A stretch of DNA of 60,213 nucleotides from an uncultured Desulfobacterium sp. (lineage in GTDB: Bacteria; Desulfobacterota; DSM-4660; Desulfatiglandales; Desulfatiglandaceae), in assembly GCA_900258555.1 (NCBI GenBank), contig LT984854.1:987071-1047283 (forward strand), read 5' to 3'. Below the pieces are notes generated by a model. The model had not been told where the DNA came from, did no database searches, and worked only from the letters and a program-made list of their open reading frames with translations. Below are positions 1 to 60,213 of this stretch, piece after piece (within the stretch, counting starts at the first letter, position 1; each line of letters begins with the position of its first letter). The position numbers and the translations under genes were made by a program.

Positions 1-1809
1 AGCGGCATTCCAGGTCATCAATGCATGACCACAACATATTGGGGTCACCCACACAAATGTGCGATGCCCCTCTTTTTTTGTAATTCCGCTGATTATATCC
101 AACAGCTTGTGTTCCGCTGATCGAGGGTCATTATCCGATAACAGAAATAGGAGATATTTAAGGAAGCTCGTACTGTCATTTATTATGTTGCCAATAACTT
201 GATTATCACGATCATCTGGAAATCCTTCGCAATCTAATTTGAGGACAAAAGAGGTAGACATTTTCTGTGAGTCAAGTCTTGCGTTAATTGTGAAGGCGAT
301 AAATCGGGTCAGTCTTACAGCGGGAAGATTTCGAAATCTAATTTTCTCACCAGCAAAAAGAGGTTTTATATTTTGATAATCGTTTTTGTGAAGCGAAATA
401 GGCACACAAGTGCCATCGATGTCAGGGCGTAAACCCCAGCTTTTTTCAGAATAAAGGTTAAGGATGTATGTTCCTTTCTCATCACTTGAAGCCAAAAGCT
501 TAATTGGTGCAGCACAGATCTCTCGGCGTGCGATATTAAGTATATCTTCAAGCTTTTTTTCGATTGTGTTTTTGTGCGTTGGTGTTTCGGGACGGGTATA
601 ATGTTGCAAAAGACCAAACAGGGTCGAAACTTTGGATTTATTGCTTTCCTCTGTGTTTGTTCTTTCACCTAAGATTTTTTTTATTCCAATATCGCTGGCT
701 TTACCTTGCAACCCAACAAGGAATTCAATGTTTACACCACTAAAAGCGTTTTTTGAAGCATTCGCAGATCCAGTCCACCACTGAACATGTTTTGAATTAT
801 ATTCTGAGACAAACAGCTTGGCATGGAGTCCGGAAAGGTCATCTTCACCAACTATGGTGTTAAATTCTGCATCAACAGAATCAAATGTTTTATCTATCTC
901 ATCTGTTTCCTCCCCTGGAGGCTCCGTCGCTTCATCCATTACAAAAAGCTTCACGCCTGCACTTTCAAGCATGCCATACGTTTTATTATTAAGTGCATTT
1001 AAACTGTCAGACCTAGAAATTAAAATAGTTTCGCGACTTTTTTTTATCTCTTTCTCAAGCCAAGTTTCACTTAAAAAAGGCGAAACTATGAGCATAGACC
1101 TGGATGATTCTATTTTTGGTCCTATCTTATAACGCTCCAATCCCATTGGCTTAAACACAAGGTTTCCAGATTCCCCCTCATCTTTAAATGGATACGGAAT
1201 CTCAAAATTGACACGTCGAACTTCTTCCGACATGATATTGATATGTTCCAGAACATTTTCTGGTATTTCGTTCCCCGCCAGAGAGGGTAAAGCTTCTATG
1301 AAATCTCCCAGTGGATGGTTACGACTAAAAGCCCGGTTGCGAGTTTTTAATTCCCCTTCCAAAACCAGGACCGTGTCCCAAGACTTGTCGAAAGTGAGGT
1401 TGCGAGACAGGCATAAAAATCGGTAGATAACAGGGCCATCGTCAGTCCTAAATCGCAGAAGCCATATTTTAGGGTGGAAGGCGCCACCTTCAGTTGGCGG
1501 TATTACCTGGACTACAATGTGTTCCAGAAAATGATACAGCAAATGCTGATGTTTCGGGACACTGATATGACCCTTTTGACAAAATATCCCTATCCGGCCG
1601 GTAGTTCGCCTTATTGCTTCAAGCGCTGACATCGGTTCTTGTAGAATTTCGTCTCTACTCTGACTTTCGTTAAGAAACATTGAAATTGGCGCCATAAGTA
1701 AAGAAAGTAAATCAAGCGTGTATGTCGTGGCAATTGCTCTATCCAACCGATACCCTTCGGGTGGACGCAGTTCTTCCAGATAAAGCAATCTTGCACTCGG
1801 CTCAAGCAT
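1..1809 (-). CDS. Phospholipase D-like nuclease family protein (C-terminus beyond window)
   Basis: The reading frame is open from an ATG at 1809 down to base 1 (603 codons, no stop), so the gene continues outside the window. Two PLD-type half-sites are visible: HPK at residues 112-114, followed about 20 residues later by an SRN motif, and HAK at 329-331, followed by GSANAS at 347-352. This HxK...(G/S)xN layout is that of PLD-superfamily nucleases and phosphodiesterases, which act as two-lobed or dimeric phosphoryl-transfer enzymes. The start overlaps the end of the DUF6361 gene by 8 bases, so the two are translationally coupled. Inference: a nuclease subunit of a defence-type operon. A DNA or lipid substrate cannot be distinguished from sequence. 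Confidence 0.75.
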   Translation of the reverse strand, partial: MLEPSARLLYLEELRPPEGYRLDRAIATTYTLDLLSLLMAPISMFLNESQSRDEILQEPMSALEAIRRTTGRIGIFCQKGHISVPKHQHLLYHFLEHIVVQVIPPTEGGAFHPKIWLLRFRTDDGPVIYRFLCLSRNLTFDKSWDTVLVLEGELKTRNRAFSRNHPLGDFIEALPSLAGNEIPENVLEHINIMSEEVRRVNFEIPYPFKDEGESGNLVFKPMGLERYKIGPKIESSRSMLIVSPFLSETWLEKEIKKSRETILISRSDSLNALNNKTYGMLESAGVKLFVMDEATEPPGEETDEIDKTFDSVDAEFNTIVGEDDLSGLHAKLFVSEYNSKHVQWWTGSANASKNAFSGVNIEFLVGLQGKASDIGIKKILGERTNTEESNKSKVSTLFGLLQHYTRPETPTHKNTIEKKLEDILNIARREICAAPIKLLASSDEKGTYILNLYSEKSWGLRPDIDGTCVPISLHKNDYQNIKPLFAGEKIRFRNLPAVRLTRFIAFTINARLDSQKMSTSFVLKLDCEGFPDDRDNQVIGNIINDSTSFLKYLLFLLSDNDPRSAEHKLLDIISGITKKEGHRTFVWVTPICCGHALMTWNAA

Positions 1810-3064
1810 TTGAAGCCTTTCCTCCGTTCAATCCAGCGTAAATATCAGAAAGATGTGTTTTTGTGATTGCCCAACGAAAATCGAGCCGGGCTGTACCTGA
1901 TGCCCCGCCCCATTTCATGAGGGCATCTTGATTATGCAGCCGAGCACGGTTTTTCTTCAATTGGTGTTCTCTCTGGCTTATTAATGACCGGGCCAGTGTG
2001 CTATCCGGGATAGTTCTGAGAGCGCCTTCATTAGCCAGGACAGAAAACCATTTTGTTACAAAAACTTTGGTTAGTTGAGGAATTCTGGCAGAAATAAGAG
2101 CCGGCCCTTTCCAAAAAGTTTCACTGTCGTTGCACCATTTCCCTAAGACTCCCCAATGGCCTAAAACTTCATCAGACCATTCTGAAAGATGATCTCTATA
2201 CTGATCGATCCTTTCCTTATTCTCTTTTTTTTCAGAAAGCATTAGGTTATACAATAGTGCCGCCCCGTGGATAATCTCAGAAAAATTCTGTGAATGTGAT
2301 ATCGCACTCAGTGTTGGTTCTTGAAGTGAATCAATAATTGGATGATTCCACACGAAATCGGTACCCATTGTATCGTTCGATTCAAGTAAAAATGCGGAAA
2401 ACAGACTTTCGGGGTGGGTTTGAAGCATTCTTTCCTTTAGATAGATAGCTTCATCGTGAGTAAGTTTAAGTGTTGTCTGTTTTAAAAAATCGTCTGGGGG
2501 ATTTGGAATCCCCGGATGCCATCCGATTTGGGCATTTTCTATGATAGGCTCATCATGTTCTTTCGACTTTGGATTCATCCCTGCGTTGTTCAAAGGTGAC
2601 TCTTTGTAAAAAAAGCAAATATGTCTAATATACTGGGTTTGAGAACCTGCAAGTAGACGGATTTTTAGGATGTTCAGACCGTTCCAATAAATACTGCTTG
2701 GAAGCCTTTGAAGCTTTTCTTTGGCTTCGATTCCAATAACACCTTCTTTCTCATCGCCTGCAATAAGTGCTCGTATGAGTTTTCTCTCGCGTCTTTCTAC
2801 TTCTGTGGCAATCTTGTCAACCGTCCAGCTATTTTTTTTAAGCTTCTTTTCGACGTCCTGATATATCCAGGGTACAAACAAAAAATACCTAGCACGTGTC
2901 TGGATTGTACTGGTTCCAGGAAAAAAATAATCAGCAAACGCATCCCGGATGTTACCAATACCAAGCTCGTCCCGTGTATCTTGCTGATTAAACAGTTCTA
3001 GCACATCCAGCATCTGCTGGCGTTCTTTCTCGGAAAAATCAATCCAGCCGAATTTCGACGCCAA
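1802..3064 (-). CDS. DUF6361 family protein
   Basis: A 420-residue protein whose N-terminus (GWIDFSEKERQQ, then DELGIGNIRDAFADYFFPGT and a TRARYFLFVPW block) matches my memory of the DUF6361 family. No enzymatic function is established for this family that I know of. I see no signal peptide or membrane segment, so it is probably cytosolic. It overlaps the downstream PLD-like gene by 8 bases and lies 62 bases after a dual-specificity phosphatase gene, so the three probably form one transcript. The pairing of DUF6361 with a PLD-like protein suggests a two-component module. A role in phage defence or nucleic-acid processing is inference from that pairing only. Confidence 0.7.
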   Translation of the reverse strand: MASKFGWIDFSEKERQQMLDVLELFNQQDTRDELGIGNIRDAFADYFFPGTSTIQTRARYFLFVPWIYQDVEKKLKKNSWTVDKIATEVERRERKLIRALIAGDEKEGVIGIEAKEKLQRLPSSIYWNGLNILKIRLLAGSQTQYIRHICFFYKESPLNNAGMNPKSKEHDEPIIENAQIGWHPGIPNPPDDFLKQTTLKLTHDEAIYLKERMLQTHPESLFSAFLLESNDTMGTDFVWNHPIIDSLQEPTLSAISHSQNFSEIIHGAALLYNLMLSEKKENKERIDQYRDHLSEWSDEVLGHWGVLGKWCNDSETFWKGPALISARIPQLTKVFVTKWFSVLANEGALRTIPDSTLARSLISQREHQLKKNRARLHNQDALMKWGGASGTARLDFRWAITKTHLSDIYAGLNGGKASNA

Positions 3065-3126
3065 TGTGGTAATCCTCCTTTTATTTCTTTATTTTTTCTT
3101 TGGTGTACAATGATCGGCAGATGAAT

Positions 3127-3708
3127 TTACTCCCCCTTAACCCATGAAATCACCAAGTCACGTTGTTTTAATGTCTCGGGCGAAGATTGATCACAATCTT
3201 CAGTGACTCTCCTTAGCTCTCGAATGAGCTCTAGAGCTTTCTCGCCCGGAGAGATTCCATGCCTTGCCAGGTAACAGCCAGCTACCGTGCCGGTTCGGCC
3301 TCGACCTCCCCAACAGTGAATATAGACCGGTTTATTCTCCTGAATTGCCTGATCTATGTGGTCAAGGATCTGACTCATTTCAATCCTTGAAGGAATCCAA
3401 GTGTCCCTTATTGGCATTCTTTCAAAATAAATCGTGTGACCCATGGATTCAGCAATAGATTTCATTGGAGCTTCGTAGGGTACAAATGGCTTGCCATTCC
3501 AGTTGACTTCATCCGGTGCCATTAGATTTATCACATGACGGATTCCGTGGTCTATCAGCGCCTTCAGTTTATCGTGGTCCTCCTTGTCTGGTGATCCTGG
3601 ATAACAACCTGCCAGTAACTTTCCTGGGATGACCCAATATGAACGAGGGAATGGGACAGAATCGGGGATGCGGTGAGCTGGTGGATCGGAGATTATTTGA
3701 TGAGCCAT
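3127..3708 (-). CDS. Dual-specificity / tyrosine protein phosphatase family protein
   Basis: A 193-residue protein carrying the cysteine-phosphatase P-loop HCWGGRGRTG (HCx5R form with catalytic Cys and Arg) near residue 131. An upstream Asp-containing loop (MPIRDTWIPS) could supply the general acid. This fold removes phosphate from proteins, sugars or nucleotides through a cysteinyl-phosphate intermediate. No signal peptide is seen, so it should be cytosolic. The gene lies 62 bases upstream of the DUF6361 gene on the same strand. Related phosphatases often sit near ADP-ribosylglycohydrolases, and one is encoded about 1.2 kb further upstream on the same strand. The substrate is unknown. Confidence 0.8.
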   Translation of the reverse strand: MAHQIISDPPAHRIPDSVPFPRSYWVIPGKLLAGCYPGSPDKEDHDKLKALIDHGIRHVINLMAPDEVNWNGKPFVPYEAPMKSIAESMGHTIYFERMPIRDTWIPSRIEMSQILDHIDQAIQENKPVYIHCWGGRGRTGTVAGCYLARHGISPGEKALELIRELRRVTEDCDQSSPETLKQRDLVISWVKGE

Positions 3709-3831
3709 TTGTTTATCTCGATTATTTTATTGAACAAATCTAAACAAAAAGCATTATCTCTCACAGAGGCACATGAGACCACAGAGTATTTTCAGCTAAC
3801 TTGCTGAAAGGGCGATTCAACTGAAAATGCG

Positions 3832-4275
3832 TTAATATTCCGGGTGATTTATTTCAAGCCAGGCTTCTACGTCCTGTTTCAGTGTTCTGACAAATTCTAT
3901 AAGTTCTTCCGCGTCATTTTTCGTTACACCACCTGCATAATCGTATTCCACGATATTTCTCTTTGCCCGACAGGCATCCAGATAATTTGCATCATCTTTT
4001 CTATCCGCTCCCAGGATCAGCGGTAATGCCTGAATGGTCCTGTAATGCTGGAGAGTCCTCTCAGCCTTGTATCCCTCCGCATAAAGGAGAACGGTACAGA
4101 GTTTTAGAGCTGCGTTATAAGCGATTCCAAACCGCCAATCCTCAGAAATGCCGCCTTCTCCCGCATCCTTAAGATCGCGATCCACGATGGCCAGGAGATT
4201 CCCGATCTCTTGTGTGCTGGTCAGGTGTTCTTTCAACCACCCGTTAGCGGCCCATTGCTTCAAAGTCATTTTCAT
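3832..4275 (-). CDS. HEPN domain protein (putative toxin partner of MNT)
   Basis: A 147-residue, helix-rich protein that overlaps the end of the nucleotidyltransferase gene by 32 bases. The C-terminal half contains ACRAKRNIVEYD, in the position where HEPN proteins carry their Rx4-6H-type motif. The motif here has Arg and Asn but no His, as in many MNT-associated HEPN proteins. In known HEPN/MNT pairs, the HEPN member is an RNase toxin and the MNT member is an antitoxin that AMPylates it or blocks it. The coupling to MNT supports that arrangement here. Because the His is not evident, RNase activity is uncertain, and the protein may serve only as a binding partner. Confidence 0.7.
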   Translation of the reverse strand: MKMTLKQWAANGWLKEHLTSTQEIGNLLAIVDRDLKDAGEGGISEDWRFGIAYNAALKLCTVLLYAEGYKAERTLQHYRTIQALPLILGADRKDDANYLDACRAKRNIVEYDYAGGVTKNDAEELIEFVRTLKQDVEAWLEINHPEY

Positions 4276-4831
4276 TACCTATGATGAAAAGTTTGGGCGA
4301 TGTGACAATACCTTTAATAAAATGATCTCCGGTTTTTAATCTCTCTTGGAATTCTTCCGATGTTATGGTGTGCGGATTGATCTCCCGGCCAACTTGTTCA
4401 GCAACCCCTGAAAGCAGTTCTGTTATTTTTTTCAGCCCCAAATTTCCGATAACAAAGAGATCCACATCGCTTTCTGCTTTTTCATTTCCTTCGGCAAATG
4501 AACCGAAGACAAAGGCCAATGAAATTTTTTTATCCTGAAGTGCTTCTTTGAGAAGATCCACGAGACCCGTCGTCTTGAGCACTATTTTCTTCAAGTCAGT
4601 GAAAAGAGGATTTGATTTATTTGCCTTGTAATAAATGCGATTACTGTCTTTTCTGGCAGTCAGAAGTTCAAGTCGGGTCAGTTTACGGAGTTCCTGGCGG
4701 ATCGTACTGTCATTGAGCCCGGTTCGCCGCTGGATCTCCCGGATGTGGAGTTCCAGATCTTCCGGGCCCAGGAGAAGCCTGAAGATCTCGGAGCGCGTAC
4801 GGGATGATAAAATTTCACTCAGCATATCCAT
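4244..4831 (-). CDS. Winged-helix + MNT nucleotidyltransferase (putative antitoxin/regulator)
   Basis: The N-terminal ~80 residues form an ArsR-like winged helix (SRTRSEIFRLLL, then REIQRRTGLNDSTIRQELRKL). This is followed by a minimal nucleotidyltransferase domain with GSFAEG...ESDVDLFVIG (the GSxxxG and DxD signature). MNT enzymes transfer AMP or another NMP to protein targets. The fused DNA-binding domain suggests the protein also represses its own operon. I chose the ATG at 4831; in-frame GTG/ATG codons at 4870 and 4849 are possible but would lie across an 18-base perfect palindrome (4845-4862) that looks like an operator. The HEPN gene follows with a 32-base overlap. Confidence 0.75.
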   Translation of the reverse strand: MDMLSEILSSRTRSEIFRLLLGPEDLELHIREIQRRTGLNDSTIRQELRKLTRLELLTARKDSNRIYYKANKSNPLFTDLKKIVLKTTGLVDLLKEALQDKKISLAFVFGSFAEGNEKAESDVDLFVIGNLGLKKITELLSGVAEQVGREINPHTITSEEFQERLKTGDHFIKGIVTSPKLFIIGNENDFEAMGR

Positions 4832-4844
4832 ATTGCGTGTATAT

Positions 4845-4862
4845 ACCATGCAATTGCATGGT
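4845..4862. promoter_or_regulatory. Perfect 18-bp palindrome upstream of the wHTH-MNT gene
   Basis: The sequence ACCATGCAATTGCATGGT reads the same on both strands. It lies directly before the likely start codon (4831) of the winged-helix MNT gene. Its position and symmetry fit an autoregulatory operator for a dimeric winged-helix repressor. No binding evidence exists beyond the symmetry. Confidence 0.45.
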
Positions 4863-4946
4863 TTGTCCACTCATTTAGTTGTAAGTATCGGGGTATCCAC
4901 TCTTGTCTCCGCTTTTCCGTTTCACCCCTTCTCCCCTTCAGCCTTT

Positions 4947-5876
4947 TCACCCATTCACCGCTTCAGCCTTTTTCGCCAAGCGTGTTGCAAGATCACCAAG
5001 ATAGTCAAACCCCTCTATTCGTTGAATCCAATCGTCAGGAATGGCACCCACGCCGAGGTATGCTCCACTAATGGAGCCTCCGATACATGCAATGGAATCA
5101 GAATCCCCATTGGTGTTGGCACCTCTGATGACGACCTTCTTATAATCGTCCGGGTATCGAAGAAAACAATAAAGCGCTAATGCCACTGCTTCTTCTCCGA
5201 TCCAACCTTCTCCCAAATATTTCAATGCCTCTTCTTCATCTTCCCAATTAAGGCATTCTTCGATCTTGAGGATTGCCTTATCAAATTCTCTGGATATGCC
5301 TTCTGTAAAAGAAAGTAGCTCAGTAATCATTTGATCAGGGGAGATGCCGTCAAGGGCAAGTTTGATGAGGTATGCTGCCCCGATGCATGCGGCATCCGCG
5401 GTCTGGTGTCTATGGGTGCATATGCCGGTAGATTTTGCTACGTCTTTCAGCTTCTCTGGGTCTTTCTGATACAGATAGCCGATTGACGCAACCCTCATGG
5501 CAGAACCGCAACCTTTTGATCCTGTGACTCCACTTTCGGCCCAGTGAAGCCCTTTTTCCATGTTGGAAATACCTGTTAAGCAGGCATTGCCGGGAGTGCG
5601 ATTGTTTTCAGGTGAATGGCGCCATTTGATGAATTCATCCCGCACCGCCGTCATAATTGAAGCGATGTCCTGATACCCTGCCTTGATCAAGGCCTCGGCA
5701 ATCGCGATGCTCATCTGGGTATCGTCTGTGTAAAGGGCTGGGTCCGGCAGGTCCGTGATGCCATCTCTTCCAAATACTGACATTATTTGAGGAAGGGATT
5801 TAAACTCGGTAAGCCTTCCAAGTGCATCACCAATAGCTAGACCATAAATAATGCCTTTGGCTTTATCAAGGTCCAT
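4947..5876 (-). CDS. ADP-ribosylglycohydrolase (DraG family)
   Basis: A 309-residue protein with the family's features: GLAIGDALG near the N-terminus, YTDDTQM (metal-binding Thr-Asp-Asp) at about 66-72, a central GCGSAMR block, THRHQTADAA, and the C-terminal NGDSDSIA metal-binding Asp motif. These residues bind the two Mg ions that position ADP-ribose for cleavage of the N- or O-glycosidic bond. The length is normal for the family, so the enzyme should be active. No signal peptide is present. Family members remove ADP-ribose from nitrogenase reductase or other proteins. No nitrogenase gene lies nearby, so the substrate here is open. It sits alone between the HEPN/MNT pair and a decayed region. 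Confidence 0.9.
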   Translation of the reverse strand: MDLDKAKGIIYGLAIGDALGRLTEFKSLPQIMSVFGRDGITDLPDPALYTDDTQMSIAIAEALIKAGYQDIASIMTAVRDEFIKWRHSPENNRTPGNACLTGISNMEKGLHWAESGVTGSKGCGSAMRVASIGYLYQKDPEKLKDVAKSTGICTHRHQTADAACIGAAYLIKLALDGISPDQMITELLSFTEGISREFDKAILKIEECLNWEDEEEALKYLGEGWIGEEAVALALYCFLRYPDDYKKVVIRGANTNGDSDSIACIGGSISGAYLGVGAIPDDWIQRIEGFDYLGDLATRLAKKAEAVNG

Positions 5877-6102
5877 AGTCTTCGATCGTTTTTTGGTGAC
5901 TATATGGAGTTACTGTTGGAAATCGCGAGATGATTGCATAAGTACCTTATAAAAATCCAGTGATTTTTATAAGTCCTTCCCTTTTTACATTTATCCCTAA
6001 ATCTCACCGTTCGCCGAGTCCCCAGGTGATACGAATAAGACCAGAGAAATAATGAATAATTAGAAAATAAAGCGGGTTGGAAGGCAACCGTACCCATCTC
6101 TA

Positions 6103-6312
6103 TTAATAGGCGTACCCCTCCACGGTGTCATGAAGAATACCGGCGATGATGACCTCATTGGAACAGCCTGCCCTGGCTAGAATAATACCCACGGCCAGGG
6201 GATGCGTGATGTAAGGGATATCTGTTTCCTTCCGAACCTGATTTTGATGCGCCTTTACCGCTACCTCAATAGCCGGATCTATCAGAGTTTTCATACCCGT
6301 TTTACCCTTCAT
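6103..6312 (-). pseudogene. Truncated HD-domain (SpoT/MESH1-like) hydrolase fragment
   Basis: Sixty-nine residues closely follow the N-terminus of the HD-type (p)ppGpp hydrolase family: AIEVAVKAHQNQVRKETD, then PYITHPLAVG and AGILHDTVEG. The frame stops just after the HD pair (HDTVE). Full-length small hydrolases of this family run to about 180 residues and need further His/Asp and helical elements. The 200 bases that follow show no continuation in any frame I checked, so this looks like a remnant. The natural start is probably the internal ATG at 6294 (MKTLIDP). Activity is unlikely. Confidence 0.6.
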
Positions 6313-6324
6313 ACATGTGTCTTG

Positions 6325-6549
6325 TTAAATCCACACATTGTCTCCAACGAACTTTTCCGCCCAGGCCATAAGGTCTTTCCCATATATGCTTGGCTTTCCC
6401 TCATGTATCACATCAGTTAACCAGTTCTTGCTTTTACGAATAGGACCGGCCCAGGTTTGCCGTTCAGCAGAAAAATGGATTTCAAGGATTTTTAGAAGAA
6501 TGGCTGTTGAAAGAAGCAGGAACCTGTCGACCTTTATATCTATTTCCAT
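6325..6549 (-). CDS. Hypothetical protein, 74 aa
   Basis: A short open frame that ends 12 bases before the truncated HD-domain fragment on the same strand. The protein has an amphipathic N-terminal helix, then NWLTDVIHEGKPSIYGKDL, and a Trp-rich end. I do not recognise it. It may be a small real gene co-transcribed with the HD fragment, or the C-terminal remains of a longer one. No ribosome-binding site is convincing, and confidence is low. Confidence 0.3.
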   Translation of the reverse strand: MEIDIKVDRFLLLSTAILLKILEIHFSAERQTWAGPIRKSKNWLTDVIHEGKPSIYGKDLMAWAEKFVGDNVWI

Positions 6550-6638
6550 ATCGGTAGTGATTTGTGTGAGCCTTACGAAAGACAGCGGGACGGTGGTAAG
6601 GAAGTAACTAACTCACTCTAAGCTATAATAAAAGCATG

Positions 6639-6676
6639 AAAGGCGATAGATGAAGATATCGTTGATCGCCTTTTTC
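6639..6676. terminator. Hairpin with T-run downstream of yoeB
   Basis: A 9-bp stem (AAAGGCGAT / ATCGCCTTT at 6639-6647 and 6665-6673) with a 17-base loop is followed by a run of T on the plus strand. It lies about 160 bases past the yoeB stop codon. It could act as a terminator in either direction, although the T-run is clearer on the plus strand. Confidence 0.45.
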
Positions 6677-6833
6677 ATTTTCTTCTTAGCCGCAACTGCC
6701 ATCAAACTGATTTGTTTAGTATGGGCGGCGGGGGTGAGCGGATGAGATTGACGGGTGCGCCCACAGGAATCTTGCCATAGGCATGACAGAAGGCCGAAAA
6801 CCTTCCGCAAAGATCCTACCACTAAAAGAAATA

Positions 6834-7091
6834 TCATTCATAATGATAACGGCAACTGATAACAATAATGGCGTCTTTTTCCATCTTGTAAACCAACCGG
6901 TGTTCTTTGTTGATACGGCGGGACCAGCAGCCAGTTAGCTGAAACCTTAAACGTTCCGGCTTGCCAATGCCTTCTTCCGGATGGCGTATAATGTCCTTTA
7001 AAAGCTCCCTGATACGTTTGACAAGAAGCTTGTCTCTGTCTAAAAACCACTCAAAATCCTTCCACGCATCTTCTGTAAACTGGATTTTCAT
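6834..7091 (-). CDS. yoeB: YoeB/Txe family toxin (mRNA interferase)
   Basis: An 85-residue protein matching YoeB along its whole length: FTEDAWKDFEWFLDRDK, then RIRELLKDIIRHPEEGIGKPE and LTGCWSRRINKEHRLVYK, with the conserved terminal SCRYHY. The C-terminal Arg/His/Tyr residues form the ribosome-dependent RNase site that cuts mRNA in the A site. The gene overlaps the antitoxin gene by four bases (ATGA), the usual yefM-yoeB order. All key residues look intact, so the toxin should be functional and must be neutralised by YefM. Confidence 0.93.
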   Translation of the reverse strand: MKIQFTEDAWKDFEWFLDRDKLLVKRIRELLKDIIRHPEEGIGKPERLRFQLTGCWSRRINKEHRLVYKMEKDAIIVISCRYHYE

Positions 7092-7345
7092 AAGTCTTCG
7101 ACCGGAAAAGATACCAACTTGCCGTTTTTGGCATTTTGCAAAGATCTTTCCAGGTGGGCGCGATTAGCGGGGGAATATAATAAGTATGCCGTTTCCTCCA
7201 AATTTTGGTAATCTTCGAGGGACAATAAAACAGCCTGCTCTTTGGATTCGCTGCTTACAATAATCGTAGGCTCGGAGTTCTCGCAAACATCGCGGATTAG
7301 TTCCCGCAATTTCTTTCTCGCAGCACTGTAAGTTATGGCTTTCAT
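7088..7345 (-). CDS. yefM: YefM family antitoxin
   Basis: An 85-residue Phd/YefM antitoxin. The N-terminus (MKAITYSAARKKLRELIRDV) is the DNA-binding fold and EPTIIVSSESKEQAVLLSLEDY continues it. The C-terminal portion would wrap the YoeB dimer. A strong ribosome-binding site (GGAGG) lies 6 bases before the ATG. The protein should repress its own operon together with YoeB. The module is complete, unlike the neighbouring HigBA remains. Confidence 0.92.
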   Translation of the reverse strand: MKAITYSAARKKLRELIRDVCENSEPTIIVSSESKEQAVLLSLEDYQNLEETAYLLYSPANRAHLERSLQNAKNGKLVSFPVEDL

Positions 7346-7403
7346 ATGCTACCTCCTTTTTGGATTTCATTGCTTTCCATGGAGAGAAGGAACTCCTGGT
7401 TCA

Positions 7404-8021
7404 CTATCTTTTCCTATTATGCATGAAATAAAAAAATGGCCTTGAATCCAAATAAATATATCGCGATTCATAAAACGAATCAATTACTTTATTGACAGGT
7501 TTTAAAAAGGAAGTTTCGGAAGAAAAAAAGCCGTCACGAAGAGGGGAACTTTGGTTCCGAATAAACTTACTGTATCTGGGGGAGATGGTTGTGGGCAGAA
7601 AAAAGCGCACCTCACGTTCTTCCATTCCCAAAAGGGTGACATATTCGATTTCAACCATGACTTCAGCATTTGGATTGAGATTGCCCACCGAGAGGGTGAA
7701 GATGTTGGGTCTTTCTTCATCTAACAGGTATCCACCGTTACCATTTGCAAGAGCATCATCATAGATCTCAAACGCCTTGTTGCGCTCTTCCACATGACCA
7801 TGGATCTTTTTCCCATCAATAACAGCGTTGAAGCCACACACTGCCGCGCCCTCGGGCAAGGGGAATTTGTATACAGCCTCTATTGCCTTGTCCTCTTGAT
7901 TGGTGAATCTTTGAAATATGTTAATCTTGGCACCTCGTCCCAAAATATCCCCTCTCACCTTCACACCCGTTAAAGGAATGGGGCCAGACATTGAAGATAG
8001 AAGACCGTACGACTCATTCAT
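7404..8021 (-). pseudogene. Truncated VIT-domain (inter-alpha-trypsin-type) protein
   Basis: A 205-residue frame that starts like the VIT domain proteins of bacteria: PLTGVKVRGDILGRGAKINI, FQRFTNQEDKAIEAVYKFPL, then DGKKIHGHVEERNKAFEIYD and LDEERPNIFTLSVGNL. In intact members the VIT domain is followed by a von Willebrand A domain with a MIDAS metal site, and the protein is 600 residues or more. Here the frame diverges after about residue 165 and stops, so the VWA part is lost. The start overlaps the end of the merR gene by 8 bases, an arrangement seen for intact VIT genes. It is probably non-functional or a lone adhesion-like domain. Confidence 0.7.
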
Positions 8022-8406
8022 CTTTTTCCCCTCCTGACTCTAACATTGTTCTTGCGATCCTTATAATCTCTATAATCTTCTTCCGCTCCTTTTCCTCAAG
8101 ATCTCGACTTATATGCAGTTCAATTCCCTGATCGAGCCGATACCTTATCCATAATTCCCTTTCGGTTAACAATTTCGGCTCATTGCCTTTTTTGAGGAAC
8201 TCAAAAATTGCGGACAGTCTTAAACCTTTGTCCTGAAGTGACTTTATTTCGACCAATCTTTTTAAATGACTGTCAAAATAAAACCCGCCCCTACCTCTGC
8301 CAGCCGGCGGGTCCACCAGACCTTCTTGGATATAATATCTTATTGTTCTTCTTGAATAACCAGTTAGTTCGCAAAGGTCATCAATTGTGTATTGCTTCTC
8401 GCCCAT
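8014..8406 (-). CDS. MerR family transcriptional regulator
   Basis: A 130-residue protein with a typical MerR N-terminal winged HTH: YTIDDLCELTGYSRRTIRYY, then QEGLVDPPAGRGRGGFY and a coiled region LVEIKSLQDKGLRLSAIFEF. The remaining C-terminus forms the dimer helix and has no obvious metal-binding Cys set. MerR proteins bind a palindrome in an over-long or normal spacer and activate by twisting DNA. Such a palindrome lies in its own promoter (8413-8441). The next gene, a VIT-domain remnant, overlaps it by 8 bases, so both share a transcript. Confidence 0.88.
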   Translation of the reverse strand: MGEKQYTIDDLCELTGYSRRTIRYYIQEGLVDPPAGRGRGGFYFDSHLKRLVEIKSLQDKGLRLSAIFEFLKKGNEPKLLTERELWIRYRLDQGIELHISRDLEEKERKKIIEIIRIARTMLESGGEKDE

Positions 8407-8412
8407 ATTTTT

Positions 8413-8441
8413 ATAATAACAGTTAACTGTTATTTTGTCAA
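8413..8441 (-). promoter_or_regulatory. merR promoter with operator palindrome in the spacer
   Basis: On the minus strand a -35 box TTGACA (8436-8441) and a -10 box TATTAT (8413-8418) are separated by 17 bases. A perfect 18-bp palindrome ATAACAGTTAACTGTTAT (8416-8433) fills the spacer and overlaps the -10. This is the classical place for a MerR operator. Transcription should begin about 7 bases past the -10, at or next to the ATG at 8406, so the message would be leaderless. Confidence 0.7.
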
Positions 8442-8567
8442 GGCATTAATTTAAAAATTTCATGCATTAATTCTGAAAGCATCTTGTCAGAATGAAATGA
8501 CAGAACCAGTTACTCAAGCTATAGGCATCTAAAACTATTTCCGATCCGATTTAAACGGCAACCTGAG

Positions 8568-8849
8568 ATGGATTATTCTTTCAGTCCTGAAAATATTACC
8601 CCGCAAAAGCTTGAGAAAAAACCACGTCCACGTATGGCGAATGCCATTGGACATTGACCAAACACACTTGGGTTCTTTAAACAGATCCTAGCCAAAGACG
8701 AACGGGCGAGGGCACAGAGGGTAGGTACTGAAAATGTCAGAAGTCAGTATGTTGCAGCAAGAAGATTTTTACGGATGATTTTGTCCTCCCATCTAAATAA
8801 GCAGCCGTACCATCTTGAATTTCAAACCAATATGGGAAGCCTTCCTTGA
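8568..8849 (+). other. Open frame interrupted by one in-frame TGA, possible gene remnant
   Basis: Within an otherwise gene-free 570-base stretch, one plus-strand frame runs from ATG 8568 to TGA 8847-8849, with a single in-frame TGA at 8655-8657. The product after the break (ILAKDERARAQRVG, YVAARRFLRM) looks protein-like, but I do not recognise it. It may be a decayed gene; a Trp or selenocysteine codon is possible but not supported by any visible partner. The rest of 8442-8979 shows nothing I can identify. Confidence 0.2.
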
Positions 8850-8979
8850 ACGGGTCAAACCCTAGCAACAGTTTGGCAAAAGACCCCTGCGCTTCACTTC
8901 GGGGTTATAAGTGTAAAAAACTTCCAGTTTTTTAGGTGTGGTTTTATGCAATAGGGATAAGGGATTACTTTCTTGCACA

Positions 8980-9276
8980 TCAGCGGCGTCTGTCAGAAGA
9001 AGTGATCTGCCGGGAGATTTTTGTAATTTTATACATGTCTTTTCTCTGCCCTTGAACATGCAGCTTGAATCCCAGCGCGTGAGTCACCTTCAAAATCGTC
9101 GCAAAGCTCGGATTTCCCTCGCCGGAAAGCGCTTTGTACAGGCTCTCACGGCCCAGCCCGGTGTCCTTGGCAAGTTGGCTCATACCACGGGCGCGGGCGA
9201 TATTGCCAAGAGCTTTGGCAATGAAGGCTGCATCGTCGCCAGCTTCTTCAATGCAGGCTTCAAGATACATTAACAT
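8980..9276 (-). CDS. HigA-like antitoxin (addiction module antidote), frameshifted at 5' end
   Basis: An XRE-type helix-turn-helix protein of the addiction-module antidote family: MYLEACIEEAGDDAAFIAKAL, then ARARGMSQLAKDTGLGRESL and NPSFATILKVTHALGFKLHV. The usual first 18 residues are present upstream but one base out of frame. From an ATG at 9334 with a perfect AGGAGG site the sequence gives MTLKLRKW and then shifts in a GGGG run (about 9309-9313); with three Gs it would read on as DSAEYLKPEEDM into this protein. The C-terminus is about 20 residues longer than usual. The neighbouring toxin is decayed, so this is either an orphan antitoxin or a decaying gene; a sequencing error in the G-run is possible. 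Confidence 0.65.
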   Translation of the reverse strand: MLMYLEACIEEAGDDAAFIAKALGNIARARGMSQLAKDTGLGRESLYKALSGEGNPSFATILKVTHALGFKLHVQGQRKDMYKITKISRQITSSDRRR

Positions 9277-9343
9277 GTCTTCCTCGGGTTTAAGATATTC
9301 GGCGCTATCCCCATTTGCGCAACTTCAATGTCATGTCGTCCTC

Positions 9344-9475
9344 CTACAATTTGCCCGCCAGTTGTAGTGCGGTCTTGATATCCTTGCTCTGTGCAGACTT
9401 GCCGCCCCCGAGCATCTGGGATACAAAAAGGCAAGAACTATTTGATCCTTGTCGGTACTGGCAAAATCAAGTGAT
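9344..9475 (-). pseudogene. HigB/RelE-type toxin remnant
   Basis: Directly before the HigA start, the minus strand encodes GGGKSAQSKDIKTALQLAGKL and then TAG (9344-9346). This is recognisable as the C-terminus of HigB-family toxins (GGDKSTQxxDIxxA). Upstream, a different frame carries DKDQIVLAFLYP in place of the preceding beta strand, so at least one frameshift separates them. The N-terminal half is not recognisable. The toxin is therefore inactive. Confidence 0.55.
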
Positions 9476-9581
9476 TGAGTAGTTCTGAGTAGTTTCCCTT
9501 CAAGGATGATACTCAGAAAGATTATTTCCCTTTGCACCCTGCACAAAGAATTCGGACAGAACGACTGATCCGTCAGGATTG

Positions 9582-10850
9582 TCAGGGATGCCCTCTACCT
9601 TTACCAAAGGCCTGTGAGGCCAACCTGCGGTCCCTTGGCCTGAAGGTATTGTCAGCCATTTCTTTGATTACTACCTGCTGAATCAGTTTAAACATCTTCA
9701 CCTCCTGGGATTCATCTTTATAAAAGGTATCCCAGGCGTAATAGAACATCTCCTGCAACCGGTCCGGCGACATGTGTTTGGGATAAAAGACGACCTTGTC
9801 TGCGGAATAATCATCCCAGTCATATGAAAAAATCCTCTTTGCCCTGTCTAATTCCTCAAAGGCGGTTGTATGGGGAAAAGGGGTGAGCACTGTAAATTCA
9901 GCCATATCAAGCTCGATTTCCAGCAGAAAATCAACTAATCGCTTGATGTAATCTTCAGTATGATGGTCAAGGCCGAGGAGGATTGTCCCCTCCACACCTA
10001 TGCCGTAATCGTGATAGCGTTTGATCCTCTCCCTGATGTAGTCTGACGTGTCAAAAATCGCCTGATATACATACCATGCCCCTGCGCTGGCCGCAAGATT
10101 CAGGACCTCGGGCCTGTCTTCTATCGGATGAGAGCACCATTTCTTTTTTAAGGGTATCATCTCCCGAAACAGGTCCATCTCCCATGCGGTATCCTGTGCA
10201 AGGGAATTATCTACAATGAATAACCTGTTGTTATCAATGCCCGCCATCTCCTCCACTGCCTTATCTATGGGCCGCGGCCTGAATTGTCTACCGCCCAGAT
10301 AAGCCACGGCGCACGGATAGCAGTGGAATCTGCATCCTCTGGATGCATGAACCAGATCAAACATCTGAACTCCCCTGTAGTTATACAGATCCCTGTTCAG
10401 GAGATCCCTGCGCGCAGCCCCAACAGATTCAATAGGAGGTCTGTCATCCATATAATTGTATATCTTTTTTAATCTGCCTTTGGCAAAGTCGGAAAAGACC
10501 TCTTCCATCCTCCCCTCGGCCTCGCCAAGGAATACTGCATCGGCATGCTGCATGGTTTCTTCAGCATGGAGCATGGTGGCGATTCCGCCGAAAATCACCT
10601 TTACGCCCTTTTCCCGAAATGAATCTGCGATTTGCCATCCCCGCTTGACCTGAAGGGTAAGCATCATGGAAATGCCTACAAAATCTACCGGGGCGTCAAA
10701 GTTTACAGTCTCAAGGTTTTCATCAATCAATTGGATCTCTATGTTGTCCGGAATCGTTGCAGCAAAGACAACCGGCCCATGCGGGGGGAGGTGAAACTCT
10801 GTCTGCCTTTCAAGTTTAGGCCACTTCGGATAGATCAATAAAAATTTCAT
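9582..10850 (-). CDS. B12-binding-type radical SAM enzyme
   Basis: A 422-residue protein. Residues ~1-140 form a cobalamin-binding-like Rossmann domain (MKFLLIYPKWPKLERQ, IQLIDENLE, FGGIATMLHAEE), although the DxHxxG cobalamin-ligand motif is not evident. The radical SAM core has the cluster motif CRFHCYPC (Cx3Cx2C) in HASRGCRFHCYPCAV near residue 190, which binds a [4Fe-4S] cluster and SAM. Enzymes of this build carry out methylations and ring or C-C bond rearrangements, often on lipids such as hopanoids, or on tetrapyrroles. It leads a probable minus-strand group with fabG and a dehydratase, next to the plus-strand ACP/KS cluster. Inference: tailoring of the cluster's acyl product. Confidence 0.8.
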   Translation of the reverse strand: MKFLLIYPKWPKLERQTEFHLPPHGPVVFAATIPDNIEIQLIDENLETVNFDAPVDFVGISMMLTLQVKRGWQIADSFREKGVKVIFGGIATMLHAEETMQHADAVFLGEAEGRMEEVFSDFAKGRLKKIYNYMDDRPPIESVGAARRDLLNRDLYNYRGVQMFDLVHASRGCRFHCYPCAVAYLGGRQFRPRPIDKAVEEMAGIDNNRLFIVDNSLAQDTAWEMDLFREMIPLKKKWCSHPIEDRPEVLNLAASAGAWYVYQAIFDTSDYIRERIKRYHDYGIGVEGTILLGLDHHTEDYIKRLVDFLLEIELDMAEFTVLTPFPHTTAFEELDRAKRIFSYDWDDYSADKVVFYPKHMSPDRLQEMFYYAWDTFYKDESQEVKMFKLIQQVVIKEMADNTFRPRDRRLASQAFGKGRGHP

Positions 10851-10912
10851 TATGAAATTTTCAACAGCTCCCTATCATCATTAAGCTGACAGCCAACAGC
10901 TGATTGCTGATT

Positions 10913-11683
10913 TTAAAACATTCCGCCATTTACAGATATAACCTGACCGGTAATATATGAAGCATCTTCTGAGCAGAGGAATCTTACTACCTTTGCCACC
11001 TCTTGGGGCCTTCCTATCCGCGCCATCGGGATGAGTGTCTTGATATTTGCTACAGGCGCGTCCTTTATCATATCTGTATCTATAAGCCCCGGGGCAACCA
11101 CATTGACCCTTATTCCAAGCCTGGCGACCTCAGAAGCGACAACCCGGCTGGCCCCGATCAGCCCCGCCTTTGCGGCTGCATAATTGGCCTGCCCACGGTT
11201 CCCCATTATACCGGCAGCGGATGATATCGTCACAACAGCCCCCTTTTTTTGGGGGATCATCTTTTCAAGCACCGGCCTTGTAACATTGTAAAAACCGTTA
11301 AGGCTTGTATTGATTACGGAATTCCAGGCCTCCGGCCTCATCATGACAAACAGCTCGTCTGCGGCGATTCCGGCATTGTTTATAAGTATGTCAACCGTCT
11401 CAAACCTGGAGCAGATGCCCTCAATTGCAACCTGAGTTTCTTCGTTATCCGAGACATTGAATTGTACAATCTCGCCATCGCCGCCTGCTTCTTTAATCAG
11501 TTCAAGTGATTGAACTGCTCCGGCCTCATCAGATCTGTAATTTACAATGACATAACAGCCCCATGCAGCCAATTCCACACATATAGCCCTGCCAATACCT
11601 TTGCTTGCGCCTGTTACTATTGCTACCTTTCTGTTGGCCGTTTCATCCATCATCCGTTTACTCCAAAGGCCTTTACTGTGCAT
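10913..11683 (-). CDS. fabG: 3-oxoacyl-ACP reductase (FabG-like SDR)
   Basis: A short-chain dehydrogenase of 256 residues with the NAD(P) motif TGASKGIGRA, the NNAGI motif, catalytic Ser in ISSAAG, catalytic YxxxK in YAAAKAG, and the C-terminal SYITGQVISVNGGMF typical of FabG. It reduces 3-oxoacyl-ACP to 3-hydroxyacyl-ACP with NADPH. The first ~10 residues (MHSKGLWSKR) are not family-like, so translation may start at the internal Met-Met (11653 or 11650). It follows the ApeP-like dehydratase with a short overlap and precedes the B12-type radical SAM gene. The three probably serve the adjacent ACP/KS cluster rather than housekeeping fatty acid synthesis. Confidence 0.9.
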   Translation of the reverse strand: MHSKGLWSKRMMDETANRKVAIVTGASKGIGRAICVELAAWGCYVIVNYRSDEAGAVQSLELIKEAGGDGEIVQFNVSDNEETQVAIEGICSRFETVDILINNAGIAADELFVMMRPEAWNSVINTSLNGFYNVTRPVLEKMIPQKKGAVVTISSAAGIMGNRGQANYAAAKAGLIGASRVVASEVARLGIRVNVVAPGLIDTDMIKDAPVANIKTLIPMARIGRPQEVAKVVRFLCSEDASYITGQVISVNGGMF

Positions 11684-12107
11684 TATTTTCAGGCTGAAAC
11701 ACCTGCAGGGTTACCTCACCGACAATATCCTCTCCTATCCGGTTCACCCCCAGGATCTCCCTGAATTTTTCATATTTAAATACGTCCTCGCAACTGGTAA
11801 TAATCTGGGTGCTTAGGGGAATTGCAACAACGGAAAAACAGGCTTTTTTAACTCCCACCAGCCATCCCTTTTTTTCGGAGTCCATTCCCAGTTCCTTTAT
11901 CCTCTCAAATCCATTGCAAATACCCGCGGTCTGGGCGACCAGCTCTATCAGCACTAACGGATTAACCGCCTCGCCGTCAAACAGGGGCCACGTTTCATTA
12001 ACAACCGCACTGGTCACAGCCCTGTTTTCATCCACCTCTATGATTTCATCAATCAGCCTCATCCTGCCGCGATGCGGGATCAGGTCCTCAATGCCGATAT
12101 GCTTCAT
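11673..12107 (-). CDS. ApeP-like / FabZ-like hotdog dehydratase
   Basis: A 144-residue hotdog-fold protein. The start IEDLIPHRGRMRLIDEIIEV corresponds to the ApeP-type 3-hydroxyacyl-ACP dehydratase family (PHxxxMxLxD). The helix LVLIELVAQTAGICNG is the hotdog helix that lines the active site. Such enzymes dehydrate 3-hydroxyacyl-ACP to the trans-2-enoyl form and in aryl-polyene pathways help build conjugated double bonds. No signal peptide is present. It overlaps the fabG start by 11 bases. This gene and fabG give one reduction-dehydration pair for the cluster, which also encodes three further dehydratase-like proteins. Confidence 0.8.
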   Translation of the reverse strand: MKHIGIEDLIPHRGRMRLIDEIIEVDENRAVTSAVVNETWPLFDGEAVNPLVLIELVAQTAGICNGFERIKELGMDSEKKGWLVGVKKACFSVVAIPLSTQIITSCEDVFKYEKFREILGVNRIGEDIVGEVTLQVFQPENNAQ

Positions 12108-12130
12108 TTTACTCCTGTTGCAGGATTACA

Positions 12131-12226
12131 CCCCCACCCTGGCCCTCCCACATCAAGGGGGAGGGAATATTTACGGAAGCTCAAACACTTCCCCTCCCCT
12201 TGCGGGAGGGGATAGAGGGGAGGGGG
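12131..12226. repeat. Paired GC-rich hairpin repeat (extragenic palindromes)
   Basis: Two neighbouring hairpins rich in CCCTCCC/GGGAGGG: 12144-12165 and 12190-12226, the second with a perfect CCCCTCCC...GGGAGGGG stem. Their flanks are also complementary (CACCCCCAC... and ...GGGGAGGGGG), so the whole unit can fold back. It fills the gap between the dehydratase gene and the upstream hypothetical gene. It looks like a dispersed extragenic repeat and could also serve as a terminator. Confidence 0.55.
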
Positions 12227-12264
12227 ATGTCATCAATTGTAAAAAAAATTATGAGACGCTAAAC

Positions 12265-12567
12265 TCAATGACTGATTTTTCTTATATCTGACTTTCTTTT
12301 CATTATTTCGCTTGCCGGCAGGTATCGTTCGTCATTTGTGACAGCAAAGATAAAGCGATTCATAATGCTGAGTAATATGTCAAAGCTATACCCCCCGATA
12401 AACGCCATTGTCAATGGTGAGATCAAAGAGATATCCACAGGGGCTGATCCGGTCGAGCAATTTTCAGAGGGGAACAGATTTATCAACTCATTAGCGCACC
12501 CGATGATATCCGGCCCTTCAATGGAGTGACAGATCAATGCATTCTTTGGATTTTTCTCTTGATTCAT
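12265..12567 (-). CDS. Hypothetical protein, 100 aa
   Basis: A 100-residue frame downstream of two lipoprotein genes on the same strand, starting 17 bases after the stop of the first. The central part (ISPLTMAFIGGYSFDILLSI) could form one membrane-associated helix. The C-terminus is basic (EIMKRKSDIRK). I do not recognise a family. The frame and spacing fit an operon with the two lipoproteins, which is the main reason to accept it. Confidence 0.4.
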   Translation of the reverse strand: MNQEKNPKNALICHSIEGPDIIGCANELINLFPSENCSTGSAPVDISLISPLTMAFIGGYSFDILLSIMNRFIFAVTNDERYLPASEIMKRKSDIRKISH

Positions 12568-12584
12568 GTCCGCGCCCGCCTGAT

Positions 12585-13370
12585 TTATTGTCCCAATGGA
12601 AATGCAACCGGGTCTATCCGATTTAGCAGGATGCGGCGCGCCTCATCCTGCTGCGCAAGCGCTGTTGCGGACTTTCCTGTTGCAATATACTGAAGCCAAG
12701 TAACGCCTGCATCTGCTGTCGCCGTTATGTTGATGTCGGAATCCAGCACAGCAAGGAATGACGGCATACCGACTGCATAAGTTGCGGCCGGATATTTGTT
12801 GTGATCTATTTCATCTTTTGAGTCAGTGCCAAAGACAGGGGCCAATGCGAACTCCTTTCGATTGAACCCAAGGCGCACGGTATCCGGGAGCTCAGAGGTC
12901 ATTCCCGACCATGCGAGTTTGAGCCCGACAGTAGTGTCAGTGCCAAATACAAAGGGTCTGACCTGACCCTTCTCCGGGATAGTGATCTTATTGCCCCAAA
13001 AAGTCTTAGGCTCCGGCTTTTGGGTGAGATACACATTGGAGTCGCTGTCATTACTGGTATCTCCAGGACGGCGAGAGAGTGCTACGGCTGCATCTCCGCC
13101 GGCAAATGTGGATTGCACACTGAAAAAAAAGCGACTTAAGGGATTCTGTCTTGATTGAAAGCTGGAAACCACCGGGGGAGTCTGCCCCCCCTCGAACCCC
13201 GGAGCAATGACTCCCTCTCGACGGCTAATGGATAATTCAGCAGTTGGTGGCTTTGTTTCAAGGTCAAGGCCAATATTGGACTTTGTGAAAAACAGGGTTG
13301 TGTTGTAGCCGATACCGCATCCGCATATCATGACTACCCCAAACATTAACATAAACCTAAAGCATTTCAT
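12585..13370 (-). CDS. Hypothetical lipoprotein, 261 aa
   Basis: The N-terminus is a lipoprotein signal peptide: basic start (MKCFRF), hydrophobic stretch (MLMFGVVMI), then a lipobox ending CGCG at about residue 18, so the mature protein would be lipid-anchored. The mature part has beta-rich segments (TVGLKLAWSG, LPDTVRLGFNRKEFALAP) that recall envelope proteins, with a Pro/Ser-rich stretch in the middle. No enzymatic motif is seen. The stop of the preceding lipoprotein gene overlaps this start by 4 bases, so the two are translationally coupled. Function unknown; possibly part of an envelope complex. Confidence 0.65.
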   Translation of the reverse strand: MKCFRFMLMFGVVMICGCGIGYNTTLFFTKSNIGLDLETKPPTAELSISRREGVIAPGFEGGQTPPVVSSFQSRQNPLSRFFFSVQSTFAGGDAAVALSRRPGDTSNDSDSNVYLTQKPEPKTFWGNKITIPEKGQVRPFVFGTDTTVGLKLAWSGMTSELPDTVRLGFNRKEFALAPVFGTDSKDEIDHNKYPAATYAVGMPSFLAVLDSDINITATADAGVTWLQYIATGKSATALAQQDEARRILLNRIDPVAFPLGQ

Positions 13371-13768
13371 TCACCAATCTCCTTTTCCTTGTCTACTCCG
13401 CAATCATTAAGTGTATATGGGAACCCGGAGCCTACACGCGCGCTGTAAAATGAAGAGCCGCGAGGCCACGACAAACACAAAGGTAAGTCTTCATCAACAA
13501 CCTCGATCCGCTGCATGGTACTCCAGCCGACATCAAGGCTTACGCCCTCCTTCGTGCGTGATATTGAAATCCCTGCGATGTCGGTTCGTTTCCCCACGGC
13601 CTTTATCCCTCCATCAGGAGCGCTAACCTTCATCGCCATATGACCAAGACCCCAGATGTGCTCGACATTATTCTCCGGGTCGAAATAATGCACAGCACAG
13701 CCAGAGGCGGTGATAAGTATTGATACAGCCAAGGAAAAAATAAGTTTAATTTCTGTTGTTTTGTTCAT
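13367..13768 (-). CDS. Hypothetical lipoprotein, 133 aa
   Basis: From ATG 13768 the protein begins MNKTTEIKL, then a hydrophobic segment and a lipobox-like ASGC near residue 24, which indicates a lipid-anchored envelope protein. An in-frame start at 13813 would add 15 residues that break the signal-peptide pattern, so I prefer 13768. The mature part contains HIWGLGHMAMKVSAPD and a GVSLDVGWSTMQRIEVVDED segment. It overlaps the next lipoprotein gene by 4 bases. I do not recognise the family. The pair is transcribed away from the ACP/KS operon across a 318-base AT-rich gap. Confidence 0.6.
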   Translation of the reverse strand: MNKTTEIKLIFSLAVSILITASGCAVHYFDPENNVEHIWGLGHMAMKVSAPDGGIKAVGKRTDIAGISISRTKEGVSLDVGWSTMQRIEVVDEDLPLCLSWPRGSSFYSARVGSGFPYTLNDCGVDKEKEIGE

Positions 13769-14086
13769 ATCATTTATTATTTTATATAAATATATTAAAA
13801 ATACATATAACAAAAAGATATATTTTTATATATAGAGATACCATCTTTTTTTGTAAACAGGAAAATGTCTCGTTTTACCGTAAAAACCAGGGGGTAAGGC
13901 GCCAAAAGACCTCCTGCCCGCCGGGGAGAAGGCAATAAATGCCTCTCTGTGATACACTGAACCAGGTTCGGGGGCTTATCATCAAAATTACGCAAGTTGC
14001 GCTATAGTACTACTCCTTTTAGGTTGAATATTTGTAATTACTCAGGTAGTTAGGTAATAGACTGAAGTAAAATACGGTTAAGTTCA
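13769..14086. other. AT-rich divergent intergenic region
   Basis: This 318-base gap separates the leftward lipoprotein genes from the rightward ACP/KS operon and should hold both promoters. It is very AT-rich at 13780-13860. A short inverted repeat CGCAA-G-TTGCG (13991-14001) stands out. I see no open frame I trust and no promoter I can place with confidence. Confidence 0.4.
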
Positions 14087-14347
14087 ATGGAAAAATTAAT
14101 TAATGAACTCAAAGTAAAGTTGCTGGAGATACTAAATCTGGTGGATATCCGGCCTGAGGATATCGGTGAGGATGACCAACTGGTAGGCGGAGACCTGGGG
14201 ATAGACTCCATTGACATCCTGGAGATGGTCATAATGATTGACAAGGACTATGGTGTCCTTATTGATAATCGAACAGTCGGTGAAGAGGTCCTTCAGAGCC
14301 TGAGGACACTGGCCCGGTATATATATGAAAATTCCACGAGGCTTTGA
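14087..14347 (+). CDS. Acyl carrier protein 1
   Basis: An 86-residue acidic protein of the ACP family. The phosphopantetheine site is GIDSIDILEM, with the Ser in the usual D-S-[IL] context at about residue 45. The four-helix pattern and length are normal. The chain is carried as a thioester on this arm. It is the first gene of a tightly packed plus-strand operon: the KS-CLF gene starts at a TTG overlapping its stop codon. A second ACP (16980) follows within the same operon. Such dedicated ACPs are typical of secondary lipid or polyene pathways, separate from housekeeping AcpP. Confidence 0.92.
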   Translation: MEKLINELKVKLLEILNLVDIRPEDIGEDDQLVGGDLGIDSIDILEMVIMIDKDYGVLIDNRTVGEEVLQSLRTLARYIYENSTRL

Positions 14348-16515
14348 CCTTGGGCCATGTTCGCGTCCATATCTTGGGGATGGGCATTGTCAGCCCATTA
14401 GGCATAGGGATATCAGAGACAAAAGACGCCCTTAAAAATAATCTAACCGCAATTCGACCGATATCCCTCTTTTCAACCTCCAAAAATAGGCCCCTTCCTG
14501 TGGGCGAGGTTCAGGGATTTATCCAAGACGAATCCATCCCAAGAACCCATGCCTTTGCCCGCATTGCATCAGCGCAGGCAATGGCAGATTATCGGGAACC
14601 CCCTGACGCCATAGTTCTAGGAGTTACTACCGGCGGCATGCTGACCACGGAGCCCCTTCTAAGGAGAAAAGAACAAGACTATTCATTATTTCGATATCAT
14701 TCGCCTTCATCGGTCGGCGAGGATCTCGCTTCCAGATACCGTGTCATAGGGCCTGTAATCTGTGTGTCAACTGCTTGCTCCTCCGGGGCGGTTGCAATCA
14801 AGATAGCGGTTGAGATGCTCAGGTCCGGGCTTGCCCGCCGTGTACTCGCAGGCGGGGCGGACAGCCTTTGCCGCCTGACTTACTATGGGTTCAATTCCCT
14901 ACAGCTGATTGACCCTGAGGGTGCAAGGCCCCTGGATAAAGACAGACTGGGGATGAATGTAGCTGAAGGCGCAGCAATGCTTCTGCTTGCAGCAGATGAG
15001 CCGCGGCATGCTGTTGCGGAAATACTGGGCGCGGGATTATCCTGTGACGCCTATCACCCGACAGCCCCTCACCCTGAAGGAAAAGGGGCACTTGCAGCAA
15101 TGCAGGCCGCTTTATTGGACGCTGGAGTTAATCCTCATGATATTGGCTACATAAGCCTTCATGGTACAGGCACATTGGACAATGACCTGTCCGAGGCAAG
15201 GGCTATAAAGGCTATATTCAAAGACAAGATGCCTCTGCTGTCATCTGTCAAAGGGGCATTCGGCCATAGTCTGGCCGCTGCCGGCGCAATAGAGGCGGTT
15301 GTATCAGCGATCAGTATATCCGACCGACTGATTCCGGCAAATACCGGCTGCCGCATTTGTGACCCGGGGCTAATGTTGGCCCCGGTTATGCAACCGAAAG
15401 AGGCCCGGATTTCTGCTGTCCTATCCAATTCATTTGGTTTTGGAGGAAACAACGCTTCTGTTGTGATCGGGACCCCTGGCAAATTCTCCCCTTCAGCCCA
15501 TGATATCAAGAGATCTTTGAAGATCCTGTCCAGCTCTTGTATAACAGGGGCGGGGACTACAAAAAAAACCATGGAGGCGCTATTTAATGGAAGATCCTGC
15601 CAAGGCCTTTCCTCTGATGTGGAAATATCTGAAAACCTCTCCCCTGCACAAATAAGACGCCTTAAGCGCCTGCCCCGGCTTGCCTTATCTCTGGCAGTTG
15701 AAGCCCAACGGGCAGGCCAAAGACCTGATAAACCGTCAGCGGTATTTTTCGGCACCGGCTGGGGTGCGCTTTCTGAGACCTTTAATTTTTTAAAGCGCCT
15801 GGAGGAGACCGAGGAACAATATCCAAGCCCGACCGATTTTGTTGGCTCGGTCCATAATGCATCTGCAGGCCAAATTGCCATGATGTTCAACTCAACCGCC
15901 GCAAATGTCACCACAACAGGAGGAGATTATTCATTTGAGCAGGCGTTGATGACCGCAGGCCTGTTGGCAGAAGATAACGGCAAGACATTTATTGTTTTAG
16001 GTGCAGATGAATTCCATCAGGGGCTATCCAGGCTCTTGGATGAGTCTGTATTGCGAGGACAATGCCCTTCAGACGGCGGCGGGGCACTCTGCCTTACCAG
16101 GGGTGGCGGAGATCGCGGCCTAAACATTAAACTCGCATTTTTTGAAAACGCGGAAAACAATCCCAAGGTAATTTCATCTGTTGTGCAAGGCCTTGGGGGC
16201 GTCGAGAGGATTAATGGGGATTATGGGGTAATTCTGGCAGGAATCCCCGGGGCGTTAAAAGAAAAGGCCGCAGATCAGCTCAAGACATTTCTTTCTCTTA
16301 CCGGCTTTAAAGGTCCGATCATTGATTATAGAAGGCAGATAGGGGAGTTTGCATCTGCTTCCGCAGTCGCAGCGGTTATGGCGGTCAAGTTTCTGGAGCG
16401 GGGTGAGATTCCCGGAGCCCTCTTCGGTGGTAATGATTTCTTGCTCTACAAAAAAGGGGCACTTGTCGTTGGGTTTGGCAGTTTTGTCACCGCCATGGAG
16501 CTAAGGGAGACCTGA
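14344..16515 (+). CDS. Fused ketosynthase - chain-length-factor-like protein
   Basis: A 723-residue protein with two thiolase-fold halves. Residues 1-~380 form a complete ketosynthase with Cys145 (STACSSGA), His273 (HGTGT) and His308 (KGAFGHS), closed by SNSFGFGGNN. Residues ~390-723 form a second, diverged ketosynthase-like domain that lacks these residues; at the nucleophile position it reads GGDYSFEQ, with Asp in place of Cys. That matches the chain-length-factor type partner of type II PKS and aryl-polyene systems, normally a separate gene. Translation probably starts at the TTG at 14344, overlapping the ACP stop. Role: decarboxylative chain extension, with the C-terminal half setting chain length (inference). 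Confidence 0.85.
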   Translation: MTLGHVRVHILGMGIVSPLGIGISETKDALKNNLTAIRPISLFSTSKNRPLPVGEVQGFIQDESIPRTHAFARIASAQAMADYREPPDAIVLGVTTGGMLTTEPLLRRKEQDYSLFRYHSPSSVGEDLASRYRVIGPVICVSTACSSGAVAIKIAVEMLRSGLARRVLAGGADSLCRLTYYGFNSLQLIDPEGARPLDKDRLGMNVAEGAAMLLLAADEPRHAVAEILGAGLSCDAYHPTAPHPEGKGALAAMQAALLDAGVNPHDIGYISLHGTGTLDNDLSEARAIKAIFKDKMPLLSSVKGAFGHSLAAAGAIEAVVSAISISDRLIPANTGCRICDPGLMLAPVMQPKEARISAVLSNSFGFGGNNASVVIGTPGKFSPSAHDIKRSLKILSSSCITGAGTTKKTMEALFNGRSCQGLSSDVEISENLSPAQIRRLKRLPRLALSLAVEAQRAGQRPDKPSAVFFGTGWGALSETFNFLKRLEETEEQYPSPTDFVGSVHNASAGQIAMMFNSTAANVTTTGGDYSFEQALMTAGLLAEDNGKTFIVLGADEFHQGLSRLLDESVLRGQCPSDGGGALCLTRGGGDRGLNIKLAFFENAENNPKVISSVVQGLGGVERINGDYGVILAGIPGALKEKAADQLKTFLSLTGFKGPIIDYRRQIGEFASASAVAAVMAVKFLERGEIPGALFGGNDFLLYKKGALVVGFGSFVTAMELRET

Positions 16516-16521
16516 TTTTTC

Positions 16522-16908
16522 TTGTACATATCGCTTAGTTTGTTTAAAAGACTTTCAATGAGTTGGCATTCAATAAGAGAACTTAGTCTATCTGCGTCAA
16601 ATGAAATATCGGCAAGTGTCGAAACAGGCTTGGATTCACCGTGGTTTTCAGGGCATTTTCCAGGGGATCCCATCCTGCCCGGGATTGCCCAACTGGCAAT
16701 GGTCTTTGAGGCGATAGAGCAAGGGTGCGACCGGAAATTTACTGTGTCCGGGGTGAGGAGGGTGAAATTTAGACAGATCGTAAGACCTGACGTACACATG
16801 AGGGTTGTTGTTGCGCCTCTGGGAAATTATTCTTATTCTTTTCGATTGATGGCCGCTGGAGAACCGGCCTGTAAGGGGATTATAGAGGTATCACCTGCTA
16901 ATTCATAA
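16522..16908 (+). CDS. FabZ-like hotdog dehydratase
   Basis: A hotdog-fold protein with the FabA/FabZ signature HFPGDPILPGIAQ, whose His is catalytic, at about residue 45 from the first possible start. The likely start is ATG 16558 (MSWHSIREL), giving 116 residues; the TTG at 16522 would add 12 atypical ones. It should dehydrate 3-hydroxyacyl-ACP. The acidic residue that FabZ carries in its central helix appears as Glu (MVFEAIEQ). It lies between the KS-CLF and the second ACP, so it is probably dedicated to this pathway. Confidence 0.85.
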   Translation: MYISLSLFKRLSMSWHSIRELSLSASNEISASVETGLDSPWFSGHFPGDPILPGIAQLAMVFEAIEQGCDRKFTVSGVRRVKFRQIVRPDVHMRVVVAPLGNYSYSFRLMAAGEPACKGIIEVSPANS

Positions 16909-16979
16909 TTAACAATTAAACATTCAAAACTGTGCCCGAATGGTCTTTTCATTCTGGCACAAAATGGGAGAGTGTAAGG

Positions 16980-17246
16980 ATGTCAGACGAAATAATCCTT
17001 CGTATCGCACAGATGATGATTGATGAACTCAAACTTGAAGATGTGACAGCCGAGACCTTTGATCCGGATATTGACCTGATTGATGAGGTGGGCATAGACA
17101 GCATGGACCTTGCAACCATTGCGCTCATTATCAGGGATGAGTACGGCATCAGGATAGACGAGGATGATTATCCCAAACTGACAACAATTCGCTTAATCTC
17201 AAGATACATTGAAGAAAAACTCAAGACGGCGCAGGAAAACAACTGA
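16980..17246 (+). CDS. Acyl carrier protein 2
   Basis: An 88-residue ACP starting at ATG 16980, with a GGGAG ribosome site 9 bases upstream. The carrier motif is GIDSMDLATIAL, with Ser ready for phosphopantetheine. The sequence is acidic throughout (EDVTAETFDPDIDLIDEVG). It differs enough from ACP 1 that the two probably serve different steps or partner enzymes. The radical SAM genes that follow begin 20 bases downstream, so acyl-ACP could be their substrate (inference). Confidence 0.92.
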   Translation: MSDEIILRIAQMMIDELKLEDVTAETFDPDIDLIDEVGIDSMDLATIALIIRDEYGIRIDEDDYPKLTTIRLISRYIEEKLKTAQENN

Positions 17247-17266
17247 TGTAAGATTGGAGAGGGCTG

Positions 17267-18355
17267 GTGGTTGCAGTCAGTCAAAATTACACTAAAAATG
17301 AATGGAAGTTTTCAGAAATCATTGCCGATCCTACGGTGCGGGCAAGATGGGAAAAGGTCCGCAGGTATTTTTTTCTGAGAGAATCAACCTATGACATGAC
17401 CAACCGCTGCAATATACGCTGCGAAGGCTGTTATTACTATGAAGGCGCAAAGCAGTTCGCCATTGAAAACAGAAACATGGGTGCATGGCGGAGGCTTATG
17501 GACGATGAAAAACAAAGGGGCATCACCTATGTTGTCCTTGCCGGGGCCGAGCCCTCGCTGGTCCCGGAGCTTTGTGCAATCTGTTTTCAGGCAATTCCCC
17601 TCGGGGCAATAGCGACAAACGGGCTAAAAGTCATACCCAAGTCAGTCAACTATAAAATACACATCTCGGTCTGGGGAAATGACGAAACCAGTCTTAAGAC
17701 CAGAAACGCCGAACACATGCTCGCAAGGCAGATAAAAAACTACAGGGACGACGCCAGGGCCGTTTTTGTCTATACATTCACCAGGAATAACGTAGCCGAG
17801 GCTTACGAGGTGACACAAACTCTTGCCGAGAACAAATGCAGGATGACCTTTAATGTGTTTTCCTCCCCTGTAAGATATGAGGGATGCCTGAGACATACAG
17901 AGGAATCGCTTAGACAGACCGGATACACAATGGCAGAACTCATGTCAATTTATCCGGATACGGTCATTTTTTCACCTTATAATATTGTCGCACATACGCA
18001 TCCCTTAAGTCTGCACGGGCTGTATTCCTGTTCTTACCCGCGCATGAACCCTTCTGCGGATATCGGCCTTGGTCGCTCCTTCAGGCAATACAGGACCGAT
18101 CTTACCTGGGACAGGTCTGCTTCCTGCTGTGTACCGGATACGGACTGCGCGGATTGCAGGCATTATGCGGCAGGAAGCGCTGTTGTTACGGCCAGATTAT
18201 TCCGCCATGCTTGTGACCCCGACACATTTAAGGCATGGCTGGATTACGTTGACACCTATCTTTCAGTATGGGTTATGGACTATGAAAAGGGAGCAAACCT
18301 TTGCGACGGTCCTGTCCAGCCGCCGGGGGATTGGGCAAGGGATATTCGGGGCTAG
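17267..18355 (+). CDS. Radical SAM protein, tandem member 1
   Basis: A 362-residue radical SAM enzyme starting at GTG 17267 behind a GGAGAGGG site. The cluster motif is CNIRCEGC (Cx3Cx2C) near residue 49, in the context TNRCNIRCEGCYYY. A glycine-rich SAM contact appears as LAGAEPS (the GGEP position, here AGAEP). The C-terminal part carries a second Cys group, CC...DCADC, which could bind an auxiliary Fe-S cluster. The next gene is a diverged copy with the same overall layout. Reaction unknown; location among ACP and ketosynthase genes implies a lipid substrate, perhaps C-C bond formation, methylation or desaturation. Confidence 0.8.
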   Translation: MVAVSQNYTKNEWKFSEIIADPTVRARWEKVRRYFFLRESTYDMTNRCNIRCEGCYYYEGAKQFAIENRNMGAWRRLMDDEKQRGITYVVLAGAEPSLVPELCAICFQAIPLGAIATNGLKVIPKSVNYKIHISVWGNDETSLKTRNAEHMLARQIKNYRDDARAVFVYTFTRNNVAEAYEVTQTLAENKCRMTFNVFSSPVRYEGCLRHTEESLRQTGYTMAELMSIYPDTVIFSPYNIVAHTHPLSLHGLYSCSYPRMNPSADIGLGRSFRQYRTDLTWDRSASCCVPDTDCADCRHYAAGSAVVTARLFRHACDPDTFKAWLDYVDTYLSVWVMDYEKGANLCDGPVQPPGDWARDIRG

Positions 18356-18358
18356 ACA

Positions 18359-19357
18359 ATGAAGACCGTCAGTACATTGTTAAGTGACGACTGGCATGAA
18401 CGCTACAGGCGTATATCGAGCCTTAACATACGCAGCTCCATCTATGATGTCACGCACCGCTGCAATCTCAGGTGCAAGGGATGTTTCTTTTTTTCCTCAA
18501 ACGAACATAAGGCGGCACACGAAGAGACGGGTATAGGAAAGTGGGAGTATTTTATTGATAGTGAGCTCAAGCGTGGCGTAAATCTCGCAATACTGATTGG
18601 CGGGGAACCCACCCTGTGCCTGGACAGGGTGGAGGCCTTTTACAGGAGGGTTCCGACTTTTTGCGCGACAAACGGGCTAATCAAGGTGCCCAGGGACCGG
18701 TTCCCCGACATGATGGTCGGCATCTCCCTGTGGGGTGATGCAGAGGCCGAGAAGACTTTAAGGGGAAAAGACACCTTTGCCATATCGAGCAAAAACTACG
18801 AAGGAGACCCGCACGCCTATTATCTTTACACCATCACGCCCAAACAGATCGGAAAGATCGAACCGGTGATAAAAAAGATCCGCGATGTCGGCCTGAAGGT
18901 CCATATGCAGCTTTTGTCCAATGATGAAAATGTGGACGGTTTTTTTTGGAGCCCTGAGGAATTGAACGACATCCGCATGGAAATGGATGATATGCTGGAT
19001 AAGTACCCGGACACGGTCATATCATCAAGGTACTATCACCAGATAATCACCACAGGAAAGATGATGGGACGATCTTTCGGGTGGGCCGAGTGCCCCTCTG
19101 TTACAGACCCCCTGGATAGCAGGGAACCACGGCCAAAGCGGCTGATCAATTTTATCCGCTGGGCCTCGGATCTAAAGACCATGCACCGTTGCTGCACGTC
19201 CGAAACCCGCGACTGCGCCACCTGCAAGGATGGCGCGGCCCATATGAGCTGGGTAATGGTCAATAAGCGCTTGCACATGGATTCGGCCCGGGACCTCCGG
19301 AACTGGATAGAGGTCTATGAGATGTTTGCAAAGCTTTATCGGTTTATTCCGTGGTAG
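18359..19357 (+). CDS. Radical SAM protein, tandem member 2
   Basis: A 332-residue radical SAM enzyme three bases after member 1. The cluster motif is CNLRCKGC (Cx3Cx2C) in HRCNLRCKGCFFF, and the GGEP motif is intact (LIGGEPTL). Both proteins share ATNGL, IS(L/V)WG, YPDTVI and the C-terminal CC...C..C group (here MHRCCTSETRDCATC), so they arose by duplication. Two similar radical enzymes in series suggest sequential action on neighbouring positions of one chain, or a heterodimer (both inference). No B12 domain is present in either, so a methylase of the cobalamin type is less likely. Confidence 0.8.
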   Translation: MKTVSTLLSDDWHERYRRISSLNIRSSIYDVTHRCNLRCKGCFFFSSNEHKAAHEETGIGKWEYFIDSELKRGVNLAILIGGEPTLCLDRVEAFYRRVPTFCATNGLIKVPRDRFPDMMVGISLWGDAEAEKTLRGKDTFAISSKNYEGDPHAYYLYTITPKQIGKIEPVIKKIRDVGLKVHMQLLSNDENVDGFFWSPEELNDIRMEMDDMLDKYPDTVISSRYYHQIITTGKMMGRSFGWAECPSVTDPLDSREPRPKRLINFIRWASDLKTMHRCCTSETRDCATCKDGAAHMSWVMVNKRLHMDSARDLRNWIEVYEMFAKLYRFIPW

Positions 19358-19372
19358 GAAGAAGGCGAATAC

Positions 19373-20623
19373 ATGGGTTCACGAACAGCCGTAATTATAG
19401 GTTATGACATCGTATCGCCGCTGGGCATTACCCTGGAAACCCAATGGGAGGGGGCCATACAGGGGGAAAGCGGTATAGGGATGCTTACGCGATTTCCCGT
19501 CAGTGGGGATTTTCCGGTTACTATCGCAGGCCAGGTGGAAGATATTGACCATCTGCCTTATCAATTCCTAATGCCGCGTGAAAGGGCTGGTTGGACATCT
19601 CCTGTTTTTAGATACGCCATGCTTACAGTTGCGCGGGCACTTGAAAGAAGCGGCCTTGAGATCAGCCCTGATCTCGCACCAAGGGTGGCGGTTACATACA
19701 GCTCTGCAATTGGGGGACTGGATGCGGTACTTGATGCGGACAGGCGTATGATTAAGGAAGGCAAGCTTCCCCATCCTTTCACCAATCCCAATTCATGCAT
19801 CAATATGGTCGGAGGAAAGATATCCATGCTGACCGGGGCAACCGGCCCCATCACCTCAACCATCACTGCATGCGCAACCGGCCTTACCTCTATGATCATA
19901 GGTTCAATGCTCCTGGAGCAGAACCGGGCGGATATCGCCATCTGCGGGGCGGTTGATTTCGCCCTTGTTGAGCCTATTGTTGCAGGCTTTTCGACCATGA
20001 ACGGATCATATCATCCCAAGGAAGGGGTGGATGAAGGGACGCCCCAAGAGGCTAGCCGCCCTTTTTCCATACACAGACGCGGTTTTGTCCTGTCTGAAGG
20101 GGCAGGATGCATCATCATCGCCTCAAAGGAAGTTGCCAAGGCAAACGGATTAAATTACAGTATTGAGATGGCCGGATGGTCAATGACATCCGACGCATAC
20201 CATTTTGTGTCGCCCAATCTAGAGACGGTAAAACGATGCATTGCGGAAGGTATCATCAATGCGGGCATTTCAGCGGCTGACATCGCTGCGGTCAATGCAC
20301 ATGCGGCATCCACAAAGGTGGGGGATAGGGTTGAATTCGATGCGTTGAATGCGGTATTTAATGGCAGTGTTCCACCCGTCACGGCGAATAAATCCTTGAT
20401 CGGCCATGCAATGGGGGCCTCAAGCGCCATTGAGTCAGTCTTTGCAATCAAGGGCATGCAGGAGGGTCGACTGCCTCCGACAATAAACTATCGGCCGGAC
20501 CCGGACATGGAACTTGACTGCGTAGCCGAAGGGACCCGCAGGCTGGATCAGGAATATGTGTTGAAAAATGCCTTTGGTTTCGGCGGGTGTAATGCATGTG
20601 TGATCTTTCGCAGAATCAGGTGA
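19373..20623 (+). CDS. 3-oxoacyl-ACP synthase (FabF-like) A
   Basis: A 416-residue ketosynthase of FabF type with Cys167 (TACATG), His310 (NAHAAST) and His345 (NKSLIGHAMGAS) in place. The usual NAHGTST motif is altered to NAHAAST, which may affect chain or partner specificity. The length is normal and the C-terminal AFGFGGCNAC is preserved. It should condense acyl chains with malonyl-ACP. It is followed directly by a second full-length ketosynthase gene, giving three ketosynthase active sites in the operon with the KS-CLF fusion, so the enzymes probably divide the work by chain length or unsaturation. Confidence 0.92.
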   Translation: MGSRTAVIIGYDIVSPLGITLETQWEGAIQGESGIGMLTRFPVSGDFPVTIAGQVEDIDHLPYQFLMPRERAGWTSPVFRYAMLTVARALERSGLEISPDLAPRVAVTYSSAIGGLDAVLDADRRMIKEGKLPHPFTNPNSCINMVGGKISMLTGATGPITSTITACATGLTSMIIGSMLLEQNRADIAICGAVDFALVEPIVAGFSTMNGSYHPKEGVDEGTPQEASRPFSIHRRGFVLSEGAGCIIIASKEVAKANGLNYSIEMAGWSMTSDAYHFVSPNLETVKRCIAEGIINAGISAADIAAVNAHAASTKVGDRVEFDALNAVFNGSVPPVTANKSLIGHAMGASSAIESVFAIKGMQEGRLPPTINYRPDPDMELDCVAEGTRRLDQEYVLKNAFGFGGCNACVIFRRIR

Positions 20624-20638
20624 TTTTATAGTATACTT

Positions 20639-21904
20639 ATGAGAGCGCCTAAAAACAGGCGGGTATTTGTAGTGGATTACGGTGCTGCAACCCCGCTTGG
20701 CAACACATTTGAAAGGACGTGGCAGCGGGCGGTTCGGGCCGAGGCGGGTTTTCGCAGGATAACCAGATGCGAGGTCAAGACCAGGAGTAATGTTGTGGGG
20801 GAAATTCCTGATTGGGATCCCTCCGGGCTTGACTTTGTTAACAGAAAGGAGGCCTACATCTGGGATGCGGATTATGTCTTTTTGACAATGGCTGTATGCA
20901 AAGAGGCCATGGAGCGTTCGGGCCTGGTCATAGATAAAGAGACCGGCCCCAGAACCGCCTGTCTAATAGGCTCTGCGCTTAACGGCACCGACTCCTTTCG
21001 CATTGCTATGGACAATTACCTGCACAAGGGGCCGACCAAGGTAAGCCCTTATCTTCTTCCCAACCTCTGTTCCAATCTCCCGGCAGGCAAGGCAGGGATG
21101 CTCTTGGGATTTACCGGTCCGATATATTCCCCGCAGGGCGCATGCGCCTCCGGCAACTACGCCATAGGAGCTGCAGCCAGGATGATCCGGGACGGGGATT
21201 GTGACTTTGCCCTTGCAGGCGGGGTAGAGACATGCCTGTTGCCGGAGATCATACAGGGTTTTGCCAATATGCTGGCCACCATAAAGATCGAGCCAAAGGA
21301 CCGCGCTTACAAAGACCCGGCCCAGGCCTCGCGTCCGTTTAGCATAGATAGAAAAGGAATCGTCCTGGCAGAGGGAGGGGGTGCACTGCTCCTCACGGCA
21401 GAAGAGACACTAAAGGCCTATGGCCTCACGCCCAAGGCCGAGGTCATGGGCGTGGGGTGGACGTCTGATGCCTATCATTTCACTCTTCCTAATCCACATT
21501 CCCTAATCCGCACAATGCGTGAAGCTATTGACGATGCAGGGCTGATACCTTCGGATATCGAGTATGTTAATGCCCACGGGACCTCTACAGTCAAAGGCGA
21601 CAGGACCGAGATAGAATGCTTAAGAGAAGTCTTCGGCCCAGGGATCGAGAAGATTCCTGTTTCATCAAACAAGTCCCAGATCGGTCACACTCTGGGCGCA
21701 TCCGCCGCCATTGAGGCGGCCTTGAGTATTGAGGCTATGAAAAACGGCTTGATCCTGCCCACGGTTAATTATATCCCGGACCCGGATTTTTCAGATGTTG
21801 ACCTCGTGCCGAATGAAATCCGCAAACACGCGTATGAAATCTTCCTTTCCAATTCCTTCGGATTTGGAGGGACCAACTGCTGTATTGTGTTCAGAGGTGT
21901 CTAA
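20639..21904 (+). CDS. 3-oxoacyl-ACP synthase (FabF-like) B
   Basis: A 421-residue ketosynthase with the full catalytic set: Cys169 (GACASGN), His313 (NAHGTST) and His350 (NKSQIGHTLGAS). Residues 196-225 contain VETCLLPEIIQGFANMLA, part of the substrate pocket cap. It ends two bases before the thioesterase gene. It shares layout with the preceding ketosynthase but is clearly diverged, for example GACASGN against TACATGL around the nucleophile, so the two are not recent copies. Role: chain elongation on ACP within the same pathway. Confidence 0.92.
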   Translation: MRAPKNRRVFVVDYGAATPLGNTFERTWQRAVRAEAGFRRITRCEVKTRSNVVGEIPDWDPSGLDFVNRKEAYIWDADYVFLTMAVCKEAMERSGLVIDKETGPRTACLIGSALNGTDSFRIAMDNYLHKGPTKVSPYLLPNLCSNLPAGKAGMLLGFTGPIYSPQGACASGNYAIGAAARMIRDGDCDFALAGGVETCLLPEIIQGFANMLATIKIEPKDRAYKDPAQASRPFSIDRKGIVLAEGGGALLLTAEETLKAYGLTPKAEVMGVGWTSDAYHFTLPNPHSLIRTMREAIDDAGLIPSDIEYVNAHGTSTVKGDRTEIECLREVFGPGIEKIPVSSNKSQIGHTLGASAAIEAALSIEAMKNGLILPTVNYIPDPDFSDVDLVPNEIRKHAYEIFLSNSFGFGGTNCCIVFRGV

Positions 21905-21906
21905 GT

Positions 21907-22386
21907 TTGAGGCCCAAACCATTTATCCCCGAGATATTAAACGGCAATGATCAATATGTCAGGGACAAGACCGGCAAAGAGGTCTGGCATCGTTGCCAAT
22001 ACCGAACACCCTATTCTGATACGGACCGCTCAAGGGTGGTATATCATGCCAACTACCTGCGCTATTATGACTTCGGAAGGACCTCTTTGATGCGCGATGC
22101 AGGCTACCCCTACCTTGAAATAGAGAAAAGCGGCTATCTTTATCCTATCATCGAGGTCGGAGTAAAATATTACAGCCCCCTGCATTATGATGATTTGATG
22201 TGGATATATACCCGGCCCGGGCTGCTTGAACGGGTGAGACTCAGATTTGATTATATCCTGATGGATGAAAAAAACCAAAATATTATATGCAAGGGCTTCA
22301 CCAGGCATTGCGCAATCAATGCCTCCGGCGTCCCCGTAGCAATTGATGATAAAACCATTCATCTATGGAAGGTCTTCCCCAAATAA
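21907..22386 (+). CDS. Hotdog acyl-thioesterase (4HBT/YbgC-like)
   Basis: A 159-residue single-hotdog protein of the 4-hydroxybenzoyl-CoA thioesterase type. The signature TPYSDTDRSRVVYHANYL includes the catalytic Asp in the DTD position. The start is a TTG at 21907, two bases after the ketosynthase stop. It would hydrolyse the finished acyl thioester, or an aberrant intermediate, from ACP or CoA. It overlaps the next gene by 22 bases, so translation is coupled. In aryl-polyene clusters a protein of this type is standard, which supports the comparison. Confidence 0.85.
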   Translation: MRPKPFIPEILNGNDQYVRDKTGKEVWHRCQYRTPYSDTDRSRVVYHANYLRYYDFGRTSLMRDAGYPYLEIEKSGYLYPIIEVGVKYYSPLHYDDLMWIYTRPGLLERVRLRFDYILMDEKNQNIICKGFTRHCAINASGVPVAIDDKTIHLWKVFPK

Positions 22387-23246
22387 AAGCCAATATACAT
22401 AAGCCCGTGGATATTGCCGTCTTTCCGTATATGATGGACCACAGGTTTATGGGCCATGCGGTCCTTCCTGCCGTGGAGGCCATGCAGGTGCTTGCCGCTT
22501 TTGTTAAGGAGGCCAGGCCAGATGCGAATGTAACATTTCTTACAGAAGCAAAGTTTGCCAAATTTCTTTATATTAAACCCGGATCTGAATTTATCGCAGC
22601 CTTTGCAGATATCTCCATTTACGAAAACGGAGATGTAATAGCATCTCTGATCACAAAGACAACATCACAAAAAAGTCGGATAACCAGGACAAAGGAACAT
22701 GCTGCTATACGCTTCCCAGGATCTGTAATGCATATCCCGCAAATACCACTTGATATTACGGCCTCCCTTGAAGGTATCTCATTTGATATCCAGGCGGAGA
22801 GGATCTACAGTGATCTTGTCCTGTTTGGACCTGCCTATCACAATATCAAGGGGCTCTTACATGTGTCTTACGATGGGGCAATTGCAGAAATATCTTCCCC
22901 GATTAAGCCAGGCAATGATGAAAATGAATTGCTGGGCTCACCCTTTATTTTGGATGCTGCCTTTCACGCAGCTTGTGTATGGGGGCAACGCTTTAGACGG
23001 ATTGTAGCATTTCCTGTAGGCGTTGAAAGGCGTATGGTATTTAAACAAACCGGTCCTGATCAGCTTTTTTTTTGCCGGATAATTCCGGTCATGACGGAGT
23101 CTGATTTTTTAGTCTTTGACGCATGGATCTACGACTCAGATGGCACCCTCTTCGAAGCGGTATCAGGCATTCAAATGAGGGATGTCAGTGGAGGCGCGAT
23201 GAAGCCCCCGCAATGGGTTGTAGCAGACACAGGGCACGGAGAATAA
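22365..23246 (+). CDS. PKS-type dehydratase (double-hotdog)
   Basis: A 293-residue protein with the layout of polyketide-synthase dehydratase domains. The N-terminal hotdog has the catalytic HxxxGxxxxP motif as HRFMGHAVLP, and the C-terminal hotdog has the catalytic Asp in LDAAFHAACVWG. These two residues remove water from 3-hydroxyacyl chains. Such domains are normally parts of modular PKS or PUFA synthases, so a free-standing version is unusual beside single-hotdog FabZ-type enzymes. It overlaps the thioesterase gene and is followed 27 bases later by the PlsY-like gene. Confidence 0.8.
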   Translation: MEGLPQIKANIHKPVDIAVFPYMMDHRFMGHAVLPAVEAMQVLAAFVKEARPDANVTFLTEAKFAKFLYIKPGSEFIAAFADISIYENGDVIASLITKTTSQKSRITRTKEHAAIRFPGSVMHIPQIPLDITASLEGISFDIQAERIYSDLVLFGPAYHNIKGLLHVSYDGAIAEISSPIKPGNDENELLGSPFILDAAFHAACVWGQRFRRIVAFPVGVERRMVFKQTGPDQLFFCRIIPVMTESDFLVFDAWIYDSDGTLFEAVSGIQMRDVSGGAMKPPQWVVADTGHGE

Positions 23247-23273
23247 ACAATAACAGAGATACCATAGAAATCC

Positions 23274-23849
23274 ATGCGATCTTCAATTCTTTTCATCACA
23301 GCTTACATCATAGGGTCCGTCAATTTTTCAATACTCCTTTTCAAAATTTTGGGCAAAGGCGACCCAAGGGATAGTTTCAGCGGAAATGCAGGAGTTGTTA
23401 ACGTATATAGACAGGCAGGTTATTTTCTGGCAACAATAATCCTGGTTCTGGATATCGCAAGGTCAATGGGTGTTGCTGTAATGGCCCAATTTTTGCTGCC
23501 GGCAGAAATGGTGCCATGGTGCGGGCTGGGGCTGATACTGGGAAATTCCTTTCCATGTTTTCACCATTTCATGGGCGGAAAGGGGGTGGCCAATTACCTG
23601 GGCTTTACATTTGTCGTGTCCCCTGTCTGGGCCGGTATTTCAATGGCCGCATGGATTGTAGCCTATATGCTTTTCAAACTGCCCTTTATCGCATCATTTC
23701 TAATGCTGTTTATTCTTGCCTTAGGCACTGCAATAACGGGAAACTTTAGTTTCGTTCATATAACAGGAGTTACGATTACGTTGCTGTTGATTGTTTACAA
23801 TCACAGGCGCAATATTAATGAGTTTATGGAAGCAAGGCGGAAATATTAG
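23274..23849 (+). CDS. plsY: PlsY-like glycerol-3-phosphate acyltransferase
   Basis: A 191-residue integral membrane protein with the three PlsY signature loops: GSVNFSIL, then GNAGVVNVYR (usual GSGNxGATNxxR), and the FPCFHHFMGGKGVA loop that binds glycerol-3-phosphate or acyl phosphate. About five membrane spans are visible. PlsY moves an acyl group from acyl phosphate to glycerol-3-phosphate to make lysophosphatidic acid. The GSGNAGATN motif has diverged (FSGNAGVVN), which may mark altered substrate choice. Its place after the dehydratase suggests that the pathway product is placed on a glycerol lipid (inference). Confidence 0.8.
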   Translation: MRSSILFITAYIIGSVNFSILLFKILGKGDPRDSFSGNAGVVNVYRQAGYFLATIILVLDIARSMGVAVMAQFLLPAEMVPWCGLGLILGNSFPCFHHFMGGKGVANYLGFTFVVSPVWAGISMAAWIVAYMLFKLPFIASFLMLFILALGTAITGNFSFVHITGVTITLLLIVYNHRRNINEFMEARRKY

Positions 23850-24202
23850 CTGGTGTCATTTCCAGATTTCATCATCCTTTCAACTGCGATCCTCGTTGCC
23901 CAGAGAAGGAAGGCCTTTGAATATTGCGCACCGGCAAGATACGCCCCTAATATGAACACAAAATGCGAGAGCCCATAAGTAATAGGGCCGCCGATTATGA
24001 CTATAAGGGGTTTGTCCAAATAATATGATATTATGCCTAATGCACCGACGGCAGGCCAACCTATAATATAACTGAAGACTATGATAAATATCCCTGAAAT
24101 AACCTTAGGGCCAGGCCTCTTCTTGAAAACCTCCAGATCGGCCTTTTCTGCAATCGCCTTGCGAACAAAATTCGTTTCTGCAATTTTTTTTAAAAGACCC
24201 AT
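23846..24202 (-). CDS. Small integral membrane protein
   Basis: A minus-strand gene convergent with plsY, overlapping its stop by four bases. From ATG 24202 the protein has 118 residues: a basic N-terminal helix (FVRKAIAEKADLEVFKKR), three hydrophobic spans (VISGIFIIVFSYIIGWPAV, a PLIVIIGGPITYGL region, HFVFILGAYLAG), then a C-terminal AVERMM helix. I do not recognise the family. An upstream in-frame start at 24256 adds 18 unlikely residues. It faces the lipid cluster and may be independent of it. Confidence 0.6.
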   Translation of the reverse strand: MGLLKKIAETNFVRKAIAEKADLEVFKKRPGPKVISGIFIIVFSYIIGWPAVGALGIISYYLDKPLIVIIGGPITYGLSHFVFILGAYLAGAQYSKAFLLWATRIAVERMMKSGNDTS

Positions 24203-24320
24203 CTCGCACCAGGAATAATGAAACCGCTTGACTTTACAACAGATCCGATAGTTCAATCAAGTTATTTGGCAGTGATAAACGGAAGCGGACCGATTGAACC
24301 CGTTTCAATTTAAGGTTTGA

Positions 24321-25991
24321 ATGCAATTAATAAAGACCATCTTACTCCTGTTGGCCATCCTCATTCCTGCAATAGCTGGTGCCATAATCACATCTGTTTT
24401 ATATTTTCTATTTTTTGCGCCCATTTCAATTATAACCCTGGGTTTTGGTTTGGCTGTTAACTCGATAACTGTCTGTTATAGTATGACCTATCTTCAATTT
24501 CTGAGCCGCCCTAATGAGTTATCAGCTAAAGACTCCTTGAGAGAGGCAAGGGCCATAGGCATGCCGGCGATCGTAACAACGATTTTGACCTCCCTGGCCA
24601 TGCTTTTTAGCGGCATTTCGGTGTTTGAGCATCTTGGAATGGTTGCCGCCGTAAGTGTAATGGCGTCACTGGTTTTTATGCATACCTTTTCTCCAGCGAT
24701 TCTTACCGCAATAAGCCCTGGAAAATCAACATATCTGCCTCTTAAGCATATTATCAGCAGGCTTTCACGCACAGGAAAAAAGGGGGCCTTTGTAGGCAGC
24801 GCCTTTGGTATTATAATGCTTTATTTTGCAATGCCAGGCCTTGTCATATCCTTAACACTTCTTAAGATGCTGATATTGGTCGGTGCAGTTACTACCGTGC
24901 TCATGTTCCTCTTCTTTTTGGATTGGAAATTGACCCTTTCATGCCTTGTCCCGGTTTTATTTACACTTATCTGCATGTTAAGCACATTGGTGCTTTCAGT
25001 GTCTCATTTGGATATTTCCTCTCTCATGCTGATTGTCATCTTGGTGGTAATAGGTGCTGGTTATTCACTATACTTTGTCCGGTCCCGGCAGAGATATGGG
25101 GACTGGGCTCATGCTTCTTTCGAATTGGTGAAAACAGCGGTTTTTTTGTCTTGCGCATTTGCAATAATCGTATTCTTGGCGTTATGTTTTGCAGAATATC
25201 CATCCCTAAAAAGCGCGGGATTGATCGCGTCTGTTGGAATTTGCTCCATTCTTATCGGGAATTTTGTTATCATCCCACCAATTGTGGATTATCTGTTCCA
25301 AAGGAGGGCGGAGGATTTAAAAAAGTATCCAACGGAACCCCATGCCCTGGTTCTGAGACGTTACAGGAACATGGAGCCCTATCCAAGATTGTTCGCCCTA
25401 TTCAAACTCAGGTTGGACCCCATGTTTTCAGAATTAGGAGGATTATTGGAGTCATGGTCTGGCGTCAACAGTATATTGGACATAGGGACAGGTTACGGGG
25501 TACCGGCCGCGTGGTGTCTTGAGAGGTTTAAGGATGCCAGGATATATGGAATTGAACCTGACGGGGAAAGGGTCAGGGTCGCCTCCGCAGCAGTAGGAAA
25601 CAGGGGGCATATAGTCCAGGGTATGGCCCCGGAAATCCCCGAAGCGCCGGAACCGGCAGATGCGGCTTTAATGCTTGACATGATGCACTATCTTAGTGAT
25701 GAGCAATTGGAACTTGCATTAAAAGGCATAAGGAGCACCCTTCGCAAAAACGGAAGGCTGGTGATAAAGGTTGCAGTTCCATACCAAAGAACGCCTTCCT
25801 GCCTATGGCGATTTGAAAATTTTAGACTAAGGCTTTTCAGGATACCAGTGTATTACAGACTACCTGAGACAATAGGGAAGGCGTTAAACATGGCGGGGTT
25901 TGAAATTGAAATCGCCGCTCAATCCCGATTCAATGCCGAACTTTTCTGGTTTGTAGCAAAGGCGGTGCATGAGACTCGCAAAAGTCGCTGA
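24321..25991 (+). CDS. RND/MMPL-like membrane domain fused to a class I SAM methyltransferase
   Basis: A 556-residue protein. Residues 1-~330 are membrane-embedded with about ten spans and recall two RND/MMPL transmembrane bundles joined by a short loop (SPGKSTYLPLKHIISRLSR). The large periplasmic porter domains of RND proteins are missing, and the RND-like TM4-5 pattern GLAVNSITVCYSMTY...EARAIGMPAIVTTILT is preserved. Residues ~385-556 form a methyltransferase with LDIGTGYGVPAAW (SAM motif I), GIEPDGER (motif II) and DAALMLDMMHYL. Aryl-polyene clusters often contain a separate MMPL exporter and methyltransferase. Here they are fused, perhaps to methylate a lipid at the membrane. Transport activity is doubtful without porter domains. 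Confidence 0.75.
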   Translation: MQLIKTILLLLAILIPAIAGAIITSVLYFLFFAPISIITLGFGLAVNSITVCYSMTYLQFLSRPNELSAKDSLREARAIGMPAIVTTILTSLAMLFSGISVFEHLGMVAAVSVMASLVFMHTFSPAILTAISPGKSTYLPLKHIISRLSRTGKKGAFVGSAFGIIMLYFAMPGLVISLTLLKMLILVGAVTTVLMFLFFLDWKLTLSCLVPVLFTLICMLSTLVLSVSHLDISSLMLIVILVVIGAGYSLYFVRSRQRYGDWAHASFELVKTAVFLSCAFAIIVFLALCFAEYPSLKSAGLIASVGICSILIGNFVIIPPIVDYLFQRRAEDLKKYPTEPHALVLRRYRNMEPYPRLFALFKLRLDPMFSELGGLLESWSGVNSILDIGTGYGVPAAWCLERFKDARIYGIEPDGERVRVASAAVGNRGHIVQGMAPEIPEAPEPADAALMLDMMHYLSDEQLELALKGIRSTLRKNGRLVIKVAVPYQRTPSCLWRFENFRLRLFRIPVYYRLPETIGKALNMAGFEIEIAAQSRFNAELFWFVAKAVHETRKSR

Positions 25992-26040
25992 CATTAACAC
26001 TTCAATGTGTCTTGAGGATAACAGAGCTGAGTATCACACT

Positions 26041-26068
26041 TAAAGTTTTACCCGCCCTCCGCCGATAA
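26041..26068 (+). promoter_or_regulatory. Sigma-28 (FliA)-like promoter
   Basis: TAAAGTTT (26041-26048) and GCCGATAA (26061-26068), separated by 12 bases, match both consensus boxes of the flagellar sigma factor; the usual gap is 11. It lies 41 bases before ATG 26110. This fits late or motility-linked control of the two genes that follow. Confidence 0.65.
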
Positions 26069-26109
26069 AATATAAGACCGACACTTTCCATCAGAAAAGG
26101 ACATCAGCG

Positions 26110-26571
26110 ATGCATATAGATCCAAACGACAAAATCATAATCCCTGCTTGCCCAAAGAATACCCCCGTGCCCGAAAAGACAAAAGACAGGGCCTTTAGTG
26201 AGATCCTTAATCAATTAGCAGGAATGCCGGAAGATAGCGAATCACCCTCGAAAAGGGCACAGTCAATGGACAATGTCTGTATGGCTGAACTCAACCCATT
26301 TATCTATGGGGAAAAAACTAGGATTGTTGAAGGCGCCCATGGATTGCTTGACATCTTCAGCGAATATCAGCATAAGCTTGCAGATCCTAGCTGTTCCCTG
26401 AAGGACATCGCTCCCTTAGTCAACCAAATGGAATTGGACAATGCCAGCCTTATTTCGGCGCTAAATCTCCTGCCGGATGGTGATCGGCTCAAAGGCATTA
26501 TAAATCAGATCCTCATCGCCTCTTCATTAGAGGTCTTAAAATTCAATCGGGGCGACTATGTTGGCCCCTGA
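26110..26571 (+). CDS. Hypothetical protein behind a flagellar-type promoter
   Basis: A 153-residue soluble protein without a recognised domain. The middle and C-terminal parts are helical (GAHGLLDIFSEYQHKL, NQILIASSLEVLKFNRGDY). It lies between a sigma-28-like promoter and a short flagellar rod-type gene 11 bases later, so a flagellar chaperone or assembly role comparable to FlgN is possible, though I see no FlgN signature. The protein has several Pro-rich stretches near the N-terminus that should be disordered. Confidence 0.55.
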   Translation: MHIDPNDKIIIPACPKNTPVPEKTKDRAFSEILNQLAGMPEDSESPSKRAQSMDNVCMAELNPFIYGEKTRIVEGAHGLLDIFSEYQHKLADPSCSLKDIAPLVNQMELDNASLISALNLLPDGDRLKGIINQILIASSLEVLKFNRGDYVGP

Positions 26572-26582
26572 AGGAGTTTAAC

Positions 26583-26924
26583 ATGATAGATTCCCTTGGC
26601 TTTGGTCTTGCCGGTCTGTCTGCCCATGAACAAAAAATCAGCACTGTCGCCCACAATGTGGCGAACGTAAATACCGAGGGTTTCAAGAAGGATCGTGTTA
26701 CGATCCACTCAAATGAATTCGGCCAACCCGGGGCCGACACCTCCGGGGTGAACACCCCTGGATACACAGTTCAAGGCCCTGATGCGGAAGTAGAGATATC
26801 TAATGTGGATGTCGCTGAGGAGACGGTAGACTTGACCTTGGGCAAGACCGGATTGATTGCGAATCTCAAGGTGATCAAGAGTACAGTAGACACACTTGAT
26901 TCCATCCTGGATATTATGGCATGA
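26583..26924 (+). CDS. Short flagellar rod-family protein (FlgC/FlgB-like)
   Basis: A 113-residue protein with both ends of the flagellar axial protein family. The N-terminal block is AGLSAHEQKISTVAHNVAN, followed by VNTEGFKKDR (the ANxxTxGY position). The C-terminal block is NVDVAEETVDLTL...NLKVIKSTVDTLDSIL. Both form the coiled-coil that packs the rod or hook. Usual FlgC is about 135-150 residues, and this one has a reduced middle. It is isolated from any flagellar gene cluster in this window. A ribosome site (AAGGAG) precedes ATG 26583. Confidence 0.75.
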   Translation: MIDSLGFGLAGLSAHEQKISTVAHNVANVNTEGFKKDRVTIHSNEFGQPGADTSGVNTPGYTVQGPDAEVEISNVDVAEETVDLTLGKTGLIANLKVIKSTVDTLDSILDIMA

Positions 26925-27190
26925 TTTATATTTGTTTGGTCCCCTTCGTGCTTGGTCATTTTCTGACTGCCGCGAAATTCCTTTCCAATAAGTGGAATTT
27001 ATATGCTCAGAGGGGTAGTATTTATTTTCCTTTATCCATGATGGTAACGGCATCATAGCGGGATAACATCTCTAAATTATGGCCTATTTTTCCTTGACTA
27101 GCCTATCAATTTTTTTGGCATGGGCCTTGCTGTCTATTTATCTAGATTTGATTGTGACGGCCTAAAGGCGCAACGGAGATCGGAGAGCAC

Positions 27191-27337
27191 ATGAATACCA
27201 CTGAAAGGGATATGACAATCAGAAGCAACGAAGACAGGAGATCGGGCTATGATAGGCGCAGGTTTTCCTATACTGGACACATCCCGGAGAGGAGAGCAAG
27301 CCAGGAGAGGAGAAGCGGGATTGACAGAAGGGCATAA
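27191..27337 (+). CDS. 48-aa arginine-rich protein with RRSGxDRR repeats
   Basis: A short frame from ATG 27191 to TAA 27335-27337, preceded by GGAGAG. The peptide is very basic and repeats RRSGYDRR, ERRASQERR and RRSGIDRR. The same motif type (RRNGADRR, RSGLERR) appears at the end of the zinc-ribbon protein at 59.7 kb. The repeats point to a real product rather than random sequence. Function unknown; such arrays of Arg and Asp could bind nucleic acid or phosphate groups. Confidence 0.55.
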   Translation: MNTTERDMTIRSNEDRRSGYDRRRFSYTGHIPERRASQERRSGIDRRA

Positions 27338-27410
27338 TAATTCCTTATTTCTCTAAGCCGAATTTCATATCTGCCGACCCTTTAAATCATCATTTACCAC
27401 CTAAACACGG

Positions 27411-27438
27411 TTGCGGTAAAATTTTTCAATAGTATAAT
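27411..27438 (+). promoter_or_regulatory. Sigma-70-like promoter before the REC-AAA gene
   Basis: TTGCGG (27411-27416) and TATAAT (27433-27438) are separated by 16 bases. The -10 box is a perfect match and the -35 is a partial one. It lies about 57 bases before the preferred GTG start of the response-regulator gene. Confidence 0.45.
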
Positions 27439-27494
27439 AGGTGGCAATTCCATATTCACATCCGGATATATCATTTCTTTTAATGGAGGCTTGC

Positions 27495-28676
27495 GTGAAG
27501 GCTTTCAAGATATTATTTGTTGATGACGACAAGGACATATTGTTTATTGTCGAAAAATTTCTCTCCCGCCAGGGTTACAATGTTACCGTAGCTGATAACG
27601 GTATTGAGGCGCTGGAGCTTGTTAAACAAAAAAATTTCGATATTGTTTTCACCGACTTCAAGATGCCGGAATTCGACGGGCTTGAACTTCTGGCGGCCAT
27701 AAAGGAATATCGGCCTGAGACTGAGGTGGTAATCGTGACCGGATACGGCACCATGGAATCCGCTGTAAAGGCGATGAAATTCGGCAGCTATGACTATATC
27801 CAGAAACCGTTCAAGCTGGATTCCCTAAAGGCGCTTATAGACAGGGTAATAGAGGAAAAAAGGTTCCGTGACCAAAATATCATATTAAAAAGAAGGATAA
27901 AAGACGGGCAAAGGCATCGTTATGATGAGCTGGTTGGTATGAGTCTTAAAATGCAGGAGGTTTACGAGACAATAGACAGGGTCAGCATGAGCAATCTTTT
28001 TGTCATGATCCGGGGAGAGAGCGGCACAGGAAAGGAACTTGCAGCACGGGTCATTCATAACAGGAGTAATCGTCACAATAAGCCTTTTGTCCCTGTAAAT
28101 TGCAGCAGCGTTGATGAAGGCATACCGGAATCCAGGCTCTTTGATCACATCGTCGGTCTGTTGGAGATGTCCAAGGGTGGCACTATTTACCTGGATGAGG
28201 TAAGTGATATAACACCTACCCTGCAACTAAAGCTTTTACAGGTCCTTAAGGAAAAAAGGCTGGGCCTTGAAGAGACCTCGAAAGAATCTGCGATTGATGC
28301 CAGGGTGATCTCCGCCTCGAAGGCAGATCTTGAAGAGGCAATAAAAAATGGCGAAATCAGGAAAGACCTCTTTGATCTTTTAAATGGCGCTAAAATAATA
28401 ATGCCCCCTCTAAGGGAAAGAAAAGAAGACATATGTCTTCTGCTTAACCACTTCCTTTATCAGTTCAACAAAAAAACCCCAAGAAAAATCGGATCCGTAT
28501 CCCCTCAGACCATGGATATCCTGCTTGATTATCACTGGCCCGGCAATATCATCCAGTTTCACAGTGTAATAGAACGGGCATTTGCAACCGGCGTGGAAGG
28601 CACAATAGAACCAGACGATCTGCCGAAGGAAATAAGGACCTTTGGAGAGGCATCGAAAAAAAAGCGGTTGCATTAA
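27495..28676 (+). CDS. NtrC-like response regulator lacking GAFTGA and HTH
   Basis: The preferred start is GTG 27495, six bases after GGAGG, giving 393 residues. A receiver domain (ILFVDDDKD, phospho-Asp in FTDFKMP, Lys in YIQKPFK) leads to an AAA+ domain with an intact Walker A (GESGTGKE) and Walker B (GGTIYLDEV). The sigma-54-contacting GAFTGA loop is deleted: ESRLFDH runs directly into a short IVGLLEMSKGG. The arginine-finger region reads IRKDLFDLLN (one Arg lost) and the sensor II WPGNVREL is now WPGNIIQF. No C-terminal Fis-type HTH follows. It cannot activate sigma-54 in the normal way and may work as a phosphorylation-controlled partner or titrator. Confidence 0.85.
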   Translation: MKAFKILFVDDDKDILFIVEKFLSRQGYNVTVADNGIEALELVKQKNFDIVFTDFKMPEFDGLELLAAIKEYRPETEVVIVTGYGTMESAVKAMKFGSYDYIQKPFKLDSLKALIDRVIEEKRFRDQNIILKRRIKDGQRHRYDELVGMSLKMQEVYETIDRVSMSNLFVMIRGESGTGKELAARVIHNRSNRHNKPFVPVNCSSVDEGIPESRLFDHIVGLLEMSKGGTIYLDEVSDITPTLQLKLLQVLKEKRLGLEETSKESAIDARVISASKADLEEAIKNGEIRKDLFDLLNGAKIIMPPLRERKEDICLLLNHFLYQFNKKTPRKIGSVSPQTMDILLDYHWPGNIIQFHSVIERAFATGVEGTIEPDDLPKEIRTFGEASKKKRLH

Positions 28677-28870
28677 AAAAAGCGTTTGTTTTCCGGTCAG
28701 GCCGGAACTTTTTCCCCAGCCGGACGGGCATAGCTACGCCAGCGAATTCAGAGACAAATGTTATAGTATGTGCTTCGATATCATCATGAATTGAACTTGA
28801 CACGCTAGAGCTTTTTTTTCTATCGTTAATTCATTGACATCCACCAGGTTTTAAATAAAAGGACTGACAG

Positions 28871-29818
28871 ATGTGTGATTCAACCATAGGCGGCCACGGC
28901 AAAAGGACCCAAATGTATTATGCCCAGCCGGTCTACAGGCCGCCCAGCGAGGCGTATTCGCTTTTAGTGCAGGCCACCGTGGGTTGTTCATCCGCTGCAG
29001 CAGGAAGGTGTTATTTCTGTGGCGGGTCTGTGTTTCACAAGACGATACCCGAAAAGCGATTCAGGATCAGGCCGACTGAGGACATCCTCGAAGACATTGA
29101 AATCGGGCGCAGACAACATGGAAACTGGGTGGAAAAGGTGTTCCTTCTCGACTCCAATGCCCTGATTATCAAAACCCCCGACCTGTTGAAAATTCTGGAA
29201 AAATGCTATGATGCGTTTCCACGCCTCAAGCAGGTGTCCTGCTATGCCTGTAGCAGCGACATCCTGAGAAAGACCCACGAAGAGTTGTCCTCCCTCAGAG
29301 CGGCAGGTCTTAGACTTGTCTTTGTAGGACTGGAAAGTGGAGATCAAGAGACCTCAGACCTTATGAACAAGGGCGTGCTTGTTCAGGACCAGATTGATGC
29401 AGTTGTTAAGGCCAATAAGGCAGGCCTTGAGACCTCTGTGACCGTGATAATAGGCCTTGGGGGCAGGAGGCTGTCGGAACAGCATGCAATCAATACCGGA
29501 AAGGCCGCGACCTTGATGAACCCCACATTTTTTGCCGCACTTACCCTTATGGTGGTGCCGGAAAGCCCCCTGGAGGAAATGGTCAGGACCGGAAAATTCG
29601 AGATGGTCACTGATCCTATTGAGATATTGAGGGAATTGGAATTGATGATCTCGAATATCAATGCTGCGGGGCCGATTGCATTCCGAACAAATCATGCGTC
29701 AAATTATCTGCCTCTCAAGGGGACGCTTCCCCAAGACAAGGGTAGCCTCTTAAGAACTATTAGACGGGCGATAAATGATCCCAGCCTGCTTCGTCCTGAA
29801 TTCATGCGTGCATTATAA
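28871..29818 (+). CDS. Radical SAM protein with unusual Cys spacing
   Basis: A 315-residue radical SAM protein. The expected cluster motif is stretched: C-SSAAAGR-C-YF-C (Cx7Cx2C) at VGCSSAAAGRCYFCGG, where close relatives have Cx4Cx2C. The rest is consistent with the Elp3/MiaB-like radical SAM fold: VFLLDSNALIIKTPDLL, FVGLESGDQETSDLMNKG and a VTVIIGLGG strand. An extra Cys pair in CYACSSD could bind another cluster. It lies between two regulator genes, with a 190-base gap before it, and may serve a specific lipid or protein target linked to the signalling block. Confidence 0.8.
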   Translation: MCDSTIGGHGKRTQMYYAQPVYRPPSEAYSLLVQATVGCSSAAAGRCYFCGGSVFHKTIPEKRFRIRPTEDILEDIEIGRRQHGNWVEKVFLLDSNALIIKTPDLLKILEKCYDAFPRLKQVSCYACSSDILRKTHEELSSLRAAGLRLVFVGLESGDQETSDLMNKGVLVQDQIDAVVKANKAGLETSVTVIIGLGGRRLSEQHAINTGKAATLMNPTFFAALTLMVVPESPLEEMVRTGKFEMVTDPIEILRELELMISNINAAGPIAFRTNHASNYLPLKGTLPQDKGSLLRTIRRAINDPSLLRPEFMRAL

Positions 29819-29885
29819 TCCATATTACTGCAATTCATTTTATGTCTTATCATTTTTAATGACATGAGACACATGGGAGGTCGGC

Positions 29886-31010
29886 GTGGCAAAGATCCTT
29901 ATTGTTGACGATGAAGAAGAGATCCGCAAGGCATATGGCTTGCTGGTTTCCGGTATGGGCTATGAGGTCTTCATGGCAAAAGACTCCGAGGAAGCGAAAT
30001 CCGTCCTGTTATCAGAGAAGGACTTTGACGTAGCCCTGATAGACAGGGTCCTCCCTGGTGAAGAAGATGGGATGGCAATACTTGAACTTCTCCGGATCAG
30101 TCAGCCCCTTTGCCAAAATGTTCTGGTATCAGGTTATCCGACGTTTGATTCGGCCTCAGAAGCGCTTCGTTTAAGCGCCTTTGACTATTTAACAAAGCCC
30201 GTTCAAAAGGATCAACTCTCCAGGGTCATCCGTGAGGCCGTAAAAGAAAAGAGGCGGCAGGAAGAGGTCCAGGATTCCGAAAAAAGCCGAAAGGACTATG
30301 AGCAGTTAAAGACAAAACAGGATATGTTGCAGCATGACATGAGGTCTCTGCTTTTAGGCATTACAGGCTTTTGCAATCTGCTTGTCAGCAGGACCTTGTT
30401 GGATGAAACCCAGATGGAGTATATGAGACAGATTCAACAATGCACGCTCCAGTTGGAGGCGATGGTCAACACCTATCTGGATATCAATAACCTGGAGAAG
30501 GAATCATTCCATATTGAAAAATCCAGTTTTGATATCCTGGAGGTCTTGAGACAGTCAAGAAAGGCCTTGCGGTTTCTGGCGGATGAAAAGAATGTAGACA
30601 TCTCTTTGATGTTCGACAGGAAGGTTGTCGCCAAAAATGATGTCCTATATTTTGAAGGCAACAGGATGTTCCTACAAAATGCAATCAACAACATTTTAAA
30701 AAATGCCATTGAGGCATCGCCCCAGGATCAAAAGGTAGAGATAAAGATTACAAACTCAGAAAATGCAATACTGATTGGTGTCCATAACTGGGGTACAGTG
30801 CCCAAAGAAATACGAACAAAGTTTTTTGAAAAATATTCTTCCTCCGGTAAAAAGGGGGGGCTTGGACTTGGCACTTATATGGCGGATCTTGTTGTCAAGG
30901 CTCACAACGGGCAGATCAGCATTGAAACATCTGAACAAATGGGGACGGATGTCCTGATAATGCTTCCTTTTCCAAAAAAACAAGGGCTCAACAGGAAAGG
31001 AAAATTATAG
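29886..31010 (+). CDS. Receiver - histidine kinase hybrid protein
   Basis: A 374-residue protein with a receiver domain first (ILIVDDEEEIRK, phospho-Asp in ALIDRVLPGEED, Lys in YLTKPVQ). Residues ~125-155 form a coiled coil, followed by a HisKA-like helix with His in LQHDMRSLL at about 155. The HATPase domain has the N-box (NAINNILKNAIEAS) and G-box (GGLGLGTYMADLV). The F-box is FFEKYSS. No membrane segment or sensor domain is seen, so it is cytosolic and input should arrive by phosphotransfer or protein contact. It uses GTG 29886 behind a GGGAGG site. The next gene, an NtrC regulator, starts 15 bases later and is the likely partner. Confidence 0.88.
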   Translation: MAKILIVDDEEEIRKAYGLLVSGMGYEVFMAKDSEEAKSVLLSEKDFDVALIDRVLPGEEDGMAILELLRISQPLCQNVLVSGYPTFDSASEALRLSAFDYLTKPVQKDQLSRVIREAVKEKRRQEEVQDSEKSRKDYEQLKTKQDMLQHDMRSLLLGITGFCNLLVSRTLLDETQMEYMRQIQQCTLQLEAMVNTYLDINNLEKESFHIEKSSFDILEVLRQSRKALRFLADEKNVDISLMFDRKVVAKNDVLYFEGNRMFLQNAINNILKNAIEASPQDQKVEIKITNSENAILIGVHNWGTVPKEIRTKFFEKYSSSGKKGGLGLGTYMADLVVKAHNGQISIETSEQMGTDVLIMLPFPKKQGLNRKGKL

Positions 31011-31025
31011 TAGAGGAAAAATATT

Positions 31026-32429
31026 ATGAGCGACGTACTCCATCCCGGCCTTCCAGTAGTGGTGGTTGATGATGAAGAGGCAATTTTGTTGTCAATTGAT
31101 ACCTCTCTCAGAATGGCGGGGATAAACAATATCATTACATGTAAAGACAGCAGAAAGGTAATGGATCTGCTGAAAAACGATCCGGTCGAGATGATGCTCC
31201 TTGACCTTACAATGCCGTACCTCCACGGCGAGGAATTGCTGGATATGGTGAGAAGCGAATTTCCGGAGATCCCTGTCATTATCATCACAGGGACGGTTGA
31301 GGTGGAAACCGCAGTCAGATGCATGAAATCCGGCGCATTTGACTATGTGGTAAAACCCCTTGAAGAGGGACGCCTAATAAAGGCCGTGAGCCAGGCAATG
31401 GCCTTTAAGGGCCTAAGACGTGAGAATCTCGCCCTTAAGCAACATATTTTGTCTGATACCCTTGAACACCCTGATGCCTTCGCGGCCATTATTACAAACA
31501 ACCAAAAGATGCTTTCTCTGTTTAAGTACATAGAGACCATAGCCGCAACACCTCAACCCATACTAATCACGGGCGAGACAGGTGTAGGCAAGGAACTGAT
31601 AGCCAATGCCATCCACAAGGTCAGCGGTCTTACAGGGCCATTTACTGCGGTCAATGTTGCAGGACTGGATGATCACACATTTTCAGACACTCTCTTCGGG
31701 CATGTCAAAGGGGCCTTTACCGGCGCTGACAGGGATCGTAATGGTCTTGTCGAACAGGCAGCGGGAGGCACTTTGTTTCTGGACGAGATAGGCGATTTGA
31801 GCCATACATCACAGGTAAAACTCCTGCGTCTTTTACAGGAAGGCGAATATCTGCCATTGGGTCGCGACACACCAAAATATTCCAATGCCAGGGTGCTGAC
31901 AGCCACCAACCAGGATCTTTGGGTCTCACAAAAGGAGGGCAGAATCAGAAAGGATCTCTTTTACAGGCTTGGAACTTACCATATCCATATTCCACCCTTA
32001 CGAGACCGTATGGATGATATTCCTCTTCTGGTCGAACAATTTCTGGAAGAGGCCTCTGTCACCCTGAATAAGAAAAGACCCACCCCGCCAAAGGAGCTCT
32101 TCAGCCTGTTGTGCACCTACAGCCTGCCGGGAAATGTCAGGGAACTCAGATCCCTGGTCTTTGACGCGGTCAGTAGACACACATCCAAAATGCTGTCCCT
32201 TGATGTGTTTAAGTCTTATATAAAAAAGGAGCGGCAAGGACAACCATCACCTGAGACTGAAAAGGAAGACAAGACCCCCATATCATTCTCAGGAAAACTG
32301 CCAACCATAAAACAGACGACAGAACTCCTTATAAAGGAGGCATTAAAGAGATCCAGGGGCAATCAGACTATTGCAGCACAGATATTGGGGATATCCCAAC
32401 CTGCCCTGAGTAAGCGACTAAAAAGATAG
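31026..32429 (+). CDS. Sigma-54-dependent response regulator (NtrC family)
   Basis: A 467-residue regulator in the standard order: receiver (VVVDDEEAILL, phospho-Asp in LLDLTMP, Lys in YVVKPLEEG), AAA+ domain with Walker A GETGVGKE, intact GAFTGADRDR loop, Walker B GGTLFLDEIGDL and arginine finger FYRLG, then a C-terminal Fis-type HTH (NQTIAAQILGISQPALSKRL). It should bind an enhancer and drive sigma-54 promoters in response to phosphorylation. The adjacent REC-HK gene is its likely kinase. No obvious sigma-54 promoter (GG-N10-GC) was found in the immediate flanks by eye. Confidence 0.92.
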   Translation: MSDVLHPGLPVVVVDDEEAILLSIDTSLRMAGINNIITCKDSRKVMDLLKNDPVEMMLLDLTMPYLHGEELLDMVRSEFPEIPVIIITGTVEVETAVRCMKSGAFDYVVKPLEEGRLIKAVSQAMAFKGLRRENLALKQHILSDTLEHPDAFAAIITNNQKMLSLFKYIETIAATPQPILITGETGVGKELIANAIHKVSGLTGPFTAVNVAGLDDHTFSDTLFGHVKGAFTGADRDRNGLVEQAAGGTLFLDEIGDLSHTSQVKLLRLLQEGEYLPLGRDTPKYSNARVLTATNQDLWVSQKEGRIRKDLFYRLGTYHIHIPPLRDRMDDIPLLVEQFLEEASVTLNKKRPTPPKELFSLLCTYSLPGNVRELRSLVFDAVSRHTSKMLSLDVFKSYIKKERQGQPSPETEKEDKTPISFSGKLPTIKQTTELLIKEALKRSRGNQTIAAQILGISQPALSKRLKR

Positions 32430-33465
32430 ATCAAAATGCTGGAAAATAGAAACACCTATAACTAATGTTATGGACATAAAAAGGTGTTCGTCATTACAGC
32501 ATCTTGATATTAGAGCATAATTACCCTGCAAAGCCATCTTGGCCTTAAATTTGGTTATAACCTTTTGCAAGACCTACTCTTCCGTTAAAATCAACATAAC
32601 CCGCTTATATATCAACAAGATCCTTTGCAAGTCCTATTGTTGGCATGTGATTTGCTTGCAGAATAATTCAAGTTGTTTGGAACTTATTCTGCATAATAAG
32701 TTTCTTCAAGAGCCGCTATCGCGGTTCGTCTATATGACGAAGGTGGCTCTATAATGGTTGGTTGGGTTCGAGGGAAAAACCTTGGACCATGGCATACCAA
32801 AGGCCGCGGGTGCGCCGGAGATAAAAAAGGTGTTATGGTGCACCCGCCTAATTTGGTGTTAATTGGAATTCAAATCAAATAGGGTTTTTCTGAAAATTGG
32901 TTATTCCGTAAGAGATAATTTTATGACAGGCCCGAACACTGTCGTTGAATACAGATAGAGATCTCTTACGTCATGGGGGGTGAGGGATTTGGCCTTTTTG
33001 AATCCTTAACCAAATGTAATCGTGGCCTAATAATACTGTGCACTGTGGCGCCCCCAAAATCCAGTATATTTCGCGACAAGCCCATATTAACTGTCGCAGG
33101 CGCCGGGATATAGAAACGAGGGGGACTCCTAAGGTGGCAGTAAAAACGAGATCAGAGGTACCACCTGTTTTAATAAATCCAGATAAGTTAAATCCCTGCC
33201 CCCCCACAAAGTATAATCAATCCGAGCAGGTCTTTAAAAGCGTTGAAGAGTTTTTTCGCTCTTAAAAGGCCTGGCTAATGTGAGTCAGTCCCTAATTTTT
33301 TCCATTTCCAGGTATCCCTCTGTTACATTTCTCCCTCTTCCTGAAATAGCAATAATATTCATATCCCGCTGGTATCTTGACTTCATTCTATACCCATTAT
33401 AAGAAAAGATCAGGAAAGGAAATCCTCTCTGCATAAGATCAATAATTAGACCGGCGGAAAGCCAT
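32430..33465. other. Long intergenic stretch with several stable hairpins (possible structured RNA)
   Basis: A region of about 1 kb without a gene I trust. It contains five stems: 32659-32693 (GCAGAATAA / TTATTCTGC), 32709-32751 (inner TTCGTC-TATAT-GACGAA), 32797-32856 (GCGGGTGC / GCACCCGC with an outer CCAAA/TTTGG), and 32908-32970 (CGTAAGAGAT / ATCTCTTACG enclosing GACAG/CTGTC). The density of nested stems could mark a non-coding RNA or a cluster of extragenic repeats. The remainder (32971-33465) shows nothing identifiable. Confidence 0.3.
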
Positions 33466-33645
33466 ATGAAAAGAATCATCCTTATTTTAATTGCGCTATT
33501 TTTTCTTTGCCAGGGTTGTGCCTTCATGTCTCTTGGACTAATGGAATCCGCAAGACCGCTTGCTAAAAAACAGACCCAAGAGGAAGGGAAATACAAAATA
33601 CTGATTGTAGACATATCCGGAACCATCACAGTTGAAATAGTGTAA
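33466..33645 (+). pseudogene. Lipoprotein fragment resembling the start of SppA
   Basis: A 59-residue frame from ATG 33466: basic start MKRII, hydrophobic core, lipobox ending QGC, then a short linker and KILIVDISGTITVEIV before TAA. The KILxxDISGxI segment is what follows the signal region in signal peptide peptidase A (SppA) lipoproteins, which continue for another 250 residues. The fragment ends at that strand. It is probably a truncated gene, less likely a small functional lipoprotein. Confidence 0.45.
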
Positions 33646-33751
33646 GAAGATTAAAGACTGGAACAGGTGTTTAAATGGTTGTGAATCCAAGGTCTTATCT
33701 CTTGACCCCTTGGCCCCTTGAATCCTCGAACCCTCAAGCTGCACAAGTTAA

Positions 33752-35236
33752 ATGAATCGTCCGGATGTAATTGTCATTGGTGGGGGCATCGGCGGTCTTG
33801 TAGCAGCAGGGCTCCTGGCGCATAAGGGGAAAGAGGTGCTCCTGATTGAAAAGCAGGCCAGGGTGGGCGGATTTGTGACCGGTTTTACCCGTGACGGCTA
33901 TTACTTTGATGCGGCCTGCGCATTTGTTTCCGCCTGCACCCCTGGTGCAGAATTATATAACATATTAAGTGAGCTTGGAGTAATTGACGATATTACATTC
34001 CTTCCGATAAAGGATGTATGGAACATATATCCCAATTTCGACCTCCGCATCAATTATCAAGATCCTGCGGCCTACCTGGAAAGCGTCAGGGTGCGCTTTC
34101 ATGAATTTTCAGATGGATTTTCAGGCTATGAAACACTGACCAACCAACTGGGAAGGGAGTTTGTGGCTTTTGAGCAGGCGCCGCTATGGAAGAAACTACT
34201 TCTGCCATTTTCATTCCCTATCCTTTTTAGATATGCCAGAAAATCCCACGCCGACATCTTAGAGAGATTTTTCGGTAATGACCCAGACATAACCCTTGCC
34301 CTTTCCGCCTTGCCAACCGCCCTGCCGCCCAGCAGGCTTTCTTACACGTTTGTGGCGGTCCTGTGGGCGAAGGTCTTAAAAAGCGGGGTCTTCTACCCCA
34401 AGGGCGGGATGAGGGCGCTTACTAAGGCCATTGACAAGGGGATAAGAAGGCTTGGGGTCAATATCTCCTGCGGCCTTGAGGTGATCAGGGTCATAACCAG
34501 AGGGGAAAGGGCTGTAGGGGTCACCCTATCAAATGGTCAGGAGGTCTATTCAGACTGGGTTATCTCAAACGGTAACCCTTTTTTGATGCAAGGGTTCCTG
34601 CCAGACAGGCTCCATCTCTACGGTCGGCTACATAGGCTTGAAAGATACAGACTATCTTTATCCGCGGTCCTTTTTTATGTGAAACTGCATAAGGAGGCGC
34701 TTCCACCTAACTGGCCATATTTTGTATCCATCACCACGGCAACTGATCTTGAGGCCATGCACGGGGCCTTGGAGGCAGGGTCAATGGAACAGGGCCTTCA
34801 TATGGTCATCACCACCCCCAGCCTTCTTGATCAGACTCTTGCCCCGCCGGGCTATCACTCACTCAAGGTCCTTGTGCATGCCCCGCGTGCAGATCTCTTT
34901 GCCAGGAATTACGGGTTTGACAGCTCATTTAACCGGCTTCAAAAACAGGTCTTCTCCAAGATCCATAAACTTTCCGGCCTTGATCTCGCAACGCATGCAT
35001 TCTTTGTTGAGAGGGCAACCCCGAATACCCTTATGAGGATGACAGGAAACCAGCAGGGTGCAATGTACGGCCTTGATGCCGCCTGCGGCCAGGTGGGTCC
35101 ACAGCGCCCCCCCAACCGAACGGCCATTAAAAACCTCCTCTGGGCGGGCCACTATACCCACCCTGCCCACGGGATTGTCGGGAGCGCCATGTCAGGGTCA
35201 TTCGCTTCAAAGATTGTCCTTTCAGATTCTAAATAA
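33752..35236 (+). CDS. CrtI-like FAD-dependent oxidoreductase (phytoene desaturase family)
   Basis: A 494-residue flavoprotein of the amine-oxidase/CrtI group. The FAD motif is VIVIGGGIGGLVAAGLLA, followed by GKEVLLIEKQARVGGFV (dinucleotide-binding E and GG). The C-terminal FAD contact is LLWAGHYTHPAHGIVGSAMSG. A YPKGGMRALTKAID block is typical of CrtI/CrtN desaturases and retinol saturases. Such enzymes insert or remove C=C bonds on long polyenes. Near the polyene-type cluster, it is a plausible desaturase or isomerase of the product; similar CrtI-type genes occur in proposed ladderane gene sets. The gene stands alone, with about 120 bases before the next frame. Confidence 0.85.
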   Translation: MNRPDVIVIGGGIGGLVAAGLLAHKGKEVLLIEKQARVGGFVTGFTRDGYYFDAACAFVSACTPGAELYNILSELGVIDDITFLPIKDVWNIYPNFDLRINYQDPAAYLESVRVRFHEFSDGFSGYETLTNQLGREFVAFEQAPLWKKLLLPFSFPILFRYARKSHADILERFFGNDPDITLALSALPTALPPSRLSYTFVAVLWAKVLKSGVFYPKGGMRALTKAIDKGIRRLGVNISCGLEVIRVITRGERAVGVTLSNGQEVYSDWVISNGNPFLMQGFLPDRLHLYGRLHRLERYRLSLSAVLFYVKLHKEALPPNWPYFVSITTATDLEAMHGALEAGSMEQGLHMVITTPSLLDQTLAPPGYHSLKVLVHAPRADLFARNYGFDSSFNRLQKQVFSKIHKLSGLDLATHAFFVERATPNTLMRMTGNQQGAMYGLDAACGQVGPQRPPNRTAIKNLLWAGHYTHPAHGIVGSAMSGSFASKIVLSDSK

Positions 35237-35356
35237 TGTTGACAAGACCGCCTCTCTTTTCTTTAAATTTTCTTTGACCAGATCGGATATAGCCTTATAA
35301 TGAATTCAACACACCGTTATGTGAATAGTACCAAGTAATTCAATATCTGGTAATAG

Positions 35357-36088
35357 ATGAAATCGCTGAGATACGTCTCATTATTACTTTCCGGCCTTTT
35401 GATTTTGTCGTCCCCTTTCTTGGAGATTACTACAGGGGTTACCCCTGGGTTCGGGGAGGAACTTAAACATAATGGCAAACGTTTGACAGGGGAAACCACC
35501 ATGACAGAAAAAGACAAACTGACTGAGGATGAGGGAAGATACCTCTTGTCTGTCGCAAGAAACACTATCGAGGAAAAAATTTTTAACAGGAAGGATAAAG
35601 GACAGCCCGACGCCAAAAAGTCAGACAAGTTTGTTGAGCGGCGCGGGACCTTCGTCACCCTGACAAAAGGCAAGAACCTGCGCGGCTGCATAGGGCATAT
35701 CATTCCTCAGGAATCACTGATTGATGGAATCAGGGAAAACGCCATCAATGCCGCATTTCGTGATCCGCGGTTTCCACCCCTGACAAAGGAGGAGTGGGAC
35801 AGGGTAAAGATAGAGATCAGTATCTTAACTGATCCCAAGCCCCTTTCTTACTCCGGTGCAGACGATTTATTAAGTAAATTGCGCCCCAATATTGACGGCG
35901 TAATCATAAAGAAAGGTTTTTATCAGTCCACCTTCCTTCCCCAGGTTTGGGAGCAATTGCCAAAAAAGGAGGAATTCCTCGCCCATCTCTGCCTGAAGGC
36001 CGGCCTTGCAGCCGATGAATGGAAGAAAGGAGGGCTTGATGTCCTGACCTACCAGGTCCAGGCATTTGAGGAAGAAGGTCACCAATAA
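35357..36088 (+). CDS. amrA: AMMECR1 / AmmeMemoRadiSam system protein A, exported
   Basis: A 243-residue protein. Residues 1-~30 form a signal peptide (MKSLRYVSLLLSGLLILSS), which AmrA proteins usually lack. Residues 60-240 match AMMECR1: RGTFVTLTKGKNLRGCIGHI contains the conserved LRGCIG motif, then AINAAFRDPRFPPLTKEEW and FLPQVWEQLPKKEEFL. AmmeMemoRadiSam is a three-part system (A, Memo B, radical SAM S) of unknown chemistry. A Memo (B) gene is not visible in this window. The two other genes here start at 36258 and 38351, so A, a spermidine-synthase-like protein and S share one strand and tight spacing. Confidence 0.85.
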   Translation: MKSLRYVSLLLSGLLILSSPFLEITTGVTPGFGEELKHNGKRLTGETTMTEKDKLTEDEGRYLLSVARNTIEEKIFNRKDKGQPDAKKSDKFVERRGTFVTLTKGKNLRGCIGHIIPQESLIDGIRENAINAAFRDPRFPPLTKEEWDRVKIEISILTDPKPLSYSGADDLLSKLRPNIDGVIIKKGFYQSTFLPQVWEQLPKKEEFLAHLCLKAGLAADEWKKGGLDVLTYQVQAFEEEGHQ

Positions 36089-36098
36089 GAGTCCCCTT

Positions 36099-36233
36099 AT
36101 TCCATTTTGCATCCAATATGATAACAGGGCGACAGTTAAGAGGCGACGCAGGCGTACATCATCAGTACGTCGAGGAGCCGACGACGAAGTCAATCCCGCC
36201 TTGGCGGGATAGCGCTTGAATGCGAAACGGAAT
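36099..36233. repeat. 135-bp element bounded by imperfect 18-bp inverted repeats
   Basis: The ends ATTCCATTTTGCATCCAA (36099-36116) and TTGAATGCGAAACGGAAT (36216-36233) are complementary at 15 of 18 positions. Between them lie smaller hairpins: CGTAC/GTACG, GTCG/CGAC and a perfect CCCGCC-TT-GGCGGG (36195-36208). It sits between amrA and the spermidine-synthase-like gene. It looks like a dispersed mobile repeat (MITE-like). The right arm would be translated if the next gene began at 36216, so the ATG at 36258 is preferred there. Confidence 0.5.
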
Positions 36234-36257
36234 CAAATCCTTCAGGTCATCTTGCCC

Positions 36258-38354
36258 ATGGATCAAAGGCGATTACTTATTTTCTCGATTATAAGTACAG
36301 GCGTTACATCGGTCGCCACCCAGCTTGTCACCATCAGGGAATTTCTGACCCAGTTCCACGGTAACGAGATAACCATCTCTTTAGTGCTCTTCTGCTGGCT
36401 TCTGCTGACAGGGATTGGAAGCCTTGCGGCCAGATGGTTCCGACAGTCTTCCATCAAAGTCTATCCCATTCTCGTTCTTACTATCGCCATACTCCCCATT
36501 TTGCAGTTACTCGCAATCAGGGGTTTTAAAGAGGCGTTTTTCACCCACGGGGTCTCTCCAGGGTTTTATCAGATCTTTTTCTATATCCTTATTACAATTA
36601 CACCCTATTGTCTGTTAACTGGTTTTATCCTGCCCTATGCCCAGAAGGTCATCATCGCCTCCGGACATGAATTTGAAAGCGGCACTCTTTATCTTACTGA
36701 CACAATAGGAGATATCCTGGCAGGGGCGCTGTTCAGCTTTGTCCTGGTCTACCTGCTTAAACCCTTTTCAACCATTGCCGTTACCTCCACACCTCTGATA
36801 CTCTCAGCCCTTGCCCTCCTTTTTTACTCCAGAAAACGCGCACTGCTTCCGGCCGTTTTTCTCTTGACCCTCCTGTTCTATTATTTCTCCACAAACAGCA
36901 GATTTGAGATCAGTTCCATTGCTCCACAGTACGGCAGGATCGAGCAATACATTGAGTCACCCTTTGGCCGGATTGTCGTCACAAAAGAAGGGGATCAGCA
37001 GACCCTGTGGGAGTCGGGCGTTCCGTTATACTCCGGATCAAACATCATCAAGAGCGAGGAAAAGATCCATTATGCACTAAGCCAGTTTAACAGGGTAGAG
37101 GACGTGCTACTGGTGTCAGGCGGCCTGGGAGACACCATGACAGAGGTCAATAAATACAGGCCGATCAGTGTTGACTATGTGGAGCTTGACCCCAAATTGA
37201 CAAAGGCGGCGGAAGATATCGGCATAATAAAGAAAAGGCAGGGCCTTAATATCATAAATACCGACGGCAGGAGCTATCTTAAAGACACCCATAAAAAATA
37301 CGATGCAATCATACTCGATCTGCCGGAGCCTGACACCTTTCAGATAAATCGTTTTTATACTGCCGAATTCTTCCTTCTTGCAAAAAAGGCCCTTAAAAAA
37401 GAGGGCCTTATTCTGTTCAGCATGGGTTATAATCCTGATTACCTCAGCGACATATGGCGCAAAAAATTCTCCACCATTTACAGCACGGTCAGTCTCCACT
37501 TTAGGAACATCCTTGTCCTCCCCGGTGAAGAGGCCTATTTCCTGTGCAGCGACAGGAACCTTGAAACAGATATCCCATCATTGCTGGCTAAAAAGTCCAT
37601 CAGCACATCATATGTGGAGGGCTATTTCTACGGCAACGTAACTGCGGAGCGCATCAAAAGGTTAAAAGACTGCCTGGACTTGAGTGCCCCGGTCAATACG
37701 GACTTTGACCCGGGGCTCATCAGCATAGTGTTGCGGCACTGGTTTATGGAATATGGTGCATCGCCCAATTATTTTTTCCTGGCGGTCCTGATCCTGACCA
37801 TAACTTATCTGATGTTCATCAGGAGAGAAGAGTATGTGCTATTTTCCACCGGCCTTTCAGTAATGGGCATAGAGATGCTGGTAGTATTTGCCTTTCAGGT
37901 GGTATATGGTTACATTTATCTAAAGATCGGCGCCATTGTGACCGCATTTTTATTGGGGCTTCTACCGGGCGCCATTATAGGGAATCGGATAACAGATATT
38001 AGCAAAACCAAATTGATTGCATCTGAATTATCTGTCCTGTTGCTTCTGATCCTGTTTTACCTGTGGGCGGCCTTTTTCAGGACCGGGCTCCACCCTGTTT
38101 TTTATCTGATATACAGCTTTTTCTTTTCCCTTGTATGCGGATTCCAGTTCCCGGTAGCGGCAGGGATGATAGGTGAGGCCAAAAGCCCGGCAGCAGGCTG
38201 TCTCGCGGCTGATCTGGTGGGTGCCTCTGTGGGCACCCTGGCCACAGGTACCATATTGATACCCATTTTTGGGATAAAGGTCGCTGTGATATCTTTGATC
38301 ATCATAAAGATGTCTAGCGCAATAATCGCCTCTGTTTCCGGCAAGAACAGGTGA
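36258..38354 (+). CDS. Membrane-embedded spermidine-synthase-like protein
   Basis: About 698 residues from ATG 36258. The N-terminal ~215 residues have about seven membrane spans, the middle (~230-495) is a spermidine-synthase-type Rossmann domain, and four to six further spans follow. The SAM/dcSAM-binding region reads VLLVSGGLGDTMTEV, then YVELDPKLTKAA and IINTDGRSYLK, with the DLPEPDTFQINRFYT motif. Many members of this membrane type do not make polyamines and their function is unknown. The stop overlaps the radical SAM gene (GTGA), so it is translationally coupled to amrS. The link to AmmeMemoRadiSam suggests that an aminopropyl or methyl group is involved (inference). Confidence 0.8.
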   Translation: MDQRRLLIFSIISTGVTSVATQLVTIREFLTQFHGNEITISLVLFCWLLLTGIGSLAARWFRQSSIKVYPILVLTIAILPILQLLAIRGFKEAFFTHGVSPGFYQIFFYILITITPYCLLTGFILPYAQKVIIASGHEFESGTLYLTDTIGDILAGALFSFVLVYLLKPFSTIAVTSTPLILSALALLFYSRKRALLPAVFLLTLLFYYFSTNSRFEISSIAPQYGRIEQYIESPFGRIVVTKEGDQQTLWESGVPLYSGSNIIKSEEKIHYALSQFNRVEDVLLVSGGLGDTMTEVNKYRPISVDYVELDPKLTKAAEDIGIIKKRQGLNIINTDGRSYLKDTHKKYDAIILDLPEPDTFQINRFYTAEFFLLAKKALKKEGLILFSMGYNPDYLSDIWRKKFSTIYSTVSLHFRNILVLPGEEAYFLCSDRNLETDIPSLLAKKSISTSYVEGYFYGNVTAERIKRLKDCLDLSAPVNTDFDPGLISIVLRHWFMEYGASPNYFFLAVLILTITYLMFIRREEYVLFSTGLSVMGIEMLVVFAFQVVYGYIYLKIGAIVTAFLLGLLPGAIIGNRITDISKTKLIASELSVLLLLILFYLWAAFFRTGLHPVFYLIYSFFFSLVCGFQFPVAAGMIGEAKSPAAGCLAADLVGASVGTLATGTILIPIFGIKVAVISLIIIKMSSAIIASVSGKNR

Positions 38355-39529
38355 CACACATGAACACTATGCTGACACGCAAGGAATTCATCAAGACCAT
38401 GGGCCTCTGCGCATCCGCGCTTTTGTGCGCAGGGCCCGGATACGGTTTTCTGGGAGACGAAGACCAGGTTGACATAAAGGGCCATATCTTTGAAAACGAC
38501 GCCCCAGAGGAGCCATGGAAATGGTCCATAGAAGGGTTTCACTATGAAACCGCGGGAGAAACGGTCGAGTGTCAGATTTGCCCGAACCACTGCGCCTTGG
38601 ACCCCGGAGACCGGGGCGCGTGCAGGTCCAAGGTCAACATCAAGGGAAAGCTCTACTCACTGGCCTATGGCAACCCCTGTTCAGTCAATGTGGACCCCAT
38701 TGAAAAAAAACCCTTAAACCACTTCCATCCCCGCTCTTTGATCTTTTCCATTGCCGCTGCCGGATGCAACTTCCGGTGTCTCAATTGCCAGAACTGGGAG
38801 ATATCCCAGAAAAGGCCTGAAGATGTGCAACATGACGAATTATTTCCAGCAGACGTGGTCAAGACGGCAAAGGACAGGGGCATCCCTTCAATCGCCTACA
38901 CCTACTCTGAGCCGATTTCATTTTACGAATACATGTATGATACGGCAAAGGCAGCCAGGGCGGCAGGTATTAAAAACGTGCTGGTCTCAAACGGCTATAT
39001 CAATCCCGGCCCTTTTCTGAAGCTCTGCAAATACCTCGATGGGGCCAATGTCAACCTCAAATCCTTTGATGACGCCACATACAGGCGTCTAAACGGCGGC
39101 ACATTGGCTCCGGTGCTGGAGACATTCAAGAATATGCACAGGGAGGGGGTCTGGTTTGAAATGACTACACTTGTGGTCCCCTCCTATGTAGATAACCCGG
39201 AGATGATCAAGAGGATGTGCGCATGGATACTAAAGGAACTTGGGCCTGATTATCCCCTGCACTTCCTGAGATTTTTTCCCCTTTACAAGCTCTCAAGGCT
39301 TCCTGCCACGCCGGTGGAAACACTTGCGAACCTGAGGGACATTGCCCTTAAGGAAGGGATTCGATATGTATATGTGGGAAATGTCCCCGACCATGAGGGG
39401 ACACATACCTATTGCCATAACTGCAAGAAGATCCTGATCGAGCGAAAGGGCTATATCATAGCACAGTATAATATTGAAAACAGCCTCTGCAGGTATTGCA
39501 AGGCAAAGATCCCGGGAAGGTGGGGGTAA
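38351..39529 (+). CDS. amrS: AmmeMemoRadiSam system radical SAM enzyme, exported form
   Basis: A 392-residue protein (possible starts GTG 38351 and ATG 38360). The N-terminus is a Tat-like signal (TRKEFIKTMGLCASALLCAG; RK in place of RR), so the mature protein may be extracytoplasmic, unusual for a radical SAM enzyme. An N-terminal Fe-S-type set CQICPNHCALDPGDRGAC is followed by the radical SAM motif CNFRCLNC (Cx3Cx2C). YTYSEPISFYEYMYDTAK and NVNLKSFDDATYR fit the AmrS/PflA group. A C-terminal CHNC...CRYC set could bind zinc or another cluster. It completes the A + spermidine-synthase-like + S arrangement. Confidence 0.85.
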   Translation: MTHMNTMLTRKEFIKTMGLCASALLCAGPGYGFLGDEDQVDIKGHIFENDAPEEPWKWSIEGFHYETAGETVECQICPNHCALDPGDRGACRSKVNIKGKLYSLAYGNPCSVNVDPIEKKPLNHFHPRSLIFSIAAAGCNFRCLNCQNWEISQKRPEDVQHDELFPADVVKTAKDRGIPSIAYTYSEPISFYEYMYDTAKAARAAGIKNVLVSNGYINPGPFLKLCKYLDGANVNLKSFDDATYRRLNGGTLAPVLETFKNMHREGVWFEMTTLVVPSYVDNPEMIKRMCAWILKELGPDYPLHFLRFFPLYKLSRLPATPVETLANLRDIALKEGIRYVYVGNVPDHEGTHTYCHNCKKILIERKGYIIAQYNIENSLCRYCKAKIPGRWG

Positions 39530-39745
39530 CCCTTAATGTGTGACAATAGATAAAATTGCCCCATTTCAAGGGTGACTCCATTTCCGATTTGCTAATTGCG
39601 ACTGTTGATCAGATTTACGATCAGCTTGACCATGGTTTCTTTGTCTGCAGGGTTGCTCTCGGCAATCATCAGCGTTATTGCCACCAGGGCGTTGTCGGCA
39701 ATCCGCTTTGTAGATGTCTGGTTTTCTTTAACACTTACGGGCTGA

Positions 39746-39958
39746 TACAGCTACCACTGGGAACGCCGGGGGGTTGATGGCAAAATCTTCCGCCATGATA
39801 ATGCGCCTCATAAGAGTTGGCAATTTGTGACTACATTCCCCAAACACTTTCACGACGGTAACGAAGACATCATTTCAGAAAGCCGGATAAGCGAAACTCC
39901 TGATATAGCACTGCGGGAGTTTCTCTCCTTTGCCCGAGAAAAAATGAAGTCGCTTTAA
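39746..39958 (+). pseudogene. DUF6516/TumE-type toxin remnant
   Basis: An open frame of 70 codons ends at TAA 39956-39958. It reads YSYHWERRGVDGKIFRHDN, then APHKSWQFVTTFPKHFH and GNEDIISESRI, which matches the C-terminal part of the small DUF6516/TumE toxin family (KYSYHWxxxxGxLxxRxDNAPHH...TFPxHxH). Directly upstream is a TGA (39743-39745) and no start codon, and the preceding bases (39556-39742) do not continue the family in the same frame. The N-terminal half is therefore disrupted. No antitoxin partner is visible. Confidence 0.6.
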
Positions 39959-39971
39959 TACTTTAGTAAGT

Positions 39972-40973
39972 TCATTTTTCGCCCGTTGTTACAAGGGGAT
40001 TGTACGTGACCTCCCCGGAGGAATATCTCCCACACCTGTCGTTCCAGTATGATAAGAGGGCTCCATCCCTGTACAGCATCAGGACCGAGCAGGACTCTTC
40101 GCATTTTTTGCATACAAAGCTTTTGATCCTGTGCTCCTTTCCGGAGAGTTCAAGTCCTTGGAATGCGGGCTGTTCTGTTTTGACCATCGAGGCCAGAAGG
40201 GCTGCCCCGTACGCCCCGGCGACGCCGTAATAGGGAGAGACATGAATCTCGCATCCGGTCTGCTCCTGAAATTCCCGCACAATCCCCTTATTGGCCGCAA
40301 CCCCTCCCTGGAATACAACCGGCGGCGTTATTGGTTTCCCCCTTGCGACCGAGGCCAGATAATTTTTTACCAGGGCGCGGCACAGACCTGCCACAATGTC
40401 ATTCATGGGGGCGCCGATCTGCTGCTTGTGTATCATATCGGTTTCGGCGAATACCGTGCACCTGCCGGAAATTGATGCCGGATTATTGGATGACAGGGCG
40501 ATCTCTCCCATGTCTTCCACCCTTATTCCCAAACGCCCTGACTGTTGATCCAGAAAAGATCCTGTGCCGGCCGCGCAAACCGTGTTCATGGCAAAATCAA
40601 CGGCCATTCCATCCCTTACAATAATTATCTTCGAGTCCTGGCCCCCGATCTCTACGATAGTCCTGACCTCCGGCATGATTTTTACCGCCGCCAGGGTATG
40701 GGTGGTGATCTCATTTTTTATGATATTGGTGTTTATAAGGCGGCCAGCCAGGGTGCGGCCGCTCCCGGTTGTTGCAGCGGTCCGGACCACGGGAAGCGGT
40801 TGCCTATTGCTGAGGCGGATCATTGCAGCCCTCATGGAGGCCTGAGGATCGCCGTATGTACGCACGTAAAGGGAATCCAGCATGGAGAGGCTGTCCGCAT
40901 CAAGCACGACCATCTTCGTGCTCACTGAACCCACATCTATTCCTAGGAATATTTCATTTGATTTTGACGCCAT
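39972..40973 (-). CDS. Acyl-CoA dehydratase activase (BadF/HgdC-type ATPase)
   Basis: A 333-residue member of the ASKHA-fold activases. FLGIDVGSVSTKMVVLD is the phosphate-1 loop, IVEIGGQDSKIIIV the phosphate-2 loop, and two conserved Cys lie in AMNTVCAAGTGSFLDQQ and SGRCTVFAETDMIH, which hold the bridging [4Fe-4S] cluster of the homodimer. A C-terminal extension carries CKKCEESC, another metal-like set. These proteins use ATP to inject an electron into a dehydratase or ring-reductase. The two upstream genes encode HgdB-like partner proteins, coupled by overlaps of 20 and 4 bases, so this is one operon. Confidence 0.9.
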   Translation of the reverse strand: MASKSNEIFLGIDVGSVSTKMVVLDADSLSMLDSLYVRTYGDPQASMRAAMIRLSNRQPLPVVRTAATTGSGRTLAGRLINTNIIKNEITTHTLAAVKIMPEVRTIVEIGGQDSKIIIVRDGMAVDFAMNTVCAAGTGSFLDQQSGRLGIRVEDMGEIALSSNNPASISGRCTVFAETDMIHKQQIGAPMNDIVAGLCRALVKNYLASVARGKPITPPVVFQGGVAANKGIVREFQEQTGCEIHVSPYYGVAGAYGAALLASMVKTEQPAFQGLELSGKEHRIKSFVCKKCEESCSVLMLYRDGALLSYWNDRCGRYSSGEVTYNPLVTTGEK

Positions 40974-41868
40974 TTACAATATCCAGAAATGCCTCAAGCC
41001 TGGTGACCACATGGTCGCGCTGTGTGTGCTCGTCGCAGACCACGACCATATATGGCGGGGCATCTGCCATGCGTTTACGGAGTCCTGTCAGTTCCACCCT
41101 CATCAGTGCATCAATGCCGCAGTTGAAGGGGGCCAGGTGGATGATTCCGGCCGCAGGCCGTATCCGGGAAAAATAGATGAACGCCCCCAGGAGCTCGCGC
41201 GCCGACCGCCAATAGAGCCTTTTTGCATAATAGTCAAATGATGCTGCAAGGTTAGAAAGTTCATTAAAGTCAATCCACTGGGCGTAAACAATGTCAATCC
41301 CGTTCAGACGGAGTATATCGGGTACACCGTTGTTCAGACATGAATCCTCCAGGACATAGGGGTGCCCGATAAGGGCGATGGACTTGGACAGATCGCGGTC
41401 TTTCATCGCCATTGACTGACCATCGGCAGAAAAATTTTTTTCCCCGCAGCTCATCGGGTCTTTGCCGAACATATCCCGGTAAATTCCCGCTGCCAGTTTC
41501 TCCAGTTGATGACCCTGATCGATATCCACTACCGGTGTAAAGACATGTGTCTCTTTGTTCAGGCCGAGCCTGGCCCTATTCATCAGGACTATGTCCGGCA
41601 GGGCACGAAAATTGGGGCACACCAAAAATCCGTCCATGGCGATAATCCTGGGTGCGAGCAGGACATCAACATCGCTTAAAAGTGAAACAGATGACCTGAC
41701 CATCTGTTTGAACGGATAGCACGAGTCCGCATCAATGAGCAGTTGCTGCCCTGCTCCCGCAGAAGGGGCATGTATCCATTCAATTTCAGGGGCAAGCTGG
41801 CTCAGACGGCCCTTCAACTCCGACATCCACTCAAAAAAGAGCAGCTCCCCGGCCATTCCCACCTTCAT
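40954..41868 (-). CDS. HgdB-like (2-hydroxyacyl-CoA dehydratase-related) protein, short form
   Basis: A 304-residue protein of the group around 2-hydroxyglutaryl-CoA dehydratase and the activase-associated DUF2229 proteins. Cys residues that could bind an Fe-S cluster lie in DADSCYPFK, FLVCPNFR and APFNCGID. The C-terminus (RLEAFLDIVNG) resembles that of the next gene (QLEAFVDIMTW), indicating paralogy. It overlaps the activase gene by 20 bases and the next gene by 4. It should accept electrons from the activase. Substrate unknown; no CoA-ligase or CoA-transferase lies nearby to suggest a dehydratase pathway. Confidence 0.75.
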   Translation of the reverse strand: MKVGMAGELLFFEWMSELKGRLSQLAPEIEWIHAPSAGAGQQLLIDADSCYPFKQMVRSSVSLLSDVDVLLAPRIIAMDGFLVCPNFRALPDIVLMNRARLGLNKETHVFTPVVDIDQGHQLEKLAAGIYRDMFGKDPMSCGEKNFSADGQSMAMKDRDLSKSIALIGHPYVLEDSCLNNGVPDILRLNGIDIVYAQWIDFNELSNLAASFDYYAKRLYWRSARELLGAFIYFSRIRPAAGIIHLAPFNCGIDALMRVELTGLRKRMADAPPYMVVVCDEHTQRDHVVTRLEAFLDIVNGVKIK

Positions 41869-42986
41869 AATATGCGGCCCTGCCTGCGCCAGGTCATTAT
41901 GTCCACAAAGGCCTCCAGTTGGGTGTCTATCCTGAGACCCATATCCTGCCTGTCAATTACAACAGGTAGTACGGGGATGTTCAGGTCCTTGCTGACAGAG
42001 CAAAGCACTGTTGCGGCATTGGTCTCAGGCATGCAGGAAAACGGATAAACATGCACCACACCATCATAACCCTGGCGGTGCCCCAGCACTGTCTCGGCCA
42101 CGGAAAAATTGCATTCCGCGCCCACATCATAGTTGAGATAAGGCCTTGCCATATCCATAAGCCTTTGTCTGTCTTTTAACATGCGCCTGTCAAGCCTGGA
42201 ACCTCTTCTTATGTGTGTGCTGAAGTATGACGACCTGTGGACGACCACCCCAAGGCGGCCAAGGCGTCTTTCTACGTCCATATTGATGGATGGCTCCATC
42301 ACCGTATATACCTCGCCCACCATCATGACCTTGAGTGGAGTTCGTTCAGTTTTTTGCACTCCCTCAATAGAGGCAATCGCCTCATTTCCCGCCACCGAAA
42401 GGGACCTCACCCCCTGTGCCTTGTCAATAGCGACAAGGCCCTGTGACAGCAGCCGATCCACCTCCGCCGGGTTTTTTGCAATGGCACGGATTTGTGCGGC
42501 AGTTCTTTCCAGATGTTCGCACCATATCATCTTCTTCCATCCCATGACCATGGCCCAGGGGAATCGAAAATAGTTGCCCGCCGTGAGTTCCCTGCGCAGG
42601 ACCTTTGCCTCCTCGCGGTTCTGCAACAGGGCCTGCCAGTTAAAGATCCCGGGGATGGTAAGCCACCTGAATGAATATCCCATGTCGGTCAGGACAACCT
42701 TTATAATCCTGTCATATAGCCCGAGGCGGCAGGGAGGTCCGCTTCCCACCATGACAATGGTGTCAGCCCCCTGATCCAGGGCATCCACGAAATTACCTAA
42801 AATGATCTTCAGGGGAAGACACACAGACTCATTTGTGCTGTATTCGCCGATCTCACGGGTGTGGTTGGAGGTGGGCCTTGGAAGCACATAGGGGATACCC
42901 GCTGTCTCGGCCATGGCCTTGCAGAAGATATACATGCTGCCCAGGTGGGGAAATGTGACCTTCATGATGAAGATATTTACAGACAT
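41865..42986 (-). CDS. HgdB-like (2-hydroxyacyl-CoA dehydratase-related) protein, long form
   Basis: A 373-residue paralogue of the preceding protein. Likely cluster-binding Cys residues lie in NESVCLPLK, SGPPCRLGLY and YPFSCMPE, the same order as in double-cubane-cluster and HgdB proteins. The first seven residues are uncertain; an in-frame ATG lies at 42965. It is the first gene of the operon: the 304-residue protein, then the activase, follow. Related activase-driven proteins reduce or dehydrate difficult substrates at low potential. Their presence next to the LpxL and radical SAM genes suggests a reductive step on an acyl chain (inference), though an unrelated role is equally possible. 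Confidence 0.75.
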   Translation of the reverse strand: MSVNIFIMKVTFPHLGSMYIFCKAMAETAGIPYVLPRPTSNHTREIGEYSTNESVCLPLKIILGNFVDALDQGADTIVMVGSGPPCRLGLYDRIIKVVLTDMGYSFRWLTIPGIFNWQALLQNREEAKVLRRELTAGNYFRFPWAMVMGWKKMIWCEHLERTAAQIRAIAKNPAEVDRLLSQGLVAIDKAQGVRSLSVAGNEAIASIEGVQKTERTPLKVMMVGEVYTVMEPSINMDVERRLGRLGVVVHRSSYFSTHIRRGSRLDRRMLKDRQRLMDMARPYLNYDVGAECNFSVAETVLGHRQGYDGVVHVYPFSCMPETNAATVLCSVSKDLNIPVLPVVIDRQDMGLRIDTQLEAFVDIMTWRRQGRIL

Positions 42987-43063
42987 GAGGCAAAGGAAGC
43001 AAAGAAAATAAATTGTTAGTCAGGAGCCAGGAGCCACAATTCAGGAATCAGAATAAAAAGCAC

Positions 43064-43337
43064 GTAACTTCTCAATAAGTCGTGGTAGCCGTGGCAGGGC
43101 AGGGGGCTTTTTTCATGTTTGCATATTTGTGAGTCACTCCGATCAATCCGGCGGCTTTAAACGCAACTCTATCTCAGCAAGTTCAATGAGGTATCATCCG
43201 CGCAAAGATAGCCTTTTCCGACTGTGCGGCGATTGAAATCATGTTTAGGCGCTATTCTCAACTGCTGTAATTGGTGATGCAAACATGAAAAAAGCCCCCT
43301 GCCCTGCCACGGCTACCACGACTTATTGAGAAGTTAC
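43064..43337. repeat. Long-stem element 1: perfect 61-bp inverted repeat with a 152-base loop
   Basis: The arms 43064-43124 and 43277-43337 are exact reverse complements over 61 bases, ending inward in GTTTGCAT / ATGCAAAC. The loop (43125-43276) begins ATTTGTGAGTCACTC and ends ATTGGTG. The same loop ends and several inner blocks (CTCAGCAAG, CGGCGATTGAAATCATG) occur in element 2 in the opposite orientation. No gene lies inside. It could be a mobile hairpin element or encode a structured RNA. Confidence 0.85.
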
Positions 43338-43445
43338 AAAAGCACCTGCTAAGCCTTTGATCACGAACAAGTTGACATCCTTTGCCATTAAAATTAGATT
43401 TTCTTCCGATTGATTGGAAATTATCGGGGTAATTTCTCAAAATGC

Positions 43446-43679
43446 CGGGTATTGGGCAGGCCAAAGGGGCATTTTCTCTGTTTGCATCACCAATGACAAC
43501 AGATGCTAAAGCCGCTACCCATGATTTCAATCGCCGTAAGGCGGAGAAGACCATTATTGCGCGTCAGCTAAACGCATTGACCTTGCTGAGGAAGAGGTGC
43601 GCATAGCGCCGCCGTATGTTCAGAGTGACTCTCAAATATGCAAACAGAGAAAATGCCCCTTTGGCCTGCCCAATACCCG
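43446..43679. repeat. Long-stem element 2: perfect 42-bp inverted repeat with a 150-base loop
   Basis: The arms 43446-43487 and 43638-43679 are exact reverse complements over 42 bases and also end inward in GTTTGCAT / ATGCAAAC, but the outer arm sequence differs from element 1. On the minus strand the loop begins ATTTGAGAGTCACTC and ends ATTGGTG and matches element 1 in separate blocks. The right arm ends 30 bases before the start of the LpxL-like gene and could influence its expression. Confidence 0.85.
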
Positions 43680-43708
43680 ATCTTTTTGACAACCGACACG
43701 GAGGAAAA

Positions 43709-44608
43709 ATGATCTGGCCGCGTAAGCTTTATCTGGCCATTTTTTATCTATTTGCACGGTTAACACCAAGGGCATATCAGCTCTGGCACGTCAGGATTGT
43801 GGCCAGGATATTTTTCTTTTTTATGAAAAAAAACAGGCGGGCCATAGAGGAAAATCTTGCGGTGGTGCTCAATAGGAGCGCCGACGACCAGGCAGTAAGG
43901 AGCACTGCCATACGGACTTTTCAGAACTATGGCCTGTACCTCGTGGATTACGTGAGGCTAAACCGGCTGAGCGATTATCTGTTGCCGGAGGAGGAGGGGC
44001 AGCATCACATCAAACAGGTCCTTTCCGAGGGTAACGGCGCAATATTGATCATGCCCCATCTGGGACACTGGGAGCTGGGAGGGGTGCTGTTTGCCATGAG
44101 GCAGTGCCCTATCCATGCCCTTACGATCAAGGACCCGGAGACAGAGGTCCAGGAGTTCCGGGATAAGATGAGGGCTACATTAGGCATACACACCTTGCAT
44201 ATTGATCCTGCCAATTTCGGCAATGTGCTGAGGCTGGTAAAATTGTTGAAGGGAAACCAGGTGATTGCCATGCTGGGAGACCGGTTTGAAGGGGGAAAAA
44301 GTGTGGAGGTTTTCTTCTTCGGCAGAAAGGTGGTGTTCCCTTCAGGTGCCGTGGCCCTTGCCCTCAACTCCGGGGCACCGTTAATCCCCGTCTTTACGGT
44401 GCTAAAGCCGGACGGCCGCTATCTGTCATGGATGGAAAAACCCATAAGGGTGACAAGAACCCAAGGGGTTTCGTCAGGGCAGTTGATCGCACAAAAGACC
44501 CAGGAGCTTGCAGCGGTATTTGAGAAGGTCATTTCCCGGTATCCTGACCAGTGGTATCACTTCTTTAATTACTGGGAGCGTTATGCCTCTAAAGATTCTA
44601 CTGCTTGA
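43709..44608 (+). CDS. LpxL/HtrB-like lysophospholipid acyltransferase
   Basis: From ATG 43709, with GGAGG 7 bases upstream, the protein has 299 residues. An N-terminal hydrophobic segment (LYLAIFYLFARLTPR) may anchor it. The acyltransferase motif Hx4E is HLGHWE near residue 115, in MPHLGHWELGG, and a later GDRFEGGKSVEVFFFG block fits the LpxL/HtrB (lipid A acyltransferase) family. These enzymes move acyl chains from ACP onto membrane lipid. Such an acyltransferase is a standard part of aryl-polyene clusters. It overlaps the following radical SAM gene by 26 bases. Confidence 0.88.
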   Translation: MIWPRKLYLAIFYLFARLTPRAYQLWHVRIVARIFFFFMKKNRRAIEENLAVVLNRSADDQAVRSTAIRTFQNYGLYLVDYVRLNRLSDYLLPEEEGQHHIKQVLSEGNGAILIMPHLGHWELGGVLFAMRQCPIHALTIKDPETEVQEFRDKMRATLGIHTLHIDPANFGNVLRLVKLLKGNQVIAMLGDRFEGGKSVEVFFFGRKVVFPSGAVALALNSGAPLIPVFTVLKPDGRYLSWMEKPIRVTRTQGVSSGQLIAQKTQELAAVFEKVISRYPDQWYHFFNYWERYASKDSTA

Positions 44609-46043
44609 CCCGCCGCACAAGATATTCGGGGCTCTTCGGATGTGGATGCCCTCGCCCGGCCTTATGGCCCTTGCCTCATACATCGAGGCCAAGGGGAGGA
44701 CTGTAGATGTTATTGATGCAACCACCCTTGGGCTTCCCTGGACCGATCTCAAAAACCGCTTAAGACATGGCCGATACGACATGGTGGGCATAACCTGCTC
44801 CGCGGCCACCTTTCACCATGACGCCTTATCAGCGGTGCGACTGGTCAGAAGAATCCTATCTGATGCAGTAATAGTTGCAGGGGGCGGGCACTTTTCACTC
44901 AATGCAGAAAGGATGATGGCAGATGCCCCGGAACTGGACTACATCGTTATGGGCGAAGGCGAAGAGACTTTGCTTGATCTGATCCTGTGGCTGGAATCCA
45001 ATGACAGGGCCGATCCATGTAACGACCCTGGTCTCATGAGGCGCAAGGGCGCTAAGACGGAGAAGACACCCCCAAGGCGCCTTATTGACGATCTCGATGC
45101 CCTTCCCATGCCTGCTTACCACAAAATGGACCTTGAAAACCCCACGTATTATTTACATGGCATGGGCAAGAGGGCCATAGGACTTTCAACCAGCCGAGGC
45201 TGCGGGGACAGGTGCACATATTGTTCGGAGGCGGCCCTGTGGAATTCAAACTGGCGCGGCAGGAGCGCGGGACTGGTGGTAGAGGAGATGCAGATGCTCA
45301 ACCGCCGTTATAATAAATCCCTCTTCGTGTTCAATGAGAACTCCTTTAACCAGAGCCGCGAACGGAACGAGGCATTTTTGGAATGTCTGGGCCAAAGCGG
45401 CCTCAAATGCGATTTCTGGTTTCAGTCCAGGGTGAAGGATATCCTAAGGGACCGGGACCTCTTAAATGATTTCAAACGCCTTGGCTGTTATGAGGTGATG
45501 CTGGGGGTGGAGAGCATAAGGCCCGAGGCCCTTAAAAACTATGCAAAAAGGCAGACCTTTGAGGATATCCGCGAGGCTGCAATGCTGCTCAGATCCAAGG
45601 GGATCATGGTGATGACCAATATAATGTTCGGGGACATGGATGACACTGAGGATACCCTTAGACAGATCTGCGACTTTGTAACGGATATGGGAGATTTTCT
45701 GGTCCTTACCATCACAACACCGCTTCCAGGCACACGTTACCACCAGCAGGCGATGGATGCAGGCAGGATAGAGGATCACGATTTTTCCCATTACGATTTT
45801 ATGCACCCTGTGATGCGTAACAGGATGTGCACAAGGGATGAGATCCTCGCCCTGCAGAAGAAGTATCTGAGGAGATACTATACAAGGCCTGCAATCTTTA
45901 TGAACATGATCTTATCACCTAACCGCTTTAAAAGGATGGCCTATCGTCTGATTATGCGTTATGCCTGGTACGAGGCAAGAAACAGGGAATGGATACAATC
46001 AAACTTTGAGGAGATTCCGGAAGATCTACGGAGGCCCGTTTAA
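44583..46043 (+). CDS. B12-binding radical SAM enzyme
   Basis: From ATG 44583 the protein has 486 residues: an N-terminal cobalamin-binding-type domain (ILLLDPPHKIFG, LASYIEAKGRTVDVIDATTL, VAGGGHFSLNAERM), then the radical SAM core with cluster motif CGDRCTYC (Cx3Cx2C) in STSRGCGDRCTYCSE. The C-terminal third is typical of the BchE/HpnJ-like group (FQSRVKDIL, VMLGVESIRPEALKNYAKRQ, TNIMFGDMDDTEDTL). A DxHxxG cobalamin ligand is not evident. It is translationally coupled to the LpxL-like gene and followed 4 bases after its stop by fabD, so it acts in the same lipid pathway. Confidence 0.85.
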   Translation: MPLKILLLDPPHKIFGALRMWMPSPGLMALASYIEAKGRTVDVIDATTLGLPWTDLKNRLRHGRYDMVGITCSAATFHHDALSAVRLVRRILSDAVIVAGGGHFSLNAERMMADAPELDYIVMGEGEETLLDLILWLESNDRADPCNDPGLMRRKGAKTEKTPPRRLIDDLDALPMPAYHKMDLENPTYYLHGMGKRAIGLSTSRGCGDRCTYCSEAALWNSNWRGRSAGLVVEEMQMLNRRYNKSLFVFNENSFNQSRERNEAFLECLGQSGLKCDFWFQSRVKDILRDRDLLNDFKRLGCYEVMLGVESIRPEALKNYAKRQTFEDIREAAMLLRSKGIMVMTNIMFGDMDDTEDTLRQICDFVTDMGDFLVLTITTPLPGTRYHQQAMDAGRIEDHDFSHYDFMHPVMRNRMCTRDEILALQKKYLRRYYTRPAIFMNMILSPNRFKRMAYRLIMRYAWYEARNREWIQSNFEEIPEDLRRPV

Positions 46044-46047
46044 GGAG

Positions 46048-46986
46048 ATGACTAGGAAAGATGAACACAAGGTCGCCTTTTTGTATCCAGGCCAAGGCTC
46101 CCAGCGCGTGGGCATGGGCCTTGAACTTTACAATGCATACCCGGAGGCAAAAAGGCTGTTTGATCAGGCGGACGACCTTTTGGGCTTTTCCCTTACAAGG
46201 CTCTGTCTTGAAGGCCCGGAAGATGAACTCAACCAGGATCTCAATGCCCAGTTGGCTGTATATACCATCAGTTGCATTGTAACGGATATAATGATTAACA
46301 GGGGCATTAGACCTGATGTTACATCAGGCTACAGCTCGGGGTTTTACGGGGCCGCATATGGCGCAGGCTGTTTTGATTTTGCCCGGGGCCTTGAGATTGT
46401 AAGGCGTGCGGGCGAAATCCTCCTTGATGAGGGCAAAAAGATCCGAGGGACCATGGCGGTGATCTTTGGTCTCTCGCCTGACCAGGTGGAAGACATATGC
46501 AAGAGGGCGAAAGATGTATGGGTTGCAATCAGAAACACCCCACGCCAGACTGTGATATCAGGGGCAATCTCCGCAGTTGAAAGGGCCATGGAGATCGCCA
46601 GAATGGAAGGGGCGCTGGACGCATATCCGCTAAATGTTTCGGCCCCCTATCATTCAGAGCTGGTAGAGGCAAGTGAGGCCCGCCTGCTGGAGACGATGGA
46701 GGATGATAATATACAATCTCCCCTGGTTCCTGTTGTTTCATATCTCTCTCTTGATTACATTTCAGAAAAGAGCAGGTTAAAAAAGATTATGGCAGCCCAG
46801 TTGAGCAGGCCGGTCCTGTGGGTGGATCTAATCCGGAAGATTGGTGCAGATACAGAATTGATGATCGAGGTGGGGCCAGGCGCAGTGATAGCCAGGACGG
46901 TGATGTGGATAGACAGGGGGATTGAAATCATCAACACCGACAAGGAAAGCGGGTTGATTGAGGCCATGGAACGGTGCGGGGTTTAG
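46048..46986 (+). CDS. FabD-like malonyl/acyl transferase
   Basis: From ATG 46048 (AAGGAG site) the protein has 312 residues in the FabD fold: FLYPGQGSQR at 11-20, catalytic Ser96 in GYSSG, VRR at 118-120 and catalytic His202 in SAPYHSEL. The usual GHSxG is GYSSG, as in the MdcH-type transferases, so the His next to the nucleophile is lost and specificity may differ. FabD loads malonyl groups on ACP. As the pathway's own malonyl loader, or an acyl-ACP shuttle, it would feed the ketosynthases 25 kb upstream. It starts 4 bases after the radical SAM stop. Confidence 0.85.
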   Translation: MTRKDEHKVAFLYPGQGSQRVGMGLELYNAYPEAKRLFDQADDLLGFSLTRLCLEGPEDELNQDLNAQLAVYTISCIVTDIMINRGIRPDVTSGYSSGFYGAAYGAGCFDFARGLEIVRRAGEILLDEGKKIRGTMAVIFGLSPDQVEDICKRAKDVWVAIRNTPRQTVISGAISAVERAMEIARMEGALDAYPLNVSAPYHSELVEASEARLLETMEDDNIQSPLVPVVSYLSLDYISEKSRLKKIMAAQLSRPVLWVDLIRKIGADTELMIEVGPGAVIARTVMWIDRGIEIINTDKESGLIEAMERCGV

Positions 46987-47103
46987 AGGATAACATTTTA
47001 CTAATAAGTGCATTGTCATTTAGACATAGATTGTGCAAAAAAGTCATTTTTCCCGTGTTTTATTTAAAAAGTTGTCTAAGAAATTATGACCTCATTAGTA
47101 ATT

Positions 47104-47351
47104 TTTTCAAAATGAGGAGGCCGCGGGGCTGTCAAGTGAAAGATCTGCATATGCTTACCTCATTCCATAGAGACGGCGGCTTGAGTGTTAAACTCTCCGT
47201 CAGTCCGCCCCATTAGGCTGGTGCTTAATCTTTGCCTTCTTTCCGCCTTTATCCAACCACTTGCGCCTGCTTGAGGAGGTTATGAAACTAGCGTAGAGGT
47301 GGTGATGCAGATTCTTCACTTAACAGCCTCGTGGCCTATCCATTTTGAAAA
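47104..47351. repeat. Long-stem element 3: imperfect 47-bp inverted repeat with a 154-base loop
   Basis: The arms 47104-47150 and 47305-47351 pair at 39 of 47 positions; several mismatches are G/T pairs that an RNA stem would tolerate. The arms end inward in CTGCAT / ATGCAG, and the loop ends GGTG, as in elements 1 and 2. The loop is more diverged but keeps ACGGCGGCTT. It fills the gap between the FabD-like and FabZ genes. Confidence 0.75.
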
Positions 47352-47376
47352 GACTAAAATGTTGGTGAGGTAATAT

Positions 47377-47820
47377 ATGTCCGAAAAACCACTGTATGAT
47401 CAAATCGCCATAAGAGAAATTCTCCCACAGTCTGATCCATTTGTCTTTGTAGACAGGGCGGTGGAGATGAATGCCGGAGAAAGCATTGTCGCAGAAAAGG
47501 ACCTGAGGGGGGAAGAGGTGTTTTTTGCCGGCCACTTTCCTGGAAGGCCCTTGATGCCCGGGGTCCTGGTTTCGGAGGCACTGGCCCAGACTAGCGGACT
47601 GCTGTTGGGGTTGTCATCTTCCAGGGATGAGAAGGGCGGCTATTTCCTGGCAAGTGTCAATATGAAATTTCTCACACCGGCAAAACCAGGAGATACCCTC
47701 CGCCTGGAATCACGCCTGGTAAAGGGTTTTGGCGGCTTGTATATGTTTGATGTCACAGCCTCTGTGGGAGATACAAAGGTTGCAAAAGGCACACTCTCCC
47801 TCGCGCAGGAAAAGAAGTAG
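47377..47820 (+). CDS. fabZ: 3-hydroxyacyl-ACP dehydratase FabZ
   Basis: A 147-residue FabZ: start IAIREILPQSDPFVFVDRAV, catalytic His in HFPGRPLMPGVLVSEALAQ with the catalytic Glu in the same helix, and SVNMKFLTPAKPGDTL following. The ATG at 47377 has a GAGGT site. It dehydrates 3-hydroxyacyl-ACP. Of the FabZ-like proteins in the window this one is closest to canonical FabZ, so it may serve normal fatty acid synthesis or the cluster. It is separated from fabD by long-stem element 3. No fabG or fabF lies downstream, so it may be transcribed with the upstream group. Confidence 0.92.
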   Translation: MSEKPLYDQIAIREILPQSDPFVFVDRAVEMNAGESIVAEKDLRGEEVFFAGHFPGRPLMPGVLVSEALAQTSGLLLGLSSSRDEKGGYFLASVNMKFLTPAKPGDTLRLESRLVKGFGGLYMFDVTASVGDTKVAKGTLSLAQEKK

Positions 47821-47824
47821 GCGC

Positions 47825-48166
47825 CTATTTTTCCGATCCCCTTATATCTTCCACAATAAATGGCGTACACCTCACAGCTACACTCATCTTCTTGACCCAG
47901 ACCCTGGCCAGGGTTATGGTCTCGCCCTCGATGTTTACGATGTTCGGCTGTTCCTCTACGTAGAAGATGTCATCCTTGTTAAATTCATAATAAAAGGTGT
48001 TGGTGCTGAATGGGTCTGCAACCAGGATCACCTTTTTGGGATCATAGGGGTGTTTTAAAGGCGACCCGGAAAATGCCACATGTGTCTTTTTTATACTCTT
48101 TAAGTCCTTTGGTCGCTTGTATTCCTCGATCTCAAGCCTTTCCGCCTTCTGAATAAAGCTATTCAT
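47825..48166 (-). CDS. Conserved hypothetical protein, 113 aa
   Basis: A compact soluble protein: KRPKDLKSIKKTHVAFSGSP, then HPYDPKKVILVADPFSTNT, FYYEFNKDDIFYVEEQPNI and a VWVKKMSVAVRCTPFIVED end. I recall similar short proteins in sulfate-reducing and related bacteria, sometimes labelled as pyrophosphatase-like, but I see no pyrophosphatase catalytic motif. The pattern of strands suggests a small beta-rich domain. It converges with fabZ, ending five bases after it. Function unknown. Confidence 0.6.
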   Translation of the reverse strand: MNSFIQKAERLEIEEYKRPKDLKSIKKTHVAFSGSPLKHPYDPKKVILVADPFSTNTFYYEFNKDDIFYVEEQPNIVNIEGETITLARVWVKKMSVAVRCTPFIVEDIRGSEK

Positions 48167-48189
48167 TGATTTTATGGACCTCCGTATTA

Positions 48190-48329
48190 GTTGAAAGAGT
48201 TACAAAAGTTAAAAAAGTTAAAAAAGTTGAAAGGGTTGAAAGGGTTGAGAGGGATTATCTACTAGGAAGTATGCAAATCAAAGCTGTTTCAGGTCCTTGA
48301 ACTTTTCCAACTTCTTTAACTTTTTTAAC
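48190..48329. repeat. Array of 9-bp repeats facing an inverted array
   Basis: Seven direct 9-base units of the form GTTRAARRR (48190-48252) are followed, after about 40 bases, by four inverted units (48294-48329) of the same pattern. The two arrays can pair into a hairpin in register at several alignments. The array ends exactly at the stop codon of the GH13 gene. It may terminate transcription or be a spreading intergenic repeat. Confidence 0.7.
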
Positions 48330-49814
48330 TTAACCAATCCCAAAAAAATGAAAATCCCAGGGTTTCAAGTCTACATATAAGCCCTCATCCTCCATTCTTT
48401 TTGCTGAACGTAGATAAAGCTCTCCTTTGAGCGGATCTACAAGTCTTGCCTCTTCGCTTCCCCAAAGCCATTTTGCCGGGATTGTGATTACACCCTGCGA
48501 AGAATGGGGTCTGTAATTTACAACAATCAGACGCCTTTCTTCCCCATCTGACCAGGTCCATGCCAGGAGATCCTTGTGAGACTGGTTGTCAGACCAGCCG
48601 TGGGTCTTAAGCATTCGCCATGCGCCCTGATGAAAGACAGGTTGGTTGACCTCCAGGAGCAGCCTTTCTGAAAAAGCTGTTAACTCTCTGTCAATTGGCT
48701 CATCCGGCCTCCTTCTAAGCTGCACCGGCATCTTAATGCGGCTTCCATCAAACTGTCCTTCATGCCAGAACCTCATAGCAGGCACTGTTGCATGGATCAC
48801 CATGGCGCTGTATATCTTTTCATGACCGAATACAGCCAATGCCCTTGGTTCATCGTGATTTTCCAGAAACCGGATCAACCTCTGCTGATATTCAACCGGC
48901 GCGGCAAGATGGGCCTTCAGGTCGCGGACATCTCCTTTTACCAGTAGATCATAAAATGTCTTGTCATAGGCATAATCAAGGCCCATGTCAATCATATCCT
49001 TTTCCATATCCCAATAGACCTCTGCGAGCAGCAGGCAGCGCCTGTTTAAAGACCCGAGCCTTTCTATGGCGAGGCCCCAGAATTCCCTGCTGGCATCACA
49101 AGTTACGCGTCTGCGCCAGGTCTTTCTGAAGACATTGCTGAGCACCAGCATCGCCATGTCACAACGAAGCCCATGACAATATTGGGAGACATGCACTAGT
49201 GTTTCAAGCATTGCCTCTATGGCTTTAGGGTTGGTGTAGTCAATCTGGGCCGTGTCAGTCCAGGGATGGAAATTCGGGTCTTTTCCGTGGGCAATACAAA
49301 GGCTGTTGTTGTCCAGCAATCGGAAAAATCCCCTGGGGCATTTGCCGGATTTTAGTGGACTTGCCTGTATATAATACTCGGGGTGCTTACTAATCCAGGC
49401 ATGATCGCACGCGGTGTGGTTGGGCACAAAATCCAGGATCAGATAAAGGCCCATGTCCTCAAGCCTTTCCTTGAGCGCAATAAGATCTTCAATGGTCTCG
49501 AAGACAGGATCTGGAGTATAGGAAACAATAGCGTAAGGAGAGCCTGTTATGTCGTCTAGATTAAAGTCATCTAAAATAGATCTGCAAGTGTTGACAAGAT
49601 AAGGGTGCCTCCTGGCCCTGTGTATTGCATCTGCGCTCCTCTGCCATATACCCATCAGCCAGATCAGGTCAAAGCCCTTTTCTCTGAGATCTGACCACAC
49701 CCTGTCGGGGACATCCTTTAGCATGAGGCCCTTTTTGTCGCCTGCAGATAGACGATTCAACCATGTCATAAGGTTGATTTCGTATATATGCGGGTTTTTA
49801 CGAAGAGGCTTCAT
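48330..49814 (-). CDS. GH13 family glycoside hydrolase (alpha-amylase type)
   Basis: A 494-residue GH13 enzyme with the four conserved regions in order: DFVPNHT (I), GLRCDMAML with the nucleophile Asp (II), LLAEVYWDM with the acid/base Glu (III), and FLENHDEPRA with the stabilising Asp (IV). No signal peptide is present, so it acts in the cytosol on glycogen-like or maltose-like substrates. The N-terminal residues before the barrel are short, so large starch-binding domains are absent. It stands next to a radical SAM gene on the same strand, with 10 bases between. The exact specificity (alpha-amylase, trehalose-forming or transferase) cannot be read from motifs alone. Confidence 0.88.
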   Translation of the reverse strand: MKPLRKNPHIYEINLMTWLNRLSAGDKKGLMLKDVPDRVWSDLREKGFDLIWLMGIWQRSADAIHRARRHPYLVNTCRSILDDFNLDDITGSPYAIVSYTPDPVFETIEDLIALKERLEDMGLYLILDFVPNHTACDHAWISKHPEYYIQASPLKSGKCPRGFFRLLDNNSLCIAHGKDPNFHPWTDTAQIDYTNPKAIEAMLETLVHVSQYCHGLRCDMAMLVLSNVFRKTWRRRVTCDASREFWGLAIERLGSLNRRCLLLAEVYWDMEKDMIDMGLDYAYDKTFYDLLVKGDVRDLKAHLAAPVEYQQRLIRFLENHDEPRALAVFGHEKIYSAMVIHATVPAMRFWHEGQFDGSRIKMPVQLRRRPDEPIDRELTAFSERLLLEVNQPVFHQGAWRMLKTHGWSDNQSHKDLLAWTWSDGEERRLIVVNYRPHSSQGVITIPAKWLWGSEEARLVDPLKGELYLRSAKRMEDEGLYVDLKPWDFHFFGIG

Positions 49815-49824
49815 CGGCTACACC

Positions 49825-50820
49825 TTATGTATGTTTGGAGAGCCCTCCCAGTCTCCCCTGGCACGTATTCCTTCTGTCCAGTGTCTCCCTGATCATATTC
49901 AAGTTTTTGGTCTTTTCAGAAGCCCACGACGGGGCAATCAGCTCTGATTTTACCGGGTCTCCGGTCAGTCTCTGGATGACCATATCCGAAGGCAGGAGCT
50001 CAAGAAAGTCTGCAACCAACTCTACATACTCATCTCTTTCAAGACAATGTACCTCGCCCCTGCTGTAAAGTTCGGCAAGCCTTGAGCCCTTTACAACATA
50101 GAGCATGTGAATCTTGACCCCCTGCACAGGTAGCCTTGCCAAAAACCTGGCGGTATCAAGCATCATCTGCCTGGTTTCTTCAGGAAGGCCAAGTATTACA
50201 TGTACACATATGTTTATTCCATATTCATGGGTCAAAAGAACGCTTCGTTCAAAACAGGCCACATCATGGCCGCGGTTGATAAGCCTTAAGGTATTATCGT
50301 GGGCAGATTGCAGGCCGTACTCGATCCAAACGAGGTACTTATCCTTGTATGATGCAATAAGGCTCAAGACGTCCCTGTCCACGCAGTCAGGCCTTGTGGC
50401 CACGGACAGTCCCACCATGTCTTCCTGTAACAAGGCCTGATCATAAAGTGCCTGCAATTTTGGAATGGGGGCATAGGTGTTGCTGAACGACTGAAAATAG
50501 GCAATGAATTTTTTGGCCTTAAAGCGCTTGGCAAGATAGGTGCGTGCCCCTGTAATCTGATCTGTAATGGAAGTGCCGCAATGGATCATAGCGCCTGTAC
50601 CAGAGCCGCGTGCGTCACAATAAATGCAGCCGTTCCTTGAGATGGTACCGTCCCTATTAGGGCAGCCCAACCCCGCATCCAGGGTGATCTTCTGTACCCG
50701 CTCCACGAATATTTCCCTCAAATAAGTGTTATAATCGCGGTATCGGTTCAAGGAAGTCCCTGCTCTTTTTAGGATTATACATGTTTGCTCCTGGCTGAAG
50801 ATCAGTATGATAAATGTCAT
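49825..50820 (-). CDS. YhcC-type radical SAM protein
   Basis: A 331-residue protein of the YhcC radical SAM group. The Fe-S motif is extended: CPNRDGTISRNGCIYC, i.e. Cx11Cx2C, which is the family pattern. RYRDYNTYLREIFVERVQK starts the conserved part, so the first ~25 residues may be wrongly included and the true start may be a downstream codon. YGLQSAHDNTLRLINRGHD and VHVILGLPEETRQMM follow. Known relatives are suspected to act on nucleic acid or proteins, but the reaction is unknown. It probably shares a transcript with the GH13 gene that follows 10 bases later. Confidence 0.85.
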   Translation of the reverse strand: MTFIILIFSQEQTCIILKRAGTSLNRYRDYNTYLREIFVERVQKITLDAGLGCPNRDGTISRNGCIYCDARGSGTGAMIHCGTSITDQITGARTYLAKRFKAKKFIAYFQSFSNTYAPIPKLQALYDQALLQEDMVGLSVATRPDCVDRDVLSLIASYKDKYLVWIEYGLQSAHDNTLRLINRGHDVACFERSVLLTHEYGINICVHVILGLPEETRQMMLDTARFLARLPVQGVKIHMLYVVKGSRLAELYSRGEVHCLERDEYVELVADFLELLPSDMVIQRLTGDPVKSELIAPSWASEKTKNLNMIRETLDRRNTCQGRLGGLSKHT

Positions 50821-50976
50821 GAGTTATGTCAATGTGACTATATCTGATTCAAAACCGGAGCTTTAACCCCTTTGAGTGACCGATGAACATATAGACAAAG
50901 CCCTTCAAGTATCAATTACGTCATAAGGCCAGGTCCAATATCTCCTTGACAACACAGGGTTCATTCGATATCTCCC

Positions 50977-51126
50977 CCTAGGAGGCTGTCCGATTATGCC
51001 TTTTTCCAAAACTCTTTGTTATGCCCGAAAAAATTATACTCAACATATCATACATATGCCTCCGGTAATTTTTTCGGGCATGCCTCGATTTTGGAAAAAA
51101 CTGCTATTCTCCGACAGCCTCCTAGG
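50977..51126. repeat. 150-bp palindromic extragenic element
   Basis: The ends CCTAGGAGGCTGTC (50977-50990) and GACAGCCTCCTAGG (51113-51126) are exact complements, and an inner pair ATGCCCGAAAAAATTA / TAATTTTTTCGGGCAT (51021-51036, 51066-51081) is also exact, with partial pairing between. Half of the same element occurs at 59619-59664. It lies in the gap before ahbB. It may be a mobile repeat of REP/MITE type. Confidence 0.8.
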
Positions 51127-51150
51127 ATCTTAGGACTCGGTTGAAATTTT

Positions 51151-51615
51151 ATGATAGATGATCTGGACAAGGAGGTGATTCGTCTCATACAGGGAGATCT
51201 TCCTGTTGAGGAACGGCCGTTTGCCGTGCTGGCAAAACAGGCGGGCATCAGCGAGCAGGATTTTATCGAGCGTGTCAGGAATCTTAAAAAAGAGGGGATA
51301 CTCAGGCGATTCGGGGCGACCCTTAGACACCAGAAGGCCGGATATGATTCCAACGCCATGGTTGCCTGGCTTGTCCCGGATGAAAGGGTGGATGAAGTGG
51401 GCCACGCCCTTGCCCGGTTCCGCGAGGTCACCCATTGTTATCAGAGACGTCCTCAGGGGGATTGGCCATACAACCTTTTTTCCATGGTGCATGCAGGCAG
51501 CAGGGAACAATGCCGTAAAATCGCTCAGAGGATGTCTGACGCAGTCCGAGTAAAGGACTATATCCTCCTTTTCAGCGAGAAGGAATTCAAGAAGACCAGT
51601 ATGGAGTATTTCTAA
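51151..51615 (+). CDS. ahbB: Siroheme decarboxylase subunit (AhbB-like, Lrp/AsnC fold)
   Basis: A 154-residue protein with an Lrp/AsnC fold. The segment [14 protein letters not shown] and [12 protein letters not shown] are the AhbA/AhbB signature, and [19 protein letters not shown] is the pocket loop with the Arg/Trp residues for siroheme. Siroheme decarboxylase (AhbA/AhbB) removes two acetate carboxyls to form didecarboxysiroheme in the siroheme-dependent haem route of anaerobes. The partner subunit (AhbA) is not in this window. The stop overlaps the hemL start (TAATG), linking it to tetrapyrrole synthesis. Confidence 0.82.
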
Positions 51616-52904
51616 TGAGGGATAGATCAGGGCTGTTGTTTGAGATGGCAAAAAAATATATCCCCGGCGGTGTAAACAGCCCCGTGAGGGCAGGAAATGC
51701 CGTGGGCATTGACCCGCCGTTTATCGTGGATGCAAAGGGGTGCACCATCACCGATGCAGACGGAAATCAGTACATTGATTATGTCTGCTCCTGGGGCCCG
51801 ATGATCCTCGGCCATGCTGATCCCTATGTTGTTCAGGCTATAAGTGAGGCCCTGGGTCATGGGACCAGTTACGGGGCACCCACAGAGATCGAGATCGAGA
51901 TGGCGAAGACCATAACGGAGATGGTGCCCTCAATTGAGATGGTAAGGATGGTAAACTCAGGGACCGAGGCCGGGATGAGCGCGATACGTCTTGCCAGGGG
52001 GTTTACCGGGAGGGATAAGATCGTAAAGTTTGAGGGCTGCTATCACGGCCATGCAGACAGCCTGCTGGTGGCCGCAGGCTCGGGGGTTGCAACCCTCGGC
52101 ATCCCCGGGAGCCCCGGTGTGCCCAAGGATCTGGCCGGCCATACCATCACGCTTCCCTTTAATAATATTGATGCAGTGGATTATGCATTCAGTAGGTTTG
52201 GGCCTGATATCGCGGCAATAATTGTTGAGCCGGTGCCGGGCAATATGGGGGTTATCGTCCCGGATCAGGGGTTTTTAAGGGGACTGAGGGAGATAACAAG
52301 CTCCCAAGGGGCCCTGCTTATTTTTGATGAGGTGATCAGCGGCTTCAGGGTTGCCCCTGGCGGGGCACAGGAACTCTATGGGATAATGCCCGATCTTACC
52401 TGCCTGGGTAAGATCATTGGCGGGGGCCTGCCTGTAGGGGCCTATGGGGGCAGAAAAGATATCATGATGAGGATGGCGCCCGTTGGGGATATATATCAGG
52501 CAGGGACCCTTTCCGGCAATCCCCTGGCAATGGCCGCAGGGCTTGCCACACTGACCAGGCTGAAACAAAAAGGAATATATAGCGATCTGGAGAAGAAGGG
52601 GGAGATGCTCTTTTCCGGCCTTGAAGAGGCCGCCAGGATGAACAATATTAAAGTAACGGTAAATCGAGTAGGTTCAATGGGGAGCTTCTTTTTTACGCCT
52701 GATCCGGTAATAGATTTTGCATCCGCCAAGGCCAGCAACGCCTTATTGTTCAAAAGGTATTATGCTGCCATGCTCGATCATGGTATTTATCTTGCCCCAT
52801 CCCCTTTTGAGGCGGCCTTTCTGTCCACGGCCCATGGGGAAAAGGAGATCCGGAAGACCATTGAATGCGCTGCACCCGCTTTTAAAGCTGTCAAGACGGA
52901 TTAA
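51615..52904 (+). CDS. hemL: Glutamate-1-semialdehyde 2,1-aminomutase
   Basis: A 429-residue class III PLP enzyme: [13 protein letters not shown] at the N-terminus, [44 protein letters not shown] (Asp of the PLP pocket) and the PLP-Lys motif [16 protein letters not shown]. The length is typical of HemL. It converts glutamate-1-semialdehyde to 5-aminolevulinate, the first common tetrapyrrole precursor. It follows ahbB with a one-base overlap, giving a start-and-late-step pair for the siroheme-dependent haem route. Confidence 0.96.
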
Positions 52905-52984
52905 CCTATTGACTTTGCCTTGAAATATATGGTAAAGGGGCTGATTTGCAATGACAGGCACGGCTTTTGGGGTTGGCGGGGAAA

Positions 52985-53203
52985 ATGGACGAAGATCTAA
53001 AAAAGACTATTAAAACCCTGGGCTACCTGAGCACCATAGGAATGGCCATGGCCCTGTCTATTGGACTGGGGGCCCTGATTGGTGACTACCTGGACGACGT
53101 CTTTGGGACCAGTCCGTGGCTGACGTTTATTTTTCTGGGTTTCGGAATTGCAGCCGCATTCAGGAACCTGTATATCTTGTATAAAAAGTCCAAGGACCTT
53201 TGA
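52985..53203 (+). CDS. atpZ: AtpZ/AtpI-type F0F1 ATPase accessory protein
   Basis: A 72-residue protein from ATG 52985 (a frame from 52967 adds six residues). It has two membrane spans (IGMAMALSIGLGALIGDYL and WLTFIFLGFGIAAAF) with a short loop, a pattern typical of AtpZ, which sits before subunit I in many operons. It is thought to support assembly of the c-ring or ion uptake. The next gene overlaps its stop (TTGATG). Confidence 0.78.
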   Translation: MDEDLKKTIKTLGYLSTIGMAMALSIGLGALIGDYLDDVFGTSPWLTFIFLGFGIAAAFRNLYILYKKSKDL

Positions 53204-53592
53204 TGGATTGGGAAAAGGCCTGCAAGGATATCAAGGCTGCCAATTGGATCATACTTTTGATCCTGGGCGTAGCCAGTTTTTATGTTATGAGTCCTGTATT
53301 TACCATGGGAATAATCCTTGGGGGGCTGGTTATAATTATTAATTTCAATGTGTTGCAACGCACCATCCGTAATTCTTTCGGCCCCGACGGGGTGTTCAGC
53401 GTAAAAGGCAACACTATTGTGGCAAAATATTATTTTAGGCTTGCCATTTTGGGAATTATTATCTATATACTGGTCACCCATGACTGGGTGGACCCTATTG
53501 GTTTTGCTGTCGGTCTCTCTACGGTTGTGTTGAGTATTTTTTATTTCGGTATACGCCTTATATGGAAAAAATCATCTGAGGAGACAATATAA
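53203..53592 (+). CDS. atpI: ATP synthase subunit I (AtpI-like)
   Basis: A 129-residue membrane protein with four spans (NWIILLILGVASFYVMS, MGIILGGLVIIINF, FRLAILGIIIYILV, GFAVGLSTVVLSIFY) and charged termini. This matches the ATP synthase subunit I family. A start at ATG 53203 or the overlapping TTG 53200 is possible. It lies between AtpZ and subunit a with only 3 bases to atpB, as expected for an atp operon. Subunit I is not part of the core complex and may assist c-ring assembly. Confidence 0.8.
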   Translation: MDWEKACKDIKAANWIILLILGVASFYVMSPVFTMGIILGGLVIIINFNVLQRTIRNSFGPDGVFSVKGNTIVAKYYFRLAILGIIIYILVTHDWVDPIGFAVGLSTVVLSIFYFGIRLIWKKSSEETI

Positions 53593-53595
53593 CTT

Positions 53596-54297
53596 ATGGA
53601 ACATCCAATATTTTTTCTTAATACAATTTTAGCTTCCCTGGGTCTTGAACATTTTGGATTCAGCTATCAGCATGTTACCCATTCCTGGCTTGTGATGCTG
53701 ATCCTGATTGTCTGCGCTATACTGTTCGGTAAAGGAGTCCAGTTGCTCCCTCATAAGGGGCAAAACGTATTTGAGGTGATCATTGACGGACTTGAAACCT
53801 TTATGGTGGAGATCAGCGGGCCAGAGGGGAGATTTTTCTTTCCATACATCGCTACTGTTTTCCTGTTCATCCTGGTGTCAAACCTGATCGGTCTGATCCC
53901 GGGCTTTTTTTCACCTACGGCGAATATCAACACGACATTGGGCCTTGCATTGTGTTCCTTTATCCTAACACACGCCATCGGCATCAAATACCACGGGGTC
54001 AAGTACATCAAGCACTTTATGGGGCCTGTGTGGTGGCTGGTCCCCCTTATGCTGCCCATTGAAATTATCGGTCACGTTGCGCGCATCATGTCTTTGAGCG
54101 TCCGACTTTTTGGAAATATCTTTGGAAAGGAAACCGTGCTGGGCATTCTGTTCGGAATGGCGGTTGCTTCGGCCGCAGCCTGCCTTGCACCTCTGCCCAT
54201 ATTGTTTCTGGGCATTCTGGTCAGTTTTATCCAGGCCCTGGTCTTCATGCTCCTGTCCATAATGTATTTTGTAGGCGCTATGCAGGAGGCCCATTAG
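53596..54297 (+). CDS. atpB: ATP synthase F0 subunit a
   Basis: A 233-residue integral membrane protein with the essential Arg in SLSVRLFGNIFGKE, and LIGLIPGFFSPTANINTTL and the FIQALVFMLLSIMYFVGAM helix near the C-terminus. These place it in the subunit a family, which forms the ion half-channels beside the c-ring. The ATG at 53596 follows the subunit I stop by 3 bases. The remaining atp genes (b, delta, alpha, gamma, beta, epsilon) are not in the window, so the operon is split. Confidence 0.95.
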   Translation: MEHPIFFLNTILASLGLEHFGFSYQHVTHSWLVMLILIVCAILFGKGVQLLPHKGQNVFEVIIDGLETFMVEISGPEGRFFFPYIATVFLFILVSNLIGLIPGFFSPTANINTTLGLALCSFILTHAIGIKYHGVKYIKHFMGPVWWLVPLMLPIEIIGHVARIMSLSVRLFGNIFGKETVLGILFGMAVASAAACLAPLPILFLGILVSFIQALVFMLLSIMYFVGAMQEAH

Positions 54298-54386
54298 TCT
54301 ACTACGTGAGGTTGGTTTATATTTTTGCGCCTCACGGAAAATTTTTGGAAGAAGGCAAATAACAAAAAATGTGAAAGGAGGTTAAT

Positions 54387-54749
54387 ATGTCTAAGAAAAG
54401 ATTGGTTGGGCTTTTTACAATTGCAATCGTTCTTGGGATGGCTTCAATGGCATTGGCAGCAGAAGGCAGCGGTCAGGGTTCAGGATTTGGGATTTTCCTG
54501 GGCATCGCGCTCGGCTGCGGTTTTGCTATAGGAGCTGCGGCCCTGGGAACCGGTATCGGTATGGGTAATGCTGTTAACGGCGCCCTCCAGGGAACTGCCA
54601 GGAATCCCGAAGCAGGCGGAAAGATCATGACCACCATGATTATTGGTCTGGCCCTGATCGAGTCCCTCTGTATTTACGCCCTGGTTATCGCTTTTATGCT
54701 TCTGTTCAAGCTCCCGGAACTCAACGTAATACTTGAAAAGGTATTGTAA
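54387..54749 (+). CDS. atpE: ATP synthase F0 subunit c, with N-terminal signal-like segment
   Basis: A 120-residue subunit c, about 40 longer than usual. Residues 1-25 look like a signal peptide ending MALA-A. The hairpin follows: [20 protein letters not shown], loop RNPEAGGK, and second helix [19 protein letters not shown] with the essential Glu92. The position that carries Gln in sodium-binding c-rings is Met59-Gly60 (GIGMG), although Ser93 follows Glu92, so protons are the more likely ion. An AGGAGG site precedes ATG 54387. A strong terminator follows. Confidence 0.93.
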
Positions 54750-54760
54750 TTAATCAAATA

Positions 54761-54796
54761 AAACAGGGTCAGGAATTTCTGACCCTGTTTTTTAAA
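54761..54796 (+). terminator. Rho-independent terminator after atpE
   Basis: AAACAGGGTCAG (54761-54772) and CTGACCCTGTTT (54779-54790) form an exact stem, with a 6-base loop and a following T-run. It lies 12 bases after the atpE stop. This is the clearest intrinsic terminator in the window. Confidence 0.92.
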
Positions 54797-54805
54797 ATCC
54801 TACCA

Positions 54806-54822
54806 TGTGCAAAATTTCACAA
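54806..54822. promoter_or_regulatory. Rex-like operator half-match upstream of rex
   Basis: The minus-strand reading TTGTGAAATTTTGCACA resembles the Rex consensus TTGTGAAnnnnTTCACAA in the left half and partly in the right. It lies about 160 bases before the rex start. Autoregulation by Rex is common, but the right half is imperfect, so support is modest. Confidence 0.35.
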
Positions 54823-54872
54823 TATTTTGTATTGCTTACAAGTTTGATGAATTCGTAAAAAATCGAATTCAT

Positions 54873-54974
54873 CACGTTTTAGGTTTTAAGTATTACGTTT
54901 TAGGTTGGGGTTTTCCTTTAAAATCAACTAATTAAAATTTGACACTTAACACTTAAAATTTAACACCTAACACC
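54873..54974. repeat. AT-rich inverted repeat made of TTAGGT/TTAAGT units
   Basis: ACGTTTTAGGTT occurs twice within 54873-54906. The stretch at 54940-54974 carries short units (CACTTAACACTTAAAATTT, AACACCTAACACC) that pair with it imperfectly. The whole lies directly before the rex start. It looks like another simple repeat array of the type seen at 48.2 kb. It may also influence rex expression. Confidence 0.5.
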
Positions 54975-54982
54975 GAGTAAAA

Positions 54983-55624
54983 ATGAAGAAAACCGCAAAA
55001 ATACCTTATGCGGCCATAGAACGCCTTGCACTTTATTCGAGGCCTTTGAAGGTCTTGCTCAAGACCGGTGTTACTGTAGTCTCATCTGAAAAACTTGCAG
55101 AATATTGTGGGGTTAATCCCGCCCAGGTCAGGAAGGATCTCGCCTACTTCGGCGAATTCGGCGTCCGAGGTGTGGGCTATGATGTAAATGACCTCCTTAG
55201 GGAGATACAAAGCATCCTGGCCACAGACAGGGAATGGACCTTGTGTATCATCGGCGTGGGAAACCTCGGCCATGCCATTGTAGAAAATGACAATTTCAGG
55301 GAGATGGGCTACAGGTTCGTTGCCGCCTTTGACAAGGATCAGGAAAAGATCTCAAAGAGATTGCCCTGCGGGCTGCTCATAGAGTCTGTTGAGAGGTTAA
55401 GGGATGTAGTCAGGTTGCGCAATATCCAGATAGGAGTTATAACCACACCACCGGACGAGGCCCAAAGGGTTACAGATCTTCTGGTGGATGCAGGGATAAA
55501 AGGGATCCTCAACTTTTCGCCCACCCAGGTAAAGGCGCCAAAGAGCTGTGTGGTGGAGAATGTGGATTTCGCAGTCAGATTTGAGCACCTTGCCTATCAT
55601 CTGTCCAAGGTTCCTCTTAAGTGA
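54983..55624 (+). CDS. rex: Redox-sensing transcriptional repressor Rex
   Basis: A 213-residue Rex. Residues 1-80 form a winged helix with KLAEYCGVNPAQVRKDLAYF and GEFGVRGVGY, the exact Rex signature. The NAD(H)-binding Rossmann domain has GVGNLGHA, then FDKDQEK, with ITTPPDEAQRVTDLLVDAGI and ILNFSPTQV following. It senses the NADH/NAD ratio and represses fermentative and respiratory genes when NAD dominates. Length and motifs are complete. It stands alone, with a possible operator upstream, and converges with uvrA, which ends 9 bases later. Confidence 0.95.
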   Translation: MKKTAKIPYAAIERLALYSRPLKVLLKTGVTVVSSEKLAEYCGVNPAQVRKDLAYFGEFGVRGVGYDVNDLLREIQSILATDREWTLCIIGVGNLGHAIVENDNFREMGYRFVAAFDKDQEKISKRLPCGLLIESVERLRDVVRLRNIQIGVITTPPDEAQRVTDLLVDAGIKGILNFSPTQVKAPKSCVVENVDFAVRFEHLAYHLSKVPLK

Positions 55625-55633
55625 ATGATGACT

Positions 55634-58450
55634 TCAATTGAGGACTTTTTTCAAAAAATCTCCTGTATATGAGCCTGAAATCCTGGAGATCTCCTCTGGA
55701 GTTCCCGTGCCAACCACATAACCTCCCCTGTCTCCTCCCTCAGGGCCGAGGTCAATAACATGATCCGCGGTCTTGATTACATCAAGGTTGTGCTCAATTA
55801 CAAGGACCGTGTTCTTCAACTCAACCAGATAGTTTAAGACCTCCAGCAGTTTTTGTATATCGGAGAAATGAAGTCCTGTGGTGGGCTCATCAAGGAGATA
55901 TAGGGTCCGGCCGGTGCTTCTCTTGCTTAGCTCCTTGGAAAGCTTTATCCTCTGCGCCTCACCGCCTGAAAGGGTGGTTGCCTGCTGGCCTAGTTTTATA
56001 TAGCCCAGGCCCACGTCCAGGAGGGTCTGCAGGCTATTCCTGATTGCAGGCACGGTCTCAAAAAATGCGTAGGCCTGGCTGATGGTCATATCCAGGACAT
56101 CGGCAATGGTGAGGCCCTTGTATTTTATTTCCAATGTGTCGCGGTTATAGCGAAACCCCCTGCACACATCACACCTGACATATACATCAGGCAGAAAATG
56201 CATCTCTATCTTAATTATACCGTCGCCCTTACAGGCCTCACATCTGCCGCCCTTTACATTAAAGCTGAATCTGCCTGGTTTGTATCCCCTTATCCTCGAC
56301 TCAGGCAGCATGGAAAACAGCTCACGTATATGAGTAAAAATGCCGGTGTATGTGGCGGGATTGGAGCGGGGCGTCCTGCCGATTGGGCTCTGATCAATGT
56401 TGATCGCCTTGTCAATATGGTTTATCCCCTTTACAGCCCCGACACGGCCCACACGGTTTTTTGAACGGTAGAGGCGCTGGGCGAGGGCAGGGTAAAGGAT
56501 GGCGTTTACAAGGCTGCTCTTGCCTGAGCCGGAAACACCGGTGACGCAGGTAAATGCGCCAAGGGGGATCTCTACAGTGATGCCTTTGAGATTATTTTCC
56601 CTGGCGCCTTCCACAATGATTGCCTTACCGTTTCCCTTCCTTCTGGCCTTGGGCATTGCAATCCTCTGCCTGCCCGCCAGATATTGACCGGTCAGTGAAT
56701 CATCGCTCTTAAGCAGGGCATCTGACGTACCCTGAAATACAATGTGTCCGCCGTTTCTGCCGGCGCCAGGCCCCATATCAATGACATGGTCTGCACACAT
56801 TATGGTCTCTGCGTCGTGCTCCACCACCAGCACGGTGTTTCCCAAATCTCTTAAGCGCTTCAGGTTGTTCAGCAGCCTGATATTATCTCTCTGGTGCAGT
56901 CCTATGCTTGGTTCGTCCAACACATATAGGACGCCGGACAAACCAGAGCTTATCTGTGTAGCAAGCCTGATCCTCTGCGCCTCACCGCCGGAAAGGGTTG
57001 CTGATGGCCGATCAATAGTCAGGTAATCAAGCCCCACGCTCCTTAAAAACCCCAGGCGATCCGTTATTTCCTTTAATATCCTTTGTGCAATGGCCGCTTC
57101 TTTCGGGTCAATCTCCAGACGGTCAAAAAAGAGACAGGCCTGTTCAATGGAAAGGCCTGTAATTTCATTGATGGTCTTTCCTCCCACCCGCACTGCAAGG
57201 CTTACAGGGTTTAACCTTGCGCCGCTGCATGCAGGGCAGGGCATTACACTCATGTAATTTATAATCTCATCTATGATCTGATAGGAGTCTGTGTCATGAA
57301 ATCTCCTTTCAAGACTGGGGATAATGCCCTCAAAGGGACGGGCATGGAAATAGCGCCTGTCATCCCTTTCAAAGTAAAACTTTATCTCTTCCTTTCCGGA
57401 ACCGAATAGGAAGGCGTTTTGAATATCTTTAGGGATATCCTTAAATGCAGTGTAGGGGCTTATCCCATAATGCCTGCACAGGGAGTCAAGCATCTGATGA
57501 AAATATACAGAATGCCTGTCTGCCCAGGGGGAAATGGCCCCGTCCCTGAGTGATAGACTATGGTCGGGCACAATCAGCTCCGGGTCAAAATATCTCTTGA
57601 CACCTAAACCGCTACACTCCCTGCAGGCCCCCTGCGGGTTGTTAAAGGAAAACATCTGTGGTGTAAGCTCGGGCATGCTAAGGCCGCATTTTGGGCAGGC
57701 AGACTTCTGGCTGAAGAGGATTTCATCAGAGCCAATCACATCAAGTATGAGTTTGCCTTCCGCCACAGATAGGGTCAATTCCACAGAGTCTGTAAGACGT
57801 CGCTTGATATCTTCCTTTATTACCAGCCTGTCTACAACGACGCTTATGGAGTGTTTCTGGTTTTTGTTTAAGACGATGTCATCCTCAAGGGGCATGATCT
57901 TTCCGTCTATCTTTACCCTGGTAAAACCGTCCTTCCTGAGCCTCTGGAGCAACTGTATATGTTCGCCTTTTTTGGCGTCAATCAGCGGGGCCATGATCTG
58001 AATCCTTGTCCCCTCGGAAATCCCCATGATCTGGTCTACAATCTGTTGAGTAGTCTGCGAGCTTATGGGCAGATTACAGGTCGGACAATGGGGCCTTCCG
58101 ATCCTTGTATACAGCACCCTTAAGTAGTCGTATATCTCCGTGACCGTGCCGACGGTTGAGCGCGGGTTTTTGCTCGATGTCCGTTGTTCAATAGCGATGG
58201 CGGGAGAAAGCCCCTCGATTGAATCAACATCGGGCTTGTCCATCTGCTCAAGAAACTGCCTCGCATAGGCGGAAAGCGATTCAACATACCTGCGCTGACC
58301 CTCGGCATAAATGGTGTCAAAGGCAAGAGATGACTTGCCGGAGCCGGAAAGCCCTGTTATTACGACGAGGCTGTTTCTTGGGATATCCAGTGAGATATCC
58401 TTTAGGTTGTGTTCCCTGGCGCCCCTTATCTTTATAAACTCACTTGCCAT
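55634..58450 (-). CDS. uvrA: Excinuclease ABC subunit A
   Basis: A 938-residue UvrA with two ABC ATPase halves. Walker A motifs are [10 protein letters not shown] (near residue 35) and [10 protein letters not shown] (near 640), and signature motifs [12 protein letters not shown] and [12 protein letters not shown]. Zinc-finger sets CPTC.../CPKC and C..C.GDG.../CDVC are visible. It scans DNA for damage and loads UvrB in nucleotide excision repair. The length is normal. The pdxA stop overlaps this start by 11 bases, so the two may be translationally coupled, an unusual neighbour pair. Confidence 0.96.
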
Positions 58451-59459
58451 AACTTGTAGCCTTCCTGTTTGAGGCTATTGTCACGGCTAGTCTTATGGCC
58501 GCTGAAAGGCTTTTTTCATCGGCCTTTCCGGTCCCTGCAATATCATAGGCAGTGCCATGATCTACAGATGTCCTGACTATGGGAAGCCCAAGGGTCACAT
58601 TTACTGCATCTGAAAAGTGCATAAGCTTAAGGGGAATAAGCCCCTGATCGTGATACATGACCACAACCGCATCAAATTGACCGGATATCGCCTTAAAAAA
58701 CAATGTATCAGCGGGAAGGGGCCCGACAAGGTCATATCCATCAGTGACGGCCTTTTTAACCGCCGGTGAAATTATCCGTTCTTCTTCATCTCCGAATATT
58801 CCTCCCTCCCCTGCATGGGGATTGAGTGCGGCCACGGCCAGTCGGGCGTTTTTTATTCCGAAGTCATCTCTGAGCGCCTTGGCGGTGATCATAATAGTCT
58901 TGTAGACCATGTCCGTTGTAAGGTTGATCGGGACCTCCCTCAGGGCGCAATGAATGGTTACAAGCGCTACGCGCAGCCTTTGGCCTGCTAGCATCATCAC
59001 ATATTGATCGCAATCTGTCAGATGTGCGATAAGCTCTGTATGACCGTCATAATTAAAGCCTGCTTGATGCATCAGGGCCTTATTTATAGGGCAGGTCGCC
59101 ATTGCTGCAAGCCTTCCCTTTTGGATCAAGTCCACGGCCCTGTATATATATTCCACCATTGCCCTGGCACCTGCGACAGTCGGCATCCCGGGTTGCATGT
59201 GTTCTTTATTGAGCCTTGATAAGGCCATAACATCAATCAAACCAGGGGCTGATCGGGCATCAGAGGGATCGCTGATAATATTTAACGATAAATCGGCTGT
59301 GATAATTGCAAGGACAGAGGAAAGTACGCCCGGGTCTCCAAGGACTACAGGCCTGCAATCGGCGTAAATGTCTCCATCAGCCAAGGTCTTGACAATAATC
59401 TCCGGTCCGACTCCCGCTGGATCGCCCATAGTGATGCCCACTAACGGCCTTTCATGCAT
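58440..59459 (-). CDS. pdxA: 4-hydroxythreonine-4-phosphate dehydrogenase (PdxA)
   Basis: From ATG 59459 (GAGGT site) the protein has 339 residues; an upstream in-frame start at 59513 adds 18 residues not seen in the family. Motifs: [18 protein letters not shown] at the N-terminus, then [23 protein letters not shown] (metal His), [15 protein letters not shown] (metal His), [13 protein letters not shown] (metal His) and [13 protein letters not shown]. It oxidises 4-phosphohydroxy-threonine in vitamin B6 synthesis. All metal-binding His residues are present. It overlaps uvrA by 11 bases. Confidence 0.95.
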
Positions 59460-59618
59460 TGCCGGCACCTCGCAAGATAAAGATGATAGTAATTGAAAAA
59501 ATATTGAACCCACGCAGAGAAGTCAAGCACTGAGGTTTGGAAAGAACTTAGCTGTCAGCGCTCGGCTTTTATGCGGCAATCAGGCCTAATGGGAGGTAAA
59601 CGGGGAGAAGAGAAACCT

Positions 59619-59664
59619 GCCTCGATTTTGGAAAAAATTGCTATTCTCGGAAAGCCTCCTAGGA
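59619..59664. repeat. Half copy of the 150-bp palindromic element
   Basis: These 46 bases match the right half of the element at 50977-51126 at 43 of 46 positions (GCCTCGATTTTGG...AGCCTCCTAGGA). The outer end overlaps the stop codon of the zinc-ribbon gene at 59659. The left half is absent, so this is a truncated copy. Confidence 0.75.
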
Positions 59665-60123
59665 GATATATCTCCGCTCTTCTCCAGTTCGCCGGTCGGC
59701 CCCGTTTCTGCGGCCGGGGCTATAATATCCTATCGGATGACCTTCCTTGTCAATAATGGGGATAAAATCATGCTCCGGGGTCCAGAACGGCAGGGCCTCG
59801 AATTTCCATGCGGCCCTTCTATTGGCTAATTGCCTTCGTTCAAGGCCTGAGCGTTTCTCGAAATAACTTTTGATATATAAATTAACATCTTCAGGCGGTC
59901 CTGACCGAATCTTTGCCCTCTTTATCACATAAAACCTGGAACCACACCTTCCACACCTTGCTTTCCCACTTTTATTGATGGGGATTTTGGAATCATCAAC
60001 CTTGTATGCTTTTTTGCAGCTTGGACACACAATGCTCAATTTGTCACTTCCTACAGACTTAAGATATCTTTTCTCGAATAAATGGCAACGAGATTCAAAT
60101 TCGGCAAGTGAAGATAAGTGCAT
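59659..60123 (-). CDS. Zinc-ribbon protein with RRxGxDRR tail
   Basis: A 154-residue protein. Residues ~33-66 form a zinc ribbon of the MJ0042 type (CPSCKKAYKV...CGRCGSRFYV, two Cys pairs). The C-terminal part has a central aromatic segment (FEALPFWTPEHDFIPI) and ends with RRNGADRRTGEERR; an earlier RSGLERRQLANRR repeat is also present. The same Arg/Asp motif occurs in the 48-residue protein at 27.2 kb. Zinc ribbons of this type often act in gene control or as small binding modules. Function unknown. The stop codon lies in a half copy of the extragenic repeat. Confidence 0.65.
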   Translation of the reverse strand: MHLSSLAEFESRCHLFEKRYLKSVGSDKLSIVCPSCKKAYKVDDSKIPINKSGKARCGRCGSRFYVIKRAKIRSGPPEDVNLYIKSYFEKRSGLERRQLANRRAAWKFEALPFWTPEHDFIPIIDKEGHPIGYYSPGRRNGADRRTGEERRYIS

Positions 60124-60148
60124 ATTAATGTCCCTTTCAGGGATGGTT

Positions 60149-60196
60149 GAAATCCCTCGCCTTTAGGCGAAGAAAAGTTAATACATGTCGCTATGC
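60149..60196. other. Two small perfect hairpins at the window edge
   Basis: TCGCC-TTTA-GGCGA (from about 60157) and GTCGC-TAT-GCGAC (from about 60188) follow each other within 50 bases upstream of the zinc-ribbon gene. They could belong to a larger repeat or control region beyond the window. Too little is visible to name it. Confidence 0.3.
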
Positions 60197-60213
60197 GACG
60201 TTATCAACTGGGT

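Follow-up and report, generated by a model that had tools for sequence, protein, structure and literature searches.

The two opposed hairpins at positions 43064-43679 of the window (the whole stretch of 60,213 nucleotides that was analyzed) are probably two inserted copies of a non-autonomous DNA transposon (MITE). In all likelihood, MITEs with IS66-type ends carry one conserved module across many genera of the order, and the stem of this module is kept nearly perfect. Here it is the core that is conserved and the TIRs that change, and this suggests that the cargo has a function. MITE cores are commonly seen as dispensable filler between TIRs.

Three Copies in the Window

The features of the window are as follows (module scores are from a covariance model of the module, R1).

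43056..43063, no strand: left 8-bp target duplication of element 1, AAAAGCAC (from the sequence and the duplication statistics of 18 copies)
43064..43337, minus strand (module orientation): element 1, a probable MITE of 274 bp with the ends GTAAC...GTTAC
43064..43124, no strand: left arm of element 1, 61 nt, consisting of the outer TIR GTAACTTCTCAATAAGTC and the inner module stem
43105..43296, minus strand: conserved module of element 1 (R1, 56.4 bits)
43277..43337, no strand: right arm of element 1, 61 nt
43338..43345, no strand: right 8-bp target duplication of element 1, AAAAGCAC (from the sequence)
~43429..43697, plus strand: element 2, a probable MITE of ~269 bp with decayed ends (the same site is empty in genome G001)
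43446..43487, no strand: left perfect arm of element 2, 42 nt
43468..43657, plus strand: conserved module of element 2 (R1, 45.6 bits)
43638..43679, no strand: right perfect arm of element 2, 42 nt
47088..47367 (ends approximate), minus strand: third, older copy with another TIR type (~CAACATTTTAGTCTTTTCAAAATGG)
47131..47324, minus strand: conserved module of the third copy (R1, 45.6 bits, E 1.2e-10)

A reading made from the sequence only had described two opposed elements with complementary arms of 61 and 42 bases and loops of 152 and 150 bases, and they were measured as such. The arms of element 1 are 100% complementary over 61 nt with a spacing of 152 nt. Those of element 2 (43439-43487 and 43638-43686) match at 94% over 49 nt, contain the perfect 42-nt part and are 150 nt apart. 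The loops are homologous when one is reversed, as had been claimed, and form the inverted pairs I3-I6 with 79-85% identity. Compared with shuffled sequences, the folding energies gave z = -16.3 for element 1 and z = -11.4 for element 2. The outer arms differ between the two copies, as had been noticed, but they are not unrelated: the outer ends of both elements are of one type, GTAACTTCTCAATAAG / GTAATTTCTCAAAATG, and both are versions of GTAACTTCTCAATAAG. The limits of 43064-43679 given earlier hold on the left side, where element 1 occupies 43064-43337; however, element 2 runs further, over ~43429-43697. The third copy is diverged; it was missed by BLAST and was found with R1.

Two observations concern the surroundings. 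The stretch GTTAGTCAGGAGCCAGGAGCCACAATTCAGGAATCAG at 43017-43059 has matches at several places in G001, a genome of the same genus, and is a separate small repeat. At 40954-42986, there are two neighboring minus-strand genes, each with a match to DUF2229 (CoA enzyme activase domain), and a BcrAD/BadFG ATPase gene adjoins them.

Copies, Target Duplications and Empty Sites

The genome of the window contains at least 22 related copies with GTAAC... TIRs, 15 of which were found by BLAST with the core and seven of which form subfamily B. A genome search with the loop alone had been suggested together with the first description of the hairpins. All 15 copies lie at separate places and possess inverted arms; 14 copies have arms of at least 49 nt, and L016, which is truncated, has arms of only 21 nt. 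The subfamily B elements (~275-286 bp) were found by the outer arm; their inner arm is a different one, and the homology of their core is distant. Further module copies beyond these two sets were detected by the covariance model. The measured size of the MITEs is 251-292 bp. A loop without complementary arms elsewhere, which had been named as an outcome that would refute the sequence-only reading, was not seen apart from L016 and the half copy L024. L024 (G000:C1:530090) is a decayed remnant, of which nothing is left but the end of one inner arm and the beginning of the core. For the solo TIR matches L037, L044, L045, L050, L055, and L060 of the same genome, a partner arm or core was not found.

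The copies have TIRs and a target duplication of fixed size (8 bp), carry no transposase gene inside, and are multi-copy and intergenic, as are MITEs. No clear gene-orientation preference of the copies was observed. In the 18 scorable copies, the 8-bp direct repeats outside the GTAA ends match at 92 of 144 positions, against 45 ± 6.4 expected by permutation (20,000 permutations, maximum 72). The 8-bp duplications of the copies in G045 match at 114 of 152 positions (48 ± 6.6 by permutation). Empty insertion sites, which had been proposed as a check, were found in a relative: in G001, the orthologous site of element 2 is empty, and copy L046, whose duplication is ATGAAAAC, is absent. The flanks of element 1 are split over two G001 contigs with other neighbors, where an empty site is not scorable. 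The mobility of the elements is well supported. The sequence-only reading had seen no known hairpin family; this was wrong or incomplete, as the elements are MITEs with 8-bp duplications and IS66-type ends. It had also seen no transposase nearby; for a MITE, the transposase need not be close.

ERIC, Correia, and REPIN are multi-copy intergenic imperfect palindromes that are foldable in transcripts. By description, they differ from the present module, which has a core of 150-160 nt and interchangeable outer TIRs. Prokaryotic MITEs, such as Chunjie of Geobacter and QMITE of Coxiella (reviewed in PMC10969869), are, like the present elements, short, non-coding, intergenic, and hairpin-forming, with TIRs and direct repeats; they are mobilized in trans, as is probable for the elements here. 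In contrast to them, the core described here is conserved across genera and is common to elements with unrelated TIRs, and arms of 50-65 bp are kept matched.

The Candidate Transposition System

The IS66 family produces 8-bp direct repeats and has inverted repeats of 20-30 bp starting with GTAAGCG (PMC11946415). The TIRs here begin with GTAAC or GTAAG and continue with CTTCTCAATAAG, unlike the published GTAAGCG start, in which GCG follows. In a relative (G022, locus L106), an IS66 transposase (PF03050, 1.6e-13) is enclosed by inverted copies of GTAAGTTCTCAAAAAGTTCGGG at a distance of 1788 bp; these ends are identical over 22 bp, and a clear duplication is absent. In the genome of the window, no IS was found whose end is exactly GTAACTTCTCAATAAG. 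This genome possesses an intact IS66 of 1986 bp (G000:C3 786944-788929; L064:2445-4430) with the ends GTAACAGTTTAGTCC and a perfect 8-bp duplication, GTCAGTCC. Its ends are similar to the third copy's TIR, not to the ends of elements 1 and 2.

The GTAA start of the inverted repeats together with the 8-bp duplication indicates IS66. Adding the transposase between the same ends in the relative, IS66-type transposition is the best-supported mover, and it is highly probable that it moved these very copies. Since the ends of the intact IS66 are unlike those of elements 1 and 2, mobilization by IS66 is likely, rather than proven, for these two. An IS66-family transposase encoded elsewhere would act on the MITEs in trans. 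The MITEs differ from the IS66 family in having no transposase inside and in the combined length of TIR and stem, which far exceeds 20-30 bp.

The Module Is Conserved While the TIRs Are Exchanged

The module is a stem of 30-35 bp that closes a core of 150-160 nt, is nested inside the TIRs, and measures ~220 nt overall. The covariance model, which had been recommended earlier, was built, and R1 detected the module in 29 of the 85 genomes of the order, representing 19 of 47 genera and two families. Among 395 genomes of the phylum, it was also detected in one distant genome (G348). The R1 matches are nearly always 190-200 nt long. An origin from a phage or plasmid was rejected: BLAST against both gave no match, and none of the eight pattern matches on viral contigs contains the module by the model. 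One pattern match among genome contigs, in an Erysipelotrichaceae MAG, likewise lacks the module by the model.

One and the same core is flanked by TIRs of at least four types, and a given TIR type also encloses other cores. The pattern GTAAYTTCTCAAWAAGTCCGGG was found in 31 of the 46 genomes of the family, with up to 183-186 matches per genome against 0-1 control matches. Elements of the GTAAYTTCTCAAWAAGTCCGGG type are mostly without the present core; G021 has 183 TIR matches and six core matches, and the core is missing from TIR elements of 101-217 bp. The TIRs flanking the module vary by genus: GTAACTTCTCAATAAG in the elements described above, GTAACACTTTAGC with 8-bp duplications in G045, and others in G036, G071, and G053. 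In G022, the module TIR is CAGCAATTCTAATTATG, and the duplications are of 9 bp (three copies scored). The module has long persisted through replacement of the outer TIRs, and an independent role is therefore probable.

In G021-G023 and G042-G044, the GTAAYTTCTCAAWAAGTCCGGG repeats are very dense (at most 186 per genome), and include 102-bp elements whose left and right ends differ. In G059, an inserted GC-rich sequence, tens of bases long (GGGGCGTAGGCCCTATGGGCC...), separates conserved core blocks in the copies L119, L129, L137, and L144.

Structure of the Core

A protein-coding core was rejected: no open frame is shared, and none is open in more than seven of 27 diverse rows. A search of ten representatives against 4227 Rfam families (E up to 1) gave no match, and a known RNA family was ruled out on this ground. 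Like Rfam RNA families, the module has conserved blocks and a covarying helix and is limited to one lineage, but it matches none of the families searched. RNAalifold gave little conserved fold beyond the terminal stem, and thus a conserved fold throughout the core was also rejected.

In an alignment of 20 sequences, changes on both sides were found at 12 of 19 pairs of the terminal stem, a covariation that by itself cannot separate RNA selection from DNA homogenization. Beyond the palindromic arms, covariation is present in one helix only, GGCAG/CTGCC, with the variants GGCGG/CCGCC and GGCAC/GTGCC. In 58 rows, 99.7% of its cells are paired, a value to be read with the fact that the helix is built into R1, so that the R1-fitted alignment leans that way. 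Sliding controls were at most 75% paired, and double changes occur in 11 cells. This helix also has the support of a MAFFT alignment made separately from 27 rows. A second helix, GCCCC/GGGGC, is nearly invariant and thus weak evidence; the distant genome G348 has a matching variant pair there, GACCCC/GGGGTC. It would cross GGCAG/CTGCC, and this crossing arrangement is only suggested.

The covarying internal helix suggests a structured core, and a functional folded core has roughly an even chance of being correct. We prefer the idea that the module acts as a folded RNA, or as a folded single strand, during transcription or replication. On a wider and more tentative reading, which we hold to be possible but doubtful, the module would be an independent inherited genetic entity: a folded RNA, possibly with the crossing helices GCCCC/GGGGC and GGCAG/CTGCC, that rides different transposon chassis, exchanges TIRs belonging to two or more transposition systems (duplications of 8 bp and of 9 bp), is kept by selection on RNA function, and has its stem perfected by template switching.

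Lockstep Change of the Arms

In subfamily A, the divergence between copies is 0.276 in the arms and 0.279 in the core, and the arms still match within copies. Among close copies in five genomes, 30 paired arm changes were observed, against ~0.6 expected under independent mutation. Transversions account for five of the 15 distinct paired changes. The arm mismatches in subfamily A comprise 13 G-U and 17 A-C, with no G-U bias on either strand. In the five genomes, they comprise 25 G-U and 14 A-C, counts in which repeated events are not collapsed and single events recur in several copies. According to the author's tally of 12 copies with recognizable duplications, decay is ~8% in the arms and ~18% in the duplications.

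Template switching is known to homogenize hairpin arms and can maintain hairpins, and inversion of the spacer is possible (PMC8794818, PMC8604942). During replication, a mutation in one arm would thereby be copied into its partner, and both arms would change in lockstep. Lockstep change at a neutral-like rate without wobble intermediates fits template switching between the arms. The sequence-only reading had left a choice between selection for a stem and a copying mechanism that regenerates the palindrome. Copying is the better supported of the two, by the equal rates, the excess of paired changes, and the mismatch types, and compensatory selection alone fits less well. Thus, homogenization at the DNA level is favored over ordinary RNA compensation, although both may act, and template switching is a rather probable cause of the arm matching. 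In the hairpins of these papers, one arm is copied from the other and the spacer can be inverted; the present arms differ in being long, ~150 nt apart, and inside a mobile element, and the mechanism is inferred here.

The other explanations were weighed against the same data. If the elements were functional non-coding RNA genes, compensatory selection at the RNA level would keep the stem, and mobility would be a side effect. The both-side changes in the stem, the covarying internal helix, the constant length of ~190-200 nt, and the core without a shared open frame agree with this, but the arms change at the rate of the core, and the five transversions among 15 paired changes require a non-wobble intermediate. 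In addition, the G-U to A-C ratios of 13:17 and, with repeated events uncollapsed, 25:14 do not favor it, and dozens of copies per genome with 8-bp duplications and empty sites are marks of mobile DNA. We consider this explanation rather unlikely. A somewhat lower probability is given to an ordinary IS-derived MITE, whose core is inherited filler and whose arms match since every copy is young. Every MITE hallmark is indeed present, and matched arms are natural in young copies. However, the mean difference between cores within the same genome is ~28%, and their arms, although just as diverged, are matched; the duplications are more decayed than the arms (~18% and ~8% in the 12 copies), and the core persists over 19 genera while the TIRs differ.

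The palindromic symmetry, and mismatches without a clear strand bias, agree with a signal at the DNA level, for example a protein-binding, replication, or recombination site that needs a cruciform. The asymmetric conserved core and the oriented internal helix are unexpected for a simple palindromic site, and we regard this explanation as improbable. Assemblies can generate perfect inverted arms, and an inverted duplication at a contig join had been named earlier as a possible source of the hairpins. The copies occupy distinct loci whose flanks differ, they show duplications and empty sites, and the module is present in many independent assemblies; the artefact is thereby refuted, and its remaining probability is negligible.

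The many copies with matched arms, whose ages can be gauged by the decay of the duplications, form a natural data set on an open question, namely whether perfect stems are maintained by compensatory selection or by template switching in one step. In one copy, L111 (G022:C15:8249-8487), the arms are as in L112 and the core is partly inverted; spacer inversion by template switching could give such an arrangement.
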